Virus record (IMG/VR): IMGVR_UViG_3300036846_000650
Coordinates: 1 to 53,729 of that record
DNA: 53,729 bases
Source of the DNA: a virus
Reading direction: 5' to 3' (one strand)
Shown: positions 1 to 53,729 of the stretch, in pieces
Layout: every line of letters begins with the position of its first letter
How positions within the stretch are numbered: position 1 is the stretch's first letter
Translations under genes and position numbers: made by a program
The notes under the pieces: model-generated
Databases searched by the model: none
The model's input: only the letters and a program-made list of their open reading frames with translations
What the model was told of the DNA's origin: nothing

Positions 1-1
1 G

Positions 2-700
2 AGCGCGGAGTACGCGCTGCGCCATGTGTTCGTCGGCGGCGCATCATCGAGCACCGTCTACACGCAGCAGCGGATCGAGGACGGCTACCGGGTCAGCAAC
101 AAGCAGGTGACATGCTCATTTTGGGCCAGAGCGACCGTCGCGGGAATAATCCTCGGGGCTGGCGGTGGCATGGGGGGGATACCGTCATCCGACTCCGGAC
201 AGGTGACCTTGACCACGACCTGGGCGCGCTACTCGGTGACGTTCCATATGCCGTCGATGGCGGGGAATTCTCCCACCTACGGCCTGCTGACGCTCCAGAA
301 TTCCTCCAGTAGCAATTACGACGGGATGTATGGCACCACTGGCGTGCAGTCCGGCACGGTGGACATCTGGAACGTCAAGCTGGAGCTTGGCCCCACGATG
401 ACAGCCCCGGAGAAGATCGACCCGCAGCAAGACCTCGCCAAATGCCAACGCTATTTCCAGGCCAACTTTTTTGCGTTCAATAGTTATTGCGCAGCCGGTG
501 GCCAATTTGGCGGGTCGGTGCCCTTTGCTGTGCCAATGCGTGCGAACCCGACCGTGGCATTCAGTGGAATATCCTACGGAAATTGCGCCAGCCTTACGGC
601 GTCATTCATTGCCGGGGGCGCATTCACCGCCAACGCCAATGCTACGGCTGCGGCAGCGACAACTCTTGCGGCTAGTTACACAGCATCGGCGGACCTCTGA
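2..700 (+). CDS. Virion fibre/decoration protein, C-terminal part (5' end outside window)
   Basis: The reading frame is open to the first base, so the N-terminus lies upstream of the window; 232 residues are visible. The first ~120 residues look like a carbohydrate-binding jelly-roll: QQRIEDG, then SFWARA, then VKLELG, the usual signature of phage appendage proteins. The C-terminal half is Ala/Thr/Asn-rich and low in charge, as in fibre stalk regions. The next gene is the small partner often found behind fibre genes. A role in host or glycan contact is inferred. Which structure carries it (head fibre or tail fibre) cannot be told without the missing N-terminus. Confidence 0.75.
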   Translation, partial: SAEYALRHVFVGGASSSTVYTQQRIEDGYRVSNKQVTCSFWARATVAGIILGAGGGMGGIPSSDSGQVTLTTTWARYSVTFHMPSMAGNSPTYGLLTLQNSSSSNYDGMYGTTGVQSGTVDIWNVKLELGPTMTAPEKIDPQQDLAKCQRYFQANFFAFNSYCAAGGQFGGSVPFAVPMRANPTVAFSGISYGNCASLTASFIAGGAFTANANATAAAATTLAASYTASADL

Positions 701-701
701 C

Positions 702-869
702 ATGGCAAGCGAATATCTCCTCCTTCCCAAGACCTTCCCCGACGCGATGCAGATCGTGCTGCGGGTGGCGACCGGCGAATACATCCCGTTCGATCCCGGC
801 AACAAGGACTATCAGGAATATCTGGCGTGGTGCGCGGAGGGCAACGTGGCGGACGTGAAGGAGCCCTGA
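702..869 (+). CDS. Small fibre-associated protein
   Basis: 55 residues. The segment from DPGNKDYQEYLAW to AEGN matches the short conserved proteins, or C-terminal modules, that accompany phage fibre genes and are of unknown exact function. The start is the ATG one base after the upstream stop, so translation is probably coupled. The family pattern supports a real gene, but no reaction or partner can be assigned. Confidence 0.75.
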   Translation: MASEYLLLPKTFPDAMQIVLRVATGEYIPFDPGNKDYQEYLAWCAEGNVADVKEP

Positions 870-870
870 C

Positions 871-1521
871 ATGGCCGATGTGGAAGTCAAGAAGACCGTG
901 GACAAGGTGGCCGACCTGTTGCGCCGAGTGAGCAAGCTCACCGAGTGCGACGTGCTGGTGGGGGTGCCGCAGAGCAATTCCTCGCGCGACAGCGGTCCGG
1001 CCGGCAATGCGCTGCTCGCCTACGTGCACGAGTTCGGCAGCCCGGCCAGGAATATCCCGCCGCGGCCGTTCCTGATCCCTGGCATTCAGAAGGTGAGGGT
1101 GCGGATCACCAAGCTGCTCAAGCAAGCCGGCCTCGACGTGGTGACCGGCAAGCAGGCTAATCCGCTGCAAGCGCTGAAACAGGTCGGCATGATCGCCCGC
1201 AACTCGGTGGTGGAGGAGATCACCGACCCAAATCCCCCATTCACCCCCTTGCAGCCGGCGACCATCCGGGCCCGGCTGCGGCGCACCCAGGCGGGCCGGC
1301 GGCAACTGCGCAAGCTGGCCCAGCGCGGGGTGCGGGTCACTTCCTGGGCGGAAGCCGGCAACATCCATCCGCTGATCGACACCGGCCAGCTTCGCGCCTC
1401 GATCACCTACGTGCTGCGCAGCAATGCGAAGGTGGTGGGCGGGCCACCGCTGCCGGCGGCGATCCAGACTCAAATCAGGGCATCGATGGCGCGCTTGCAG
1501 AGCGTCGGCCAGCGGGGCTGA
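871..1521 (+). CDS. Tail completion / virion morphogenesis protein (gp10-like)
   Basis: 216 residues. The motif IPPRPFLIPG near residue 50 and PLIDTGQLRASITYV near residue 170 are typical of the HK97 gp10/Mu gpG-like morphogenesis family that acts at the head-tail interface. It starts 1 bp after the upstream stop region (tgacATG). Its place just before the head-tail adaptor agrees with a neck or tail-completion role. The family call rests on these motifs; the exact assembly step is not visible. Confidence 0.75.
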   Translation: MADVEVKKTVDKVADLLRRVSKLTECDVLVGVPQSNSSRDSGPAGNALLAYVHEFGSPARNIPPRPFLIPGIQKVRVRITKLLKQAGLDVVTGKQANPLQALKQVGMIARNSVVEEITDPNPPFTPLQPATIRARLRRTQAGRRQLRKLAQRGVRVTSWAEAGNIHPLIDTGQLRASITYVLRSNAKVVGGPPLPAAIQTQIRASMARLQSVGQRG

Positions 1522-1593
1522 GGCTCCAGGGGCATCATCCTAGCGCCCGGCGGCTGGACGCCCTGTACGGGCTTCCTAGGGGCCTTGGCGGGG

Positions 1594-1812
1594 CTATAGC
1601 AGGCTGGGCTGGTGCACGATCTCGCGGAACTCGCCGGAGGGCAGCTTGACCTTAAACGGCGGTGGCCCTAGCCCAGCGAGGAGCATGGGAGTCTTTGGTA
1701 GCCGCACCCAGGTGCCGGCTTCGGTGAAGTAGCCCCATGGCAAGCCGTCCTCGCCCGGCTCCTTCAACGGCCGCTCATAGGCAAACACATCGGAGGGCAG
1801 GGTGGCACTCAT
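1594..1812 (-). CDS. Small hypothetical protein on the opposite strand
   Basis: 72 residues from ATG at 1812, preceded on the minus strand by GGAGACGCCA, a good ribosome-binding site. It fills a 280-bp interval that has no plus-strand gene, and its start overlaps the adaptor gene start by 11 bp. Composition looks protein-like (DVFAYERPL, GLPWGYFTEAGTW, LPSGEFREI). I do not recognise a family. An antisense gene inside a late structural operon suggests an independently expressed accessory gene. A chance reading frame in GC-rich DNA remains possible. Confidence 0.5.
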   Translation of the reverse strand: MSATLPSDVFAYERPLKEPGEDGLPWGYFTEAGTWVRLPKTPMLLAGLGPPPFKVKLPSGEFREIVHQPSLL

Positions 1813-2212
1813 TGGCGTCTCCGAGTTGCTTCTGGACCCGGACTTCGTGGACCCGGTCACCGTGCTGCGGCAGGTGCAGACGGTAGGCGATGACGGGATT
1901 GCGGTCTATGAGGTGCAGTCGATCGACATCCTCGCCTCGATCCAGTCCAACACCGACCGGCTGGAAATGCTGCCCGACCTGTCCCGCACCGAAGGCGCTT
2001 ACGACATCATCACCACCTTTCCGCTGCTCACCGCGACCGATACCAACGGGGCCGATGTCGTGGTCTGGAATGGCCGCCAGCACCGGGTGATCACGATCGG
2101 CCGGTTTGGCAACTTCGCCACCGGCTTCGGTCACTACGAGGGGGTGATGGAGATCATGTCCATCAGCCCGGTGCCGCAGGACGCAACGGCTCCGACGGAA
2201 TACACAGCTTAA
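1802..2212 (+). CDS. Head-tail adaptor/connector-like protein
   Basis: 136 residues. GTG start at 1802 with GGAGGG about 6 nt upstream. The middle (DIITTFPL, GADVVVWNGRQHRVITIGRF, FGHYEGVMEIM) resembles small beta-rich head-tail joining proteins of the gp16/gpFII type. Its position after the gp10-like gene and before the neck terminator-like gene supports a connector role. No catalytic motif is expected. Confidence 0.65.
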   Translation: MALIGVSELLLDPDFVDPVTVLRQVQTVGDDGIAVYEVQSIDILASIQSNTDRLEMLPDLSRTEGAYDIITTFPLLTATDTNGADVVVWNGRQHRVITIGRFGNFATGFGHYEGVMEIMSISPVPQDATAPTEYTA

Positions 2213-2236
2213 CTTCATCACCAAGGAGAACTCCCT

Positions 2237-2920
2237 ATGCCAGCCATGCCAGCCGTCATCATCACGCCGGAGCCGGGCGGACCGGCGCACCCAATTGCCC
2301 CCGGTGGCACCACGCCACCCTGGGGCATCGAGGGGCCGACCGATCCTTCCTACGGAATTCCGCTGCCGCCGGTGCATGTCGGCGGTGGTCCTGCGGTGCC
2401 GCCAGCGCATGTCGGTGGCGGACCGATCGTCAATTACCCGGTCGATCCCGGCTACGATCTGCCGGTGCCGCCGAATGTCTGGCCGCAGCCGCCACGTCCG
2501 CCCGGCGTCTGGCCGCCGCCGCAGCCGGTCTATCCCAGCCATCCGATCTACAGCCTACCGGGCCATCCCAGCACCGGGCCGGTGCCGGTGCCGCCCGCAC
2601 CCGGTCAGGGATTGCCACCCGCGGGTGGTACGCCAGAGCATCCGATCGCGCTGCCTCCTGGAGTCGTATGGCCGCCACTGCCGCCGGCAGTGACCGGAAA
2701 GCTCTTGGTATTTTGCTGGATAGTGGGTGTCGGCTATCGCTGGACAGTGATCGACACCACGCTGGAGGTCGGCGGTGGACCGATCATCCCGCCGTCCACA
2801 GTGCCCGGCTACCCGAGCCATCAGCCGGTGCCGTCTCCGGGGCACCCTAGTCATCCGCTGCCGCCGGCTCCGGCACGGCCGGACCAGGAGTTGCCACCGA
2901 CCGCGCAGCCACGGCGCTAA
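2237..2920 (+). CDS. Proline/glycine-rich virion-associated hypothetical protein
   Basis: 227 residues, dominated by Pro, Gly, His and Val in imperfect repeats (PPVHVGGGPAVPP, PPAHVGGGPIV, YPSHPIY, GHPSHPLPP). One hydrophobic non-repetitive segment, LLVFCWIVGVGYRWTVIDT, sits near residues 155-173. ATG 2237 follows AAGGAGAACTCCCT, a clear Shine-Dalgarno. It lies in the connector/neck region, so a virion-linked or decoration role is possible, but I know no function. Two further Pro-rich proteins are encoded at 19848 and at the N-terminus of 38882. Confidence 0.7.
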   Translation: MPAMPAVIITPEPGGPAHPIAPGGTTPPWGIEGPTDPSYGIPLPPVHVGGGPAVPPAHVGGGPIVNYPVDPGYDLPVPPNVWPQPPRPPGVWPPPQPVYPSHPIYSLPGHPSTGPVPVPPAPGQGLPPAGGTPEHPIALPPGVVWPPLPPAVTGKLLVFCWIVGVGYRWTVIDTTLEVGGGPIIPPSTVPGYPSHQPVPSPGHPSHPLPPAPARPDQELPPTAQPRR

Positions 2921-3147
2921 TGCCCGAAGAACACATCACAGTAGCCGAACAGGCACAGGCGGCGGGGGCAACTCCGCCGTCTACCACCTTCGATCCGCTC
3001 GATGAGCTTCGTGCGTACGTGACCGCCTTCATCATGGCGCAGCCGGGCGATCCGGACAGCCTGCCGCTCATGCACGCGAGGATGAAGCTAGAAGAACTGA
3101 TCCATTGGATCAGGGCGCACCAGATGGCGGCGGCACGCAATAAATGA
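2920..3147 (+). CDS. Small hypothetical protein
   Basis: 75 residues, mostly helical and acidic in the first half. The TAATG junction with the Pro-rich gene and the ATGA-type overlap with the following neck gene place it in the same translationally coupled operon. No family recognised. Confidence 0.65.
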   Translation: MPEEHITVAEQAQAAGATPPSTTFDPLDELRAYVTAFIMAQPGDPDSLPLMHARMKLEELIHWIRAHQMAAARNK

Positions 3148-3794
3148 GCGAGACCAACACCTCTGCTACCGGCGGCTACATCATCGACCGCCCGCCGGTC
3201 CCGCCTACCGGTACGCAGATCACCGCGGCGCTTCAGCAGATGGTGGCGCAGCTTGCCGATCTGCCGGGGACACTGGTGAGGCCACGCTGGCAGCCGGTGC
3301 CACCCACACAGCCCAGCGCGGACACCACCTGGGCCGCTGTGGGGGTGACGATGACCGAAGTGGACGAATACCCCTACATCATCCACGACCCCACCACGAC
3401 GCTGCCAGGGCAGCCCAATCCCGGTGTCGATCGGATGACGCGGTGGTCCACGCTTACCGTGATGGTGAGCTTCTACGGGCCGGAGGCGGACGACTGCGCG
3501 GCGCGCTTCCGGGACGCCTTCTATGTCGGGCAAAACTGGGAGCCGCTGTCGGCGCTCGGGCTGAAGATGTACTCGGTGCATGACCTCGTGCGCGCGGCCG
3601 AAATCATCAATCAGCAATTCATCGACCGGTTCGACTTGCGGATGGAGCTTCGTCAGCAGATCGATCGGGTGTATCCGATCTTCGACATCGCCGCAGCGAA
3701 TGTTGGCGTGGATGGTGGCGACAACGCCGATGGCAGCGAGGGCGTCACGCGGGTCATCCAGGTGGACGAAGGCACGATCATCTGGGAGCCCTAG
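3144..3794 (+). CDS. Phage neck terminator protein (gp12-like)
   Basis: 216 residues. The stretch ALGLKMYSVHDLVRA followed by INQQFIDRFDLRMELR matches the LIC_12616/neck terminator gp12-like family, and STLTVMVSFYGP fits its central beta sheet. In this family the protein caps the tail at the neck and joins tail to connector. It sits between connector-type genes and the sheath gene, as expected. The long Pro-rich loop (PPVPPTGTQ) near the N-terminus is usual for the family. Confidence 0.8.
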   Translation: MSETNTSATGGYIIDRPPVPPTGTQITAALQQMVAQLADLPGTLVRPRWQPVPPTQPSADTTWAAVGVTMTEVDEYPYIIHDPTTTLPGQPNPGVDRMTRWSTLTVMVSFYGPEADDCAARFRDAFYVGQNWEPLSALGLKMYSVHDLVRAAEIINQQFIDRFDLRMELRQQIDRVYPIFDIAAANVGVDGGDNADGSEGVTRVIQVDEGTIIWEP

Positions 3795-3862
3795 GTGGCC
3801 GACGCCACCAAGATCACCAGAAACAGCCCGATAATTCCGAGTAGGATGATTTCGCTGCCCAT
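3791..3862 (-). CDS. Tiny single-pass membrane peptide (23 aa)
   Basis: From ATG at 3862 on the minus strand: MGSE, then a run of about 16 hydrophobic residues (IILLGIIGLFLVILVA), then SAT and a stop. Its ATG touches the TAG of the upstream minus gene (TAGATG), so it would be translationally coupled. The hydrophobic core is long enough for one membrane span. Similar tiny membrane peptides occur at several gene ends in this genome. Function unknown; very short, so moderate confidence. Confidence 0.5.
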   Translation of the reverse strand: MGSEIILLGIIGLFLVILVASAT

Positions 3863-4066
3863 CTAAGGCTTGGCTTTGTTTTGCCCCGGCACCGGAACTA
3901 CCACGGCACGGTAGCCAAGTCTTGTGAATTCGGCGCGCAGTTCGTCGCCAGTCAGCCCGACGCACCAGTGCAGGATCGGTGCCGCCTCGACGCAGCGGTC
4001 GGTCACCTCGTTGTAGACGAGCCCGGCAACGAAGCTGTCGTCACGTCCCCTCACCCTAACCAGCAC
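3863..4066 (-). CDS. Small hypothetical protein downstream of the HNH gene
   Basis: 67 residues from GTG at 4066, chosen because CGGGGAG lies 7 nt upstream inside the 3' end of the HNH gene; GTG at 4054 is an alternative. Segments RGRDDSFVAGLVYN, APILHWCVGLTGDELR and GYRAVVVPVPG look like a conserved small protein I have no function for. It overlaps the HNH gene by 11 bp and is followed at once by the membrane peptide, giving a three-gene minus-strand cassette. Confidence 0.55.
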   Translation of the reverse strand: MLVRVRGRDDSFVAGLVYNEVTDRCVEAAPILHWCVGLTGDELRAEFTRLGYRAVVVPVPGQNKAKP

Positions 4067-4541
4067 GGAAGAACTCCCCGAAATGCCGTTGAGCGGCCTG
4101 GATATAGGCGGCGCGTGCCTCAGCGACTGTATCGAATACACCTATGAATTTGCGTTTCCTGTTTAGGTAGATCGCAGTCTGGAATTTATCCCGACACCGT
4201 TGAACACCTTTCGGAAGGTCATGATTACGGCGGCGTCGGCTGTTCTGACTGTTCTGGGCCTTAGTGGCTTCGCGCAGATTGGTCCAGCGGTTGTTAAAAT
4301 GATCACCATCGTGATGGTCAATTAAGCCGGTCGGATCACGGCCTGTCGCGATTTTCCAGATGATCCGCGACGCTTTGTAAAGGACACGGTCAAGGCGGAC
4401 TAAGACGCCAACTTTCTCGGCCGGGCAGCCCGCTACCTTTCCGGCGAATTGTCCACAACGCCAACGCAGTAAGCCGGTTTCCGGCTCATAGGCAAAACTC
4501 CGTCGCAGATAGTCCGCTTCGGGCAATGGCTTCGCGCGCAT
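4056..4541 (-). CDS. HNH homing endonuclease with AP2 DNA-binding domain
   Basis: 161 residues from ATG at 4541. The HNH core is IDHHDGDHFNNRWTNLREAT followed by QNSQN (HNH_3 type). The C-terminal AP2-like part is GVQRCRDKFQTAIYLNRKR, then IGVFDTVAEARAAYIQAA. Such enzymes nick or cut DNA and spread by homing into phage genes. It lies antisense to the late operon, directly upstream of the sheath gene, whose ribosome-binding site falls just beyond its start. The start codon is not certain: TTG or GTG codons lie a few codons upstream, and no strong Shine-Dalgarno is seen. Confidence 0.85.
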   Translation of the reverse strand: MRAKPLPEADYLRRSFAYEPETGLLRWRCGQFAGKVAGCPAEKVGVLVRLDRVLYKASRIIWKIATGRDPTGLIDHHDGDHFNNRWTNLREATKAQNSQNSRRRRNHDLPKGVQRCRDKFQTAIYLNRKRKFIGVFDTVAEARAAYIQAAQRHFGEFFRAG

Positions 4542-4570
4542 CCCGTAGTCTAACACCAAGGAGAAAAGCC

Positions 4571-7021
4571 GTGCCAGGATTGAGTGTAAGCGATGTAGTT
4601 AACGTCACCATCAACATGAGCCCGCTGGCGGTGCCACTGCGCAATTTCGGCGCGCAGCTATTCGCCGGTCCGTCGGCGGTGATCGATGTCAAGGAGCGGC
4701 TGCGGGAATATACCACGCTGGATCAGGTGGTGTCGGATTTCGGCACCGCCGCGCCGGAATATCTGGCGGCTGATTTGTTTTTCTCGCAGAGCCCGCAGCC
4801 CAGCATCTGCTACATCGGCCGGTTCGCGCAGACCGCCTCCAGCGCGGTGCTGCACGGCAGGATATTCAGCACCGCTGGCTCCGCGGCGCTGATCCGCCAG
4901 ATGCAGCAGATCACCAACGGCTCGATGCGGATCACGGTGGACGGCACGGTCCGCACCGCTTCGGCGGTGGCGGCCTACCTGAACGGCGGGGTGTTCTCGG
5001 CCGGCAATCAGGCCCCGCTGCTCACCACGCTGCAAGCGATCCTTGATGGTGCCTTCGGCATAACGATCGATGGCACGGCGCGGCAGATCAATCGCACGGC
5101 CGGGGTGATCGTCGGCGGGGCTACCGCTTCGGCCGATCAGGGGGCTCTGCTGACCAGCTTGCAGGCGATCACCGACGGCGGCTTTGCCATGACCATCGAT
5201 GGCACGTTGCGGCAGGTAGGCCCGATCGACTTCACCACCGCGGTCAATCTGGTGTCGTGCGCGGCGCTGATCGACGGCGAGCTTGGCTCCTGGGGCGACT
5301 GCAAGTGGGACGCCACCAATGGCACCTTTATCATCAGTTCGGCGACCTCGGGCGTTGCCTCGACGGTCACCTACGCCTCCGCGCCGCTCGCCGGCACCGA
5401 CATTTCGACCATCCTCCTGATGACTTCGGCCTCCGGGGCGGGTGCGCCGGTGGCGGGTGCCGCGGCCGGGATCGACTTCGCGGCGACGCAGTCGCTCGCC
5501 GACTGCGCGGCGCTGATCAACGTGGCGATGGCGGGCTGGGGTGGCTGCACTTGGGATGGGGTGATCGGCCGTTTCATCCTGACCTCGGCGACCACGGGGG
5601 CCGCTTCCACGATCACCTATGCGACCCCTCCGGGCACCGTGATCACCACCACCACCACCGCCGCGGTTGTCGCTGGGGACACAGTGATCCCGGTCGCGTC
5701 GGCTACCGGCATGGCAAACGGGATGGCGATTTCCGGCACAGGCATTCCGGCCGGCACGGTGATCAACACAATTGCCGGGCTCAATATCACGATCTCGAAT
5801 GCGACCACCGGCAGCGGCGTGGCGAACGGTGCGACGATCACGGTCACCTCCGCTGGGGCTGGCACCGACCTGTCGGCTCCACTGCAACTCACCTCGGCGA
5901 CCGGGGCGACTGCGCCAGTTGCGGGCAGCACCGGGATGAACTTCGCCGCGATCACCAACTTGAACGGCGCAGCCAGCATCATCCAGGCGGCGCTGCCCGG
6001 CGCATCGGTGGAATGGGACGGCACTCGCTTCCATATTTCCAGCCTCTCGGCCGGGCCCAACTCGACGCTGAGCTACGCGTCATCGGCGGGCACCGGGCAG
6101 GACATCTCGCTGATGACCGGCCTGTCGCAGGCGGGCGGGGCCACTCCACCGGTGAACGGGGTGAGTGCGGAGAGCCCGCTGCAAGCGGCGGCGGCGCTGC
6201 GCGCGCATCCGGAATGGTATGGGATGCAATTTGCGGTCACCACCGACATCTCGATCGATGACTACGTGGCGGTGGCGCAGTTCATCGAGGGGTGCTCGCC
6301 GTCCAGCATCTTTGGCTACACCACGATGGACACTGCGGCGCTCGATCCGACCAGCACCACCGACCTCGCGGCGACGCTGAAATCCTACACCCTGGAGCGC
6401 ACCTACGGGCAGTACAGCAGCAGTTCGCCGTATGCCAGCGCGAGCCTTGTGGCCAGGGCGTTCACCGTGGACTTCGAGGCCAACAACACCACCATCACCT
6501 TGAAGTTCAAACAGGAGCCGGGCGTCCAGGGCGAGCAGTTGACCGAGAGTCAGGCGGCGGCACTCAAGGGCAAGAACTGCAACGTGTTTGTCTACTACAG
6601 CAATGACGCTGCGATCATCCAGGAAGGGGTGATGTGCAACGGATTTTTCTTCGATGAGGTGCACGGGACGGACTGGCAAGCCAACAGGATACAGACCGAT
6701 CTGTTCAACGTGCTGTATCAGTCACCGACGAAAATTCCCCAAACAAATCCAGGCATCCACATCCTGGTGACCACGGTCACCGCGTCACTCAATCAGGGCG
6801 TGGTGAATGGGCTGATCGCACCGGGGCAGTGGAATGCGCCCGGTTTCGGCCAGTTGAAGCAGGGGCAGATACTACCGGACGGCTTCTATGTCTGGGCTCC
6901 GCTGGTGGAGAGCCAGCCGCAGGCAATCCGCGAGCAACGGATCGCACCGACCATCCAAGCCGCGATCAAGCTCGCGGGTGCGGTGCACAAGGCCAACGTC
7001 ATCGTCAACGTTAATCGCTAA
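4571..7021 (+). CDS. Contractile tail sheath protein (DUF3383-like) with inserted repeats
   Basis: 816 residues. GTG 4571 is chosen because AAGGAG lies 7 nt upstream and the protein then begins VPGLSVSDVVNVTINMSPL, as in this family; the ATG at 4526 would add an unlikely leader. The N-terminal ~90 residues (VIDVKERLREYTTLDQV, AAPEYLAADLFFSQ) and the C-terminus from about residue 530 (AALRAHPEWYG, GVMCNGFFFDEVHGTDW, ADGFY-like PDGFYVWAP) are sheath-like. Between them lie two kinds of internal repeat: IDGT.R units near residues 110-220 and three units with AALI, WDG and STITYA from about residue 220 to 530. Sheaths of this type are usually much shorter, so the insert probably decorates the outer tail surface. 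Confidence 0.85.
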   Translation: MPGLSVSDVVNVTINMSPLAVPLRNFGAQLFAGPSAVIDVKERLREYTTLDQVVSDFGTAAPEYLAADLFFSQSPQPSICYIGRFAQTASSAVLHGRIFSTAGSAALIRQMQQITNGSMRITVDGTVRTASAVAAYLNGGVFSAGNQAPLLTTLQAILDGAFGITIDGTARQINRTAGVIVGGATASADQGALLTSLQAITDGGFAMTIDGTLRQVGPIDFTTAVNLVSCAALIDGELGSWGDCKWDATNGTFIISSATSGVASTVTYASAPLAGTDISTILLMTSASGAGAPVAGAAAGIDFAATQSLADCAALINVAMAGWGGCTWDGVIGRFILTSATTGAASTITYATPPGTVITTTTTAAVVAGDTVIPVASATGMANGMAISGTGIPAGTVINTIAGLNITISNATTGSGVANGATITVTSAGAGTDLSAPLQLTSATGATAPVAGSTGMNFAAITNLNGAASIIQAALPGASVEWDGTRFHISSLSAGPNSTLSYASSAGTGQDISLMTGLSQAGGATPPVNGVSAESPLQAAAALRAHPEWYGMQFAVTTDISIDDYVAVAQFIEGCSPSSIFGYTTMDTAALDPTSTTDLAATLKSYTLERTYGQYSSSSPYASASLVARAFTVDFEANNTTITLKFKQEPGVQGEQLTESQAAALKGKNCNVFVYYSNDAAIIQEGVMCNGFFFDEVHGTDWQANRIQTDLFNVLYQSPTKIPQTNPGIHILVTTVTASLNQGVVNGLIAPGQWNAPGFGQLKQGQILPDGFYVWAPLVESQPQAIREQRIAPTIQAAIKLAGAVHKANVIVNVNR

Positions 7022-7222
7022 GTGCGCCGTCGCCCGCTGACCGTGGTGCTGGTGGTCGCGGCGACGATCGTGCTGACCGCTGCGCTCAAGTGGGTCGATC
7101 CAAACTGGCCGATCTGTTGGACCTGTGTCCGGGCGGCGCAGCCGCGATGCCCACCGCCGAAACGGATCATCCTGCGGGTGCAGCGGGACGGCACCGCGCA
7201 GATGTTCTGCGTCACTCCGTAG
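7022..7222 (+). CDS. Small membrane-anchored hypothetical protein
   Basis: 66 residues. GTG directly after the sheath stop codon. RRRPL followed by TVVLVVAATIVLTAAL forms an N-terminal signal anchor, then a Cys-containing tail (WPICWTC, RCPPP, MFCVTP). Four cysteines after the membrane span suggest an exported, disulfide-bearing tail. No recognised family. It overlaps the convergent minus gene by 11 bp. No strong Shine-Dalgarno, so expression would depend on coupling to the sheath gene. Confidence 0.5.
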   Translation: MRRRPLTVVLVVAATIVLTAALKWVDPNWPICWTCVRAAQPRCPPPKRIILRVQRDGTAQMFCVTP

Positions 7223-7529
7223 GCAACGGCTCCAAAGGCCAGCCATTTCGTCGCGCCCGCCAGCGTCGCCGATAGAGGTTGGCTTTCTCGACATTGGCCC
7301 GCCGCCACTCGCCGGCATATTCCGGATGTGTGTCGCGAAATCTAGCATTCTTGGCGGCGACTTCATCCGGATTTTTCTCCTGCCAGTCTTGGGTCCATTC
7401 GAGCACGCATTGCCGGCAGCCTTTTGTGCTGACCCAACGCTCGGAAATATGGCCGTGAATGCACGGTCTTCCGGTGAAGTAGCGCTTCAGCCCGCGCTGT
7501 TGCGCGGCTGCACGACTGATCGTCCGCAT
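7212..7529 (-). CDS. Zinc-finger-like basic protein, paralogue of 9956-10267
   Basis: 105 residues, ATG 7529 with GGAG 7 nt upstream. N-terminal RGLKRYFTGRPCIHGH, then ERWVSTKGCRQCVLEW, gives a Cys-x2-His-x-His ... Cys-x2-Cys putative zinc site, followed by a basic helical tail rich in Arg/Trp. Such short proteins recur in phages near HNH-type mobile genes and are often left as hypothetical; a DNA-binding role is inferred. It sits antisense between the sheath and tube genes. The plus-strand gene at 9956 is a clear paralogue. Confidence 0.65.
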   Translation of the reverse strand: MRTISRAAAQQRGLKRYFTGRPCIHGHISERWVSTKGCRQCVLEWTQDWQEKNPDEVAAKNARFRDTHPEYAGEWRRANVEKANLYRRRWRARRNGWPLEPLPTE

Positions 7530-7558
7530 ACCTAATCTCCAACAACAAGGAGGCTTCC

Positions 7559-8026
7559 TTGGCTGTATATTCCTTCATTGATGTGGCAGCAACGATCACG
7601 GGACCCGGTGGGTCCTTTTCGTTGGGCTATGGTTCTGGCAATGCTGAAGAAGGCATCAGCATCGCAATGACCGAGGATAAGAACACAATGACCATCGGCG
7701 CGGATGGGAGCGTGATGCACTCCCTCCACGCCGGCAATGGCGGCACGGTCACCATCCGCTTCTTGAAGACCTCGCCCACCAATCAGCAGCTTGCGGTGAT
7801 GTATGACCTGCAACGCGTGTCGTCGGCGTTGTGGGGCCAGAACACCATCGTGGTGAGCGATCCCGCGCGCGGCGATCAGATCAGTTGCTCGCAGGTCGCC
7901 TTCCAGCGCTGGCCGAATGTCACCTACGCCAAAGACGGCGGAATGCAGGAATGGGCGTTTCATTGCGGCGTCATCACCGGCGTCCTGGGTGACGGCACGT
8001 CGGGCGTTGCCAACGTGGTGCAATAG
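7559..8026 (+). CDS. Tail tube protein (DUF3277-like)
   Basis: 155 residues. TTG start at 7559 supported by AAGGAGG 5 nt upstream; there is no ATG nearby. Motifs AVYSFIDVAATITGPGGSF, EEGISIAMTEDKNTMTIGADG and HSLHAGNGGTVTIR match the tube proteins that follow DUF3383 sheaths. The protein stacks as hexameric rings inside the sheath. Gene order sheath-tube-chaperone is the standard one, interrupted here only by accessory genes. Confidence 0.85.
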   Translation: MAVYSFIDVAATITGPGGSFSLGYGSGNAEEGISIAMTEDKNTMTIGADGSVMHSLHAGNGGTVTIRFLKTSPTNQQLAVMYDLQRVSSALWGQNTIVVSDPARGDQISCSQVAFQRWPNVTYAKDGGMQEWAFHCGVITGVLGDGTSGVANVVQ

Positions 8027-8028
8027 CC

Positions 8029-8526
8029 ATGTTGGAATTCAACGTCGGGGAGCACCGCTATCGCGCGCGGAAGATGAACGCGCGGCAGCAATTCCACGTG
8101 GCGCGCCGGCTCGGGCCGCTGTTCAATCAGCTACTGCAACTCGGCCCGGCGATTGCCAATCTGACGCCGGGCACGATGGGCGACGCGGAGGCCAACAAGG
8201 TATTCGAGGAGGCGCTGGGAGCCTTCACCAGCGCGCTCGCCAAGATACCGGACCAAGACTGCGACTATGTGCTGGACCGCTGCATGGAGGTGTCACAGCG
8301 CCTGCAAGGCGGCAACGGCTCGGGGCAGTCGGTGTGGGCGGACGTGTGGAATTCCCGGCTCGGCCGGATGATGTTTGAGGACATCGACGTGGCCGAGATG
8401 TTCAACATTGCCGGGGAGGTCTTGCGGGACAATCTCTCGGGTTTTTTCAGTATAATGCCCGGGCCGAGTCCGAACGGGGCGGATACGGAGCCGTCGCATC
8501 AGGCGATCCCGGCTTCCGTGCAGTGA
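8029..8526 (+). CDS. Tail assembly chaperone, zero-frame product
   Basis: 165 residues. N-terminal FNVGEHRYRARKMNARQQFHVARRLGP is typical of tail assembly chaperones that bind the tape measure protein. The gene lies between tube and hub/tape measure genes. About 80 nt before its stop the sequence GGGTTTT (8439-8445) is in the correct phase for -1 slippage (G GGT TTT). The zero-frame tail after the slip site (SIMPGPSPNG onward) is low in complexity compared with the alternative frame. Confidence 0.8.
   Translation: MLEFNVGEHRYRARKMNARQQFHVARRLGPLFNQLLQLGPAIANLTPGTMGDAEANKVFEEALGAFTSALAKIPDQDCDYVLDRCMEVSQRLQGGNGSGQSVWADVWNSRLGRMMFEDIDVAEMFNIAGEVLRDNLSGFFSIMPGPSPNGADTEPSHQAIPASVQ
8439..8445 (+). 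promoter_or_regulatory. -1 ribosomal frameshift slippery site GGGTTTT
   Basis: The heptamer reads G GGT TTT in the chaperone frame, the X XXY YYZ pattern, and is followed by more T (GGGTTTTTTC). The -1 frame downstream has no stop for 264 nt. Its position, near the end of the chaperone gene and before the tape measure, is where such signals are conserved in tailed phages. Confidence 0.7.
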
Positions 8527-8708
8527 CCCTTGCGGACGGGGAATTCTACCTGATGCGCCCAGCACTTGCTGGGGTGTATCGGATGGAAAGCCTGCTCGAC
8601 GGCTCACTGGACCTGGAGGCCGTCACCTTGGCGAACGACGCGCTTGACGTGCAGCAGGAAAATGAGCGGCGCTATCGCTCGATGATGGAGCGGGAGACCC
8701 GGCAATGA
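8445..8708 (+). CDS. Tail assembly chaperone, -1 frameshift extension
   Basis: After slippage at GGGTTTT the -1 frame is open from 8445 to the TGA at 8706-8708, giving 87 more residues and a fusion of about 226 residues with the zero-frame N-terminus. The extension reads FQYNARAESERGGYGAVAS, then GFRAVTLADGEFYLMRPALA, then VYRMESLLDG. That is more protein-like than the zero-frame end, and it agrees with the G/GT arrangement of many tail chaperones. An independent GTG start at 8523 (GTGA overlap) would give a 61-residue protein instead. The gene overlaps the hub gene by 4 bp. Confidence 0.7.
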   Translation, partial: FQYNARAESERGGYGAVASGDPGFRAVTLADGEFYLMRPALAGVYRMESLLDGSLDLEAVTLANDALDVQQENERRYRSMMERETRQ

Positions 8709-9955
8709 CCGTGATGGCACCATCTGGCGATCCGACTATTCCGGTAGTGCCGTCGGCACCGCCAGCGCAGCTTCCCGGGGAAGCCAACACCGCCACGCCC
8801 GACATCACGCCGTCCGCGGCATCGGACCCATCGCCCAGCTATCAGCAAGCCTATGCCGACCCGAATGCGAAATCCGGCCAGCGCTACTGGCTGCGCAAGT
8901 GGAAGCTGACGATTAGTAGTCCTGACACTCAAGTGCCGGTCACTACGGGAAGCAGTCCGAAAACACCTGGAGCCACGCCGTCGCAGCGCGCAGCAACGGT
9001 GCTGCCGGAGGTGACGGTCACCGCCAAGCGCGATCCGTCCACCACCACCAAGAGCGGGCAGACCATGGACCTGTCGCTCCTGCACATCACCTTCACGGTG
9101 GAGAAGGGCACCTACCAGAGCCCGACCACCGCGGTGATCCGGGTCTACAATCTGGGCCTGGATGACATGGCGAAAATCGCCAAGCAGTACAAACAGGTGA
9201 CCCTGGAAGCGGGCTATCAGAATGACCCGTATGGCATCATCTTCAAGGGCACCATCGCGTGGTTCGAGCACGGCAAGCAGAGCCCGACCGAGACCATGCT
9301 GACGATCCACGCCAACGAACTCGACGTGGCGGTGAATAATGCGGCGGTGAATGCGACGCTGCCGGCGGGTGTAACCCACAAGGACGTGGTGATGGCGGCG
9401 GCGACCGCGATGGCTCCGTTCGGGCTGTCGGTCGGCTACATCTCGAAATACCTGGATGACAGCAAGAGCCCACGCAGTCGCACCGTGTTTGGCATGGCAC
9501 GCGACGTGCTGCGCGACATCACCCGGACCAACAACGCCACCGCCTCTATCGATGGCGGGCAACTGAATATCGTGCGCTACGATGAGACCCTGCCGTCACC
9601 GGCCATCGTGCTGAACACCGCCCACGGCATGATCGGCATTCCCTCGATCGTCGCCGGCCAGGGCGTGCACGTGCGGTCACTGCTCAATCCGGCATTCAAG
9701 GCCAACGGCTCGCTGCGGATCGACCAACGCGGCATGATGCAGCAGGAAGGCGATCAAAGCACCGATCCGCAGAAGGGCTTGGCGCTGGCCGCCGACGCCG
9801 CGGCCAAGCTCCAGGTGTCGGCCGATGGTAGCTACAAAATCCTCAAGGTGACGCACACCGGGGATAATCGCGGCAACGCGTGGTATTCCGACCTCACCAC
9901 AGAGCCATCGGTGCCGACCGCGGCCAATCTCGGGATCAAGGTGACGGGAGAGTAA
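8705..9955 (+). CDS. Baseplate hub protein
   Basis: 416 residues, ATGA overlap with the chaperone extension. The core from about residue 60 (YWLRKWKLTIS, MDLSLLHITFTVEKGTYQSPTTAVIRVYNLGLD) and later FKGTIAWFEHGKQSPTETMLTIHANELD match phage hub proteins of the gp27/gp41 type that form the ring holding the spike. The N-terminal ~55 residues are Pro/Ala/Ser-rich and probably disordered. A linker with PEVTVTAKR lies near residue 100. Gene order (chaperone, hub, tape measure) varies among phages but is compatible. Confidence 0.75.
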   Translation: MTVMAPSGDPTIPVVPSAPPAQLPGEANTATPDITPSAASDPSPSYQQAYADPNAKSGQRYWLRKWKLTISSPDTQVPVTTGSSPKTPGATPSQRAATVLPEVTVTAKRDPSTTTKSGQTMDLSLLHITFTVEKGTYQSPTTAVIRVYNLGLDDMAKIAKQYKQVTLEAGYQNDPYGIIFKGTIAWFEHGKQSPTETMLTIHANELDVAVNNAAVNATLPAGVTHKDVVMAAATAMAPFGLSVGYISKYLDDSKSPRSRTVFGMARDVLRDITRTNNATASIDGGQLNIVRYDETLPSPAIVLNTAHGMIGIPSIVAGQGVHVRSLLNPAFKANGSLRIDQRGMMQQEGDQSTDPQKGLALAADAAAKLQVSADGSYKILKVTHTGDNRGNAWYSDLTTEPSVPTAANLGIKVTGE

Positions 9956-10267
9956 ATGAACGCTGCTTCGCCTATTCTGATCGAGGCTAGGGCGCGGGGG
10001 CTGAAACGCTTCTTCACCGGCAAGCCGTGCAAGTATGGCCACGTGTCGGAGCGGACTGTGTCCGGACAGAAGTGCGTCGCTTGCCTTCTGATATATGAGC
10101 AGGAGCGCTACGCCGCTGATCCAGCGCCCAAGATAGCCAAGACCGCAGCATATTATGCCAGGAACAAGGCTCGGATGGACCTCCTGAGAGCTAACTGGCG
10201 CGCGGCAAACAAGGATCACATCCGCCAGTACGAACGTGCGTGGAGGCGAGATAATGGCCGCCACTGA
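9956..10267 (+). CDS. Zinc-finger-like basic protein, paralogue of 7212-7529
   Basis: 103 residues; ATG directly after the hub stop (TAAATG). RGLKRFFTGKPCKYGH followed by ERTVSGQKCVACLL repeats the Cys/His pattern of the protein at 7212-7529, then a basic helical tail rich in Arg, Trp and Tyr. It interrupts the hub-tape measure order and overlaps the tape measure start by 14 bp. A DNA-binding or homing-associated accessory role is inferred, not shown. Confidence 0.7.
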   Translation: MNAASPILIEARARGLKRFFTGKPCKYGHVSERTVSGQKCVACLLIYEQERYAADPAPKIAKTAAYYARNKARMDLLRANWRAANKDHIRQYERAWRRDNGRH

Positions 10268-12662
10268 GCTTTTACAAGAATTCTTAGTAAGTGTCCGCTA
10301 CGGCGTAGACGCGGCCAGCCAGCGCTCATTCCTCGATGGGCTGAAGCGGATGGCCGGCTCGGTCTCCGGGGTGGCGGCGGAGGTGGTGGCACTGTCCGGC
10401 GCGGTGATCGCGTTTGCCGAGAAGATGGCGCGGGCCGGCGAGCAACTGTACTTCATGGGCCAGCGGATCGGCTCGACGGTCAACGACATCCAGGCGGCCA
10501 CCTTCGCGATGAGCCAACTGGGCACATCGGCCGATGACGCGAAATCCTCGATGGAGTCGCTGGGTAGGTTCCAGCGCACCTACGGCCCGGCCGCCACCGC
10601 GTATATGCGGATGCTCGGGGTGACCGCCACCGACACCGCGCACCAGATGCAGCAACTCGGCCAGATCATCGGCCGGATGGGGCCGCAGGGGAGTGTCGGC
10701 TACGCGCGCGGGCTGGCGATGGCCGGCATGATGGGGATCAGTGAAAACGCCCTGCGTGCGGTCAGCAGTCCGGAATATCAGGCGCAACTGGCGTGGTTCG
10801 ACAAGCTCACCGAGAGCATCAACAAGGCCGGCGGCAATCTCGGTCGGTTCGGTATTCTGTCGCATCAGGTCATGGATACCTTCCGACAATGGTGGGCGCT
10901 GATCGAGCAGATTGCGCAGGCATTTGCGGTCGCGTTATTCCCTGGCCTCAACAAAAACATGCAGACCATGCTGGGGATGATGCAGGCGCATATGCCGCAG
11001 ATCATCGCCTGGGTGCAGGGGGCGGCGCAGGCATTAACTGCGTTCGGCGACACCATCATGTTCGTGGTGCGCGGCCTGGGGCAGTTTACCGAATGGATCG
11101 GCAATCTCGATCCGATGATCCGGCACATCATCGAGGGCTTCGCCGGGCTGAAGGCCGCGATGTGGCTGATCGGCACGGAAATCCTGTCATCGCCGTTCGG
11201 CTGGCTGTTGATGACGCTCGGCGCGATCATGCTGTTGCTGGACGACTACAGCGCCTGGGCGTCGGGCGGCAAGTCGGCCATCAACTGGTCCTTCCTGGGG
11301 GATTTCCAGAAGAAATTCGCCGGCATCAAGGAAGGCATCGACGGCTGGATGAAGTCGATCTTTGGGGTCGAGCACGGCTTCAATGATCTGGTCGGCGCGG
11401 CAAGTGTGCTGTTCGGAGCCTGGATGCTGGGCGGCTTCGCCAAGGCGGAGGCTGCGGTCAAGGCGATCGGCGCGGCGGCCACGTCGTCACTGGGGCAATT
11501 CCTGCTCCTGACCGCAGCGATCATGGGCGCGGGGTGGCTGAAGGGAAAACTCGAACAAGGCAGCGAGGCGGTCGAGCGCTTCCTGTTTGGTGACAAGCGG
11601 GTGAACGAACGCAAGAAGATGCAGGAGCAGGGGCGCGAGCAATTCTGGCGTGGGGTGAGAAATGCGCCGTCGGCGATCGGCGGCGGCCTGGGCTGGCTAT
11701 GGCATCACACGCTTGGCTCCTCACCCGCGGCTGCGGCTGAGACCGGTGGTGGTGGCAAGACCGGCACTACCGCCACGCCAGCGGCATCGCCTGCATCGGT
11801 GGCTGCCGCGGCTGCGGCTGCGGCGACCGCGGTGGTGACTGGCGGCACGGCGGGCGGACCGGGTGGCGGTGACCCGTTCGCCTTCGACTGGTCGAAATAT
11901 GACGTGGGCGGCGCTGAGTCGAAGGACTTCCAAGACACCTACGGCCCGACCGGCATGGGCTCGCTGGGCTCGACCGGCGGGGTGGGCTCATTGCCCGGCG
12001 GCGGCATGTCCGATCCGATCTCGCCGCGGGACGCCTCTGCCAACGCGGTCCGGCTGCGCGACAAGATCATGGCCATGCTGGGAGTACCCGCCAATGTCGC
12101 GGCGGGCATCGTGTCCAATCTGATGGCCGAGTCCGGCGGCGTCTCGGACATCTGGTCGAAGATGGCACCGGTCGGCCAGGGCGGCTACGGGCTGATGCAG
12201 TGGGCTGGCTCACGCAGACGGGCACTGTTTGCTTGGGCGAAATCCAAGGGGCTCGATGCGTCCAAAGAGGACGTGCAACTGATGTTCATGAAGGAGGAGC
12301 TTGCCGCCAAATTCCCTGGCTTACTCGGCCGGATGGGAGGGATGACCGCGGAGCAGGCGGCCGGGCTATTCTTCGATGTCGCTGAGTCGGGCGGCGCGCA
12401 AAGTCTGATGCAGTATCGCCCCGGGCATATGGCGTGGGCCAGGAATGTAGAGCGGGCCTCCTCCGCAGACTTCGCGACTCCAGCGCCTTCGACGCCGATG
12501 ACCCGGCAGCACGCTTCGGCCGGAGGGCCGATGAACTTGCATCATCAGGTGGCGATCAATCTGCACGCGCCGGACCCGCACACCGGGGCGCGGCTGGTAG
12601 CGGATAATCAGGCCAGGATGCACGAGGACCTCGTGCGCAAGGCCGGTGGAGTGCTGGTATGA
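10254..12662 (+). CDS. Tape measure protein with C-terminal tail lysozyme domain
   Basis: 802 residues from ATG 10254, which has GGAGG 7 nt upstream. Long helical N-terminus, hydrophobic segments in the middle (for example FGWLLMTLGAIMLLL near residue 320 and FLLLTAAIMGAGWL near 420), and a Gly/Ala/Thr-rich linker near 500-560. From about residue 595 to 735 there is a tail-lysozyme-like domain: VAAGIVSNLMAESGG (catalytic Glu candidate), GQGGYGLMQWAGSRR, MFMKEELAAKFPGLL. The protein sets tail length and the domain would help local peptidoglycan digestion at DNA entry. Confidence 0.85.
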   Translation: MAATELLQEFLVSVRYGVDAASQRSFLDGLKRMAGSVSGVAAEVVALSGAVIAFAEKMARAGEQLYFMGQRIGSTVNDIQAATFAMSQLGTSADDAKSSMESLGRFQRTYGPAATAYMRMLGVTATDTAHQMQQLGQIIGRMGPQGSVGYARGLAMAGMMGISENALRAVSSPEYQAQLAWFDKLTESINKAGGNLGRFGILSHQVMDTFRQWWALIEQIAQAFAVALFPGLNKNMQTMLGMMQAHMPQIIAWVQGAAQALTAFGDTIMFVVRGLGQFTEWIGNLDPMIRHIIEGFAGLKAAMWLIGTEILSSPFGWLLMTLGAIMLLLDDYSAWASGGKSAINWSFLGDFQKKFAGIKEGIDGWMKSIFGVEHGFNDLVGAASVLFGAWMLGGFAKAEAAVKAIGAAATSSLGQFLLLTAAIMGAGWLKGKLEQGSEAVERFLFGDKRVNERKKMQEQGREQFWRGVRNAPSAIGGGLGWLWHHTLGSSPAAAAETGGGGKTGTTATPAASPASVAAAAAAAATAVVTGGTAGGPGGGDPFAFDWSKYDVGGAESKDFQDTYGPTGMGSLGSTGGVGSLPGGGMSDPISPRDASANAVRLRDKIMAMLGVPANVAAGIVSNLMAESGGVSDIWSKMAPVGQGGYGLMQWAGSRRRALFAWAKSKGLDASKEDVQLMFMKEELAAKFPGLLGRMGGMTAEQAAGLFFDVAESGGAQSLMQYRPGHMAWARNVERASSADFATPAPSTPMTRQHASAGGPMNLHHQVAINLHAPDPHTGARLVADNQARMHEDLVRKAGGVLV

Positions 12663-13399
12663 GCGGCCTGATCTCTGCTGGGAGTCAGCTATTTTCGGTC
12701 GGCTCGCAGGCATTAAGTGCCACCGGGCTGATGCCGGCCTTCATCCGTGCCCAGCGGCAGATCGACACCATCATTCCGGACGTGACCATCGAGGAGCATC
12801 ACTCCGATCGAATGGAGATCACCAATCATCCGGTCGCCTCGGGCTCGCCTATCTCGGATCACGCCTACCGTCAGCCATCGCAGGTGGTGATGCGGCTGGG
12901 CTGGACCAATTCCAATCCGCTCGGCGCGGTGGGCTCCGGCTTTTCCTCCGGCGGCGGCTTCAGTGATCTGGCGGGCGGTCTGGCGGGGGCAGCTACTGGG
13001 GCGCTCTCGGCCTTCACCGAACAGCGGGTGAAGGACATCTACGCCACCCTGCTCTCGCTCCAGGCTGGCGGCACCCCGGGGACCACCGATCCCAAGCCGA
13101 TGCCGTTCGCGCTCACCACCGGCAAGCGCAACTACAAGAATATGCTGATCGCCGAATTGCGCGTCACCACCGACCGGCACAGCGAATACTCGCTGATGGT
13201 GGAAGCGCGGATGCAGGAAGTCATTATCGTCACGACTTCCACCACCGACACGCCGGGGCAGGCGGATCAGGCGCAGCCGTCAAAGACCGCCAGCACCACC
13301 GATACCGGCACCACCAAGCCGCGGGAGTCGTTCCTGTCCAAGGGCGCGACCTTCTTCGGCTACACGCCGCCGGCTGGCGGCTACAAGCCATTCGGATGA
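12659..13399 (+). CDS. Baseplate protein, Dit-like
   Basis: 246 residues, ATGA overlap with the tape measure gene. DVTIEEHHSDRMEITNHPV, then GSPISDHAYRQPSQVVMRLGW, is the characteristic Dit-like N-terminal domain. LTTGKRNYKNMLIAELRVTTDR and EARMQEVIIV complete the fold. The C-terminus is a Thr/Gln/Pro-rich tail ending GGYKPFG. It forms part of the baseplate ring around the hub. Confidence 0.8.
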   Translation: MSGLISAGSQLFSVGSQALSATGLMPAFIRAQRQIDTIIPDVTIEEHHSDRMEITNHPVASGSPISDHAYRQPSQVVMRLGWTNSNPLGAVGSGFSSGGGFSDLAGGLAGAATGALSAFTEQRVKDIYATLLSLQAGGTPGTTDPKPMPFALTTGKRNYKNMLIAELRVTTDRHSEYSLMVEARMQEVIIVTTSTTDTPGQADQAQPSKTASTTDTGTTKPRESFLSKGATFFGYTPPAGGYKPFG

Positions 13400-13743
13400 G
13401 CGGCACCGACATCGAGGTGCTGGCCCAGGAAATTCCCCTGGTCATCGGCACGCCGCAGCAATTCTTCCTGCCGCTCGATCCTAATCAATACCAGTTCGTG
13501 CTGCTCTACCGCGACGCCGACATGGGCGGCTGGGTGCTGGACATCAACGACGGTCTGGGCAATCCGCTGGTGTGCGGCATTCCGCTGGTGAGCGGGCACG
13601 ATCTGCTCGAACAATACGTTTACCTGAATATCCCTGGGCAATTGTGGATCACCTCGGATGGCGATGTTACCGCGGTGCCGACCTTCGATGCGCTCGGCCT
13701 CAGCACGCGGCTGTATTTCCTGCCCAACGTGACCCCGACATGA
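13396..13743 (+). CDS. Baseplate plug protein (Pam3 gp18-like)
   Basis: 115 residues, ATGA overlap on both sides. IPLVIGTPQQFFLPL, then DMGGWVLDINDGLGNPLVCGIPLVSG, match the cyanophage Pam3 gp18-type plug domain, which closes the baseplate channel. Beta-rich throughout. The neighbours (Dit-like and gpV-like spike) agree. Confidence 0.8.
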   Translation: MSGTDIEVLAQEIPLVIGTPQQFFLPLDPNQYQFVLLYRDADMGGWVLDINDGLGNPLVCGIPLVSGHDLLEQYVYLNIPGQLWITSDGDVTAVPTFDALGLSTRLYFLPNVTPT

Positions 13744-14366
13744 GCGACTATCTCGACATCCGGCAGCGCTATTCGGACGGGCTGGAAGCCTTGCAGACGG
13801 TGCACGACGGCCGACAGGCGCAGATCAACACCGCGATGCCGGCCACGGTGGTCTCGTTCAATCCGACCGCGCTCACGGTGAATGTGCAGCCTTCGATCCA
13901 GGCGGTGCAGATCAACACCGACGGCACCCAGAGCCACATCACGATCGCCGAACTGCACGACGTGCCGGTGGTGTTTCCTGGTGGTGGCGGTCATCTGCTC
14001 ACCTACCCGATCCAGCCGGGGGATGATTGCCTGATCATCTTCTCGCAGCGTTCGATCGATCACTGGTGGCAGTTGGGCCAACTGCACCCACCCTCGGACT
14101 GGCGGATGCACGACATCAACGACGGCTTCGCGCTGATCGGCGTGCGCAGCCTGCCCAAGGTGCCGGGCGGCGGCGGTAATCGACTATTCCGCAACGCGGG
14201 CGCGCCGGTCTCCACCACCACGGTGCAGCTTCGCTCGGACGACGGTCAGATGGTGATCGACCTCAATCCGGCGTCCAACACGGTGACCATCACGGCGCAG
14301 AAGATCGTGCTCAACGCCGGCCAGTCGATCACCATGACCTCGCCGCTGATCCAGCAAAATCCATGA
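13740..14366 (+). CDS. Baseplate assembly/spike protein (gpV, Gp138-like)
   Basis: 208 residues from ATG 13740 (ATGA overlap). N-terminal helical part, then MPATVVSFNPTALTVNVQPSI and VPVVFPGGGGHLLTYPIQPGDDCLIIFSQRSID form the OB-fold typical of Gp138/gpV spike proteins. The C-terminus TVTITAQKIVLNAGQSITMTS is the beta-helix tip. It works with the PAAR protein encoded 0.4 kb downstream as the membrane-piercing spike. Confidence 0.85.
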   Translation: MSDYLDIRQRYSDGLEALQTVHDGRQAQINTAMPATVVSFNPTALTVNVQPSIQAVQINTDGTQSHITIAELHDVPVVFPGGGGHLLTYPIQPGDDCLIIFSQRSIDHWWQLGQLHPPSDWRMHDINDGFALIGVRSLPKVPGGGGNRLFRNAGAPVSTTTVQLRSDDGQMVIDLNPASNTVTITAQKIVLNAGQSITMTSPLIQQNP

Positions 14367-14473
14367 GCAAAGAGCAGATCGAAGCCAACCGCCGGATCGA
14401 AAAACTGTGGCGCGCTGGCAAGCTCAGCTTTGCCGCATTCGATCAGTGGCTACGCTGGATGTGTGGAGTGTGA
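14363..14473 (+). CDS. Tiny hypothetical protein (36 aa)
   Basis: ATGA overlaps with both neighbours. Begins MSKEQIEANRRIEKLWRAGK, then a hydrophobic/aromatic end (FDQWLRWMCGV). Mostly helical. No family recognised; overlap on both sides is the main support. Confidence 0.5.
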   Translation: MSKEQIEANRRIEKLWRAGKLSFAAFDQWLRWMCGV

Positions 14474-14565
14474 TGAAACGCTGGCTGCCGCATGACGTGA
14501 TCGACTGGATACTGATCGCCATCATGTTGCTGTCGATCAATCAACTGTTGGGATTGTTCCGATGA
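14473..14565 (+). CDS. Tiny membrane peptide (30 aa)
   Basis: TGATGA junction with the upstream ORF and ATGA overlap with the next gene. MKRWLPHDV followed by a hydrophobic stretch (IDWILIAIMLLSINQLLGLF) long enough for one membrane span. Function unknown; similar coupled membrane peptides occur elsewhere in this genome. Confidence 0.5.
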   Translation: MKRWLPHDVIDWILIAIMLLSINQLLGLFR

Positions 14566-14762
14566 CGCCAGAGCAAGAGCCGTTATTGCAATTTTTTGGC
14601 TACCTGCATCTTCCGGTGGAATTGCAGGAAGTGTCGATGCCGTTCTGCGAACTAGCCAACAAGCTGGTCGATGTGCTGCCACGCAACCCGGAGCGCACGG
14701 TCGCCCTGCGCAAGCTCCTGGAGGCGAAGGACTGCGCCGTGCGGGCGAAACTGTATCGATGA
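14562..14762 (+). CDS. Possible Acb2/Tad1-like helical-hairpin protein (anti-CBASS candidate)
   Basis: 66 residues. LQFFGYLHLPVELQEVSMPF, then CELANKLVDVLPRNPERTVALRKLLEAKDCAVRA, is a conserved two-helix pattern in small phage proteins that I associate with the Acb2/Tad1 hairpin family. Characterised members bind cyclic nucleotides and block CBASS or Thoeris signalling. The family assignment is from memory of the pattern, and activity for this branch is inference. It is embedded by ATGA overlaps between tiny genes and the PAAR gene in the baseplate operon. Confidence 0.6.
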   Translation: MTPEQEPLLQFFGYLHLPVELQEVSMPFCELANKLVDVLPRNPERTVALRKLLEAKDCAVRAKLYR

Positions 14763-15031
14763 GAGCGCTGGCGCGCCTGGGCGACGGAAGTGACCACGGC
14801 GGCACTATCGTGTCGGCCTCGTCCTCGGTCACGGCGGATGGCAAGGGTGTGGCGCGGGAAGGCGATAGCCATAGCTGTCCGATCACCGGACACGGCACCA
14901 CGGCGCTGTCGCACGGCACGCCGCCGACCACGATCACGGTGGACGGCCGCAAGGCAATCTACGTCGGCGATACTGCCGGCTGCGGTGCTGCCATCACCAG
15001 TGGCTCGCCCACGGTGTTCGCCGGCCCGTGA
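14759..15031 (+). CDS. PAAR-motif spike tip protein
   Basis: 90 residues, ATGA overlap. ALARLGDGSDHGGTIVSAS, then VAREGDSHSCPITGHG, then GDTAGCGAAITSGSPTVF give the PAAR repeats with His/Cys residues that coordinate a metal at the cone tip. It would sharpen the gpV spike. Length is normal for stand-alone PAAR proteins. Confidence 0.85.
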   Translation: MRALARLGDGSDHGGTIVSASSSVTADGKGVAREGDSHSCPITGHGTTALSHGTPPTTITVDGRKAIYVGDTAGCGAAITSGSPTVFAGP

Positions 15032-15105
15032 CCACCACCCGTGCGTTGCTGGTCATCGTCGTGGGTGCGGCGATCATGTTGTTTCTGATGGGTCTGAGGG
15101 GATGA
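15028..15105 (+). CDS. Tiny membrane peptide (25 aa)
   Basis: GTG start overlapping the PAAR stop (GTGA). TTTRALLVIVVGAAIMLFLMG is a single hydrophobic span, followed by LRG. The stop lies just before the gp25-like start. Very short; coupling and hydrophobic pattern are the only support. Confidence 0.45.
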   Translation: MTTTRALLVIVVGAAIMLFLMGLRG

Positions 15106-15108
15106 GCC

Positions 15109-15636
15109 ATGAGATATCGACGCTTGGACCCGACCGGCGACATGACCTTTGGGCGCGGCCAGAATGACTTCCTGGTCAATCAGCCCGAAGCGGTGGCGCA
15201 ACTGGTGATGACCCGGCTGCGGCTCAACTACGGGGAATGGTTCGCCGACACCGCGGACGGCACGCCGTGGAATGCCCGGGTGCTGGGCGAGCGCACCCAG
15301 GGCACCCGGGACGCGGTGGTGCGCTCGCGCGTGTTCGATACCCAGGGCGTGTCCGCGCTCACCGGCTACAACAGCCTGTCGGAGCCGAACACCCGCAACT
15401 GGACCGCGGCGATGGTGATCCGGACGGTCTACGGCCCGGCCGGGGTGGCGGTAGCGAGGCTGCCCGGCAGCCTGCCGGTGGGCGCGGTGCCGCCTGGGCC
15501 CGGGGCGCAGCTACTCGGCCTCACTGCCGGCACACGCGGCACCACGATCAGTGCCTCGCCGGCCTACCTGCCGATCGGGCCGCAGGCGGACATCACCGAA
15601 TTCAGCATCACCGCGCTTGATCCGGGGCGCTTCTGA
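15109..15636 (+). CDS. Baseplate wedge protein gp25-like
   Basis: 175 residues, ATG 15109 with GAGGGG upstream. LDPTGDMTFGRGQNDFLVNQP, then AQLVMTRLRLNYGEWFADTADGTPW are hallmarks of the gp25/GpW lysozyme-like baseplate family, which nucleates sheath assembly. The C-terminal ~45 residues (LTAGTRGTTISASP, IGPQADITEFSITALDPG) form an extension that is repeated at the end of the next gene. Confidence 0.85.
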   Translation: MRYRRLDPTGDMTFGRGQNDFLVNQPEAVAQLVMTRLRLNYGEWFADTADGTPWNARVLGERTQGTRDAVVRSRVFDTQGVSALTGYNSLSEPNTRNWTAAMVIRTVYGPAGVAVARLPGSLPVGAVPPGPGAQLLGLTAGTRGTTISASPAYLPIGPQADITEFSITALDPGRF

Positions 15637-15992
15637 TGTCCGTCGCGCTGCGCGTTGTGCCGGGGCGCATGGATATGCCCCGCCCGGCCCTTGGGAAGCC
15701 CGCTGAGCCTCCCGCCCGGCCGACGCTCGTCCTGGTGGGGCCGGAGGGCTGGCCGCCGCCCAGGGCCGTCGCAGCCCGGCCGGTGAAGATGTTGTCCTCC
15801 TACGCGATGCGCGAGGCGGCGCTGGGCCCGACGCCCACCCCACCCGCGATCTCCGCGGCCGTCCGGGTCGGGCTGGTCGCGTCCGAGACCCAAGGCACCA
15901 AGATCACCATGACCCCGGCCAACATGCTGTTCGGCCCAGAGGCCGACATCACCGAGTTCGTGGTCACCTTGCTCGATCCCGGCACCTACTGA
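15636..15992 (+). CDS. Small baseplate-region protein sharing the gp25 C-terminal extension
   Basis: 118 residues, overlapping the gp25 stop (TGATG). The first half is Pro/Ala/Arg-rich without a clear fold. The end (VASETQGTKITMTPANM, GPEADITEFVVTLLDPGTY) is homologous to the C-terminus of the preceding protein. This looks like a partial tandem duplication of the gp25 end attached to a new N-terminus. Function unknown, presumably baseplate-linked. Confidence 0.7.
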   Translation: MSVALRVVPGRMDMPRPALGKPAEPPARPTLVLVGPEGWPPPRAVAARPVKMLSSYAMREAALGPTPTPPAISAAVRVGLVASETQGTKITMTPANMLFGPEADITEFVVTLLDPGTY

Positions 15993-15998
15993 GGTCCC

Positions 15999-17216
15999 AT
16001 GAGCGGCACACTCTCCCCGACAGCGGCCTATGTGGACCAGTACGGTATCCACGCGCCCACCTTCACCGACATCCAAAACTACTTGATTTTGCAGTTTCAA
16101 CGCATCTACGGCAGCGACATCGTCACCTCCAACGACAGCCAGGACGGGCAACTGATCGGGGTGCTGGCGCTGGCGCTGGCGGACACCAACAGCGCCTGCC
16201 TCGCGGTCTACAACAGCTTCTCGCCGTCCACCGCCCAGGGCGTCGGACTGAGCAGCATGGTCAAGATCAACGGGATGACCCGGCAACTGCCGTCGAATTC
16301 CATGGTCGATCTGGTGTTGGTCGGCCAAGCCGGCACCCCGATTTCCAACGGCTACGCCACCGACGTGGCATCGCAGCGGTGGAACTTGCCGGTGTCAGTG
16401 CTGATCCCGCCCTCCGGGACCATCACGGTCACCGCCACCGCCGCCCAGCCGGGCGCGCTCACCGCGCAGCCGGGCGATATCACCCGGATCGGCAGTCCCA
16501 CCAGAGGCTGGCAGAGCGTCAACAATCCCACCGCCGCCAATCCTGGTGCGCCGGTGGAGACCGATGCGGCGCTGCGGGTGCGCCAGAGCACGTCGGCCGG
16601 GCTGCCGTCGGCCAGCGTGCTCGCCGGCATCCTGGGCGCGGTGTTGTCGCTGCCGGGGGTGACCGGCGGCAAAATCTACGAGAACGACACCGGGGCTACC
16701 GACGCCACCACCGGGCTGTCGGCGCACTCGATCGGGCTGGTGATCGAAGGCGGCGACGCGGCGCTGATCTGCCAGACCATCCTGCATCACAAGACCCCCG
16801 GCTGTTACACCGAAGGCACGACCCGGGTATCGACCGATGATGTCTACGGGCTGCCGCATGACATCGGATTTTATGTGCCGACGCAGAAGCCGGTCGGGGT
16901 GGCGATCACACTCACCGCGAAGCCGGGCTATTCCTCGGTGATCGGGCTGGCGATCTCGCAGACCATCGCCGACTACATCAATGGTCAGGGCTCCGGCGAG
17001 GAGGTGGTGTACTCGAAGCTGTGGTCCCCGGCCAATCTGTGCGACACCACGACCGGGCAGCCGCCGTCGGCGTCGAACACCTACGACATCACCGCGATGA
17101 CCATGGGCACGCCGGTGGATGGCACCGGGGCCTCCTACAGCACCGCCAATATTCCGGTGGCGATTTTCGAGATCGCGATGTGTGATCCGGCCAACGTGGT
17201 GATCACGGTCAGCTAA
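15999..17216 (+). CDS. Baseplate J-like protein (gpJ, wedge)
   Basis: 405 residues. QDGQLIGVLALALADTNSACLAVYNSFSP in the N-terminal part, VPVETDAALRVRQ-like PVETDAALRVRQSTS near residue 185, and the KIYEND.. and IGLVIEGGD segments match Mu gp47/P2 gpJ-type wedge proteins. It joins gp25 and gpI homologues in the expected order gp25-J-I. ATG follows a short 6-bp gap with GAGG. Confidence 0.85.
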   Translation: MSGTLSPTAAYVDQYGIHAPTFTDIQNYLILQFQRIYGSDIVTSNDSQDGQLIGVLALALADTNSACLAVYNSFSPSTAQGVGLSSMVKINGMTRQLPSNSMVDLVLVGQAGTPISNGYATDVASQRWNLPVSVLIPPSGTITVTATAAQPGALTAQPGDITRIGSPTRGWQSVNNPTAANPGAPVETDAALRVRQSTSAGLPSASVLAGILGAVLSLPGVTGGKIYENDTGATDATTGLSAHSIGLVIEGGDAALICQTILHHKTPGCYTEGTTRVSTDDVYGLPHDIGFYVPTQKPVGVAITLTAKPGYSSVIGLAISQTIADYINGQGSGEEVVYSKLWSPANLCDTTTGQPPSASNTYDITAMTMGTPVDGTGASYSTANIPVAIFEIAMCDPANVVITVS

Positions 17217-17217
17217 A

Positions 17218-17901
17218 ATGGCAAACGACCTCAGCACGTATCTCGGGCTGGTCCCGTCATGGAACAGCACCCGGCCGAAATTCATGTCCACCGTGGCGGC
17301 GCTGATCCAACCGTTGGTGGAAGCGCAGGCGATGCTGGCCAAGCTCACCGCCGACTTCGACCTGGACACCGCGATCGGCGTGCAGTTGGACATGGTGGGC
17401 CAGTGGCTCAACCGGAACCGCTACGTCACGGAGCCGATCACCGGCGTATTTTTCGCTTTCAACACCGATAAGGTGGGCTTCAATCAGGGGATATGGCTCG
17501 GGCCCTATCAGGACACTGACGCGCTGACCGCGCTGGACGACACCACCTATCGCGCGGTGCTGAAGCTGCAAGCCATTGCGAATGCCTGGGATGGCGCTCT
17601 GCCCTCGGTGCAGGCGGCGCTGGACGAAGTCTTTCCCGGCATCGTGGTGCAGGACAAGGGCGACACGCCGACCGGCCTGATGGCGATGGACGTGATCATC
17701 CCGAACACCTTCCTGTCGGCCACCTTGCTCGCGGTGCTGGAGCAGGACTTTCCGGTGCGACCGTCCGGGGTGCTGGTGAACATCATCGAGACCACGGTGC
17801 AGGGCGTGCCCATTTTTGCATTTAATCTGCCGCTGACCGCCGCCAATCAGTTCGGCGGCTTTAACGAGGCAGCCTGGGGTCAGATCATCCAGTCGCAGTA
17901 A
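17218..17901 (+). CDS. Tail protein gpI-like (DUF2612)
   Basis: 227 residues, ATG 1 bp after the J stop. FMSTVAALIQPLVEAQAMLAKL, FDLDTAIGVQLDMVGQWLNRNR and DDTTYRAVLKLQAIANAWDG are typical of DUF2612 proteins that occupy the gpI position and connect the wedge to fibres. The C-terminus FNLPLTAANQFGGFNEAAWG probably docks the fibre encoded next. Confidence 0.8.
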   Translation: MANDLSTYLGLVPSWNSTRPKFMSTVAALIQPLVEAQAMLAKLTADFDLDTAIGVQLDMVGQWLNRNRYVTEPITGVFFAFNTDKVGFNQGIWLGPYQDTDALTALDDTTYRAVLKLQAIANAWDGALPSVQAALDEVFPGIVVQDKGDTPTGLMAMDVIIPNTFLSATLLAVLEQDFPVRPSGVLVNIIETTVQGVPIFAFNLPLTAANQFGGFNEAAWGQIIQSQ

Positions 17902-17920
17902 AACAAGGGGCCAGAAACGC

Positions 17921-19855
17921 ATGGCGACCAATGACTTTGTCACCTTCGCGGCTGATCCCGCGGCGGATGTCGAAACGCAGGCAAACTACATCGATGTGGC
18001 CGCCACATGGCGCATCCTTGGCTTTGCCACCGGCACCGCGATCAGCACCCAGCTTAACAAGGTCTGGCGGCAGGCGTCGCTGATCTCCGCGATGATCGGT
18101 GAGTTCTGCATCACCGAGACCGGCAATGACATGCTGGACGACGGCACCACCACCGGCATGGCGGCCTTGCAGAACACCTTCACCGCGGCGGTGCAGGCGG
18201 CGGCGATTGCCGCGATCGGCACCGGCTACTTGCCGCTAACCGGAGGTACTCTCACCGGCAATCTGGTGGTCAACTCGCCGCTGATTCAGATCAACTCGCC
18301 GACCGGCACCAACGCGAATTTCGCGCTGAACTCGCACGCCGCCAACGGAGACTTCCTCACCGGCTACACCAACAACGTGGCGCGCTGGCAGATGGCGCTG
18401 GGCGACGTGACACCGGAGACCGGGCAGAACGCCGGCAGCAACTTCTCGCTGTCTCGCTTTGCCGACAGCGGCGCGGTGCTGGGCACGCCGATCTCGATCA
18501 ATCGCGCCACCGGCATCGTCAACTTTGCCCAGGTGCCGACCCTGAACAATCAGCCGCTGCCATTCCTGCCCAGCATCGGCGGCTACCTGTCCGGCGACAT
18601 CATCTTCACCGGCGGCACCGGCATCTACTATGCGGTCGGCACTTACTCGCACGCCCACGAATTCGGCTGGGATGGCGCGAATATCCTGGCCTGGGTGGAC
18701 GGCACCTATGAGGGCAATCTTGCCTTGCAAGGCTGGGTCAGCGGCGTGGTGGGTGGCTACTTGCCGCTCTCTGGTGGGACTCTCACCGGCAACTTGCAGG
18801 TGAATGGCTCGTTGGTGGTCAACGGCGGCTCCGGCTTCCGAAGCTCGGTCTGGTTCGCCAATATCGGCGACTTCGCAAACTTCTCCGACGGTCGCACCCG
18901 CTACCGGCAGTGGGCGGGAAATTGGTGGGATGGCTGGGATGGCACGAACGGCAATCGCACATGGTATTGCGCCGGTGGCCAGAGCATGTTCCTCGACGGT
19001 GCGGCGAATTTTCAGACCTCCGGTCATATCCTGTCGCTCAACGGCCGGATCATCAGCCAATCCGGCGGGGCGTCGTCGGTGTCGGCGTGGAATTACGGTG
19101 CTGGGTCCAACAATGGCTTCTGGAACGACGGCAATCTGGTGTTCGGTGGTCTGGACGGCTCGGGCAACCCATCGTCTGCCTGGGTGTGGGTCCAGCCCGG
19201 CGGCCAACTCAATGTCGCCGGAGGTGCCTCGGTCGGCGGACAGATTTATTCCGGCAACAACATCGTCGCTGCGGCCGGGCTGATCGCCTACGGCGGAGCC
19301 TCGATCTCCGCCAATTGCGTTGTCGGCCAGAATATCTCAGCCGGCGGCGCGATCTGGTGCAACGGCTCGGTGGTCAGCTATGGCAGCAAGGTGATGGCCC
19401 AGGGCGGCTGGCCGCAGATTGCCGTCTACAATACGTCCACCGGCAACGCGGCGTCGTGGGACTGCGGCAGCGGCGGGCTGGAATGGGGCGCGGCCGACGG
19501 CAACGGCAACCGCTATAACGGGCTGATGAATCTGGACTGGGGCGGTAATTTCTTCGTCGCCGGGCATATCTACACACCGTCGGACGAACGGCTGAAGGAC
19601 AACATCACACCGGCCGATGACTTCGACAGCCTCGCTGCGATCTGCCGCACCCCGATCCACGCCTATGACCGCAGGCTGGACGGTCAGCACGTGCCGCACG
19701 GGATCATCGCCCAGGAAATCCGCCAGACTCTGCCTGACGTGGTTATGGAGCACGGCGCGGATGCGACACTGGCGCTCGATACCCACACCATGCTGGTCCA
19801 TGCCTTCCGTGCCATTGCGCAATTGAACGCCAAACTGGAGGCCCTGCATGTCTGA
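17921..19855 (+). CDS. Tail fibre with C-terminal S74 intramolecular chaperone
   Basis: 644 residues; AACAAGGGG lies upstream of ATG 17921. Two YLPLTGGTLTGNL-type repeats (YLPLSGGTLTGNL the second time) mark the trimeric shaft. The C-terminal ~95 residues from TPSDERLKDNITP, then IHAYDRRLDGQHVPHGIIAQEI form a peptidase S74 chaperone. The Ser-Asp-Glu-Arg-Leu-Lys motif (Ser/Lys dyad) predicts self-cleavage after trimerisation. The protein is the likely receptor-binding fibre. Confidence 0.85.
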   Translation: MATNDFVTFAADPAADVETQANYIDVAATWRILGFATGTAISTQLNKVWRQASLISAMIGEFCITETGNDMLDDGTTTGMAALQNTFTAAVQAAAIAAIGTGYLPLTGGTLTGNLVVNSPLIQINSPTGTNANFALNSHAANGDFLTGYTNNVARWQMALGDVTPETGQNAGSNFSLSRFADSGAVLGTPISINRATGIVNFAQVPTLNNQPLPFLPSIGGYLSGDIIFTGGTGIYYAVGTYSHAHEFGWDGANILAWVDGTYEGNLALQGWVSGVVGGYLPLSGGTLTGNLQVNGSLVVNGGSGFRSSVWFANIGDFANFSDGRTRYRQWAGNWWDGWDGTNGNRTWYCAGGQSMFLDGAANFQTSGHILSLNGRIISQSGGASSVSAWNYGAGSNNGFWNDGNLVFGGLDGSGNPSSAWVWVQPGGQLNVAGGASVGGQIYSGNNIVAAAGLIAYGGASISANCVVGQNISAGGAIWCNGSVVSYGSKVMAQGGWPQIAVYNTSTGNAASWDCGSGGLEWGAADGNGNRYNGLMNLDWGGNFFVAGHIYTPSDERLKDNITPADDFDSLAAICRTPIHAYDRRLDGQHVPHGIIAQEIRQTLPDVVMEHGADATLALDTHTMLVHAFRAIAQLNAKLEALHV

Positions 19856-20072
19856 CGATCCCGCAAGCCCGACCATGCCCAAGGCACCGGAGCCGGTAGA
19901 GACCGCCGCCCACCCGCCGCTGCCACACCTGCCGCAGTCCCCCCCGCCGCCGGAGCCGATGCAGCCGATCATTCCAGGTGAGCCACCACGGGGGCCGCCG
20001 CTGCCTGAGATGCCGGGGGCGAAGCCAGCCCAGATAATAATGCCGAATTTGAATCCAGTCCGGATGCCATGA
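19848..20072 (+). CDS. Proline-rich small protein
   Basis: 74 residues, start overlapping the fibre stop by 8 bp. Pro makes up roughly a third of the protein (HPPLPHLPQSPPPPEPMQP, GEPPRGPPLPEMPG), so it is likely unstructured. Position between fibre and hydrolase suggests a fibre accessory role, but nothing shows it. Confidence 0.6.
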   Translation: MSDDPASPTMPKAPEPVETAAHPPLPHLPQSPPPPEPMQPIIPGEPPRGPPLPEMPGAKPAQIIMPNLNPVRMP

Positions 20073-20446
20073 CCACGATCGCGCGCGAGCCCGGGCGGCA
20101 CCTGGGCGTCCGGGTGGGCACCGGCCATTGCGTGGCGCTGGTCCGCGAACTCGCCGGCCTACCGCCTACCGCGCACTGGCGGCGCGGCATGTTGGTGCGC
20201 GACGGCGACGTGCCGGCTGGGGCCGCCATCGCGACATTTGATAGCGACGGGCGCTACGGCAATCACACCGACGGTCGCAGCCACGCCTGCATCCTCGAAG
20301 CCGAGACCACGGAGGGGCTGGAGGTGGTCGACCAATGGATGGGCCAGCCCTGCCAGCGCCGCACCATCCGCTTCAAGGGTGGCCGGGGAAAGCCGGTGGA
20401 CGACGGCGACGCCTACCACATCATCGAACTACAGGAGAGCACATGA
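20069..20446 (+). CDS. BPSL0067-like cysteine peptidase/amidase candidate (possible endolysin)
   Basis: 125 residues, ATGA overlap. VGTGHCVALVRELAGLPPTAHWRRG gives the Cys, and IATFDSDGRYGNHTDGRSHACI gives the His, of an NlpC/P60- or CHAP-like fold seen in BPSL0067-type proteins. Such enzymes cut peptidoglycan peptides. No signal peptide is visible, so release would need a holin, for which only tiny membrane peptides are candidates here. The assignment to lysis, rather than entry, is inference. Confidence 0.65.
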   Translation: MTTIAREPGRHLGVRVGTGHCVALVRELAGLPPTAHWRRGMLVRDGDVPAGAAIATFDSDGRYGNHTDGRSHACILEAETTEGLEVVDQWMGQPCQRRTIRFKGGRGKPVDDGDAYHIIELQEST

Positions 20447-20640
20447 ACGACCCCAACAATCCCGACATCACCGTGACCTTGCCGCTGTCGCACTGGAATA
20501 TGGTGTTCGACTACCTGGGCGATCAGCCATTCAAGAAGGTGGCCGACCTGATCGTGGCGATCCGCACCCAGGCGCAGCGACAGGCGCAGAGCGCTCAGTT
20601 AGGGCCGCGGCCGAATGGGGAGTTGCGTGACGCGGCGTGA
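20443..20640 (+). CDS. Small hypothetical protein at the end of the late operon
   Basis: 65 residues, ATGA overlap. TVTLPLSHWNMVFDYLGDQPFKKVADLIVAIRTQAQ resembles a short helical protein common at the ends of phage gene clusters, with no known function. It is the last gene before the terminator at 20692-20723. Confidence 0.65.
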   Translation: MNDPNNPDITVTLPLSHWNMVFDYLGDQPFKKVADLIVAIRTQAQRQAQSAQLGPRPNGELRDAA

Positions 20641-20691
20641 CCTCAGTAGGCTGCCAACGGACTAGGAGTATCTCCTTCAAACCTCCCCTGA

Positions 20692-20723
20692 CCCCCCGTC
20701 TCTCCCAAGGCGGGGGCTTTTTT
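20692..20723 (+). terminator. Rho-independent terminator of the late operon
   Basis: CCCCCG (20693-20698) and CGGGGG (20711-20716) form the stem and are followed by CTTTTTT. It lies 50 bp after the last plus gene and against the 3' end of the convergent minus block. Confidence 0.75.
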
Positions 20724-20931
20724 ACGGCTCGAACATATTCGGCTGTTTGGCCAGCCGGAAGAACGCGGTGCTGGCGTGGTATTCGCGGCGGGAGTCCACC
20801 GCCGGGGCGAAGCGGGCGCACCGGCCGCGCTCCAGGATGCAGTCCTCGCACAACAGCAGATCGGGGATCGGCCGGCGGCGCGGGAAGGTGGCCTCCTTGC
20901 CGGTAGCGCCGCAGTCATGGCAAGCATTCAT
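20722..20931 (-). CDS. Small zinc-ribbon-like hypothetical protein
   Basis: 69 residues. MNACHDCGATGKE, then LLLCEDCILERGRCARF give paired Cys-x2-Cys knuckles, so a metal-binding fold is likely. ATGA overlap with the upstream gene. Last gene of the recombination block, ending at the terminator hairpin. Confidence 0.6.
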   Translation of the reverse strand: MNACHDCGATGKEATFPRRRPIPDLLLCEDCILERGRCARFAPAVDSRREYHASTAFFRLAKQPNMFEP

Positions 20932-21296
20932 TCGTCGTCCTCCTCGTCCTCGTCGTCCGCCGCCGCTTCGATGCGCTCAGCGTCATCCTGCAAGGTGCCG
21001 GCCAGGGCGCGCAGCATGGCCAATCCGTCCAGGGCCGTGCTTTCGTGCAGGTACTGAGCGATCGCCACCGCGATGGTGCGCACCATGGTCATCAGGTCGA
21101 ACGGATCGCCGCCGTTGGTGATGTTGCCGGCGATAATGGCAGTGGCGTGCAGGTTGGCCGAAGCCATCATGACGCTGTCATCGCTGTCGCGGAACAGCGG
21201 GATCACCACTTCCTCCAGGTGATCAGCCGCGGCGTCCTGGCCGTCCGCGCGCAGCCCTTCCAGCATTTCCTGGACTTCGGTGCGGAAGTTTACCAT
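20928..21296 (-). CDS. Acidic helical hypothetical protein
   Basis: 122 residues from ATG 21296. The earlier in-frame codons to 21572 are Arg/Pro-rich shadow of the RecT gene, so the shorter start is preferred. VNFRTEVQEMLEGLRADGQDAAADHLEEVVIPLF, then a helical centre, then a very acidic tail (AAADDEDEEDDE). It overlaps both neighbours. Function unknown; a protein-protein or nucleic-acid-mimic role for the acidic tail is speculative. Confidence 0.6.
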   Translation of the reverse strand: MVNFRTEVQEMLEGLRADGQDAAADHLEEVVIPLFRDSDDSVMMASANLHATAIIAGNITNGGDPFDLMTMVRTIAVAIAQYLHESTALDGLAMLRALAGTLQDDAERIEAAADDEDEEDDE

Positions 21297-21496
21297 GGCA
21301 GAAATCCTGAGAGCAGGACGGTGCCGACCAGCGCGACACCGCCGACAAACAGAAGCAACAAGGCCGTCATCAGCCCGCAGTAGATCGCGAAGCGGATCGC
21401 CATCTTGCGCTGGTGCAGACGGCGGCGCTCCTCGATCGTGTCGGGCCGTAAGCGCCGGAAGACCATCCGGTAGGCCCGGATGAATTCCTGATCCAT
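21290..21496 (-). CDS. Small membrane protein
   Basis: 68 residues. Basic N-terminus (YRMVFRRLRPDTIEERRRLHQRK) followed by two close hydrophobic spans (AIRFAIYCGLMTALLLLFVGG and VALVGTVLLSGFLPW). Start overlaps the recT stop. Unknown function; a two-span topology with a basic cytoplasmic head is compatible with a holin-like or accessory membrane protein but does not prove one. Confidence 0.6.
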   Translation of the reverse strand: MDQEFIRAYRMVFRRLRPDTIEERRRLHQRKMAIRFAIYCGLMTALLLLFVGGVALVGTVLLSGFLPW

Positions 21497-23364
21497 CACG
21501 CGGCGTCCGGCGGCTCGGGCTCGTCGGGCGGGCCAAGCTCCTCCAGCTTGGCGGCGAAGGCGTTGTCGGCACGCTCGAACTGCGCCGGATTCTCCCGCCG
21601 CAGCCGCTTCATCTCCCGCTGCACGTCGGGCGACGCGCCAAGCTCGGCCACTGCCCTGGCGGTGGTGTGCTCGGATAGCGTGTGGATGATGTCGTCCACC
21701 CAGCGGGCGTCCTTGTCGTCGGTCACCAGCTTCGGCTGGGGGCGTGGCGGTGCCGGCGTCGGTGGCTTGCCCGGTGCACCGGTGAGATCGATCACCCACT
21801 CCGGCAGCCCGGCCTTCAGTTGGTCACCCCGCTCGCGGATGTGCTTCAGCAGCAGCAGCCGGGTGGGCAACGGGGCCCGCTGCATCACCTCGCGCTGGAA
21901 ATCCAGCCACGTGGCGAGATCGCCGCGTAGCCCGAACAGGACCGACCGGAATTCCGCGGTGTAGCCTCGCCAGTCCGGCTTGCCCTCGCGGCTCTCCTTC
22001 AGGATGACGGACAGCAGCTTGGGCAGATCGCGCCGCTCCTCCATCACCGCGAGGAGTTGGTCGGCGATCGGGAATTTCCTGGCTTCTTCCAGGGCCTGCT
22101 CGTTGTTCTCCAGCAAGGTGGCGGTGTCGCGGGCGTGCTGCCACAGATTGATGAAGCCGCGGGCCCACTGCACCGGATCAACGAACGGCTCGGGGTCATA
22201 ATCCCCGACCTCGTCAATCAGAAACGCCTCGAAGGAGGGGTCGGTCAGCGGCTCCGGCTTTTCCTGAACGATGGGCGCGGGCTGGGCGGCCTTCCAACGG
22301 CGGAACTCCTCAAGCTCGGCCTCAGAGCCTTCTGGGCGGCGTCCGGCGTCGGCCGTGCTGTCGGGGCGGCGATCGGTGAAGGCGGCATCAGGAGCCGCCC
22401 CAGGGCTGCCGGTGGGCATGTATTCGGGCTCGGGATCATCACTGCGCTCGCCCAGGTGTGCCGCAGCGCTGGCATAGTCCGGATTGGCGTCGGTGCCGGC
22501 CATGTCGATCACCTTGCCGTAGTCGATGTCCCGGCGGTCGTGGGCCTCGTCAATCCGCACGGCGTTGGCCAGTTCGGCCGACTTGGGCAGGTACTTGGTG
22601 CCGTGGCGGATCATGGTCTTGCGCGCCATCGGCTCCTCGTGGGCGACCCACGGCGCGGCGGTCCAGGTGAGCGGGGGCCGCTTGCCCTCCTTCTGCGCCT
22701 CCTCCAGTGCCCGCAGTGCGCGCCGGTAGCCCTGGCTCATGTTGCGGATGCGCAGCACCTCGCCGTAGGGCCAGACTTCGATGGCCTGTCCGCCACCCAC
22801 CGTGTTGGCGTGGAAGTAGGCGTATTCCGGCCGGTCATCGGCGCTGCGCTCGCGCCGGCCGCCGCGCTTGAATTTCAGGAAGCTGTCGGTCCCTTCCTGC
22901 CAGTCGAACACGTCGGAGCCGGTGTAGACCACATTCGCCGACGTGTTGAGGATTTGCTTGGTGTTGTAGGCCAGCTTCAGCAGGCCGGAATAGCCGAAGA
23001 TCACCTGGATTTCGACCACCTCGCGGTCCGGCTTGCCGCGCTCCTTGATGGTGCGCCTGAAGGGGATCAGGTGCGCTTCATTTAACGCCGAATTCGGCTC
23101 CAGGCCGATATTGCTGGCGGTGAGGCAGGCTCCGGCAAAGCTGGTCGGTGTGGCCTTTACCAGGAGCGGATTGCCGCTGTGCGCGCGCAGGCACACCGAC
23201 AGCATCCGATCCGGGGTGATGTGGGTCGGCACCGACGCCATGATGCGCTCGCGGAACTCGGAGGACAGGAATAGCTCCTCCAGATTCCTGGCCGCCTTGA
23301 TCGGCACGTAATTCTCCCGCGGCAGGTTGGGGGTGGTGAGCGGCCTCCGTTTGGTGTCACTCAT
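21496..23364 (-). CDS. recT: RecT-family single-strand annealing recombinase
   Basis: 622 residues. The N-terminal ~280 residues are RecT-like: LCLRAHSGNPLL-type CLRAHSGNPLLVKATPTSF, then TASNIGLEPNSALNEAHLIPF, IQVIFGYSGLLKLAYNT, KTMIRHGTKYLPKS. RecT proteins anneal complementary single strands in phage recombination and repair. The C-terminal ~340 residues are acidic/Pro-rich and helical, far longer than in standard RecT (about 270-320 residues). No paired RecE/lambda-exonuclease homologue is recognisable next to it. Confidence 0.85.
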   Translation of the reverse strand: MSDTKRRPLTTPNLPRENYVPIKAARNLEELFLSSEFRERIMASVPTHITPDRMLSVCLRAHSGNPLLVKATPTSFAGACLTASNIGLEPNSALNEAHLIPFRRTIKERGKPDREVVEIQVIFGYSGLLKLAYNTKQILNTSANVVYTGSDVFDWQEGTDSFLKFKRGGRRERSADDRPEYAYFHANTVGGGQAIEVWPYGEVLRIRNMSQGYRRALRALEEAQKEGKRPPLTWTAAPWVAHEEPMARKTMIRHGTKYLPKSAELANAVRIDEAHDRRDIDYGKVIDMAGTDANPDYASAAAHLGERSDDPEPEYMPTGSPGAAPDAAFTDRRPDSTADAGRRPEGSEAELEEFRRWKAAQPAPIVQEKPEPLTDPSFEAFLIDEVGDYDPEPFVDPVQWARGFINLWQHARDTATLLENNEQALEEARKFPIADQLLAVMEERRDLPKLLSVILKESREGKPDWRGYTAEFRSVLFGLRGDLATWLDFQREVMQRAPLPTRLLLLKHIRERGDQLKAGLPEWVIDLTGAPGKPPTPAPPRPQPKLVTDDKDARWVDDIIHTLSEHTTARAVAELGASPDVQREMKRLRRENPAQFERADNAFAAKLEELGPPDEPEPPDAA

Positions 23365-23365
23365 T

Positions 23366-24580
23366 TTATCGGTTCCTCATGACGATCGAGCGGTTGATTT
23401 TAATGCCGGGAATTGGCGAGCGGCCAGCCTTCGCATCCTCGCGCGCGGCCACCACGTCGTCACTGGCATAGGCGCGCAGCGTCTGGCCTACCAGTGCCTC
23501 ATTCACCTGGAGGTACTTGAGCGGCACCTTGCTGATGTCGGTGATCTGGAAGCTCCAGGTCTCCTGGCCCGACATGGTGCGGCCATAGCTGGTGTCGGCG
23601 CGGGTGAGATCGGCAGTGCGGCCAGATGCCAATTCCTGGGCCTCCTGGGCCTCCAGGGCGGCCTTGCGGGCGTCGTCCAGTAGCTGTGGCGCGGCCGGCG
23701 TCTCCCGCTGTAGCGCCTCCCTGGCCGCCTTGGCGAGGCGCTCCGCTTCGGCCTGGGCAGCGGCGGCACGGACGGCTTCCTCAGCCCGCCGCCGGGCGTC
23801 CTCTTTGGCCGCGTAGTCATTCATCAGCCGCTGCACTGGGGCCATCGCGGTATCAAGCTGCTTCAGGAGCTTGGCGAACCATTCATCGACCGCCCGGCCG
23901 CCCAACAGGAATGGGCGTTTGGCCGTGGTCCGGTGCTTCTCGGCCAGCCGCAGATGGGCCTTGGCGGTGTCCATGTTGCCGCCGATCTCGCCCAACCGGG
24001 CCTCGGTGGTGATCTCCGTGGTCTCAGCGTCCCTGGCCAACTGCGCCACGTCGGCGGCGATAGAGGCGGCCAGCGCCTCCTCCTCATACGCCAGCCATTC
24101 GACGATCGCCTTGGGCTCTAGCGGGGATGGCGGCGGCGGCCGATTGAGCGGCTCTACTGCCAGCGGCGCGGGCGGCGTCGGATTGCCGAATTCCGGGGTG
24201 AGGCGCAGCGTGGTGGGGTCCACCTGCTTACGCGGATCGAGACAGGGGTGGTCTGGATAGCTCTGGCGCGCCCATGCCTTCAGCGGGATCGGGCGGGCGT
24301 CGGGGTCCTCGCTGGTGCGGTAATTGTATTCCGCCGCGCTGATCGGCTCCTTGTCGGCAAGCCAGATGTCCATCACGCCGTCGGCCATGGCGGGGTCGGC
24401 ATTCGGCAGTCCGGCTTCCTTGCCGTCAATCACCGCGGACCACAGCCCGCCCTCGAAAATAATCCGGGCCGGCACATAAGGCCAGCCGCCGGAGTAACGG
24501 CGCAGCTTCCAGAGTCCAGGCTCCGGCTGATCGACGCGAATCGGGTCAAGCCCGCGACGGGCTCGGGGAGAACGGCTCAT
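23366..24580 (-). CDS. Coiled-coil hypothetical protein co-transcribed with recT
   Basis: 404 residues from ATG 24580, with AAGGAG 6 nt upstream. The N-terminal half is Pro-rich; residues ~170-330 are Ala/Glu/Arg coiled coil (EEAVRAAAAQAEAERLAKAAREAL). The C-terminus GQETWSFQITDISKVPLKYLQ, then IPGIKINRSIVMR is a short conserved ending found in phage recombination-cluster proteins. It is first in the minus operon before recT; the gap to recT is 1 bp. Function unknown, probably recombination-associated. Confidence 0.7.
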   Translation of the reverse strand: MSRSPRARRGLDPIRVDQPEPGLWKLRRYSGGWPYVPARIIFEGGLWSAVIDGKEAGLPNADPAMADGVMDIWLADKEPISAAEYNYRTSEDPDARPIPLKAWARQSYPDHPCLDPRKQVDPTTLRLTPEFGNPTPPAPLAVEPLNRPPPPSPLEPKAIVEWLAYEEEALAASIAADVAQLARDAETTEITTEARLGEIGGNMDTAKAHLRLAEKHRTTAKRPFLLGGRAVDEWFAKLLKQLDTAMAPVQRLMNDYAAKEDARRRAEEAVRAAAAQAEAERLAKAAREALQRETPAAPQLLDDARKAALEAQEAQELASGRTADLTRADTSYGRTMSGQETWSFQITDISKVPLKYLQVNEALVGQTLRAYASDDVVAAREDAKAGRSPIPGIKINRSIVMRNR

Positions 24581-24600
24581 AGGGAACTCCTTGGGTGGAC

Positions 24601-24618
24601 GTGTGCGGCGATAGAATA
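24601..24618 (-). promoter_or_regulatory. Minus-strand -10 and GCACAC leader (recT operon)
   Basis: On the minus strand TATTCT is followed after 6 nt by GCACAC, then by CCACCCAAGGAG and the start at 24580. The same -10/6-nt/GCACAC spacing occurs upstream of 36574 and 49344. The -35 is weak (TGTTAA at 17 nt). Confidence 0.45.
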
Positions 24619-24622
24619 GGCC

Positions 24623-24637
24623 AATCACCCGATGATT
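24623..24637. promoter_or_regulatory. Inverted repeat AATCA-N5-TGATT, operator candidate
   Basis: Perfect 5-bp arms around CCCGA in the 133-bp divergent intergenic region, overlapping the spacer of the minus promoter. Position suits repression of the recT operon; short arms make chance occurrence possible. Confidence 0.3.
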
Positions 24638-24660
24638 AACAGAAAATTCCGGCGGACTTG

Positions 24661-24690
24661 CTGACAAATGCCGTTCGGCCAACATATAGT
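24661..24690 (+). promoter_or_regulatory. Sigma70-like promoter for the 24714 operon
   Basis: CTGACA, 18-nt spacer, TATAGT, followed 24 nt later by ATG 24714, which has CAGGAGG upstream. Good match on both hexamers. Confidence 0.5.
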
Positions 24691-24713
24691 CGCGGCAACA
24701 GGAGGTTAGCAGC

Positions 24714-25433
24714 ATGAGCGAGTCGCTTGGGTCGAATATCCCGCCAGAGACGATCCTACACTGGATACACGAATTGTCGCGCTCCAAGTTGGCCTGCGAC
24801 GAAGCCAACGGCCGGCACCGCGCCAACGTCAAGCGCGCCAAGGCAGAGGGCTTGCCGGTGGAGGCGATCACCGAGTCGATCGCCTGGGCCCGACAGGACC
24901 CAGAGACCCGCCGGCAGCGGCTGATCTCGCGCATCCGGGTGGAGGGCATTCGCTACCCGGAAAATGGCGCGGCACTCAGCGAGATGCTGCCCAACTTGGA
25001 TATTCGGGTGTCTGACCGGATGCGCTACACCGACACGCTGTTTGACGGCGAACAGAAGGGCTATCAGGCCGGTCTGGGCGGCGCAGCGGCGGACGGCAAT
25101 CCCTATCCGCCGGGCTCGGAAATGGCGCAGCAGTGGCGCAATGGCTGGGGCCGCGGCAATGAGGTGCGCAGCGCTACCGTCGGGACCGAAGGCGGCCGGG
25201 TGGGCAACGCGGCGCGCCGGGTGCCGGGCCGTAAGCGGGCGGCACAGCCATCAATGCTGCCGGAGGAGTCGCCGGAGCCGAGACGCCCCCGTGGCCGTCC
25301 CAAGGGCAGTAAAAACAAGGCCGGGCCGAACTACCGCAAGGCCGCCGCCAAGAAGCGCGGCCGGGCCAAACGGGCGGCGCGCAAGATGTCCAACGTGGCG
25401 CAGTTTCCCAGCCCCGGTGAGGCGGCGGAGTGA
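24714..25433 (+). CDS. Rmf/CrpP-like domain protein with AT-hook tail
   Basis: 239 residues. The centre (DGEQKGYQAGLGGAAADG, then NPYPPGSEMAQQWRNGWGRG) has the Gly-x-x-Ala ... NPYP-GS ... W-x-x-GW pattern of the Rmf/CrpP family, known from ribosome modulation factor. The C-terminus (RRPRGRPKGSKNK, then KKRGRAKRAARK) carries an AT-hook-like GRP core and is very basic, suggesting DNA or RNA binding. It opens the divergent plus operon, with a strong Shine-Dalgarno. Joint function unknown. Confidence 0.7.
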   Translation: MSESLGSNIPPETILHWIHELSRSKLACDEANGRHRANVKRAKAEGLPVEAITESIAWARQDPETRRQRLISRIRVEGIRYPENGAALSEMLPNLDIRVSDRMRYTDTLFDGEQKGYQAGLGGAAADGNPYPPGSEMAQQWRNGWGRGNEVRSATVGTEGGRVGNAARRVPGRKRAAQPSMLPEESPEPRRPRGRPKGSKNKAGPNYRKAAAKKRGRAKRAARKMSNVAQFPSPGEAAE

Positions 25434-25615
25434 CCAAATCGCGCTGGTACCTCCGGCTTACCCAGACGGAGGGACAGGTGGGGATCACCCTCTCCGCGGC
25501 GGATGACGCCTACACCTTCACCGCGCGATGGCCTGTTGACGCGAGCGGGCGAGTGATTGCGGAATATCTGCATGATCTCGCCTCCGACCTCGAAGCCGCC
25601 GATCCCGACGCCTGA
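25430..25615 (+). CDS. Small hypothetical protein
   Basis: 61 residues, GTGA overlap with the upstream stop. WYLRLTQTEGQVGITLSAAD, then AEYLHDLASDLEAADPDA: a small beta-then-helix protein. No family recognised. Overlaps the RuvC-like gene start by 44 bp. Confidence 0.55.
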   Translation: MTKSRWYLRLTQTEGQVGITLSAADDAYTFTARWPVDASGRVIAEYLHDLASDLEAADPDA

Positions 25616-26144
25616 AGGCGGGCTCCTCGCCCTCGATCTGGGCTCCACCATCGGCTGGGCCTACGGTCCGCTGGACTGGCCACAGCCGCTGTCCGGCTAC
25701 ATCACCACGCCGGTGCTGGGCGGGCAGGCACCCAGATTTCAGGTGCTGGACAGCGAGCTATGCGACATGATCGAGAAGTGGCAGCCGACCAAGCTGGCGG
25801 TGGAATCGCCGCTGCATGTCATGGCGCACGACTCAACCGCGGCGGCGGCACTGCTCTACGGGATGCGGGCGATCGTGCTGCTGCGCGCCTACGGCTACGA
25901 AATCCCGCTGTCCTCGATCTCGGCTGATCTGGTGCGGCAGGACCTGATGGGCTTCTGCCGGATACCGGGCGGCAAGCGCGGGGCGATCAAGGACGCGGTC
26001 CTGGCATGGTGCCGGCATCGCAAACACTGGCAGATTTCCAATCACAACGCCGCCGATGCCGCGCTAATCTGGGCGTGGCATCAGCGGCAGCTTGTGCGTC
26101 CCCGGCAATTAACGATCTCGCCGGAGATGGTGCCCTACGCCTGA
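25572..26144 (+). CDS. RuvC-like Holliday junction resolvase
   Basis: 190 residues from ATG 25572. LLALDLGSTIGWAYG holds the first catalytic Asp, KLAVESPLHVM the Glu, and ISNHNAADAALIWAWH the late Asp pair of the RuvC/RNase H fold. The length is normal. It would resolve branched DNA made by RecT-dependent recombination and replication before packaging. The start is uncertain because no clear Shine-Dalgarno precedes the ATG. Confidence 0.8.
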   Translation: MISPPTSKPPIPTPEGGLLALDLGSTIGWAYGPLDWPQPLSGYITTPVLGGQAPRFQVLDSELCDMIEKWQPTKLAVESPLHVMAHDSTAAAALLYGMRAIVLLRAYGYEIPLSSISADLVRQDLMGFCRIPGGKRGAIKDAVLAWCRHRKHWQISNHNAADAALIWAWHQRQLVRPRQLTISPEMVPYA

Positions 26145-26650
26145 CCCTCCGGCTCCATGCCCGACAAGCCAGTGTCGAACACTTGGTCGGTCTGGGCGGC
26201 GCGGCGCTTCCACTCCTCCTCCTGCCGGCGCTCGGTCTCCGCCTTGTGCTTCTGGGCGTGGTGGAACCACCGCCACCGGTAGTGATTGAGGGCATGGGTC
26301 AGATCGGAAAATCTCTCGGCGTCAATCAGATGGCGCTCCTCGCCATCGTTGAAGTACTGACACACCGAGAAGACCGATTTGTCCGGCTGGACAATCAGCA
26401 CGGTGTCGCCGCCATTCTCGACATCAAAATCCGGAGCATCGGCTGCCGCCAGGATCGGCCAGCAACTGGTGGTCGAGCCGCGCCATTTGCGGTGCTCCCA
26501 GCCCAGGATGGGGACCGTCGCCCTGATGATATCGTGGTGCCGGTAGTGGTCGAAGTGCTCGCCGGCCTTGTAGCGATTCCAGATGGTCGATCCATCGAGC
26601 CAGACCGCGTAGCTGCCTGGGATGGCCGGTAGGATGTCAGACGTGTCCAT
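26135..26650 (-). CDS. Hypothetical protein
   Basis: 171 residues, ATG 26650 preceded by AGGAGAGACC. AIPGSYAVWLDGSTIWNRY, then ENGGDTVLIVQPDKSVFSVCQYF suggest a mixed alpha/beta fold; the C-terminus is helical and charged (HAQKHKAETERRQEEEWKRR). No family recognised. Convergent with the RuvC-like gene (10-bp overlap) and downstream of the Cys-rich gene. Confidence 0.6.
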   Translation of the reverse strand: MDTSDILPAIPGSYAVWLDGSTIWNRYKAGEHFDHYRHHDIIRATVPILGWEHRKWRGSTTSCWPILAAADAPDFDVENGGDTVLIVQPDKSVFSVCQYFNDGEERHLIDAERFSDLTHALNHYRWRWFHHAQKHKAETERRQEEEWKRRAAQTDQVFDTGLSGMEPEGQA

Positions 26651-26658
26651 GGTCTCTC

Positions 26659-26913
26659 CTAACGAAAGCCGGGAAGTTCGATGGGCTCAAAGAACTTGCT
26701 GTCCGGCCCGCACAGGGTGTGCCCGCTATGGGCCTGTGTCCAGGAGCGATTTAGCCCGGCGGTGATCCGGTAGGGCGGCGGGGTGCGGCCGGTCACCGGA
26801 CTGGGTGTGGAGTCTACCAGCGCCGACGGGTGGGCGCACTTGCGGCGCTCGTCGGCATCCTCCTCGTCGGTGTGTCGGGGCAGCAGGTGGACGCAGTCGA
26901 TACACAGCCTCAT
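26659..26913 (-). CDS. Cys/His-rich small conserved protein
   Basis: 84 residues. MRLCIDCVHLLP, KCAHPSALVDSTPSPVTGR and SGHTLCGPDSKFFEP give the Cys-x2-Cys ... Cys-x-His ... His-x2-Leu-Cys arrangement of a small zinc-binding family common in phages of Proteobacteria. GGGAGG precedes the ATG. Function unknown. It is transcribed from the divergent region at 26914-27026. Confidence 0.65.
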   Translation of the reverse strand: MRLCIDCVHLLPRHTDEEDADERRKCAHPSALVDSTPSPVTGRTPPPYRITAGLNRSWTQAHSGHTLCGPDSKFFEPIELPGFR

Positions 26914-26932
26914 GGCAATATCCTCCCTCGCA

Positions 26933-26960
26933 AATATACCCTGAAAAATTCAGATGTCTA
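26933..26960 (-). promoter_or_regulatory. Minus promoter TAGACA-N16-TATATT with palindrome in spacer
   Basis: Strong -35 and -10 on the minus strand. The spacer contains CTGAA-AAA-TTCAG (26941-26953), a perfect inverted repeat that would let a repressor block RNA polymerase directly. Confidence 0.55.
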
Positions 26961-27026
26961 TGTTGCATTTATTGCGGGACACCGCCATTCTTCCTGGGTT
27001 CGTCGCAGATACCCACAGGAGGATAA

Positions 27027-28085
27027 ATGGCCCACGACCCCAAGATCGAGTCCTGGCTTACCCGCAATGGCTATGCCTGGGAATTCGTCCCTGACCACCC
27101 GATCGCGCTGATCGACCTGCGGGAGGCGGATGAAAATCCGGCCCGGCTCACCCGCAAGCTGGATACCGTCCGGGCCACCCACTACGGGTGCAACATGATC
27201 GATGGGGACGAATTCCCCGCGGTGTTGCTGCACGAGATGGTCGGCAAGCGGCTGAAGCACCTGCTGAACGGACGGCACCGGACCAAGGGCGCGCTGGAAG
27301 CCGATCGCACCACCTTCGACGCCATCGTGGTCCGGGAGGCTGATCCCTACCGGATCGATGTCCTGCTGCGCTTCTCCAACTGCCTGGAGGGTGACCGGCC
27401 CACCGAGACCGACAACTTGATCCAGATCGCCGAAATGCGGGCGAAGTATCCCGACAAGGGCCCGAAGGATTTGGCCAAGATCGCCGGCCTGTCGATGAAG
27501 GCGGTGGACAACTACCTGAAACTGCGCGAGGTAGAGGACCGCGCCGACGACCTGGGGATCGGCACAATTTTCCGCAATGAGCGGATTTTCAAGCCGGCGG
27601 TGAAGCTGGCATTGCAACAGATCACCAACCTCAACAACTTCCTGGCCACGGCGCAGTTGATCGCCAAGCATGAGGAATTGCAGGGCGGCAACGGCACCAG
27701 TCTGGCGAAGGAGGTACAGAAATGCACAACCGAGAAGGCGGTGCTGAAGCTGCTGATGGATCGCGACAAGGAGCTTACCGACCGGCGGACCGACCGCGAG
27801 CGCAAGCGGATGCGGGCCCCTTCCTCGAAGGCTACCAAGCTGGTGGGCCTGGGCCGGGGGGTGAATTCACTGACCGAGGGCGGCATCCAGCGGGTGCATC
27901 TGGCGGGCCTTGGCGGCCTGTCGGAATTGCAGCGCGCGAAGGCGGTGATCTCGACAGCAAGGGACCGGCTGGACTCAGCGGAGGAGGAACTGGACCGGCT
28001 GATCGAGGAGGCGAAGGCGGAAGCCGAGTTCGTGGCTGGCGCGCGGAAATCCGCGCCATCCTCACCTCATGCACCACCACCCTGA
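27027..28085 (+). CDS. ParB/Srx-fold DNA-binding protein
   Basis: 352 residues, AGGAGG 5 nt before ATG. N-terminal PIALIDLREADENPARL, then LKHLLNGRHRTKGALEAD has the ParB-like pattern with the G-R-H-R box. KGPKDLAKIAGLSMKAVDNYLKLRE (about residues 145-170) is the helix-turn-helix. The C-terminal helix (ARDRLDSAEEELDRLIEEAK) may dimerise. Phage ParB-like proteins act in partition, transcription or as nucleases; which applies here cannot be told. Confidence 0.75.
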   Translation: MAHDPKIESWLTRNGYAWEFVPDHPIALIDLREADENPARLTRKLDTVRATHYGCNMIDGDEFPAVLLHEMVGKRLKHLLNGRHRTKGALEADRTTFDAIVVREADPYRIDVLLRFSNCLEGDRPTETDNLIQIAEMRAKYPDKGPKDLAKIAGLSMKAVDNYLKLREVEDRADDLGIGTIFRNERIFKPAVKLALQQITNLNNFLATAQLIAKHEELQGGNGTSLAKEVQKCTTEKAVLKLLMDRDKELTDRRTDRERKRMRAPSSKATKLVGLGRGVNSLTEGGIQRVHLAGLGGLSELQRAKAVISTARDRLDSAEEELDRLIEEAKAEAEFVAGARKSAPSSPHAPPP

Positions 28086-28468
28086 CCGCAGGCGAATTGT
28101 TTGATCAGGTGCGGCGGGATATTCCGCTGCACCATGCGACCCGGCGCTACCGCAAGGGCGGCTACAAGACCGACGCCTCAAACGATCGGATGCGCTGGGT
28201 GCTGTTCGCCGAACAGGTAAACCGATTTGACGTGACGACAACGCAGACCGGGCCGCGCAGGATGCTGGAGCGCAACACCCGGTTGATACCGAACCTCACG
28301 CCCTGCGCGGAGTGTGGCAAGCCGTTCTTGCGTGACAATCGCCGGAGCGAGATCATCAACTGCTCGATCAGGTGTGGTCACTTGCTGCGCAGCCGGCGGC
28401 TGGCTGAGAAGGAGGAGGACGATCCGATGGCCGGGGTGCTGGCGACGCTCAACCGCGGGAGGAAATGA
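28082..28468 (+). CDS. Zinc-ribbon hypothetical protein (start uncertain)
   Basis: The frame from about 28037 to 28468 is coding-like: TLTAGELFDQVRRDIPLHHATRRYRKGGY, then PCAECGKPFLRD with INCSIRCGHLLRSRR, a Cys-x2-Cys ... Cys-x3-Cys zinc site. No ATG or GTG lies in the right place. CTG 28082 overlaps the ParB stop as CTGA, and TTG 28097 is the other candidate. About 123-128 residues. Either a rare start codon is used or the protein is made by coupling from the ParB gene. Family unknown. Confidence 0.55.
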   Translation: MTAGELFDQVRRDIPLHHATRRYRKGGYKTDASNDRMRWVLFAEQVNRFDVTTTQTGPRRMLERNTRLIPNLTPCAECGKPFLRDNRRSEIINCSIRCGHLLRSRRLAEKEEDDPMAGVLATLNRGRK

Positions 28469-29514
28469 TGCCGGAGGGGCTCAGTCTCACCGAATTAGCG
28501 ACTGCGGTTACCGGCCGGATACCGCATCCGCTGGACGTGCTGGCAGCAGAAATCCGGGCGGCGCATGAGTCGGTGGTGCGGCACAGCCGGCACACCGCAG
28601 AAAGTGCCTTGGAGGCTGGAGAGAAGCTCATTATCGCAAAGCTGCATCCGGACACCCAAGGTATCAGGTGGCAGGACTGGGTCGAGCAGAAGGCGCGGGT
28701 GCCCTACCGAAATGCGCAACGCTACGCTCAACTATTCATTTCGGTGCATGGGGGTGTTGTCTTAAGGCAAGACGTTGCAGAACTTGGCATATTCGGTGCG
28801 CTGCGGCTGGATTTCGCGTTACGCGGACTTACCCCCGAACAACGGACGATGGTGCGGGATAGGATGGCACTGGGCACGCGGGTCATGGAAGCCCGCCGGC
28901 TGGTCCTGGCTGATGACAGGGTGAATGCCGAACTGCTGATGCCCAGCGGCAAATTCCGAGTGATCTATGCCGACCCGCCGTGGTCCTATGGCAACACGCA
29001 GCCGGACACTTTCGGCGAGCAACGCGACCATTATCCGGTGATGTCTCTTGCCGACATTTGCGCGCTGCCGGTACTCGACTGGGCACTAGATGACGCGGTG
29101 CTGTATCTGTGGGTGACCGCGCCCATGGCGCTCGACGTTGCGGCGGTGATCGACGCCTGGGGCTTCGAGTACAAGGCGCAGTTTATCTGGCACAAGGAAA
29201 GGCACGTCCAGGGCCACTACAATTCGGTCCGCCACGAGTTGCTGTATGTCTGCACCCGCGGTGCCTGTCAGCCCGATGTGCGCCGGCTGTTTCCCAGCGT
29301 CTACACCGAGCCGCGGGCTGACCACAGCCGCAAGCCGGAATATTTCTATTCGGTGATCGAGACGCTATACCCACGGGGCAGGCGGCTCGAATTATTCCGG
29401 CGCGGGCCGCCAAGGGACGGGTGGGAGGCGTATGGAAACGAGGTCACTGGAGCAGCGGATCGCCGAACTGGAGCAGGAGAACCAGCGGCTGCGGCAACAG
29501 GTGAGGTATCCTGA
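28465..29514 (+). CDS. MT-A70 family adenine methyltransferase
   Basis: 349 residues. The N-terminal third is a DUF3102-like helical region (HTAESALEAGEKLIIAK, QDWVEQKARVPYRNAQRY). FRVIYADPPWSYGN (near residue 165) is the DPPW catalytic motif. DDAVLYLWVTAPMALD, AQFIWHKERHVQGHYNS and SRKPEYFYSVIETLYP complete the MT-A70 fold. It would make N6-methyladenine in DNA, using SAM. Likely roles are protection from host restriction or marking of self DNA. The last 83 bp overlap the following nuclease-like gene. Confidence 0.85.
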   Translation: MMPEGLSLTELATAVTGRIPHPLDVLAAEIRAAHESVVRHSRHTAESALEAGEKLIIAKLHPDTQGIRWQDWVEQKARVPYRNAQRYAQLFISVHGGVVLRQDVAELGIFGALRLDFALRGLTPEQRTMVRDRMALGTRVMEARRLVLADDRVNAELLMPSGKFRVIYADPPWSYGNTQPDTFGEQRDHYPVMSLADICALPVLDWALDDAVLYLWVTAPMALDVAAVIDAWGFEYKAQFIWHKERHVQGHYNSVRHELLYVCTRGACQPDVRRLFPSVYTEPRADHSRKPEYFYSVIETLYPRGRRLELFRRGPPRDGWEAYGNEVTGAADRRTGAGEPAAAATGEVS

Positions 29515-29983
29515 CGCCAAGAGCCGGGACGCGGTAGAGCAGGGGCTGCAATTCCAGGACTGGGTCTGCTGCTTATTCTCCGCCCGCTTTGATTACCACC
29601 TGCAAAATATGTGCTCCCGGCTGTATCAGCTAAAGCTGGGGGAAAATCGCCAGCGCTGGGAAATCAAGCTCGATGAGCTTTGCCTGCAACATGGGCGGCT
29701 GTCGATCGAGGTCGAGGAGCGCCGGCACAAGGATATGACTACCTGGACCCCAAGCGGCATCTTCGCTGAGCCCGGGTCGCTCTACTACGTCCAGGGCAAC
29801 ACCCAATTCCTCGCGGTGTTCGAGACCGACTGGTTACGGGGCTACTTCCGCGAGGAGCGGCCGGAGGTGTTCACCAAGCGGGAGACCGTCCGGGCCTTCT
29901 ACCTGGACCTGAAGGTAGTGCGGGAGCGTGCCCTGATGGTGCTCGAACTGCGCGACGAGCCGTTCAATCCGTTTGCCAGCTAG
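29432..29983 (+). CDS. PD-(D/E)XK-like nuclease candidate overlapping the methyltransferase
   Basis: 183 residues, ATG 29432 with GGGAGG 3 nt upstream. A short leucine-type coiled coil (LEQRIAELEQENQRLRQQ) is followed by LYQLKLGENRQRWEIKLDELC and GRLSIEVEERRHKD, matching a PD-(D/E)XK-type core: Glu-Ile-Lys and a second acidic strand. LYYVQGNTQFLAVFETDWL agrees with a family I associate with this fold. Nuclease activity is predicted, not shown. Its reading frame overlaps the methyltransferase end by 83 bp, suggesting coupled expression. Confidence 0.6.
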   Translation: METRSLEQRIAELEQENQRLRQQVRYPDAKSRDAVEQGLQFQDWVCCLFSARFDYHLQNMCSRLYQLKLGENRQRWEIKLDELCLQHGRLSIEVEERRHKDMTTWTPSGIFAEPGSLYYVQGNTQFLAVFETDWLRGYFREERPEVFTKRETVRAFYLDLKVVRERALMVLELRDEPFNPFAS

Positions 29984-30095
29984 CGCGGCCGTGCCGCTTG
30001 TGCCATAATCAGCCTTGCAGACGGAGGAAACGCACGGCAAGGCTAGGCTGGAAAAGCTGGGCCGCCAGTGCATTGTCCAACGGGAAATCAAGCAC

Positions 30096-30140
30096 TTATC
30101 CCCACAAACTAAATTCTTAAAACGGCAAATAATTGCTTGC
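30096..30140. other. AT-rich stretch with DnaA-box-like site (possible origin)
   Basis: TTATCCCCA (30096-30104) differs from the DnaA box TTATCCACA at one base. It is followed by a locally AT-rich run (AAATTCTTAAAA, CAAATAATTG) that is unusual in this GC-rich genome. It lies in the 433-bp interval 29984-30416 just upstream of the replication genes. Only one box is seen, so this is tentative. Confidence 0.25.
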
Positions 30141-30226
30141 GCGGCGGGCGCTTGCGGAGTCATCTTCCGCGCCGACAGATTGCCTCCCACCCCAGGAAAG
30201 CCCGCGATGTAGCACCGGAAAAAGAA

Positions 30227-30258
30227 GCCGCCGGCAAGGTATGAGCCCTACCGGCGGC
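30227..30258. terminator. Strong GC hairpin in the 30.2 kb intergenic region
   Basis: GCCGCCGG and CCGGCGGC form an 8-bp perfect stem around a 16-nt loop. On the minus strand it is followed by TTCTTTTT, so it would stop leftward transcription; on the plus strand there is no T-run. No minus-strand gene nearby obviously needs it, so another role such as an antitermination or processing structure is possible. Confidence 0.45.
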
Positions 30259-30318
30259 GTGTTCGTCGCTTCCCCAAGAAGCGCCTGTTGTCATGTGCCC
30301 GTCAAAAGGTCACCTAAC

Positions 30319-30420
30319 ATGCTGACAATTACAGTATTCAGAACTTCCACACAAGCCGAAAATTACGGCTTCCCACAAAATTCTCGTGAGTGTCGCCAGA
30401 TCGCCATGGTGCGGTCATGA
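30319..30420 (+). CDS. Possible 33-aa leader ORF
   Basis: ATG 30319 with AAAAGG about 9 nt upstream. It ends in an ATGA overlap with the gene at 30417. Sequence is hydrophilic (VFRTSTQAENYGFPQNSREC). Too short to judge; the overlap is the only support. The remainder of 29984-30318 shows no convincing gene. Confidence 0.3.
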   Translation: MLTITVFRTSTQAENYGFPQNSRECRQIAMVRS

Positions 30421-30611
30421 GCGCCGACTTCGAGGCGGCCCGGTCGGCCTTCCTTCAGGCATGGTGGGAAATACCCACTGGAGCCTATTCGCCAGAGGAC
30501 ATCGCGTGGGAAATTGAGGCTGTGGCCAGCGCCATGCGGCAGTTGGCTGTGTTGCGTCATGAGGAGGGATCGCCCCGCGTCCGCCGGCTGATCGGGGGGG
30601 CCGCACCATGA
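30417..30611 (+). CDS. Small helical hypothetical protein
   Basis: 64 residues. FEAARSAFLQAWWEIPTGAY, then WEIEAVASAMRQLAVLRHEE is amphipathic helix. ATGA overlap with the downstream initiator-like gene. No family recognised; context suggests replication-linked. Confidence 0.55.
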   Translation: MSADFEAARSAFLQAWWEIPTGAYSPEDIAWEIEAVASAMRQLAVLRHEEGSPRVRRLIGGAAP

Positions 30612-31273
30612 GCTTCCAGGCGGAAAGCTGGGCATGGGACCAGCGGTGCGGTAGCGTCGTGAAGAAGGCGATCCTGGCCTACCTCGCATGGCGGGCCGAC
30701 CGGAATACCGGAGAGTCTTGGCCGTCGGTCAAGACCATTGCCCACGCCATCGAATGCGGAGAGCGGTCCGTCTACCGAAGCCTTGTGGAGCTTGAGAAGG
30801 AAGGCATGGTCGAGAGGGGACAGCGGACAGCAGCGAACGGGGCTTGCCTGACCACCGTCTACCGACTTCCGGTCTGCTCTACCCCCCTGCCACAGGAGCC
30901 AGACCCCCCTGCCACAGAACCAGACCCCCCTGCCATGGTGGCAGGGAATCCTTCACTTGACCTTAAAGAACCCCCAATACCTTCGGTATTGTCCCCCACG
31001 CCGAAGCCTGCTTCGCAGAAGCGGAAGAAGCCGGCGATCCCAATGCCGGAGGGCTGGCACCCAGACATCGACGGGCAGGGCTGGGCCTACGCGGAAGCTC
31101 GTGGGCTCGATCCGGAAGTCACTTGGGCCGCCTTCCGAAGCCACCATCTGGCCAAGGGCAACACCTTCATCAGTTGGCATCAAGCGTGGCAATTCTGGTG
31201 CAATCAGCAGATCGTCTACGGGCGCGGCCATAAGCCGGTCCGGCAGGAGGCCCAGCCGGGGCTCGGGCTATGA
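30608..31273 (+). CDS. Replication initiator-like protein with winged helix
   Basis: 221 residues. N-terminal VVKKAILAYLAWRADRNTG, then SWPSVKTIAHAIECGERSVYRSLVELEKEGMVERGQR is a helix-turn-helix/winged-helix of the HTH_36 type found in phage replication proteins. A Pro-rich linker (residues ~95-150) leads to a C-terminal DnaT-like module (WAYAEARGLDPEVTWAAFRSHHLAKG, SWHQAWQFWCNQQ). It probably binds the origin and loads the primase-helicase encoded with a 4-bp overlap downstream. Confidence 0.75.
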   Translation: MSFQAESWAWDQRCGSVVKKAILAYLAWRADRNTGESWPSVKTIAHAIECGERSVYRSLVELEKEGMVERGQRTAANGACLTTVYRLPVCSTPLPQEPDPPATEPDPPAMVAGNPSLDLKEPPIPSVLSPTPKPASQKRKKPAIPMPEGWHPDIDGQGWAYAEARGLDPEVTWAAFRSHHLAKGNTFISWHQAWQFWCNQQIVYGRGHKPVRQEAQPGLGL

Positions 31274-33060
31274 GCGCGGACCTGATGGGCCTGTTGCTCG
31301 ACCGCGGCATCCGGCTGAAGTCGGTCGGGCCCGGTCGGTCGGAGCAGGTGATCTGCCCGCGCTGCGGTGGCGGGCGTACCCGGGAGCGGTCGCTGTCGGT
31401 AAAGATCGATGACGACGGCCTGGGCGCGGTGTGGCAGTGCCACCGCGGCAAGTGCGACGGCAACACCGGGTCGGTCCGGGTGTCCAGCGAGGATGACTGG
31501 CAGCCGCGGGCACGGGCGCAGAAGGCGAAGCCGCTGCCGAAGCAGCCGTTGGGTGCGGAGGAATTCCGCCCGGACTGGTTCTGGGATTTCTGGTCTGCCC
31601 GCAAGATCGGCGCGCGGGTGATCAAGCAATTCGGCGTCCATGCTGCCAAGCGGTGGTTTCGCGATCTCGGGGAGCAGGACGCCATCGTGTTCCCGTATCA
31701 CCATGGCAACGAGGTGGTGGCGCGGAAATACCGGCACCACCCCGACAAGCACCCGATGAATCAGGAAAACACCGGCGTGCCGACGCTCTACAACGCCAAC
31801 GCGCTGCCGGACGCCAACTGGATCATCTGGGTCGAGGGCGAGCCGGACGTGCTGGCGATGGCGGAGTGCGGCTTCGCCAACGCAGTGAGCCTGCGCGACG
31901 GCGCGCCGCAGGATGCCAAGTACCGCGCCGATGACAAGCGCTTTGCGGCGCTGGCCACCCACGAGAAGGAATTGGCACTGGTCGGTAAATTCATCCTGGC
32001 CGGCGACAACGACCCGCCTGGGCTGGCATTGCGCGAGGAGCTAGCCCGCCGTCTGGGCCGGCACAAGGTGGCGCTGGTGACGTGGCCGGAGGGCTGCAAG
32101 GACGCCGGAGACGTTTTGGAGCGGCACGGACCCGACGTGGTCGCTGAGGCCATTGCCACCGCGGAGCCGTATCCGATCGACGGGCTGGTCCGGGTGCATC
32201 CGGATATTCTCAATGGCTACCGGGAGAAGCCGCGGCCTATCCTTACGTCCACCGGCACGCGCAACACCGATCTGATCCTGCGGCTGCCGGGCGAGGGGCG
32301 GCTGATCGTGGTGACCGGCTTTCCGTCGCACGGCAAGACCTCCTGGGTGCGCTTCGTGATGGTGCACCTGATGCGCCAGTCCGGGCGGAAGTGGCTGGTC
32401 TTCAGCCCGGAGCATCTGCCGATGGAGGACTTCATCACCGAATGCGCGGAAGTCTATGTCGGGCAGCCGTATTGGGCCGATCAGGCCCATACCGCGATGA
32501 CGACGGCGGAGGAGCGGTCGGCGGCGGAGTTTTTCTCCGAGCGGCTGACCATGTTGAATTGCGACTCGCTCACTGAGCAGCCGACGCTGGACTGGCTGCT
32601 TGAGCGCGCTGAAGCAGCGGTGCTGCGCGACGGGATCACGGACTTCCAACTCGATCCGTGGAATGAGATCGCGCACCAGCGCGGCGAGATGACGGAGACC
32701 GACTACACCGGGCAATCGCTACAAAAGCTCAAGGCGTTTGCCTACCGCCATGGGGTGAATATCTGGGTGGTGGCGCACCCGGCCAAGCCGGCACCGGGCG
32801 ACAACGACAAGCCGCCGGGTGGATATTCCATTTCCGGCAGTCAGCACTGGAATAACAAGGCCGACCTGGGCCTGACGGTCTGGGTGAAGCCGAATACCAA
32901 CGACGTGGAGTTGCATGTCTGGAAGTCGCGGTTTCGCCGCTGGGCACGGCGCGGCGACCACGCCAAGCTGAATTTCGATCAGGCGAGTGGGCGGTATTCC
33001 GACCGGATGGCGAGCCGCGATCCACCTCCGGCGCGCGGCTTCGGTGGGCGGGACGACTGA
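31270..33060 (+). CDS. Bifunctional DNA primase-helicase
   Basis: 596 residues, T7 gp4-like architecture. Zinc-binding VICPRCGGG and WQCHRGKCDG (residues ~27-64), TOPRIM segment IIWVEGEPDVLAMAECG (~180-196), and helicase Walker A VVTGFPSHGKTSWVRFVM (~345-362) with FQLDPWNEIAHQRG (~460) as the later DnaB-like core. GGYSISGSQHWNNKADLGLTVW is the arginine-finger/loop region. It primes and unwinds DNA at the phage fork. Confidence 0.9.
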   Translation: MSADLMGLLLDRGIRLKSVGPGRSEQVICPRCGGGRTRERSLSVKIDDDGLGAVWQCHRGKCDGNTGSVRVSSEDDWQPRARAQKAKPLPKQPLGAEEFRPDWFWDFWSARKIGARVIKQFGVHAAKRWFRDLGEQDAIVFPYHHGNEVVARKYRHHPDKHPMNQENTGVPTLYNANALPDANWIIWVEGEPDVLAMAECGFANAVSLRDGAPQDAKYRADDKRFAALATHEKELALVGKFILAGDNDPPGLALREELARRLGRHKVALVTWPEGCKDAGDVLERHGPDVVAEAIATAEPYPIDGLVRVHPDILNGYREKPRPILTSTGTRNTDLILRLPGEGRLIVVTGFPSHGKTSWVRFVMVHLMRQSGRKWLVFSPEHLPMEDFITECAEVYVGQPYWADQAHTAMTTAEERSAAEFFSERLTMLNCDSLTEQPTLDWLLERAEAAVLRDGITDFQLDPWNEIAHQRGEMTETDYTGQSLQKLKAFAYRHGVNIWVVAHPAKPAPGDNDKPPGGYSISGSQHWNNKADLGLTVWVKPNTNDVELHVWKSRFRRWARRGDHAKLNFDQASGRYSDRMASRDPPPARGFGGRDD

Positions 33061-33287
33061 TGGCCCAGATCACCGAACTCACCATCGGCTACGCCCGGAC
33101 GATCAATCTGGGCCACTACGAGTCGGCGCAGATCAAGGCCGCGGTCACGGTGGCGATCGAGCCCGGCGAGGTGATCGCCGACGTGCGGGCGACGATGCAA
33201 AGCACGCTGCGGCTGCTGCTGGAGGACACCTGGAAGGCGCAGCACCGGCCGACCAAGAATCCGCCGGAGGAGAACGGCAATGGCTGA
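33060..33287 (+). CDS. Small conserved replication-cluster protein
   Basis: 75 residues, start overlapping the primase stop (TGATG). ELTIGYARTINLGHYESAQIKAAVTVAIEPGE is a pattern seen in small phage proteins next to replication genes, function unknown. Beta-rich start and helical end. Confidence 0.65.
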   Translation: MAQITELTIGYARTINLGHYESAQIKAAVTVAIEPGEVIADVRATMQSTLRLLLEDTWKAQHRPTKNPPEENGNG

Positions 33288-33552
33288 GCCGGTCAGCCTG
33301 GACGCGGCGCGCAGCCGGCGGACGATGCAACGGGTCAAGCTCGTCAAGGCACCGGAGCCATCGGTCTACCGCGACGATGCGGCGCTGCTCCAGTCGCCAT
33401 GGCGGGTGCGGGTCGAGGACGCGGTCTTCGAGATCGACGCCATCCTGGGCGGCCTCGATGTGCACGAGCGGATTGCGGTCACCAACGCGCTGGAGCGGCT
33501 GGCCGACGACATCGACTGTATGCGGTCGCCCCACCCGTGGGGGGACGCATGA
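33280..33552 (+). CDS. Small hypothetical protein
   Basis: 90 residues, overlaps the previous gene by 8 bp. VEDAVFEIDAILGGLDVHERIAVTNALERLADDID is helical. No family recognised. Confidence 0.6.
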   Translation: MAEPVSLDAARSRRTMQRVKLVKAPEPSVYRDDAALLQSPWRVRVEDAVFEIDAILGGLDVHERIAVTNALERLADDIDCMRSPHPWGDA

Positions 33553-33782
33553 AGCTTCCATTTCCCCGCCGCGATGCGGTAGACTGGCGGCGCTCCACGG
33601 GGTTGGGCCTCCGGGCCCAGACCCTGGTGGCAGTGTGCAGGCGGGCGGGGGTGCGCGACCCTCGCCTGCCAACGCCCCTCAGAAGCCGCTACGCGGCGTC
33701 CAGCCCCCGGACCGTCTCCCACTACCCGCCAGCCGCCGCACCGCCCTGTAGCCTCATGGGAGGGCTGGCAAATGCTGCCTGA
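33549..33782 (+). CDS. Doubtful ORF over a structured region
   Basis: An ATGA-overlapping frame of 77 codons. Its composition (Arg/Pro/Ser/Ala-rich, for example RSRYAASSPRTVSHYPPAAAPP) looks non-coding, and the DNA forms consecutive hairpins. Kept because the overlap pattern is that of real genes here; I favour the RNA interpretation given in the next entry. Confidence 0.2.
   Translation: MKLPFPRRDAVDWRRSTGLGLRAQTLVAVCRRAGVRDPRLPTPLRSRYAASSPRTVSHYPPAAAPPCSLMGGLANAA
33601..33697 (+). ncRNA. Structured RNA candidate (C4 antisense RNA-like)
   Basis: Three adjacent hairpins: GGT-TGGGCC/GGCCCA-G-ACC with a TCCG tetraloop (33601-33623); GCAGGCG/CGCCTGC with an inner GGGT/ACCC stem (33637-33669); GCCGC-TAC-GCGGC (33685-33697). 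The layout of two long stem-loops before an untranslated stretch recalls the C4 antisense RNAs of P1-type phages, which are widespread in proteobacterial prophages. This is a resemblance from memory and needs a covariance search. Confidence 0.35.
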
Positions 33783-33993
33783 ATACTGGGTGATCCGGGA
33801 CTACGCCCGGCAGTGCTGCATGACGCAACTGCCGCCCGGCCAGATGCGGTATGTCCCGCTGGATGAGGAAACGCAGCTAGGCCGTTGGCTGCGCGTGGCT
33901 ACCGGGCACGCCAGCGACGAAGACCTCCGGCTCACCTGGGGCGAATGGTTCCACGAAAACAATCCCGAGGACGGGGTGCCCTACGATGCGTAG
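33772..33993 (+). CDS. Small hypothetical protein
   Basis: 73 residues, ATG with GGGAGG upstream. YWVIRDYARQCCMTQLPPGQ, then LTWGEWFHENNPEDG. Aromatic-rich, no family recognised. Overlaps the following gene by 8 bp. Confidence 0.6.
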   Translation: MLPEYWVIRDYARQCCMTQLPPGQMRYVPLDEETQLGRWLRVATGHASDEDLRLTWGEWFHENNPEDGVPYDA

Positions 33994-34615
33994 GCCGCAG
34001 CGGACCGTGGTGCCGCGGCCGGACGATCCACCGGCGGCCAGGATGGCGCGGGCTGATCCCTACGGCCGGCGGCCCGAGGCGACGGTGATGGTCGCTGAAT
34101 GGGTCGACCCGGACGACATCCGGCCCAACGCCGCCAAGAGTGCCAGGACCATCCGCGGCTTCCGCAGCTTCTGCCCGATCCGGCGGATGGCGGCGATGCC
34201 GGCGACCGGGGTGACGATCGAGCACGTGATGGCGGCCGACAAGCTGCGCGAGCTATGGGATCAGGTGCGGGTGGGCTTCACCGCGGCGGGCAATCCGCTG
34301 ATGCTGGCGGTGCTGGTCTCGCCGCAGCCGCGGACCGGGCCCAATGCCGGCGAGATCGAGCGGGCCAAATCGGCCCGGGCACTACGCCGTGCGGTGGCTA
34401 TCCTGTCGCTGCCGGAGCAGGCGCTGATGTCGGCGATCATCCTCCAGAATCAGAGCATCCGGTATTTCTGCCGGTCGCATACTGAGCGGACCGGCTTCTA
34501 TCTCGACCAGGATGTCACCAAAGTCCGGCTGATGATGGTGCTCAACAAGCTGAAGGATCACTTTGCCGGTGAGATCGAGGAGGAGGTGGCGCGCGGCCGA
34601 CGGCTGGCACCATGA
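33986..34615 (+). CDS. Hypothetical protein, possible regulatory/DNA-binding role
   Basis: 209 residues. Basic N-terminus (MRRPQRTVVPRPDDPPAARM) and a C-terminal helical region (RALRRAVAILSLPEQALMSAIILQN, then RTGFYLDQDVTKVRLMMVLNKLKDHF) that could be a sigma-region-4- or antiterminator-like helical fold. This is only a structural impression. Located after the replication genes, where late regulators often sit. Confidence 0.6.
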   Translation: MRRPQRTVVPRPDDPPAARMARADPYGRRPEATVMVAEWVDPDDIRPNAAKSARTIRGFRSFCPIRRMAAMPATGVTIEHVMAADKLRELWDQVRVGFTAAGNPLMLAVLVSPQPRTGPNAGEIERAKSARALRRAVAILSLPEQALMSAIILQNQSIRYFCRSHTERTGFYLDQDVTKVRLMMVLNKLKDHFAGEIEEEVARGRRLAP

Positions 34616-34797
34616 GTGATCAGGACAACGACGCTGCCGGCACCATTAACGTCTGGCTTTGTCCGACGTGTCAGACGCTCACGTTGCTCGACGAAGCCCT
34701 GGCCGACCGATGTTGTCGGGAGCCGCGCTGGCCAGATTGCCCGCTGCCGGCCCTGATCGCCGCGTTTGCACGTCAAGGACCTGACAGATTGTCCTGA
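34612..34797 (+). CDS. Small zinc-binding-like protein
   Basis: 61 residues, ATGA overlap. WLCPTCQTLTLLDEALADRCCREPRWPDCPLPAL contains Cys-x2-Cys and a second Cys cluster. The stop lies inside the tandem CTGACAGATTGTC repeat. No family recognised. Confidence 0.5.
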   Translation: MSDQDNDAAGTINVWLCPTCQTLTLLDEALADRCCREPRWPDCPLPALIAAFARQGPDRLS

Positions 34798-34809
34798 CAG
34801 ATTGTCAGG
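34781..34809. repeat. Tandem 13-bp repeat with inverted repeat CCTGACA-GAT-TGTCAGG
   Basis: CTGACAGATTGTC occurs twice head to tail (34781-34793, 34794-34806). The second copy with flanks forms a perfect 7-bp inverted repeat around GAT (34793-34809). It sits at the end of one gene and 54 bp before the next start, as an operator or processing site would. Confidence 0.6.
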
Positions 34810-34862
34810 GAACGCGAATCGGCACGAAACGGCTACAAACAGGAAACGACTCGGAGTAAGTG

Positions 34863-35261
34863 ATGGCCGCACCGCTGATCATCGGGCAGACTCAGAGGGC
34901 CGAATTGGCGGCATTGCGCGAGCTTGCGCACGCGATGCCGCAGGATGTGCAGGTGGTCATGGTGCAATGCAGGACGCCCACCGGGCACGCGCTGCATCTC
35001 GAAGCCATGAAGCCGTTCACCATCCCGCTCCCGACCGCGTTCATGGTGACCTTCACGCTGGAAATCGGGCATCCGGCCGGGCTGTGCCGGCACCTCAGCA
35101 TGTCGTCCCTCCGGCACAGCCGCACGCCGACGCCCGAGGCGGTCTGGATGGTGGCGCAGGAGCTTGGCTTTCAGGGCAGCATCCAGGACTGCGCCTTTTG
35201 GCTGGAAGATATCGGCTCCGGTGATGCGGCGGTGAATATCGTCCAGCCGGTGGCGAGCTAG
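34863..35261 (+). CDS. Hypothetical protein
   Basis: 132 residues, ATG 34863 with GGAG 6 nt upstream. AHAMPQDVQVVMVQCRTPTGHALHLEAMKPFTIPLPTAFMVTFTLEIGHPAGLCRHLSMS is a beta-rich core, then EAVWMVAQELGFQGSIQDCAFW is helical. No family recognised. Its expression may depend on the repeat element just upstream. Convergent 4-bp overlap with the membrane peptide at 35258. Confidence 0.65.
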   Translation: MAAPLIIGQTQRAELAALRELAHAMPQDVQVVMVQCRTPTGHALHLEAMKPFTIPLPTAFMVTFTLEIGHPAGLCRHLSMSSLRHSRTPTPEAVWMVAQELGFQGSIQDCAFWLEDIGSGDAAVNIVQPVAS

Positions 35262-35392
35262 CGCGGGCAGACGTGCCGGAGGTCGTCCTGACAATCGCCG
35301 TAGATCGGCGCTGGCACCGAGTTCACCACCAGCGCCATGATCACCACCAGGGCCACGATCACCCAGACCAGGATGTCATCGCCGTCTTTCAT
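35258..35392 (-). CDS. Small membrane peptide (44 aa)
   Basis: ATG 35392; MKDGDD followed by ILVWVIVALVVIMALVV as a single span, then a Cys-containing tail (YGDCQDDLRHVCPR). Overlaps the previous peptide gene as ATGA. Last of three chained membrane peptides. Confidence 0.55.
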   Translation of the reverse strand: MKDGDDILVWVIVALVVIMALVVNSVPAPIYGDCQDDLRHVCPR

Positions 35393-35478
35393 GGCGGGGC
35401 TGCCCAGTAAAGTATGGCGATAAATACGCAGATCACGGCGGCAACGCTGAGCCCGGACAGGACCACCTTGAGGATCAT
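35389..35478 (-). CDS. Small membrane peptide (29 aa)
   Basis: ATG 35478 with GGGGGT 5 nt upstream. Almost the whole peptide is one hydrophobic segment (VVLSGLSVAAVICVFIAILYW). ATGA overlaps on both sides. Confidence 0.5.
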   Translation of the reverse strand: MILKVVLSGLSVAAVICVFIAILYWAAPP

Positions 35479-35564
35479 TCTGACCCCCATTTGATGAATT
35501 TTCCCACGAGCACCGGCAGCCAGATGCAGACCACCAGGGCGATACCCACCACCCACCAGATCAT
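35475..35564 (-). CDS. Small membrane peptide (29 aa)
   Basis: ATG 35564 overlapping the stop of the 337-residue gene. MIWWVVGIALVVCIWLPVLV is one span, followed by a basic/polar end (GKFIKWGSE). ATGA overlap with the next peptide. First of the three-peptide chain. Confidence 0.55.
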   Translation of the reverse strand: MIWWVVGIALVVCIWLPVLVGKFIKWGSE

Positions 35565-36574
35565 CGGTCTGTCCTTTGGTAAAAGCTGCGGCCCAGGTGC
35601 ACCGACTCCTCGCGGCCTTCTTTGAGGTTCACCACCGCGTCGCGCACAAACACGGTGCCGCCGCCATGATACGCCGCCTTGTGCCGGACGTGGCCGCGGC
35701 GCAGGTGCGGCACCGGTGAGGCGTGGTGGCCGGCGGGAGCGCCCTTCGGGTGCGGCTGGCGGCGGGCGGTGAGCGCGGTCACGTAATCGCCACAGTGGAC
35801 GTGCCAGTGCGCCGGGATCGCCGGCTTGCGGTTCTTGGCCCGGGCCTTGTTCAGCCGCTCCGGCGCGGCGATCCGATCCACCGGCACGCCGTCGGTATTC
35901 AGCAACAGCAGCCCGGTCATCACCGGCTCGATCAGGTTGCCCATGGAGGTGGGCGGCGGCCTGCCATCGGCATCTTCGGCAGCGCCGTGCATGGCGGAGG
36001 CGATAACGATACCGCCATAGCGCTTGTTCGCGGCGTCGGTCGCGACAATGGCGCAGTCGCCCATAAGCAGCGAGCCCTTGCCGGCGATCTTGATCGCCTG
36101 GGCTTCGGCGATCAGGATGCTGCCCGGTGGCACCTTGCCATCCATCATGGTGTGCCAGTCGGCGGGGTCGACCACGTAGAGCGAGCCGCCCCCTTCCCAG
36201 CGATGAAAAATACAGTAAGGGCTGCGGAATGGATGGCCGATATGCCCGCCCTCAAACAGAGTAGCGGCGCGGCCCGACTCGCCGCCGATCACCGCGTTGG
36301 GCAGGAAGCCGAAGTCAAACAGCCGGCCCGCGGCTATCGCCTCCTCGAATACGCCCGGCAGCGAGGCGAACATCTTGGCGTCGCCTTCGAGCGTTATCTT
36401 TTTGCTATTCCTGGCGTGCCACGCCGGCACGATCATGCGGGCCTCCAGGACGGCGTTGCGGACTTGTTCGACGGTGGCGGTGGGCCATTCCTCCAGGGAG
36501 CGGAATAGCTTTTCGCTCATGTCGGCATCGAGCGCCGTCATCTCCTCCGGGCGCATTTGGGGCTGGTAACTCAC
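35561..36574 (-). CDS. Hypothetical protein with HxRRGHxRH-type C-terminus
   Basis: 337 residues, GTG 36574 with GGAG 9 nt upstream. The body is mixed alpha/beta (LFDFGFLPNAVIGGESGRA, IAGKGSLLMGDCAIVATDAANKRYGGIVIASAMHG). The C-terminus PHLRRGHVRHKAAYHGGGTVFVRDAVVN is a short conserved module seen in phage and plasmid proteins of Alphaproteobacteria, function unknown. First gene of the minus operon that includes the three membrane peptides. Confidence 0.65.
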   Translation of the reverse strand: MSYQPQMRPEEMTALDADMSEKLFRSLEEWPTATVEQVRNAVLEARMIVPAWHARNSKKITLEGDAKMFASLPGVFEEAIAAGRLFDFGFLPNAVIGGESGRAATLFEGGHIGHPFRSPYCIFHRWEGGGSLYVVDPADWHTMMDGKVPPGSILIAEAQAIKIAGKGSLLMGDCAIVATDAANKRYGGIVIASAMHGAAEDADGRPPPTSMGNLIEPVMTGLLLLNTDGVPVDRIAAPERLNKARAKNRKPAIPAHWHVHCGDYVTALTARRQPHPKGAPAGHHASPVPHLRRGHVRHKAAYHGGGTVFVRDAVVNLKEGREESVHLGRSFYQRTDR

Positions 36575-36602
36575 GAGATTGGGCTCCTTTGGTGGGTGGT
36601 CA

Positions 36603-36620
36603 GTGTGCCTTGGGAATATA
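36603..36620 (-). promoter_or_regulatory. Minus -10 TATATT, 6 nt, GCACAC leader
   Basis: TATATT, CCCAAG, then GCACACTG and CCACCCACCAAAGGAG before the GTG at 36574. Same geometry as the sites at 24601 and 49371. An AAAAATAGC stretch lies further upstream. No good -35, so an activator may be needed. Confidence 0.45.
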
Positions 36621-36660
36621 GCGGATAATCCGTCAATGCGTTAGCTATTTTTCGTCAGAC

Positions 36661-36690
36661 TTGACGCTAGCTGCTTCGTCGTCCTAGGGT
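36661..36690 (+). promoter_or_regulatory. Candidate plus promoter TTGACG-N18-TAGGGT
   Basis: Good -35, weak -10, upstream of the gene at 36727 in the divergent region. Confidence 0.3.
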
Positions 36691-36726
36691 CCTGGTAATG
36701 AATGATAATTGCGTCCGAAGGCCAGT

Positions 36727-36930
36727 TTGAGAAGTGAAACACCGAAAGAAGCCCAGCGTGATCGGCGTCGCATCTACCGGGAAGTAGACCGGATGGAGCG
36801 CGCACTGGCTGCGGTGTGGCTGGCCTGCGCTGAATTATCGCCGCTAGAGAAAATGGTTGTCTTGCAGTCGGCGCTGACCGAAGCTGTAGAAGCACACAAG
36901 CAACAGCACCCGCAGGTTGGCAGGAAGTGA
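36727..36930 (+). CDS. Small helical protein
   Basis: 67 residues from TTG 36727, supported by GAAGG 5 nt upstream; TTG 36709 is an alternative. Very basic start (EAQRDRRRIYREVDRME) then ALAAVWLACAELSPLEKMVVLQSALTEAVEAHKQ. GTGA overlap with the next gene. No family recognised. Confidence 0.5.
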   Translation: MRSETPKEAQRDRRRIYREVDRMERALAAVWLACAELSPLEKMVVLQSALTEAVEAHKQQHPQVGRK

Positions 36931-37244
36931 CCGCCCGAAAATCCTACGCCGATCTCGATCCGATCGTGATCTATCAGATCGGCCAGTCGGAATATTCCCA
37001 GGTATATCTGGCCTGGAAATTCAAGCTCGGGGTCAACACCATCGCGCAAATTCAGCGGGACCAGCGGGCGCTTCACCGGCAGGATCACCGCTTCTCCCAC
37101 AAGGCGCGCATCCGCATCGTGGTGGGGATGTCGGAGGACCAGCAATTTCGCCAGAGCCGGCCGCATAGTCAGAGGCCAGCGGATCACCCACAGAGCCTGA
37201 CGCAGATCGCGGTGCCGCGACCAAAACTTTACACAGATAACTAG
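36927..37244 (+). CDS. Small basic hypothetical protein, HTH-like
   Basis: 105 residues, GTG start overlapping the upstream stop. YADLDPIVIYQIGQSEYSQVYLAWKFKLGVNTIAQIQRDQ could be a helix-turn-helix of the resolvase/winged type, followed by a basic tail. DNA binding is inferred from this and from charge. It precedes the PEP-CTERM cassette. Confidence 0.55.
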   Translation: MTARKSYADLDPIVIYQIGQSEYSQVYLAWKFKLGVNTIAQIQRDQRALHRQDHRFSHKARIRIVVGMSEDQQFRQSRPHSQRPADHPQSLTQIAVPRPKLYTDN

Positions 37245-37313
37245 CTGCAACGGAAATTGCCAAGATGAATTGAGCGATTTCAATAAGTTGCAAAACTGGT
37301 GTGATTCTTGCAC

Positions 37314-37361
37314 TTGGTGTCCGCGCCCCAACTCCGGGGCCGCACACACAAGGGACACCAA
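37314..37361 (+). promoter_or_regulatory. Leader hairpin that can hide the ribosome-binding site
   Basis: TTGGTGTCC (37314-37322) pairs with GGACACCAA (37353-37361), enclosing GCCCC/GGGGC (37325-37329, 37336-37340). The only Shine-Dalgarno-like sequence for ATG 37368 (AGGGA) lies in the 3' arm. Confidence 0.5.
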
Positions 37362-37367
37362 CTGATT

Positions 37368-38078
37368 ATGCGACAGCTACTGCTTACCGGCGCTGCACTG
37401 GCGGCGCTCACCATTGGAGCCGGGACGGCGCACGCGGCGCTGGTATCACTCGGACCCAGCGCGGGCACCGAAGGGCTCACCTACACGCTGGAGTCCATGG
37501 CGACCGCCAATCCGCTGGTCGAGGAATTCGCCCTCACCATCACCGGCGAGAATACCGCAGCCGACCTGGAAGGTGGCGTCAACGCGCACCGCACCGGGAT
37601 CAACGCGATTGCCTTCAACACCGTGTCGAAGAATAATCCGGCGTCGGGCACCATGTTGTCCACGACCATCAACGGCGTCACCAAGACCTCGCCGAACACC
37701 GGATTTACCTTTGTTCCCGGCGGGCTGGCGTCCTCCGGCTGCGATGGCAGCGGCGGCTTCTTCTGCTTCGATAACACGGCGATCCCGCCGATCCCGGCCT
37801 CGCCCGACATCACCGGCAAGGTGACCCTGGTCTTCAGCGCCACGCTGGACGCCGGCAGTTCTTGGGCCAACTACACGACCGCGTTCAAGATCGACTGGGT
37901 GGGCCCGGGCACCAACAACTTCAACTTGGTGTCGCTGGATATTCCGGTGAACACCGACTGCCCGGACTGTGGTCCTGGCACGCACAGCGCGCCGGAGCCG
38001 GCCTCGTTGGCCATCCTGGGCGTCGGCCTGCTTGGCCTGGGCGTCGTTACCCGGCGCAGCCGCCGGTCAGCCTCCTAA
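37368..38078 (+). CDS. Secreted PEP-CTERM protein 1
   Basis: 236 residues. Signal peptide MRQLLLTGAALAALTIGAGTAHA with a cleavage site after AHA. The mature part is beta-rich, low in charge and has a Cys pair region (SSGCDGSGGFFCFDN). The C-terminus is a PEP-CTERM sorting signal: APEPASLAILGVGLLGLGVV followed by TRRSRRSAS. In bacteria such proteins are exported by Sec and processed by an exosortase during exopolysaccharide or biofilm assembly. The phage shows no exosortase, so processing must come from the host. Translation may be controlled by the leader hairpin. Codon use matches its phage neighbours. Confidence 0.85.
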   Translation: MRQLLLTGAALAALTIGAGTAHAALVSLGPSAGTEGLTYTLESMATANPLVEEFALTITGENTAADLEGGVNAHRTGINAIAFNTVSKNNPASGTMLSTTINGVTKTSPNTGFTFVPGGLASSGCDGSGGFFCFDNTAIPPIPASPDITGKVTLVFSATLDAGSSWANYTTAFKIDWVGPGTNNFNLVSLDIPVNTDCPDCGPGTHSAPEPASLAILGVGLLGLGVVTRRSRRSAS

Positions 38079-38086
38079 CTGAGGGG

Positions 38087-38125
38087 GGCGGGCCCGGTTC
38101 GCTTGGGAGGCTTCCCGGGCCTGCC
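38087..38125. terminator. Hairpin between the two PEP-CTERM genes
   Basis: GGCGGGCCCGG (38087-38097) pairs with CCGGGCCTGCC (38115-38125), 11 bp with one G-T. No T-run follows on either strand, so it may be an mRNA stability or attenuation structure instead of a terminator. Confidence 0.4.
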
Positions 38126-38163
38126 TCCCTTGGGGACTTCCTCCCATAGGCAAAGGAATATCC

Positions 38164-38715
38164 ATGCGTAAGCTCTTACTCTCCACGGCTCTGATCGGTG
38201 GTTTTGCCGGTCTGGCCAACGCCGCCCCGATCGCCGCTGGCAGCGAACTCAACGTGATTGGCGGCGCGCAGTTCAACGCCACCACGATCACGTCCAACAC
38301 GCCGGCCGGGCTGGCTCCTGATCAGACCGGCTCGTTCGCGGCGTTCATCGCGTGCTTGTCCTGCGTGACGGTCAACGCGGCCAGCTTCACGTACTCTCCG
38401 GCGGTGCAGACCGGCCTGCTGTTCACCATCACCGAAGGGTCGTTGGTCGCTACCATCTCGGTCGATGCCGGCGGCATAGCCACACCGGGGATCAACTCGC
38501 TGGCGATCAATGCCCCCGCCACCTTGACCATGACGGGCTTCTCCGCGACGCCGGGCCAATTTGTTTGGACAATCAATCAGTTGGGGCAGGAAGTTGGCTC
38601 GTTTTCTGCGACCGCTGATGCTTCCGCGGTGCCGGAGCCGGCCAGTCTTGGTCTGCTGGGTGTCGGCCTGCTTGGTCTGGCCGGGATCACCGAACTGCGC
38701 CGTCGGCGCAGGTAG
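38164..38715 (+). CDS. Secreted PEP-CTERM protein 2
   Basis: 183 residues, ATG 38164 with AAAGGAATATCC upstream. Signal peptide MRKLLLSTALIGGFAGLANA. The mature part is Ala/Thr/Ser-rich beta sequence (VNAASFTYSPAVQTGLLFTITEG, then ATLTMTGFSATPGQFVWTINQ). C-terminus VPEPASLGLLGVGLLGLAGI then TELRRRRR, a textbook PEP-CTERM sorting signal. Only the signal peptide and sorting tail resemble protein 1; the mature regions differ. Surface-exposed or exopolysaccharide-linked location is the family expectation. Confidence 0.85.
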   Translation: MRKLLLSTALIGGFAGLANAAPIAAGSELNVIGGAQFNATTITSNTPAGLAPDQTGSFAAFIACLSCVTVNAASFTYSPAVQTGLLFTITEGSLVATISVDAGGIATPGINSLAINAPATLTMTGFSATPGQFVWTINQLGQEVGSFSATADASAVPEPASLGLLGVGLLGLAGITELRRRRR

Positions 38716-38753
38716 ATTCCACACCACCATCGTGGCGGTGTAGACGCGAAAGG

Positions 38754-38885
38754 GTGGCCGTCGACTCCCTGGTGGGTCGGCGGCCGTTCGTGTCCCGAGC
38801 CGGCCAAGTGCTGCGCATCGTCGCGGTCTTCCTATTCTACCTTGTCATGCTCTTGTTGCTTGTGTGGTGGATGGCGGCCAGATGA
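38754..38885 (+). CDS. Small single-pass membrane protein (43 aa)
   Basis: GTG 38754 with a weak site. RRPFVSRAGQVLR followed by IVAVFLFYLVMLLLLVWWM as the span, ending MAAR in an ATGA overlap with the next gene. The overlap argues for translation even though the start is uncertain. Confidence 0.45.
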   Translation: MAVDSLVGRRPFVSRAGQVLRIVAVFLFYLVMLLLLVWWMAAR

Positions 38886-40717
38886 AAATCCGCATCACCG
38901 GTCGGTTCGACATCACGGTGGAGGTGCCCATGGGAAAGCCGCCAGAGCCGCCCGGCCAGGGCGGGACACCTCCGGGGCACGGCGGGACGCCTCCCGGACA
39001 GCAGCCCGAGCCGCCCGATCCCGGCATCCCGACGCCACCGGACCGACCACAGCCCATCCCACCCGAGCCACCCGACATCGAGGAGCCGCCGCCGGACATC
39101 GAGATCGAGCCGCCGCCTGTCGGGAGTATGCAGGCGCTCGTGATGCTCAGCGGCGTGAACTACGTGTTCAACGAGGCGGACGCGATCGACATCGGCTCCT
39201 ACGTGCACCCACACGGGCGCTTCACCATGGCCTGCCGGCGCGGCACCCTGCCGTCCTGCCCGCTACGGGTGGACTTCCGGCGCATCGATGGCTGGCAGTG
39301 CATCATCTTCGAGACCGGCGACCCGATGGCACCGGAGCCGCTCAATCTGCCGCCGTATGAGGTGCAGATCGTGGACGACGCCGGGGCGTTTCATCCGGTC
39401 CAGGTGCCCGACCAGTGGGCCTACAGCCGGTGGCGCTGGCAGTCCGGCAAGTGGCCGCTGGAGCTTCTCACGGTGGAGGACCTGACCACCGAAGGGCTGG
39501 TGCCCAACTACGACGCGGACATGACCGGCGGCACCGCCCATCCGCTGCCGCTGGCGACCTACGAGCCGATGGGCCTCGCCGGGCTCACCGCCAACATGCC
39601 CAACACGGGTGGCCGTTCGGATATCGGTCTATTCACGGATTGGGGTGGCGAATATCTCTGCACCCAGTCGGAGACCGCGCTGGCCTCGGTGCTGGCGCAG
39701 GCGGAGGCAGGCGGGACGATCCCGTGGATGATGCGGGACCTGGGCACCGGCGCGCCGCTCGATCTCATGAACGATTGGAAGTACGCGACAATCTATTGGG
39801 ACCCGAGCGCCAATCCCTACATTCCGAGCGCCAAGGACACCGGCATCTCGATCGACACCTCGCACCAGCCGGCGCTGGCTTATCTGCCGCTCCTGCTGAC
39901 CGGCGATCCGTATCACCTGGAGACGCTCCAATGTCAGGCGAATTTCGCCTTCCTGGAGACGCCGCGGAATTGGAATGAGGGTCAGGTCTGGCAATGCCCG
40001 GGAACTGGCCAGACTCGCAGTATGGCGTGGAACATCAGGACAATAGGGTCCGCGCTTGCGATGACACCGGAGGAGGTGCCGTCCTGGCTGTTGCCCAAAG
40101 CGGTGCTGCACCAGATGCTGGCGCAGTGCGTCAAGGGCACCAATGCCATCATGCAGGAAGGCGGGAACAATCGGACGGTCCTGCACGCGATCGACGTGGG
40201 CCTGCCGGGCGGCGACGAAGGTGCACCGGGCGGCTATTACCCCTCCAATTGCTACAGCCGTTGCTGGCAGACCAGTTTTTTCGCGCAAGCGGTCGGATGG
40301 CTCGCGCAGCTTCACCGGGAATTGGCACCGTTGGCCGGCTATATCGCGAAAAACATGATCGCGCGCGCCGACGGGCTGCACTGGGACAGCACCTATCCGG
40401 CTCCCTACGCCCTGCTGTTGCGGCCGGCCTACGAGGCTGATTGGTTCGATAGCTGGCAGGTGTGCTGGGAGTCCAACGCGGCCATCCTGGGCGTGCCTGC
40501 GGCCCCGCTGTCCAATCAGCTTAAGGCGGTGGGGGACTACGAAGGCGGCTTCTACGGCGGCCTCGCAGCCCTAGCACAGGGGCACGCCGCTGGGGTGTCG
40601 GATATCCCCGCCGAGATCAACGCGGCGCTCGATCATTACAGCGGGCAGGTGGCTGCGCTACTGGCCACCGGCGGGAATAATTATCTCACCTGGAATAACG
40701 CCATCGCGCTGCCCTAG
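38882..40717 (+). CDS. Large toroid-like protein with Pro-rich N-terminus, glycan-active candidate
   Basis: 611 residues from ATG 38882 (ATGA overlap). Residues ~1-15 form a short beta start, and ~17-75 are Pro/Gly-rich (PPGQGGTPPGHGGTPPG). The rest has QWAYSRWRWQSGKWPLELL, MTGGTAHPLPLATYEPMGLAGLT, GRSDIGLFTDWGGEYLCTQ, SIDTSHQPALAYLPLLLTGDPYHLETLQ and SMAWNIRTIGSALAMTPEE. The helix-rich layout with conserved Trp/His/Tyr recalls (alpha/alpha)6-toroid polysaccharide lyases and hydrolases. No lyase catalytic set could be confirmed. No signal peptide. Next to the PEP-CTERM genes, a role on host surface glycan is inferred. Confidence 0.6.
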   Translation: MKIRITGRFDITVEVPMGKPPEPPGQGGTPPGHGGTPPGQQPEPPDPGIPTPPDRPQPIPPEPPDIEEPPPDIEIEPPPVGSMQALVMLSGVNYVFNEADAIDIGSYVHPHGRFTMACRRGTLPSCPLRVDFRRIDGWQCIIFETGDPMAPEPLNLPPYEVQIVDDAGAFHPVQVPDQWAYSRWRWQSGKWPLELLTVEDLTTEGLVPNYDADMTGGTAHPLPLATYEPMGLAGLTANMPNTGGRSDIGLFTDWGGEYLCTQSETALASVLAQAEAGGTIPWMMRDLGTGAPLDLMNDWKYATIYWDPSANPYIPSAKDTGISIDTSHQPALAYLPLLLTGDPYHLETLQCQANFAFLETPRNWNEGQVWQCPGTGQTRSMAWNIRTIGSALAMTPEEVPSWLLPKAVLHQMLAQCVKGTNAIMQEGGNNRTVLHAIDVGLPGGDEGAPGGYYPSNCYSRCWQTSFFAQAVGWLAQLHRELAPLAGYIAKNMIARADGLHWDSTYPAPYALLLRPAYEADWFDSWQVCWESNAAILGVPAAPLSNQLKAVGDYEGGFYGGLAALAQGHAAGVSDIPAEINAALDHYSGQVAALLATGGNNYLTWNNAIALP

Positions 40718-40851
40718 AGCATCGCGCGGATCGCCACCATGACGCCACCGGCGATGATGCCCAGGATACCGACGATCACCAGCACCGCGACCGCGGTGAC
40801 CATCGCATATTGCCGGCGGTTAAGCTTCGGCTCTCTGGTGTCCGGGATCAC
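40714..40851 (-). CDS. Small membrane peptide (45 aa)
   Basis: GTG 40851 overlapping the stop of the HNH-like gene (GTGA). Polar N-terminus (IPDTREPKLNRRQY) then AMVTAVAVLVIVGILGIIAGGVMVA as one span. Last gene of the minus operon that begins near 42671. Overlaps the convergent plus gene by 4 bp. Confidence 0.55.
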   Translation of the reverse strand: MIPDTREPKLNRRQYAMVTAVAVLVIVGILGIIAGGVMVAIRAML

Positions 40852-41144
40852 AGGAAGTACTTCGCGGTGTCATCGCCGATGGCCGGCGAGGTCTGGGCCA
40901 GGAGTCGGGCGATGCCGGTGAGGTCGAGCTTGTAGTGCGCCTCGAAGGTCATCCAGCCCATGAGGTGGCCCTCGGAGTGATGCTCCGAGCACAGCGGCAC
41001 TGCCCACCGGTCACTGGGCTTCATCCCGGTGCCGGCGACGCTGGCGGAGCGGACGTGGTGGGCGTGGACGCCGATCGCGACGTGGCAGCCCGGCACGCAG
41101 CAGGGCAGCGACCTGACCCAGCGCAGGTGAGCCGGCGACTTCAT
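40848..41144 (-). CDS. DUF968/Ref-like HNH nuclease-family protein
   Basis: 98 residues, ATG 41144 in an ATGA overlap. HLRWVRSLPCCVPGCHVAIGVHAHHVRSASVAGTGMKPSDRWAVPLCSEHHSEGH gives Cys-x3-Cys, the His-His pair and the Cys-x2-His-His of this family, followed by MTFEAHYKLDLTGIARLL. Related proteins include the P1 Ref RecA-dependent nuclease and ninja-type phage recombination proteins. Nuclease activity is inferred. Confidence 0.75.
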   Translation of the reverse strand: MKSPAHLRWVRSLPCCVPGCHVAIGVHAHHVRSASVAGTGMKPSDRWAVPLCSEHHSEGHLMGWMTFEAHYKLDLTGIARLLAQTSPAIGDDTAKYFL

Positions 41145-41611
41145 GGGCCGCACTCAATGGTCCGGTCACCGGAGAATGGCGCTACCCGAGTCTCGCACTC
41201 GCGGGTCTTGCCGTCCTGGGTGGTGATCACGGTGTGGCTGCCGCGGTCGAACGGGTTGGCGTAGTTGCGCCCGCTGAAGGGTTTGCCGTCGGTGCCGACG
41301 CCCTCGAAGCTGTAGCCGCGATCGAACGGGTTCTGCCGGGTCGTCACAGACTGGGCCTGTGCGCAGCCCAGGAGCGCGCCCAGGAGCGACAAGAACAGGA
41401 TGGCTAGTAGCACGCGGCCGGTGAAGCTGAGCCGTCCACGGGGCTCCTGGGCCGTCTGCGGGCCGATCTCGATCTGGATGCGGATACGCTGCCGGCGCGG
41501 TGGCTCCGGCGGCTTGGGCGGCGGCAGGATGTCGGCCTCCGGGCTGATCGCCAGCGGGCCTAGCAGGTAGTCGAAGGAGCCGCGCTGGGGCGGCTTGCGG
41601 GTGTCGATCAT
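41141..41611 (-). CDS. Membrane-anchored hypothetical protein
   Basis: 156 residues. Cytoplasmic Pro-rich N-terminus, then TGRVLLAILFLSLLGALLGCAQAQ as a span or late signal (the Leu-Gly-Cys motif could be a lipobox), then an exported tail with the repeated word NPFDRG (QNPFDRGYSF and ANPFDRGSHT). Function unknown. ATGA overlaps on both sides. Confidence 0.6.
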   Translation of the reverse strand: MIDTRKPPQRGSFDYLLGPLAISPEADILPPPKPPEPPRRQRIRIQIEIGPQTAQEPRGRLSFTGRVLLAILFLSLLGALLGCAQAQSVTTRQNPFDRGYSFEGVGTDGKPFSGRNYANPFDRGSHTVITTQDGKTRECETRVAPFSGDRTIECGP

Positions 41612-41970
41612 CAGCGGTCTCCATCAAATGGGATGTCGGCGGGCACGGCCGGCTGCGCAGCCGGATACCGGCCCCAGCGCATCATGGTGGTCCACACCTC
41701 CGAATAGGCATCGTGGCGGTCGTCCTCCAGCACGCTGTCCTTGAAGTTGGGATAATCGATCCGATCCACTTCCGCGGCCATGGCGCGCTTCACCAGCTTG
41801 CGCCCGACATAGGCGCGGAATTGGTAGTCGCGTTGTGGCGTGGCGGTCACCCGGATGCCGGGGAACACCGTCAGGATATCGGCCTCACGCCGGGCGCGCA
41901 CCAGCAGCAGGTTGCGGCGCTTCGGCAATTGCACGATCGACAGGAAAGCGTCGTTAATAAATACCCACAT
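41611..41970 (-). CDS. Conserved phage hypothetical protein
   Basis: 119 residues. MWVFINDAFLSIVQLPKRRNLLLVRARREADI, then FPGIRVTATPQRDYQFRAYVGR is a widely distributed phage pattern with no known function. Start abuts the upstream stop (TAAATG). Confidence 0.7.
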   Translation of the reverse strand: MWVFINDAFLSIVQLPKRRNLLLVRARREADILTVFPGIRVTATPQRDYQFRAYVGRKLVKRAMAAEVDRIDYPNFKDSVLEDDRHDAYSEVWTTMMRWGRYPAAQPAVPADIPFDGDR

Positions 41971-42117
41971 TTATTCGTCCTCGTCGTCAAATAGGGAAGC
42001 TGAATCGGGATCGGCCTCACGCTCGCAGCACGGGCAGAACGAGGTGCGCGGCGTGTCGAGCGTCTCGTCCCATTCGTTCGGGCATTCCTCGCAGTAGAAG
42101 GTGTAAGTGCGGGGCAT
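41971..42117 (-). CDS. Small zinc-ribbon protein (48 aa)
   Basis: YTFYCEECPNEWDET and TSFCPCCEREADP supply two Cys-x2-Cys knuckles; the C-terminus is acidic (LFDDEDE). Chained in the minus operon. Too short for a function call. Confidence 0.6.
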   Translation of the reverse strand: MPRTYTFYCEECPNEWDETLDTPRTSFCPCCEREADPDSASLFDDEDE

Positions 42118-42118
42118 C

Positions 42119-42310
42119 TCAGCGCTCCTGCACGGTGAAGGTGAACACCACCTTGGAATTCGGTCGGTTCATCGAGCCGTTGAGCGCCGCGGCCTCCCAT
42201 TCGGCGGTGGCCTTGTCGGTCCACATCTGGATGGTGCCATCCTTCTTGAGCCATGCCGCACGGGAGCCAGTCCGCCCGCCGGAGACTTCGCACCAGATGC
42301 TGTAGATCAT
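42119..42310 (-). CDS. Small hypothetical protein
   Basis: 63 residues from ATG 42310 (ATGA overlap). IYSIWCEVSGGRTGSRAAWLKKDGTIQMWTDKATAEWEAAALN, then FTFTVQER suggests a small alpha/beta protein similar to phage proteins of unknown function. Confidence 0.6.
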   Translation of the reverse strand: MIYSIWCEVSGGRTGSRAAWLKKDGTIQMWTDKATAEWEAAALNGSMNRPNSKVVFTFTVQER

Positions 42311-42474
42311 CACTCGGTCTCCTTCAGGGCTTTGGCCATCCAGGCCGCCCAGACGGCGGTAGCGGCATCCTCGCGGGCCTGTGGCAGATCGCGCAGGACA
42401 GCCGCGTAGGCGCGCTGTGCGTCCTCGTGAGCCGCCTTGCGGATGGTCTGGGGGGAGCGGGCGGAGACGATCAC
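42310..42474 (-). CDS. Small helical protein (54 aa)
   Basis: GTG 42474 overlapping the membrane protein stop. IRKAAHEDAQRAYAAVLRDLPQAREDAATAVWAAWMAKALKETE is entirely helical. No family recognised. Confidence 0.5.
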   Translation of the reverse strand: MIVSARSPQTIRKAAHEDAQRAYAAVLRDLPQAREDAATAVWAAWMAKALKETE

Positions 42475-42671
42475 AGCACCACCGCCCGGCCCAGGCGGGC
42501 CATGGTGAGCCCGGACAGCACGCCCAGGATGCCAAACGCGGTGGCGATGGCGAGCACCGGCACCGGCGCGGGATCGATCAGGAAGGAGCCGATCGCGCAG
42601 TCGATGGCGGCGACGAAGAAAGCGATAATCCCGAAGTAGATCGGGGTCAGGATTTTTTCGGAGAGTTTCAT
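42471..42671 (-). CDS. Two-span membrane protein (66 aa)
   Basis: ATG 42671. MKLSEKILTPIYFGIIAFFVAAIDCAIGSFLI and PVLAIATAFGILGVLSGLTMA are two hydrophobic spans with polar ends. First gene of the long minus chain; preceded by the GCAATTCCGCTC leader. Holin-like size and topology, but position in an early block argues against lysis. Confidence 0.6.
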   Translation of the reverse strand: MKLSEKILTPIYFGIIAFFVAAIDCAIGSFLIDPAPVPVLAIATAFGILGVLSGLTMARLGRAVVL

Positions 42672-42693
42672 CGGGGAGTTTCCAAATTCGCCA

Positions 42694-42763
42694 GAGCGGA
42701 ATTGCCCCGGCGACACCTGGAAATATATTCAGGACGGTCGATTAAATCAAGCGAAAAATACGC
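42694..42763 (-). promoter_or_regulatory. Promoter TTGATT-N17-TATATT with GCAATTCCGCTC leader
   Basis: -35 at 42745-42750, -10 at 42722-42727, leader word at 42694-42705. GCGTATTTTTCGC (42751-42763) lies directly upstream of the -35. Shared with sites near 45120 and 46674. Confidence 0.6.
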
Positions 42764-42776
42764 AAACAGCGAATTT

Positions 42777-43391
42777 TCACGATGGCCGGATTATCTCCTG
42801 TTGCTTGAATAGCCCGGCGGCTTCCAGACGCGCGCGCAGGGCCACCCGCTCCTCCTCCGGCAATATCCGGTCCGGCAGGATATCGTGCATCCGGCCTCTG
42901 CCCACGCCTGAGTCAAAGGGCTTGATGCTGGCCGGCTTGCCGTTGGCACCACGGACGATCTCACCGGTGGTGATGTCGGCGTGCCGCTCGCCGGTCGCAT
43001 CGTCCAGCCATGTGGTCTGCACGGCCACGATCTCGATCCGATCCTCAGCTTCGGCTGTCGGCACGGCCACGATCCTGGCCTCTTTTTCGGCTTTGGTCTC
43101 GCCGGGGATCGGGTGGATACTGCGCATCCAGGCTTCGCCGATGAAGGTGAGGCAGTTGGCTCCCATGGCGAGGCAGAGCAATTTCACCGCATTCATGGTG
43201 TTGGCCTTCTCGTGGTCATTCTGCCACGTGGCGGGCACGATATTGATGGCGGTGGCGTTGCGCAGCACGAACATCGACACGACCGTGCCATCGGTCAGGA
43301 TCATCTGCTTGGCAAACTCGAAATCGAATCTGATCTGCTTGGCATAATCGAGCTTGCCATCCTTGCCGGTGGCGGTGTGGGGCTTGCGCAT
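42777..43391 (-). CDS. Hypothetical protein
   Basis: 204 residues, ATG 43391 with AAAGGAATTTCCTG upstream. DYAKQIRFDFEFAKQMILTDGTVVSMFVLRNATAINIVPATWQND, then MNAVKLLCLAMGANCLTFIGEAWMRS suggest an alpha/beta protein. No family recognised. Confidence 0.6.
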   Translation of the reverse strand: MRKPHTATGKDGKLDYAKQIRFDFEFAKQMILTDGTVVSMFVLRNATAINIVPATWQNDHEKANTMNAVKLLCLAMGANCLTFIGEAWMRSIHPIPGETKAEKEARIVAVPTAEAEDRIEIVAVQTTWLDDATGERHADITTGEIVRGANGKPASIKPFDSGVGRGRMHDILPDRILPEEERVALRARLEAAGLFKQQEIIRPS

Positions 43392-43404
43392 CAGGAAATT
43401 CCTT

Positions 43405-44061
43405 TCAATACCAAGTGCGGACCGCGGCGACCATGTAATCCTGGCCTTTATCCGCGGGGTCATCCTTGACGGTGAACGCCTCCACGGTGCCGTGCCAGTG
43501 GCCATCCGAGATCGGGGTGGGAATACTGAAGCGGCTGTTCGCCGCCAGCTTCTGAATCAGATCGGGGTGGTCGCTGATCGCCTTCATGTCGCGCAGCAGC
43601 GCCTCCTCGGTCCGGTCGCGGCCACGATCGAGCCGGCGGGCCAGGGCGTGGTAGTTGAAATTCACCAGTGGCGCGCTCTCGATCTTCAGCCCGATGTTGC
43701 GGCGGCCGATCCGCACCGTGTGCATGGCGACGGTCAGGTCCTGCTCCTCCCATTCCGCCCGAAACTGGGTGCCGGCGGACAGCCGCACCTCGCGGAGTTC
43801 GATCCCGCCCGGGAGCTTCGTGGTAGTGCCGGCCCAGCGGAATTCCAGGGCGGAGGCATGGTAGGATGCGAGCAGCGCCTGGATGTGCGCCGGGCGGAGG
43901 CTGCGGCCTGGATAGCGGTCCCATCGCGCGGAGGCGACTTCTATTGCCCCCTCGGTGATCTCCCGCCAGCGGTTGCCGTCGGCCATCACGCGTTGGCGCA
44001 GGGCGCGCACCCGGCCGAGCGACTCCCGGGTGATCGGGGCGCTCTCGAAGTAATCGTTCAC
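43405..44061 (-). CDS. Hypothetical protein
   Basis: 218 residues. RVRALRQRVMADGNRWREITEGAIEVASARWDRYPGRS is helical; HTVRIGRRNIGLKIESAPLVNFNYHALARRLDRGRDRTEEALLRD follows. No family recognised. ATGA overlap with the upstream AT-hook gene. Confidence 0.6.
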   Translation of the reverse strand: MNDYFESAPITRESLGRVRALRQRVMADGNRWREITEGAIEVASARWDRYPGRSLRPAHIQALLASYHASALEFRWAGTTTKLPGGIELREVRLSAGTQFRAEWEEQDLTVAMHTVRIGRRNIGLKIESAPLVNFNYHALARRLDRGRDRTEEALLRDMKAISDHPDLIQKLAANSRFSIPTPISDGHWHGTVEAFTVKDDPADKGQDYMVAAVRTWY

Positions 44062-44300
44062 GGCCGCTCCTCCCGGCGCTGGCGCGGGCCACTGTCCTTC
44101 GAGCCCCTAGGACGGCCTCGGGGCCGCGGTGGGCCCTCTGGCGGCGTCCGGGTAGGTGGTAGGCCGTCCAGCTTGGCCAGGGCGCGTACGTGCCTCACAA
44201 GGGCATATGCGCCGTGCCGCCAGATCAGCCGGCGCAGCGTCCGGGTGGTCTCGGTGGAGAGCCCCGGGATCGGTGGCTTCCAGCCCGCTCGCAACGCCAT
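44058..44300 (-). CDS. Small basic protein with AT-hook
   Basis: 80 residues, AAAGGAGACTTCCC before ATG 44300. The C-terminus PPRPRGRPRGSKDS is an AT-hook-like GRP core; the rest is basic helix. Likely binds A/T-rich DNA, perhaps the A-tract elements in this genome's promoters; the latter is speculation. Confidence 0.65.
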   Translation of the reverse strand: MALRAGWKPPIPGLSTETTRTLRRLIWRHGAYALVRHVRALAKLDGLPPTRTPPEGPPRPRGRPRGSKDSGPRQRREERP

Positions 44301-44312
44301 GGGAAGTCTCCT

Positions 44313-44453
44313 TTAAGCCGGTGGCAGCCGCTTGGCGGTCACCACGATTTCTGGAATGTCCTGTTGCGGCGGGAGGGAGTATTCCCAAGAGAGGAATACC
44401 CCAGCGCCGACAAGCAGGTGCAGGATCAGCGAGATCAGGGCCAGCTTGGCCAT
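44313..44453 (-). CDS. Small membrane-anchored peptide (46 aa)
   Basis: MAKLALISLILHLLVGAGVFLSW is a signal anchor, followed by QQDIPEIVVTAKRLPPA. The ending EIVVTAKR resembles the VTAKR word in the hub linker but is too short to mean much. ATGA overlap with the upstream gene. Confidence 0.5.
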   Translation of the reverse strand: MAKLALISLILHLLVGAGVFLSWEYSLPPQQDIPEIVVTAKRLPPA

Positions 44454-45094
44454 CACGCCACCCCCTCGCAGGAGAGGGCGGCGGTGGTCTTGGCACCCCA
44501 GGGTAGTCCGAAGTGCTCAGCGCAGTCCGGGCCATACCCGACGGCCTTGCTGTCCGGGTGGGTCAGTTCCTTCTGGCAGAAGCAGCAGTGATGGGTGGCG
44601 ACGCCGTAGGCTGCCGCGGTGCCGGCCGGGTCGTTGGCCAGCACGGCGAGGAGCCCGGCCACCGCAAGCTGGGTGGCATGGTCCACCTTGCCCGACACCT
44701 GCCACGCGCCGTCCGGGCTGACGCGGCCATACCAGACGTTGGAGCCAAACTTGCCGCCGTCGGTGACGTTCACCGTGCCCGGCTGCTTGGCCTTCTCGCC
44801 CGCGAGCGACAGCACGATCTTGCGGCCATCGTTGAGCTTCAGGGCGATCTTGGGGAATGCCTTGTGCTGCTTGGCGGCGGCGAATAGCGCGATGACGCCA
44901 GCGAAGTTGCCCACCTCGACCGCGGGAGCGGCTGCCGGCGCGGTGCCGGTGGCGCGCTGCGCCAGCTTCATGATCCAATACATCTGCTTCTCGGAGGGAT
45001 GGCTGGCCGACAGCAGGGAGTGGGCGAAAGCCTGATCCTTGGCGGGCAGGCTGGCGAGGTTTTCGGTGAGGGTGATGATCGGGTTGATTTCCAT
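44453..45094 (-). CDS. DUF6011-like zinc-binding protein
   Basis: 213 residues from ATG 45094. N-terminal helices (LSASHPSEKQMYWIMKLAQRA), a central beta domain (NVTDGGKFGSNVWYGRVSPDGAWQV), and a C-terminal zinc module (HHCCFCQKELTHPDSKAVGYGPDCAEHFGLPW) of the DUF6011 kind, found in many phages. Function unknown, possibly nucleic-acid binding. Its leader carries the shared GCAATTCCGCTC word. Confidence 0.75.
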   Translation of the reverse strand: MEINPIITLTENLASLPAKDQAFAHSLLSASHPSEKQMYWIMKLAQRATGTAPAAAPAVEVGNFAGVIALFAAAKQHKAFPKIALKLNDGRKIVLSLAGEKAKQPGTVNVTDGGKFGSNVWYGRVSPDGAWQVSGKVDHATQLAVAGLLAVLANDPAGTAAAYGVATHHCCFCQKELTHPDSKAVGYGPDCAEHFGLPWGAKTTAALSCEGVA

Positions 45095-45119
45095 CGGGGT
45101 GGTTCCGTCTGAAGGGCCC

Positions 45120-45175
45120 GAGCGGAATTGCTCCGGCCACGACGAAAATATACGCATTTCGGGTATTTTTCGCAA
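45120..45175 (-). promoter_or_regulatory. Promoter TTGCGA-N17-TATATT with GCAATTCCGCTC leader
   Basis: -35 at 45170-45175, -10 at 45147-45152, leader word at 45120-45131. GAAAAAATAC and GTATTTTTC flank the -35 as an imperfect inverted repeat. Confidence 0.6.
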
Positions 45176-45210
45176 GGGAAAAAATACACCAAATCTGAAT
45201 TATTTTAATT

Positions 45211-45348
45211 CGGCTGGTGGTAGCGTTTCAGCGCATTCCACCTAACGCCAGCCGTTGGCGACCCCTCCGGGGTCCGGTGCTGTTTTACCGGTAGCTGACC
45301 GGCTTCGCTTCATCGGGTGCAGCCCGACTAGCCGGGAGCGACCCCGGC
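45211..45348. ncRNA. Five consecutive stem-loops without ORF (structured RNA candidate)
   Basis: Stems in order: CGGCTGG/CCAGCCG (45211-45254, with inner pairing), GACCCC/GGGGTC (45260-45274), CCGGT/ACCGG (45288-45302), TCGGG/CCCGA (45313-45327), GCCGGG/CCCGGC (45331-45348). A second CCGGT at 45274 can pair with ACCGG at 45287, an alternative that excludes the third stem. The 420-bp interval 45095-45515 has no convincing gene; apart from the promoter it holds this structure and about 165 bp with no recognised feature. The strand cannot be decided from base pairing. Confidence 0.4.
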
Positions 45349-45515
45349 ACGTCTGAATAAGGGAGGGCGGCCAGCCTTACCCGTACCGTTTTAAGCCCAC
45401 CTAGGGATTGCCCCTTGTCCAGCCCGGCCATGAATGATCACAGGGGTGACCGGGAGGTGGGGAGGCTGGCCATGTCGCGTTGTGCCCTCGTCAACTGTGA
45501 AACCGGTGGGACCCC

Positions 45516-46634
45516 CTATGCTGCCACGAGCGCCCGGCCGTTGGCGGTAGCGATCTCCGTCCACTGGCTCCTGGATAGGTCGATGATCTCGCCGCCCATG
45601 CGCTCGAATTCACTGGCGCGGTCATAGGACGACAGGTCCTCCGCCGTCCGCGTCACCGCGTTGTACAAGCCGTAGCGTGTCAGATCGCCACCCTCGATCA
45701 AGTTCTTCAGGACGGAGGAGCGCTCGCCCTCGTTCATCTCAAACTTGCGGGCGGTCAGTTCCACCACCTTGACCACGTCGGCCTCGATCGGCTGGCTGGC
45801 GGTGTCGGCGATCTTCTTGACCCGGGCCTCGAAGGCGGCCTCGTTGAAGGCACCGCGGACCACGTCGCGCACCTGCATCCAGATCGCCTTGTCGGTCTGG
45901 CGGCGGGTCTCGTCGGACAGCAACTCGCGGATATTGTCCACCACTGAGGAGAGATCGTGACGGGCCCCCAGGTGGCGCTTCTTCATGCCTTGGTCGGCAA
46001 ACACCGCGAGGTTGGTGCACGCCCTGGTCCAGACGCCGGACTCTACCGACAGCATACCAACGCCGACTTCTGAGTTGCTGATGATGACCGCGGGGGCGCA
46101 GGTGTCGAAGATGGTGTGGCTGCCGTCGCCCATGCGGCGGCCCGACGGGATGTCGAGATTGATGCTCTGGTCCACGCACTTGATGTAGAGCCGGCGTTCG
46201 GTGATCTGTGCGGAGACGACTTCGAGCCGAAGGTCCATCAGCACCGGCAGCACGGCCTCCGCCAGTTCGACATTCTCCAGCGGGCGGTAGCCGTCGGACA
46301 GGAAGGCGCGCATCCGGCCGTCCATGGTGCGGACCATCCGCTTGGCGCTGGGGTCCTGGGCCATCCAGGCGTTGACGTTCTGGGCCAGGAGGTCGGGCAT
46401 CTTGGCCAGCATCCGGTCGTAGTATTTGCCCGGAATGTTGGTGAAGGTGCCGATCTGGTCATGGGCCAGACTGTTGATGCCGAATTGTGTCTCATGGCCG
46501 ACGCGCATGGCCACGCCGCCATCGCCGTCGTTCATCATGGTGAGTGCCTTAACGGGCGCGATCAGATCGTGCTTGGCGTTGGCCTGCCGCTCGATCTCGC
46601 GGGCGAGGTCCTGGAGGGAGAGTCCGGTCTTCAT
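45516..46634 (-). CDS. DUF932 phage/plasmid-like protein
   Basis: 372 residues, AAGGAG 9 nt before ATG 46634. TNIPGKYYDRMLAKMPDLLAQNVNAWM, VRTMDGRMRAFLSDGYRPLENVELAEAVLP, then ISNSEVGVGMLSVESGVWTRACTNLAVF are typical of DUF932 proteins, which are common in phages and plasmids, are strongly expressed early and have no proven function. Promoter and GCAATTCCGCTC leader lie upstream. Confidence 0.85.
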   Translation of the reverse strand: MKTGLSLQDLAREIERQANAKHDLIAPVKALTMMNDGDGGVAMRVGHETQFGINSLAHDQIGTFTNIPGKYYDRMLAKMPDLLAQNVNAWMAQDPSAKRMVRTMDGRMRAFLSDGYRPLENVELAEAVLPVLMDLRLEVVSAQITERRLYIKCVDQSINLDIPSGRRMGDGSHTIFDTCAPAVIISNSEVGVGMLSVESGVWTRACTNLAVFADQGMKKRHLGARHDLSSVVDNIRELLSDETRRQTDKAIWMQVRDVVRGAFNEAAFEARVKKIADTASQPIEADVVKVVELTARKFEMNEGERSSVLKNLIEGGDLTRYGLYNAVTRTAEDLSSYDRASEFERMGGEIIDLSRSQWTEIATANGRALVAA

Positions 46635-46673
46635 AGGGGAAATGCTCCTTGGGGTGCAGTGTGCTGGTCGTCC

Positions 46674-46726
46674 GAGCGGAATTGCCCGGGCCGGAAATAA
46701 ATAGGGCTTTGCGAATTAAATGTCCA
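46674..46726 (-). promoter_or_regulatory. Promoter TGGACA-N17-TATTTA with GCAATTCCGCTC leader
   Basis: -35 at 46721-46726, -10 at 46698-46703, leader word at 46674-46685, and GCACACTG at 46657-46664 further down. GGAAAAATACC and GGTATTTTCC form an imperfect inverted repeat just upstream of the -35. Confidence 0.55.
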
Positions 46727-46739
46727 TGGAAAAATACCG

Positions 46740-46970
46740 CTACCGGGTATTTTCCTTGGATTTCCTCCGGCCTCGACCTGGAGCCTCTGGCACCAGCCAT
46801 GGCCAGCCCGAGCGCCGGGCGCAGTCCATGCACAGCCGTCGCTCCGGGCCGCCCGACAGCACGAAGACCGTGGCTGGACGCCGCGGGTGCCGTTCACAGC
46901 GCAATGACGTTGGGCTTCCGGTGGTAACGTGCACGAGAGCACTATGCGCGTGCACGTGCAGAATGGTCAC
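46740..46970 (-). CDS. Possible small Cys-rich protein
   Basis: Up to 76 residues; GTG 46970 or a later GTG. LRCERHPRRPATVFVLSGGPERRLCMDCARR has a Cys-x2-His ... Cys-x2-Cys zinc pattern, which supports coding. No Shine-Dalgarno, and the 5' part overlaps palindromic DNA (TGCACGTGCA). Ends against the promoter of the DUF932 gene. Confidence 0.4.
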   Translation of the reverse strand: MTILHVHAHSALVHVTTGSPTSLRCERHPRRPATVFVLSGGPERRLCMDCARRSGWPWLVPEAPGRGRRKSKENTR

Positions 46971-47018
46971 ATAGAAAAGGGGCGGACCCTGCGGCCCGCC
47001 CCCGTCTCAGCCCCCGTC

Positions 47019-47264
47019 TCAGCCCTCGTACACCAGCCCGTCCACCACCTCGAAGGCTTCCACCACGGCGAAGCCGCCGCCATCGGTGAAGGTGATCCGA
47101 GTGCCCGGCGCGTTGTTCCGGCGCGGGTAGTAGCAGCGGATCGCCTCCACGTTGACCGCGCACGGGGTGGAGGTGATGCCCGCCGGGCCCTCGCCCTCCT
47201 CGTTGTCGTTGTACATGTCCCGCCGACGATCGGCGGTGATCTTCTTCAGGATGACACGTCGCAT
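47019..47264 (-). CDS. Small hypothetical protein
   Basis: 81 residues, TAGGAG 9 nt before ATG 47264. RRVILKKITADRRRDMYNDNEEG, then TRITFTDGGGFAVVEAFEVVDGLVYEG, a small beta protein. No family recognised. Confidence 0.6.
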   Translation of the reverse strand: MRRVILKKITADRRRDMYNDNEEGEGPAGITSTPCAVNVEAIRCYYPRRNNAPGTRITFTDGGGFAVVEAFEVVDGLVYEG

Positions 47265-47297
47265 AGTCAGGTACTCCTAAAAAGCCAGCGTAATTTC

Positions 47298-47825
47298 TTA
47301 GCCGGTCGCTGGCATGGCCGGCATCTCCGGGTAGGCCGCGAGTGTCGGCCGCCCCTTCCTGCGGTGGCGTTGGCGCTCCACGTAAGTCGGGCTCTTGTCG
47401 TCCCATGAGTCGCGGACCGCCTCGTTCAGTCCCTTGTGGGCTGCCTTCGGCATCCGGTGGTCCCGGTAGCCCTGCTTGATCACCCGCAGGTAATAGTCGC
47501 TGGGCGGCATGATCCCGGTGGAGTTCATGACGTAGATCAGCATCTCGGTTTCGCCCATCGGGGTGCGCTTGATCTGGATGTATTCCTTGCGATACAGCCC
47601 GGAGCCGATCCCCTCATAGATGTCCAGCGCCACCTCGCAGGTTGGCGTGATCCGCCACACCCCGCCGTAGCAGATTGCGCCGGGCTCCTGGATGACATCG
47701 GCCACGCCGCGGAAGACCAGCCGCCAGTTGGCCAGCCGCATCCGCCCGAGCGGCTCCGCGTCCGGGCAGCGCTTCGCCATCTGTTCGACATTCAGGTTGC
47801 TGCCGTAGGCAAACATCAGCGCCAT
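47298..47825 (-). CDS. Gamma-glutamylcyclotransferase-like protein (AIG2/GGCT fold)
   Basis: 175 residues from ATG 47825 (TGATG junction). MALMFAYGSNLNVEQMAKRCPDA holds the YGSN substrate loop, and VALDIYEGIGSGLYRKEYIQI holds the catalytic Glu and the Tyr-x-Arg strand. The family releases 5-oxoproline from gamma-glutamyl amines or peptides. It is co-transcribed with the XRE regulator and lies close to the amidoligase, suggesting a pathway that makes and breaks gamma-glutamyl bonds. Confidence 0.85.
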   Translation of the reverse strand: MALMFAYGSNLNVEQMAKRCPDAEPLGRMRLANWRLVFRGVADVIQEPGAICYGGVWRITPTCEVALDIYEGIGSGLYRKEYIQIKRTPMGETEMLIYVMNSTGIMPPSDYYLRVIKQGYRDHRMPKAAHKGLNEAVRDSWDDKSPTYVERQRHRRKGRPTLAAYPEMPAMPATG

Positions 47826-48265
47826 CACACGACTCCTTCATTGCCGTAGGCGGTCATGCCCAGCGCCAGTGCGGCGCACGCCAGTCCGATGTAGTGGGGA
47901 ATACGCTGGCCTGTCTCCCAGCCTGCCAGGGAGTTTCTGGAGCAGCCCAGCATCTTGGCAGCCTCAGCCTGCGAGTAGCCCATCCGTTCCCGCCACACGA
48001 TCAGCGTAGGCCCGTCCAGGGCCGCGTTGGGCCGGGTCGGGCTTGGCTTCTCAGGGGGCGTGATGGCCACCTCGCCGGGGCTGTCGTTGTCCAGATCGAT
48101 CGCGATGTGACGGAAGGCGCGCACTCCGTGGCGGGAAACTTCCGCCCGCTCAGCAAAGCCAAGGGTGCGGAAGATCGCGCAAAGCTGGGCCTCGTTCATG
48201 CCGGTGTGCCATGCCATGCGGCCAAGATCGGCCGCGGCTTCTGTGGTGAGGGTTTGTGTATTCAT
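47825..48265 (-). CDS. XRE-family regulator with N-terminal helical domain
   Basis: 146 residues, AAGGA upstream of ATG 48265. Residues ~85-135 (PTLIVWRERMGYSQAEAAKMLGCSRNSLAGWETGQRIP) are an HTH_3 domain. The N-terminal part (AADLGRMAWHTGMNEAQLCAIFRTLGF) is helical and acidic further on. It could repress the shared minus promoters; unlike CI repressors it is embedded between enzyme genes. Confidence 0.75.
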   Translation of the reverse strand: MNTQTLTTEAAADLGRMAWHTGMNEAQLCAIFRTLGFAERAEVSRHGVRAFRHIAIDLDNDSPGEVAITPPEKPSPTRPNAALDGPTLIVWRERMGYSQAEAAKMLGCSRNSLAGWETGQRIPHYIGLACAALALGMTAYGNEGVV

Positions 48266-48293
48266 TTGAGCCGGTTCCTTTCGTGTTGGAGCA

Positions 48294-48322
48294 TATATGC
48301 GCTGATGCCTGCCCTAATTCAA
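48294..48322 (-). promoter_or_regulatory. Candidate promoter TTGAAT-N17-CATATA for the XRE/GGCT unit
   Basis: Overlaps the 3' end of the amidoligase gene. Resembles TTGACT-N17-CATATT upstream of that gene. Confidence 0.35.
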
Positions 48323-49344
48323 GCAGCCATCGCCATTGAGCTAGAAAGATGCGCCGTCCGGGCCGTGAAGAAGGCCCGTTCGGCATCGTCAAGGCCGAGC
48401 TTGCCAAACAGCCCTTCGAGGCTGGCTGGAGCTTCGGTGGAGGCAGCCGCGGCCTGGGCGAAGTACCTCACGACGCGGCCGGTCCGCTGGGTGGTGTAGG
48501 CCAGCCCGCACTCGCGAGCCCGCTGCGGCAGGGAGATCGACGGCCAGCCGGTGGCTGCGCACGCCTCCTCGCGGGTCACGCCCTCAGTGCGGAGCATCAG
48601 TTGCCCGACAAGGTGGCCCTTGCTGCCCAGGCGGGCGCGGTTGATTGCTCCGCCGCCGGTAGCGATGCCGTTGCCGGACTTGGCTGCCCATACCAGCTTG
48701 AGGCAGAGCAGTATCCAGTTGCGCACCTTGGCGTTGTCCAGCGTGCCCTGATGCTGGCGGAATTCAACGGTCTGGTGGGCGCGGTAGGCACAGAGGTTGA
48801 GCTTGGTATAGCGTGCCGTGTGGCCTGGGGGCGTCAGTGCCCGGATGAGCCCCTCCACGCTGTCCGTCCGATCGATGGTGCGGAAGGGGACGTTGGTCAC
48901 CGAGCGGCAGTAGGACGCAGCGCTGGCGCGCCGTGACGCCGCCATGAAGCGGTCGATCACCGGCTCGAAGTGCGCGTAGAGCTTCAGCAGGTTGCGGAAA
49001 AACGCTATGTTGCCGTTGCCGTGGCCGACGCCGACATGGACGTGGGTCCCGCACAGCTTGGACACCGTGCAGCCCATGTCATTGAGGAGCGCCAGCACCG
49101 TGGCGACCGTCTCCAGGCCGGCCTCGCCTTGCAGGACGGGAGAGACGAATTCCGCCCCGCGGGCGTAATCGTTGAGCGAGCCGTCAGTGACGATCTTCCA
49201 CCATGTGCGGGTTTGGTGGTTGTAGCTCTCGGGCCGGCAGTCGATGCCCTGATTGGTGAGCGCCATCGCCGCCGCGCCATGGGAAAGGCCGACGGGGAGG
49301 TAGACTTCAAACTCCACGCCGAAGGTTTGGTCGAGGTAGGCCAT
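48319..49344 (-). CDS. Amidoligase (COOH-NH2 ligase, GCS-like fold)
   Basis: 341 residues from ATG 49344, with GGAG 9 nt upstream; ATG 49359 is possible. QTFGVEFEVYLP has the family Glu-x-Glu motif; WWKIVTDGSLNDY and RGAEFVSPVLQGEAGLETV, then KLCGTHVHVGVGHGN, and QTVEFRQHQGTLDNAKVRNWILL are the conserved blocks of the amidoligase_2 family. These ATP-dependent ligases join a carboxylate to an amine. The C-terminal ~100 residues are a helical extension. Substrate unknown. Confidence 0.85.
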   Translation of the reverse strand: MAYLDQTFGVEFEVYLPVGLSHGAAAMALTNQGIDCRPESYNHQTRTWWKIVTDGSLNDYARGAEFVSPVLQGEAGLETVATVLALLNDMGCTVSKLCGTHVHVGVGHGNGNIAFFRNLLKLYAHFEPVIDRFMAASRRASAASYCRSVTNVPFRTIDRTDSVEGLIRALTPPGHTARYTKLNLCAYRAHQTVEFRQHQGTLDNAKVRNWILLCLKLVWAAKSGNGIATGGGAINRARLGSKGHLVGQLMLRTEGVTREEACAATGWPSISLPQRARECGLAYTTQRTGRVVRYFAQAAAASTEAPASLEGLFGKLGLDDAERAFFTARTAHLSSSMAMAA

Positions 49345-49370
49345 CTGTCGAAGCTCCATGTGGTGGATCA

Positions 49371-49411
49371 GTGTGCGGCACAAATATGCGCAATCACCAC
49401 GGGATAGTCAA
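49371..49411 (-). promoter_or_regulatory. Promoter TTGACT-N17-CATATT, 6 nt, GCACAC (amidoligase)
   Basis: -35 at 49406-49411, -10 at 49383-49388, GCACACTG directly after 6 nt. Best example of the GCACAC class. Confidence 0.6.
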
Positions 49412-49463
49412 GCACTAATTTGCGCAATCTGGAATTTTCTGCACGAATTTACGCTGGGCGGCT

Positions 49464-49483
49464 GATGTAAGCTGGATTACATC
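49464..49483. promoter_or_regulatory. Inverted repeat GATGTAA-N6-TTACATC
   Basis: Perfect 7-bp arms in the divergent intergenic region, just before the first ATGTGACCGGAT repeat. Operator-like. Confidence 0.45.
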
Positions 49484-49486
49484 TGG

Positions 49487-49642
49487 ATGTGACCGGATTT
49501 CAGGCCGGTTTGGAGTGCACACCCCAAAGTCGCCCTGGCAATTGCCATGTGACCGGATCGGCCCGAATCCCCGGACAAACTTTCTTACCCTCTGTCGGGG
49601 GTTTCCCAGCTTCAACTGGTTTAAGCTGCCATGTGACCGGAT
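49487..49642. repeat. Three direct copies of ATGTGACCGGAT
   Basis: Exact 12-bp copies at 49487-49498, 49547-49558 and 49631-49642; the last two extend to GCCATGTGACCGGATCGG. They lie in the 460-bp gene-poor region before the small terminase gene. Candidate terminase (pac/cos) or regulator binding sites. Confidence 0.6.
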
Positions 49643-49805
49643 CGGGAGTGGCAATCCGCGGAAATTATGTCACGCTTTCCGCGGCGGTTTCTGCGGGCCT
49701 CCAGAAGCCGCAGGACAGCCCCCGAGCTTGCCTGCTACACTCACCGCCACCAGAGTCCACAAGCCGCCCAGCGGGCTCCCTAAGCCAGCCACGGGCATAC
49801 TAGCC

Positions 49806-50258
49806 ATGGGGGCCGGATTGCCGCAGCAAGGACGGGTGACACTTCGGACGGGGAAGAAACGCCGGCAGTTTCTGAGCGTCCTGGCCACTGGCTATTCAGT
49901 CACCAGAGCCGCCCAGGCGATCGGCCTCAGCCGCAACACGATGTATGAATGGCGCAGGGACGACCCCGAATTTGCCAGGGAATGGGACGATGCCTGGGAG
50001 TCCGGCACCGACTGCTTCGAGGACCAGCTACGCGAGATGGCGGCGGAGAAGAATATCGCCGCGGTAATCTTCGGCCTGAAATCCCGCCGGCCCGAGCGCT
50101 ACAATCGCGCGCCCTATGTGCCAGATGAGCTACCGATGGTCCCGATCACCGGCGGTGGCATGGCCGAAGCTACCGGGCGGCAAATCTATCTGCCAAGCTC
50201 CGACATCGACCAAAGCCCGCTGATCGAGGGCACGGCGGAGGAGGAGAAAGCCGCGTGA
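49806..50258 (+). CDS. terS: Terminase small subunit
   Basis: 150 residues from ATG 49806; GTG 49836 is an alternative since neither has a strong Shine-Dalgarno. RRQFLSVLATGYSVTRAAQAIGLSRNTMYEWRRDDPEFAREWDDAWESG is the DNA-binding helix-turn-helix with oligomerisation helices. EMAAEKNIAAVIFGLKSRRPERYN is typical of phage small terminases. It recognises packaging sites, possibly the repeats upstream, and hands DNA to the large subunit. Confidence 0.8.
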   Translation: MGAGLPQQGRVTLRTGKKRRQFLSVLATGYSVTRAAQAIGLSRNTMYEWRRDDPEFAREWDDAWESGTDCFEDQLREMAAEKNIAAVIFGLKSRRPERYNRAPYVPDELPMVPITGGGMAEATGRQIYLPSSDIDQSPLIEGTAEEEKAA

Positions 50259-50455
50259 GACGGACCCGCAGCCGCATTGAGCGGGAGCTATTGGGCCGCG
50301 TTAAGGACGTGCTGAGCCTGTGCTTCCACAACGTGCGCGGCGACAATACCGAAGATTGCCGGCAGGCAATTGGGTATCTGACGATGGAAATTGACCAGCG
50401 TTTGGGAATTGTCCATCCCCCTCCGCCCCCAGGCTTCCGGCACGCAAGGCTGTGA
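50255..50455 (+). CDS. Small hypothetical protein between terminase genes
   Basis: 66 residues, GTGA overlap. IERELLGRVKDVLSLCFHNVRGDNTEDCRQAIGYLTMEIDQR is helical. No family recognised. Confidence 0.6.
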   Translation: MRRTRSRIERELLGRVKDVLSLCFHNVRGDNTEDCRQAIGYLTMEIDQRLGIVHPPPPPGFRHARL

Positions 50456-51834
50456 CCGCGGCCCGCAAGAAGCCCCGGCCGGGCATCGACATCTACCCGC
50501 AGGCTGGCCCGCAGCAGCAATTCCTGAAGACCGGCGCGGAGATCGCGATCTTCGGTGGAGCCGCAGGTAGTGGGAAATCATGGGCTTTGCTGATGGAGGG
50601 CCTGCGCTGGCCGCCTGAGATACCGGGCTTCGACGCGGTGATGTTCAGAAGGAATACCACCGATCTGCGCAAGCCGGGCGGGCTGTGGTCCGAATCCATG
50701 AAGCTCTACCCGTATGCTGGCGGACGGCCGATATCGCACCGGCTGGAATGGAAATGGGACCACGGGGGCTCGATCAAGCTGGCGCACCTGGAATATGACA
50801 ACACGGTCTTGGACTGGCACGGCAGCCAAGTGCCTTTGATCTGCTTCGATGAGTTGACCACCTTCAGCAAGTACCAGTTTTTCTATCTGCTGAGCCGCAA
50901 CAGAAGCACCACGGGGAAGCGGCCACGGGTGCGCGCCTCGTGCAACGCCGACGCAGGGTCATGGGTGGCCGAGCTAATCGGCTGGTGGATCGACCCGGTC
51001 ACCGGCTACCCGATCCCCGAGCGCAGCGGGGTGATCCGCTACTTCGTGCGCGGCCCGGACGATGCGCTGATATTCTACGACTCGCGCGAGCAGGCGATGG
51101 AAGCCACCGGGCAAGCGGCGGAGACCATCAAGAGCCTCACCTTCATCGCGGCCAAGCTGGCGGACAATCCCGCGCTGATGCGGTCCGATCCGGCCTACCT
51201 GGGCAATCTGATGGCGTTGCCCGCGGTGGAGCGCGAGCGGCTGCTCAATGGCAACTGGAAGATACGGCCGAGCGCCGGGCTCTATTTCAATCGCTCGTGG
51301 GTGCAGGTGGTGGATATCGCTCCCAAGACCGCGATGGTGGCCAGGGGATGGGACCTCGCCGCGACACCGGAGACGCAGGACAACGACCCGGATTGGACCA
51401 CAAGCACCAAGATCGGCCGGCTGGCGGATGGCCGTTACATCGTGCTGCACCATACCTGGACCCGCGGCACGCCGGCTGAGGTGGAGCGGCGGGTGCACAA
51501 TCTCTCAAGCCAGGACGGCTACATGACCACGGTGGGCCTGCCGCAGGACCCCGGGCAGGCGGGCAAGGCGCAGATCGCGGCGTTTGTCAGGATGCTGGCC
51601 GGCTACCCGATAGAATACAGCCCGGAGACCGGCGACAAGATCACCCGCTTCAGCCCGTTTTCGGCGCAAGCGGAGGCGGGCAACGTGCTGGTGCTGCGCG
51701 GCGACTGGAATGAGATGTGGTTTCAGCAGTTGGAAGGCTTTCCCGAGCTTCCGCACGATGACGCGGTCGACGCTACCTCGCGGGCATTTTCCATCGTGGC
51801 GGCGAGCGACCTCACACTGTGGGCGAGGATGTGA
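50452..51834 (+). CDS. terL: Terminase large subunit
   Basis: 460 residues, GTG start (GTGA overlap). EIAIFGGAAGSGKSWALLMEG (Walker A, ~residue 30-50), VPLICFDELTTFSKYQF (Walker B, ~125-140) and FTIASCNAD-like VRASCNADAGSW (coupling motif) give the ATPase. ARGWDLAATPETQDNDPDWT (~297-315) and LPHDDAVDATSRAF (~434-447) give the RNase H-like nuclease Asp residues. It powers DNA packaging and cuts the concatemer. Confidence 0.9.
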   Translation: MTAARKKPRPGIDIYPQAGPQQQFLKTGAEIAIFGGAAGSGKSWALLMEGLRWPPEIPGFDAVMFRRNTTDLRKPGGLWSESMKLYPYAGGRPISHRLEWKWDHGGSIKLAHLEYDNTVLDWHGSQVPLICFDELTTFSKYQFFYLLSRNRSTTGKRPRVRASCNADAGSWVAELIGWWIDPVTGYPIPERSGVIRYFVRGPDDALIFYDSREQAMEATGQAAETIKSLTFIAAKLADNPALMRSDPAYLGNLMALPAVERERLLNGNWKIRPSAGLYFNRSWVQVVDIAPKTAMVARGWDLAATPETQDNDPDWTTSTKIGRLADGRYIVLHHTWTRGTPAEVERRVHNLSSQDGYMTTVGLPQDPGQAGKAQIAAFVRMLAGYPIEYSPETGDKITRFSPFSAQAEAGNVLVLRGDWNEMWFQQLEGFPELPHDDAVDATSRAFSIVAASDLTLWARM

Positions 51835-52115
51835 TGGACGAAGAATTCGAGGACGTGATGTGCACAGGCAATCCAGGTCCGCTTGATCCGCTGCCGCTGA
51901 GTGGCGGTGCGATCTGCGGTGAATTTCTACTGACCGACCTGACGCCGAAGCATTTCACCTTCGTGAACAACGAAACCGCCAAGGCATTCCTGACCGTCGG
52001 CTTCGACCCGCCGAGCGTGGAGGTGGACCCGGACCTGGACTGGAATCAGGCGGCAAGGATGTTCTGGAACGCGGTCTACCGGATGGTCGGCAAGCCGGCG
52101 CTATTCCCGGACTGA
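51834..52115 (+). CDS. Small acidic hypothetical protein
   Basis: 93 residues, ATG overlapping the terL stop (TGATG). EEFEDVMCTGNPGPLDPLPLSGGAICGEFLLTDLTPKHFTFVNNETAKAF, then DLDWNQAARMFWNAVYRMVG. No family recognised. Located between terminase and portal. Confidence 0.6.
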   Translation: MDEEFEDVMCTGNPGPLDPLPLSGGAICGEFLLTDLTPKHFTFVNNETAKAFLTVGFDPPSVEVDPDLDWNQAARMFWNAVYRMVGKPALFPD

Positions 52116-52141
52116 TCCTCCCTTTCTAGGAGGGACCATTT

Positions 52142-53722
52142 ATGTCTGACAATCCGTCGGCTGGACGCCCGCGCGTGCGCGTGCCGGCGGGTGGCGCGCC
52201 ATACGTGAATAATCGCACGCAGACCTTCGACAGCGTCAGCAACTTCGCTGCGCGTATCGGCATCGGCAATCCGAATCTGCTGTCGGAGACCAGCTACAGC
52301 TACATCCCTATTTCGCGTTTGCAACAGTTGATGGAGTGGATGTATCGCTCCTCGTGGATCGTCGGTGCGGCGGTGGACGCAGTGGCAGACGACATGACCA
52401 GGGCGGGCGTCACCTTCAATTCCGACACGCCGCCGGACGACATCGAGGAAATCCTCAAGGCGGCGTCCGACCTCGATCTGTGGCAGATGCTCAATCAGGC
52501 GATCAAGTGGGGCAGGCTGTATGGCGGCGGCCTGATGGTGATGCTGATCGACGGTCAGGACTTCGCCACCGAGCTTGATCCGGACAGCATATCCGAGGAC
52601 CAGTTGAAGGGCTTCACCGTGCTGGACCGCTGGATGGTGCAGCAGAGCTTCAATGAATTGGTCACTGACTATGGGCCCGACTACGGCCTGCCGAAATTCT
52701 ATGACGTGATCGCCACCGCGCCCTTTATGCCGCGGATGCGGGTGCACTATTCGCGGGTGGTGCGGATCGACGGGGTGAGCCTGCCATTCCGGCAAAGGCT
52801 GGCGGAAAATGGCTGGGGCATGTCGGTCATCGAGCGCTTGTATGACCGGCTGGTGGCGTTTGATTCCGGCACCATGGGTGCGGCGCAGCTTTTATACAAA
52901 GCCTATTTGCGGACCTACAAGGTAAAGGACTTTCGCCGGCTGGTAGCGATCGGTGGTGAGGCCACCGAGGGATTTCACAAGGCGATGGAATTGATGCGGA
53001 TGCTCCAGTCTAACGAGGGGCTGACGGTCATTGACATGGAGGACGAATTCGAGACCCATGAGTACAGTTTCGGCGGTGTTTCAGAGACGCTGCTGATGCT
53101 GGGCCAGCAGATATCCGGTGCGCTGGGCATCCCGCTGGTGCGTTTGTTTGGTCAGTCACCCGCGGGCCTTAACAGCACCGGCGACAGCGACTGGCGCAAC
53201 TATGAGACGATGGTGAATGCGACCCAGGAGGCCAGACTGCGCCGGCCGCTCACCACGGTCTTCAAGGTGCTGTGGCGCAGCACACTGGGCACTGACCCGC
53301 CGCCGACCTTTGGCTTCAAGTTTAATCCGCTGACCGTGCTCACCGAGGCAGAGAAGGCCGAGATCGCGCAACGCGATGCGGATACGATCAAGCTGCTGCA
53401 CGACGGCGGGGTGATCACCACAACTATTGCGTTGAAGGAATTAAAGCAGTCATCGGTGGTGACTGGGCGCTTCACCAACATACAGGAATCCGACATCAAA
53501 GATAGTGAGGAAGCTCCGGCTCCATGGGAGCAGCCACCTCCAGGTCAGGGCTTGCCTGGAATGCCCGGTGCGCCGGGCGCTGCGGGGGCCGCAGGCGGCA
53601 AGGGCGGCGCACCCGGTGCCAACGTGCCGGGCGTGCCAGGGGGCACTCCACCGCCTCCTGGCAAGTCTAACGGGGCCGGTCTACAGGTGCATGTCCACCA
53701 AGCCGGCAGCGACGATGACTGA
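52142..53722 (+). CDS. Portal protein (DUF1073) with collagen-like tail
   Basis: 526 residues, AGGAGGGACCATTT before ATG. SVSNFAARIGIGNPNLLSETSYSYIPISRLQQL, AAVDAVADDMTRAG, IKWGRLYGGGLMVMLIDGQD, then LGQQISGALGIPLVRLFGQSPAGLNSTGDSDWRNYETMV are DUF1073 portal motifs. The portal ring is the DNA gate and the head-tail connector base. The last ~60 residues contain Gly-x-y repeats (GLPGMPGAPGAAGAAGGKGG) like collagen, ending with a His/Asp tail. The window ends 7 bp after the stop. Confidence 0.85.
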   Translation: MSDNPSAGRPRVRVPAGGAPYVNNRTQTFDSVSNFAARIGIGNPNLLSETSYSYIPISRLQQLMEWMYRSSWIVGAAVDAVADDMTRAGVTFNSDTPPDDIEEILKAASDLDLWQMLNQAIKWGRLYGGGLMVMLIDGQDFATELDPDSISEDQLKGFTVLDRWMVQQSFNELVTDYGPDYGLPKFYDVIATAPFMPRMRVHYSRVVRIDGVSLPFRQRLAENGWGMSVIERLYDRLVAFDSGTMGAAQLLYKAYLRTYKVKDFRRLVAIGGEATEGFHKAMELMRMLQSNEGLTVIDMEDEFETHEYSFGGVSETLLMLGQQISGALGIPLVRLFGQSPAGLNSTGDSDWRNYETMVNATQEARLRRPLTTVFKVLWRSTLGTDPPPTFGFKFNPLTVLTEAEKAEIAQRDADTIKLLHDGGVITTTIALKELKQSSVVTGRFTNIQESDIKDSEEAPAPWEQPPPGQGLPGMPGAPGAAGAAGGKGGAPGANVPGVPGGTPPPPGKSNGAGLQVHVHQAGSDDD

Positions 53723-53729
53723 GACGCCG

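What the first reader, a model, noticed from the sequence alone, without database searches (positions are those of the whole stretch)
37368..38715. Two PEP-CTERM surface proteins encoded by a phage
Two adjacent plus-strand genes each carry a Sec signal peptide and a complete PEP-CTERM sorting tail (EPAS, hydrophobic span, Arg-rich end), between ordinary phage genes. PEP-CTERM proteins belong to host exosortase/exopolysaccharide systems; I know of no well-described phage use. The mature regions differ, so this is not a simple recent duplication. Inference: the phage makes decoy or masking surface proteins processed by the host exosortase, changing adhesion, biofilm or superinfection.
Basis: partly seen in the sequence, partly recalled or inferred. 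Interest (0 to 1): 0.88.

Follow-up and report, generated by a model that had tools for sequence, protein, structure and literature searches.

The report
Phage locus of swappable exosortase-sorted surface proteins
Two neighbouring phage genes encode proteins tagged for the bacterial cell surface by a host sorting system; the same kind of locus recurs in many uncultivated phages, where the protein bodies are swapped while the sorting tag is kept, so phages probably use it to change the surface of the cell they infect.

Summary
Both PEP-CTERM genes are real (TIGR02595 above cut-off; nothing else recognisable in the bodies) and are native phage genes. The longer protein (P1) recurs in at least 13 distinct IMG/VR phages that otherwise share little, nearly always beside a second PEP-CTERM gene, sometimes inside late blocks (after a GH25 endolysin; between terminase and portal). 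Two partner families reach about 35 and at least 81 further viral loci. Essentially every complete member keeps the tail, although at least eight unrelated bodies occur. In five of about eleven sibling-phage groups the PEP-CTERM gene is 43-64% identical while flanking genes are typically 83-99%; in one pair the second gene is replaced by an unrelated body with the tail kept. None of 14 records holds an integrase or an exosortase; no isolate phage carries P1 or the two main partner families. Two bacterial genomes of one alphaproteobacterial order carry P1 relatives in IS-rich regions. Best reading: secreted proteins displayed through the host exosortase that alter the infected cell's surface, probably against superinfection or re-adsorption. 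Surface sorting is well supported; host, exosortase processing and function are unproven. The 'decoy/masking' idea survives; 'two proteins of one phage' understates it.

The parts
37368..38078 (+). P1: PEP-CTERM protein, 236 aa; predicted beta-sandwich body plus C-terminal helix; member of a largely phage-borne family
37368..37436 (+). P1 predicted Sec signal peptide (residues 1-23, AHA|A)
   Evidence: sequence; A21, A23, A24 invariant
37989..38075 (+). P1 PEP-CTERM tail (PEPAS, hydrophobic span, Arg-rich end)
   Evidence: modelled as helix 211-232
38152..38157 (+). AAAGGA, likely ribosome-binding site of P2
   Evidence: sequence
38164..38715 (+). P2: PEP-CTERM protein, 183 aa, body unrelated to P1; 78% identical homologue in phage contig G012/L015
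   Evidence: dN/dS 0.22
38164..38223 (+). P2 predicted Sec signal peptide (residues 1-20, ANA|A)
   Evidence: sequence
38629..38712 (+). P2 PEP-CTERM tail (VPEPASLG ... RRRRR)
38864..40717 (+). 617-aa protein with Pro-rich N-terminus, next to the cassette here and in G012 (43-45% identity); distant similarity to EBPR siphovirus 1 gp39; possible module partner, function unknown

Best explanation
P1 and P2 are exported surface proteins that a probably virulent phage makes during infection. Sec signal peptides take them across the inner membrane; the PEP-CTERM tail holds them there until the host's exosortase processes them for release to the outer surface or the exopolysaccharide layer. There the beta-rich bodies bind or cover surface polysaccharide or receptor, so that the infected cell and its debris stop taking up related phages (superinfection exclusion, protection of progeny from re-adsorption). 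Because the target differs between host strains and competing phages, the body is exchanged between phages at a fixed locus while the sorting tail is kept. Shown by sequence: the anatomy, recurrence in unrelated phages, tail retention, purifying selection, body exchange, lack of integrase and exosortase. Inferred: export, host exosortase processing, surface display, timing. Hypothesis: receptor or exopolysaccharide masking.
For: PEP-CTERM models. P1 family, found by body patterns, in at least 13 distinct phages, nearly always next to another PEP-CTERM gene (exceptions G010, G013). Unrelated backbones: G008/G009 share one gene with the window; portals of different families phrog_146 and phrog_156. 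Late contexts: after GH25 endolysin and before virion structural genes in G008; between TerL and portal in G013; several family-I genes between major capsid phrog_264 and neck genes. Tail kept in 128 of 129 complete members of three families, including all 81 family-I members, which were found by body patterns. Body exchange: G008/G009 mostly 98-100% but partner 64%, tail-fibre-like genes 68% and 81%, P1 99%; L086/L091; five sibling groups. Recent P1 transfer: G006/G007 97% identical with pS 0.09 while other genes have pS about 0.6-1.0, and GC3 0.70 in a phage averaging 0.46. Purifying selection, dN/dS 0.05-0.31 for P1 and P2 pairs. No tyrosine or serine recombinase in 14 records. Cultured PEP-CTERM protein PepA binds exopolysaccharide to cells (PMC9850573). 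T5 Llp shows the logic of a phage-made envelope protein blocking re-adsorption (PMC9586334).
Against: No host identified for the window or any of these contigs. Exosortase present in only 17 of 60 genomes related to the Rhodospirillales anchor, and none found in the half of bacterial genome G884 that could be read. Known exclusion proteins such as Llp are made early, whereas several of these genes sit in late blocks. Fold search gave no match at E <= 0.001. In about half of the sibling groups the PEP gene is as conserved as its neighbours. Co-divergence with tail-fibre-like genes rests on one sibling pair, and those genes are called tail-fibre-like by eye. Absence of integrase in incomplete contigs does not prove a virulent lifestyle.
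Confidence: 0.45

Rival explanations
1. Exosortase competition: the tail is the active part. The phage floods the host exosortase with substrate so that host PEP-CTERM proteins (receptors or exopolysaccharide-binding proteins) are not matured, and the bodies are passengers.
For: The tail is the one feature shared by at least eight unrelated bodies.
Against: Bodies are under purifying selection (dN/dS 0.05-0.31); P1's body is kept across unrelated phages with near-invariant residues and is modelled as a folded beta-sandwich. A passenger body would decay.
Confidence: 0.12
2. Inner-membrane-anchored periplasmic inhibitors that block DNA entry or regulate lysis; the PEP motif is not processed and the C-terminal helix is simply an anchor.
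For: One gene pair follows a GH25 endolysin and a holin-sized gene; an unprocessed protein would stay in the inner membrane.
Against: The EP motif at a fixed distance before the helix is kept in essentially all members, which a plain anchor would not need. Locations vary (lysis block, terminase-portal, capsid-neck), so a lysis role is not general.
Confidence: 0.18
3. Alteration of the exopolysaccharide layer or floc to help progeny leave or to attach cells to fresh hosts, not exclusion.
For: PepA shifts soluble exopolysaccharide to cell-bound and causes flocs (PMC9850573); a beta-helix gene (PF13229) lies beside the cassette in three phages; weak fold similarity to carbohydrate-binding modules.
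Against: Does not by itself explain body exchange between sibling phages; the fold similarity is not significant.
Confidence: 0.2
4. Accidental host genes: transduced or misbinned PEP-CTERM genes without a role for the phage.
For: Two bacterial genomes carry P1 relatives in IS- and relaxase-containing regions; all phages here are metagenomic contigs.
Against: The family recurs in many phages, sits inside structural gene blocks, is under purifying selection and falls on one side of the tree from the bacterial copies.
Confidence: 0.05

Closest known systems
PEP-CTERM/exosortase (EpsH, XrtA) surface proteins, TIGR02595/PF07589 (Haft et al. 2006, PMC1569441)
   Same: Signal peptide, PEP motif, transmembrane span, basic end, bodies without known homology
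   Different: Phage-encoded, in tandem pairs or phage gene blocks; the paper describes mostly single-gene operons, often with a sigma-54 site, and no such site was found upstream here; the paper does not mention phages
T5 Llp receptor-blocking lipoprotein (PMC9586334)
   Same: Works-like comparison: a lytic phage makes an exported envelope protein that stops re-adsorption and superinfection
   Different: Llp is a lipoprotein made early; here the anchor is a PEP-CTERM tail, bodies are larger, often paired and exchanged, and function is untested
PepA flocculation PEP-CTERM proteins (NF033554; PMC9850573)
   Same: Weak NF033554 scores, 20-26 bits against a cut-off of 80; same sorting tail
   Different: Far below the family cut-off; not members
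TIGR03118 proteins transferred into hot-spring viruses (PMC11003980)
   Same: The only earlier mention found of proteins with a putative exosortase-interaction domain in viruses
   Different: One sentence, another protein family, no locus or function discussed

Membership tests
PEP-CTERM proteins (TIGR02595/PF07589) | C-terminal PEP motif, transmembrane span and basic cluster above curated score | tested here: met
   TIGR02595 18.9 and 20.3 bits against 16; PF07589 24.3 for P1, 18.8 (21.4 in frame) for P2 against 20.7
PEP-CTERM proteins (TIGR02595/PF07589) | N-terminal signal peptide | tested here: inconclusive
   Clear n/h/c regions and AxA sites by eye; no SignalP available
PEP-CTERM proteins (TIGR02595/PF07589) | Exosortase in the same cell | tested here: inconclusive
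   None in 14 phage records; host unknown; EpsH over cut-off in 17 of 60 relatives of the Rhodospirillales anchor; none in half of G884
PEP-CTERM proteins (TIGR02595/PF07589) | Sigma-54 type upstream site common for proteobacterial PEP-CTERM genes | tested here: not met
   No match near 37.3 kb with up to 2 mismatches; common but not obligatory in the family
PEP-CTERM proteins (TIGR02595/PF07589) | Cleavage and sorting by exosortase | not testable with these tools
   Needs experiment
Superinfection-exclusion / receptor-blocking proteins | Expression blocks adsorption or entry of related phages | not testable with these tools
   Needs experiment; works-like comparison only
Known named PEP-CTERM subfamilies (EDSAP-1, THxN, PepA, FxDxF) | Score above the subfamily cut-off | tested here: not met
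   All far below cut-off; several matches cover only the tail

The most novel reading that the evidence does not exclude
Phages of exosortase-bearing bacteria carry a dedicated, recombining 'surface slot': a locus, in several phages inside late blocks, where any of many unrelated bodies is fitted with a PEP-CTERM tail so that the host's own sorting system displays it, and whose bodies are exchanged between phages as tail-fibre alleles are, to control re-adsorption and superinfection.
Probability: 0.4. Interest if true: 0.87.

Novelty: new variant of a known kind. Interest (0 to 1): 0.76.

Why it matters
If true, phages use the host exosortase pathway, known so far from bacterial exopolysaccharide and floc biology, to redecorate the infected cell. 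That would make a group of environmental PEP-CTERM proteins testable through phages, give a Gram-negative counterpart of phage surface-anchored proteins, and link body exchange at one locus to phage competition. No isolate phage in a collection of 50,697 carries P1 or the two main partner families, so it lies outside model-phage knowledge.

Tried and rejected
Chimeric contig: rejected on codon composition and recurrence in G012. Recent tandem duplication: rejected, bodies unrelated. Temperate conversion gene: disfavoured, no tyrosine or serine recombinase in 14 records, though contigs may be incomplete. Phage-encoded exosortase: none. Virus-only family: rejected after a denser search of one order found P1 relatives in two bacterial genomes; earlier scans of genome contigs and of class samples had found none, and the second genome scan hit only tails. 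Host sigma-54 control: no motif. Fold search of P1: no match at E <= 0.001, weak similarity to carbohydrate-binding and adhesin beta-sandwiches. P2 model uninformative, pLDDT 41. No RNA family or tRNA in the window. A search of isolate phages with a bare tail peptide found nothing, but the low-complexity filter may have hidden matches.

Full report
Observation. The window is an IMG/VR virus record of 53,729 bases with terminase large subunit, portal, tail sheath, primase/helicase and RecT genes. P1 (37368-38078) and P2 (38164-38715) have signal-peptide-like starts and PEP-CTERM tails; TIGR02595 scores are above cut-off and Pfam PF07589 is above cut-off for P1 and borderline for P2. The matches of the named subfamily models are all far below cut-off and several cover only the tail, so the bodies have no recognised family. 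None of 14 control genomes matched.

Recurrence. A search with P1 and then with alignments of its relatives found the family in at least 13 distinct viral contigs, through patterns in the body (such as TGINAIAF, KIDWVG, CFDN), not in the tail. Every one of the records tested scores for TIGR02595; most of the longer records hold exactly two PEP-CTERM genes, with one gene in G010 and G013 and three in the short G017. No relative was found in 50,697 isolate phage records.

Different phages, one cassette. Gene content compared across the contigs shows that most are barely related: G008 and G009 share only the P1 gene with the window, whereas G006, G007, G012, G013 and G014 share structural genes. 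Portals belong to different families, phrog_146 in the window and G011 and phrog_156 in G010. The cassette lies after a GH25 endolysin and before virion structural genes in G008, directly between terminase and portal (with one small Pro-rich gene) in G013, beside a beta-helix gene and a Pro-rich gene in G005, G015 and G016, and beside the same 617/701-aa gene in the window and G012.

Partners. P1's neighbour belongs mostly to one of three families: S (alignment A5), I (A6) or A (P2 and its 78% relative in G012). Families S and I were then found in about 35 and at least 81 viral loci, near-copies included. Several family-I genes sit in the structural operon, after the head maturation protease and major capsid protein (phrog_530, phrog_264) and before neck and connector genes (phrog_302, phrog_222). 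Other paired or neighbouring PEP-CTERM genes bring the count of unrelated bodies to at least eight. The two main partner families are also absent from isolate phages.

The tail is what is kept. Of 132 family members, three are cut by contig ends; 128 of the other 129 end with an EP motif, hydrophobic span and basic end (ten of these have a degenerate PEP motif and were judged by eye). The family-S search used a tail pattern and is biased; the family-I and P1 searches used body patterns, and all 81 family-I members have the tail.

Bodies are exchanged. G008 and G009 are 98-100% identical in most genes; the main exceptions are two tail-fibre-like genes (68% and 81%) and the partner PEP-CTERM gene (64%), while P1 is 99%. 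G007 (L091) and L086 are 97-99% identical in flanking DNA over most stretches, but the first PEP gene is 60% and the second is replaced by an unrelated body that keeps the tail. In five of about eleven sibling groups the PEP gene is 43-64% identical and the least alike, or nearly the least alike, of the genes within 4 kb; in the others it is about as conserved as its neighbours. Conversely, G006 and G007 are diverged elsewhere (pS about 0.6-1.0) but P1 is 97% identical with pS 0.09, and its GC3 of 0.70 stands out in G007 (mean 0.46): recent horizontal transfer. dN/dS for P1 and P2 pairs is 0.05-0.31, so the bodies are under purifying selection.

Lifestyle and host. None of the 14 records has a tyrosine recombinase, a serine recombinase or an exosortase; several are fragments. 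P1 relatives exist in two genomes, G846 and G884, of the order of a Rhodospirillales MAG, 34-53% identical to phage P1 proteins, near transposases, plasmid-type partition genes and a TrwC relaxase, with no phage structural genes recognised around them. They form one clade next to the phage G010 copy (support 96/92); the direction of transfer is open. Exosortase is present in 17 of 60 relatives of that MAG. The readable half of G884 held 12 PEP-CTERM genes and no EpsH, which is inconclusive.

Structure. The P1 model (pLDDT 64, pTM 0.62) is a beta-sandwich followed by one C-terminal helix over the PEP-CTERM tail. No fold match reached E = 0.001; the weak matches include carbohydrate-binding modules and collagen-binding adhesin domains. 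The P2 model failed.

Mechanism. Established knowledge: PEP-CTERM proteins are exported and are thought to be processed by exosortase for the outer surface or exopolysaccharide (PMC1569441), and PepA binds exopolysaccharide to cells (PMC9850573). From the sequence evidence, phages that seem not to be temperate keep surface-directed proteins whose bodies are exchanged, once together with tail-fibre-like genes. The best-supported function is alteration of the infected cell's surface to block re-adsorption or superinfection, comparable in logic to T5 Llp (PMC9586334). Exopolysaccharide loosening, exosortase competition and inner-membrane inhibition remain open.

Novelty. Full-text searches for PEP-CTERM or exosortase with phage terms found no description of such a phage locus; the nearest is one sentence on TIGR03118 proteins in hot-spring viruses. 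The library holds open-licence papers only. PEP-CTERM proteins and phage surface-modifying proteins are both known kinds; a recombining phage locus of exosortase-sorted proteins appears to be a new variant.

Noticed in passing
window 47298-47828 and 48319-49383 (minus strand): Amidoligase_2 (PF12224) and gamma-glutamylcyclotransferase-like AIG2 (PF06094/PF13772) genes close together; relatives of both occur in G006 and G007.
   Followed up: partly
window 4526-7021: Tail sheath of 831 aa: the phrog_205 profile (455 positions) matches in three stretches, and residues of about 130-460 look like repeated inserted segments absent from most relatives.
   Followed up: no
L005:9099-9695, L016:9586-9990, L140:5270-6001 and others: Pro-rich repeat proteins (THPIAPGG / NELPG repeats, several ending WVVAGIPGYGWRYVCVDPSL) recur near the PEP-CTERM genes in 14 of 84 distinct loci, most often directly upstream; no PHROG match.
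   Followed up: partly
L083:9439-10575, L074:9365-10360, L070:16178-17281: Right-handed beta-helix gene (PF13229) with a shared C-terminal domain, adjacent to the cassette in G005, G015 and G016; possible polysaccharide-acting protein.
   Followed up: partly
L215, L216, L217, L218, L219 (bacterial genomes G884, G846): Three P1-family copies in one genome and two in another, most of them near copies of the same transposase genes; possible movement of surface-protein genes by IS elements.
   Followed up: partly
window 28465-29514: MT-A70 family adenine methyltransferase gene (PF05063).
   Followed up: no
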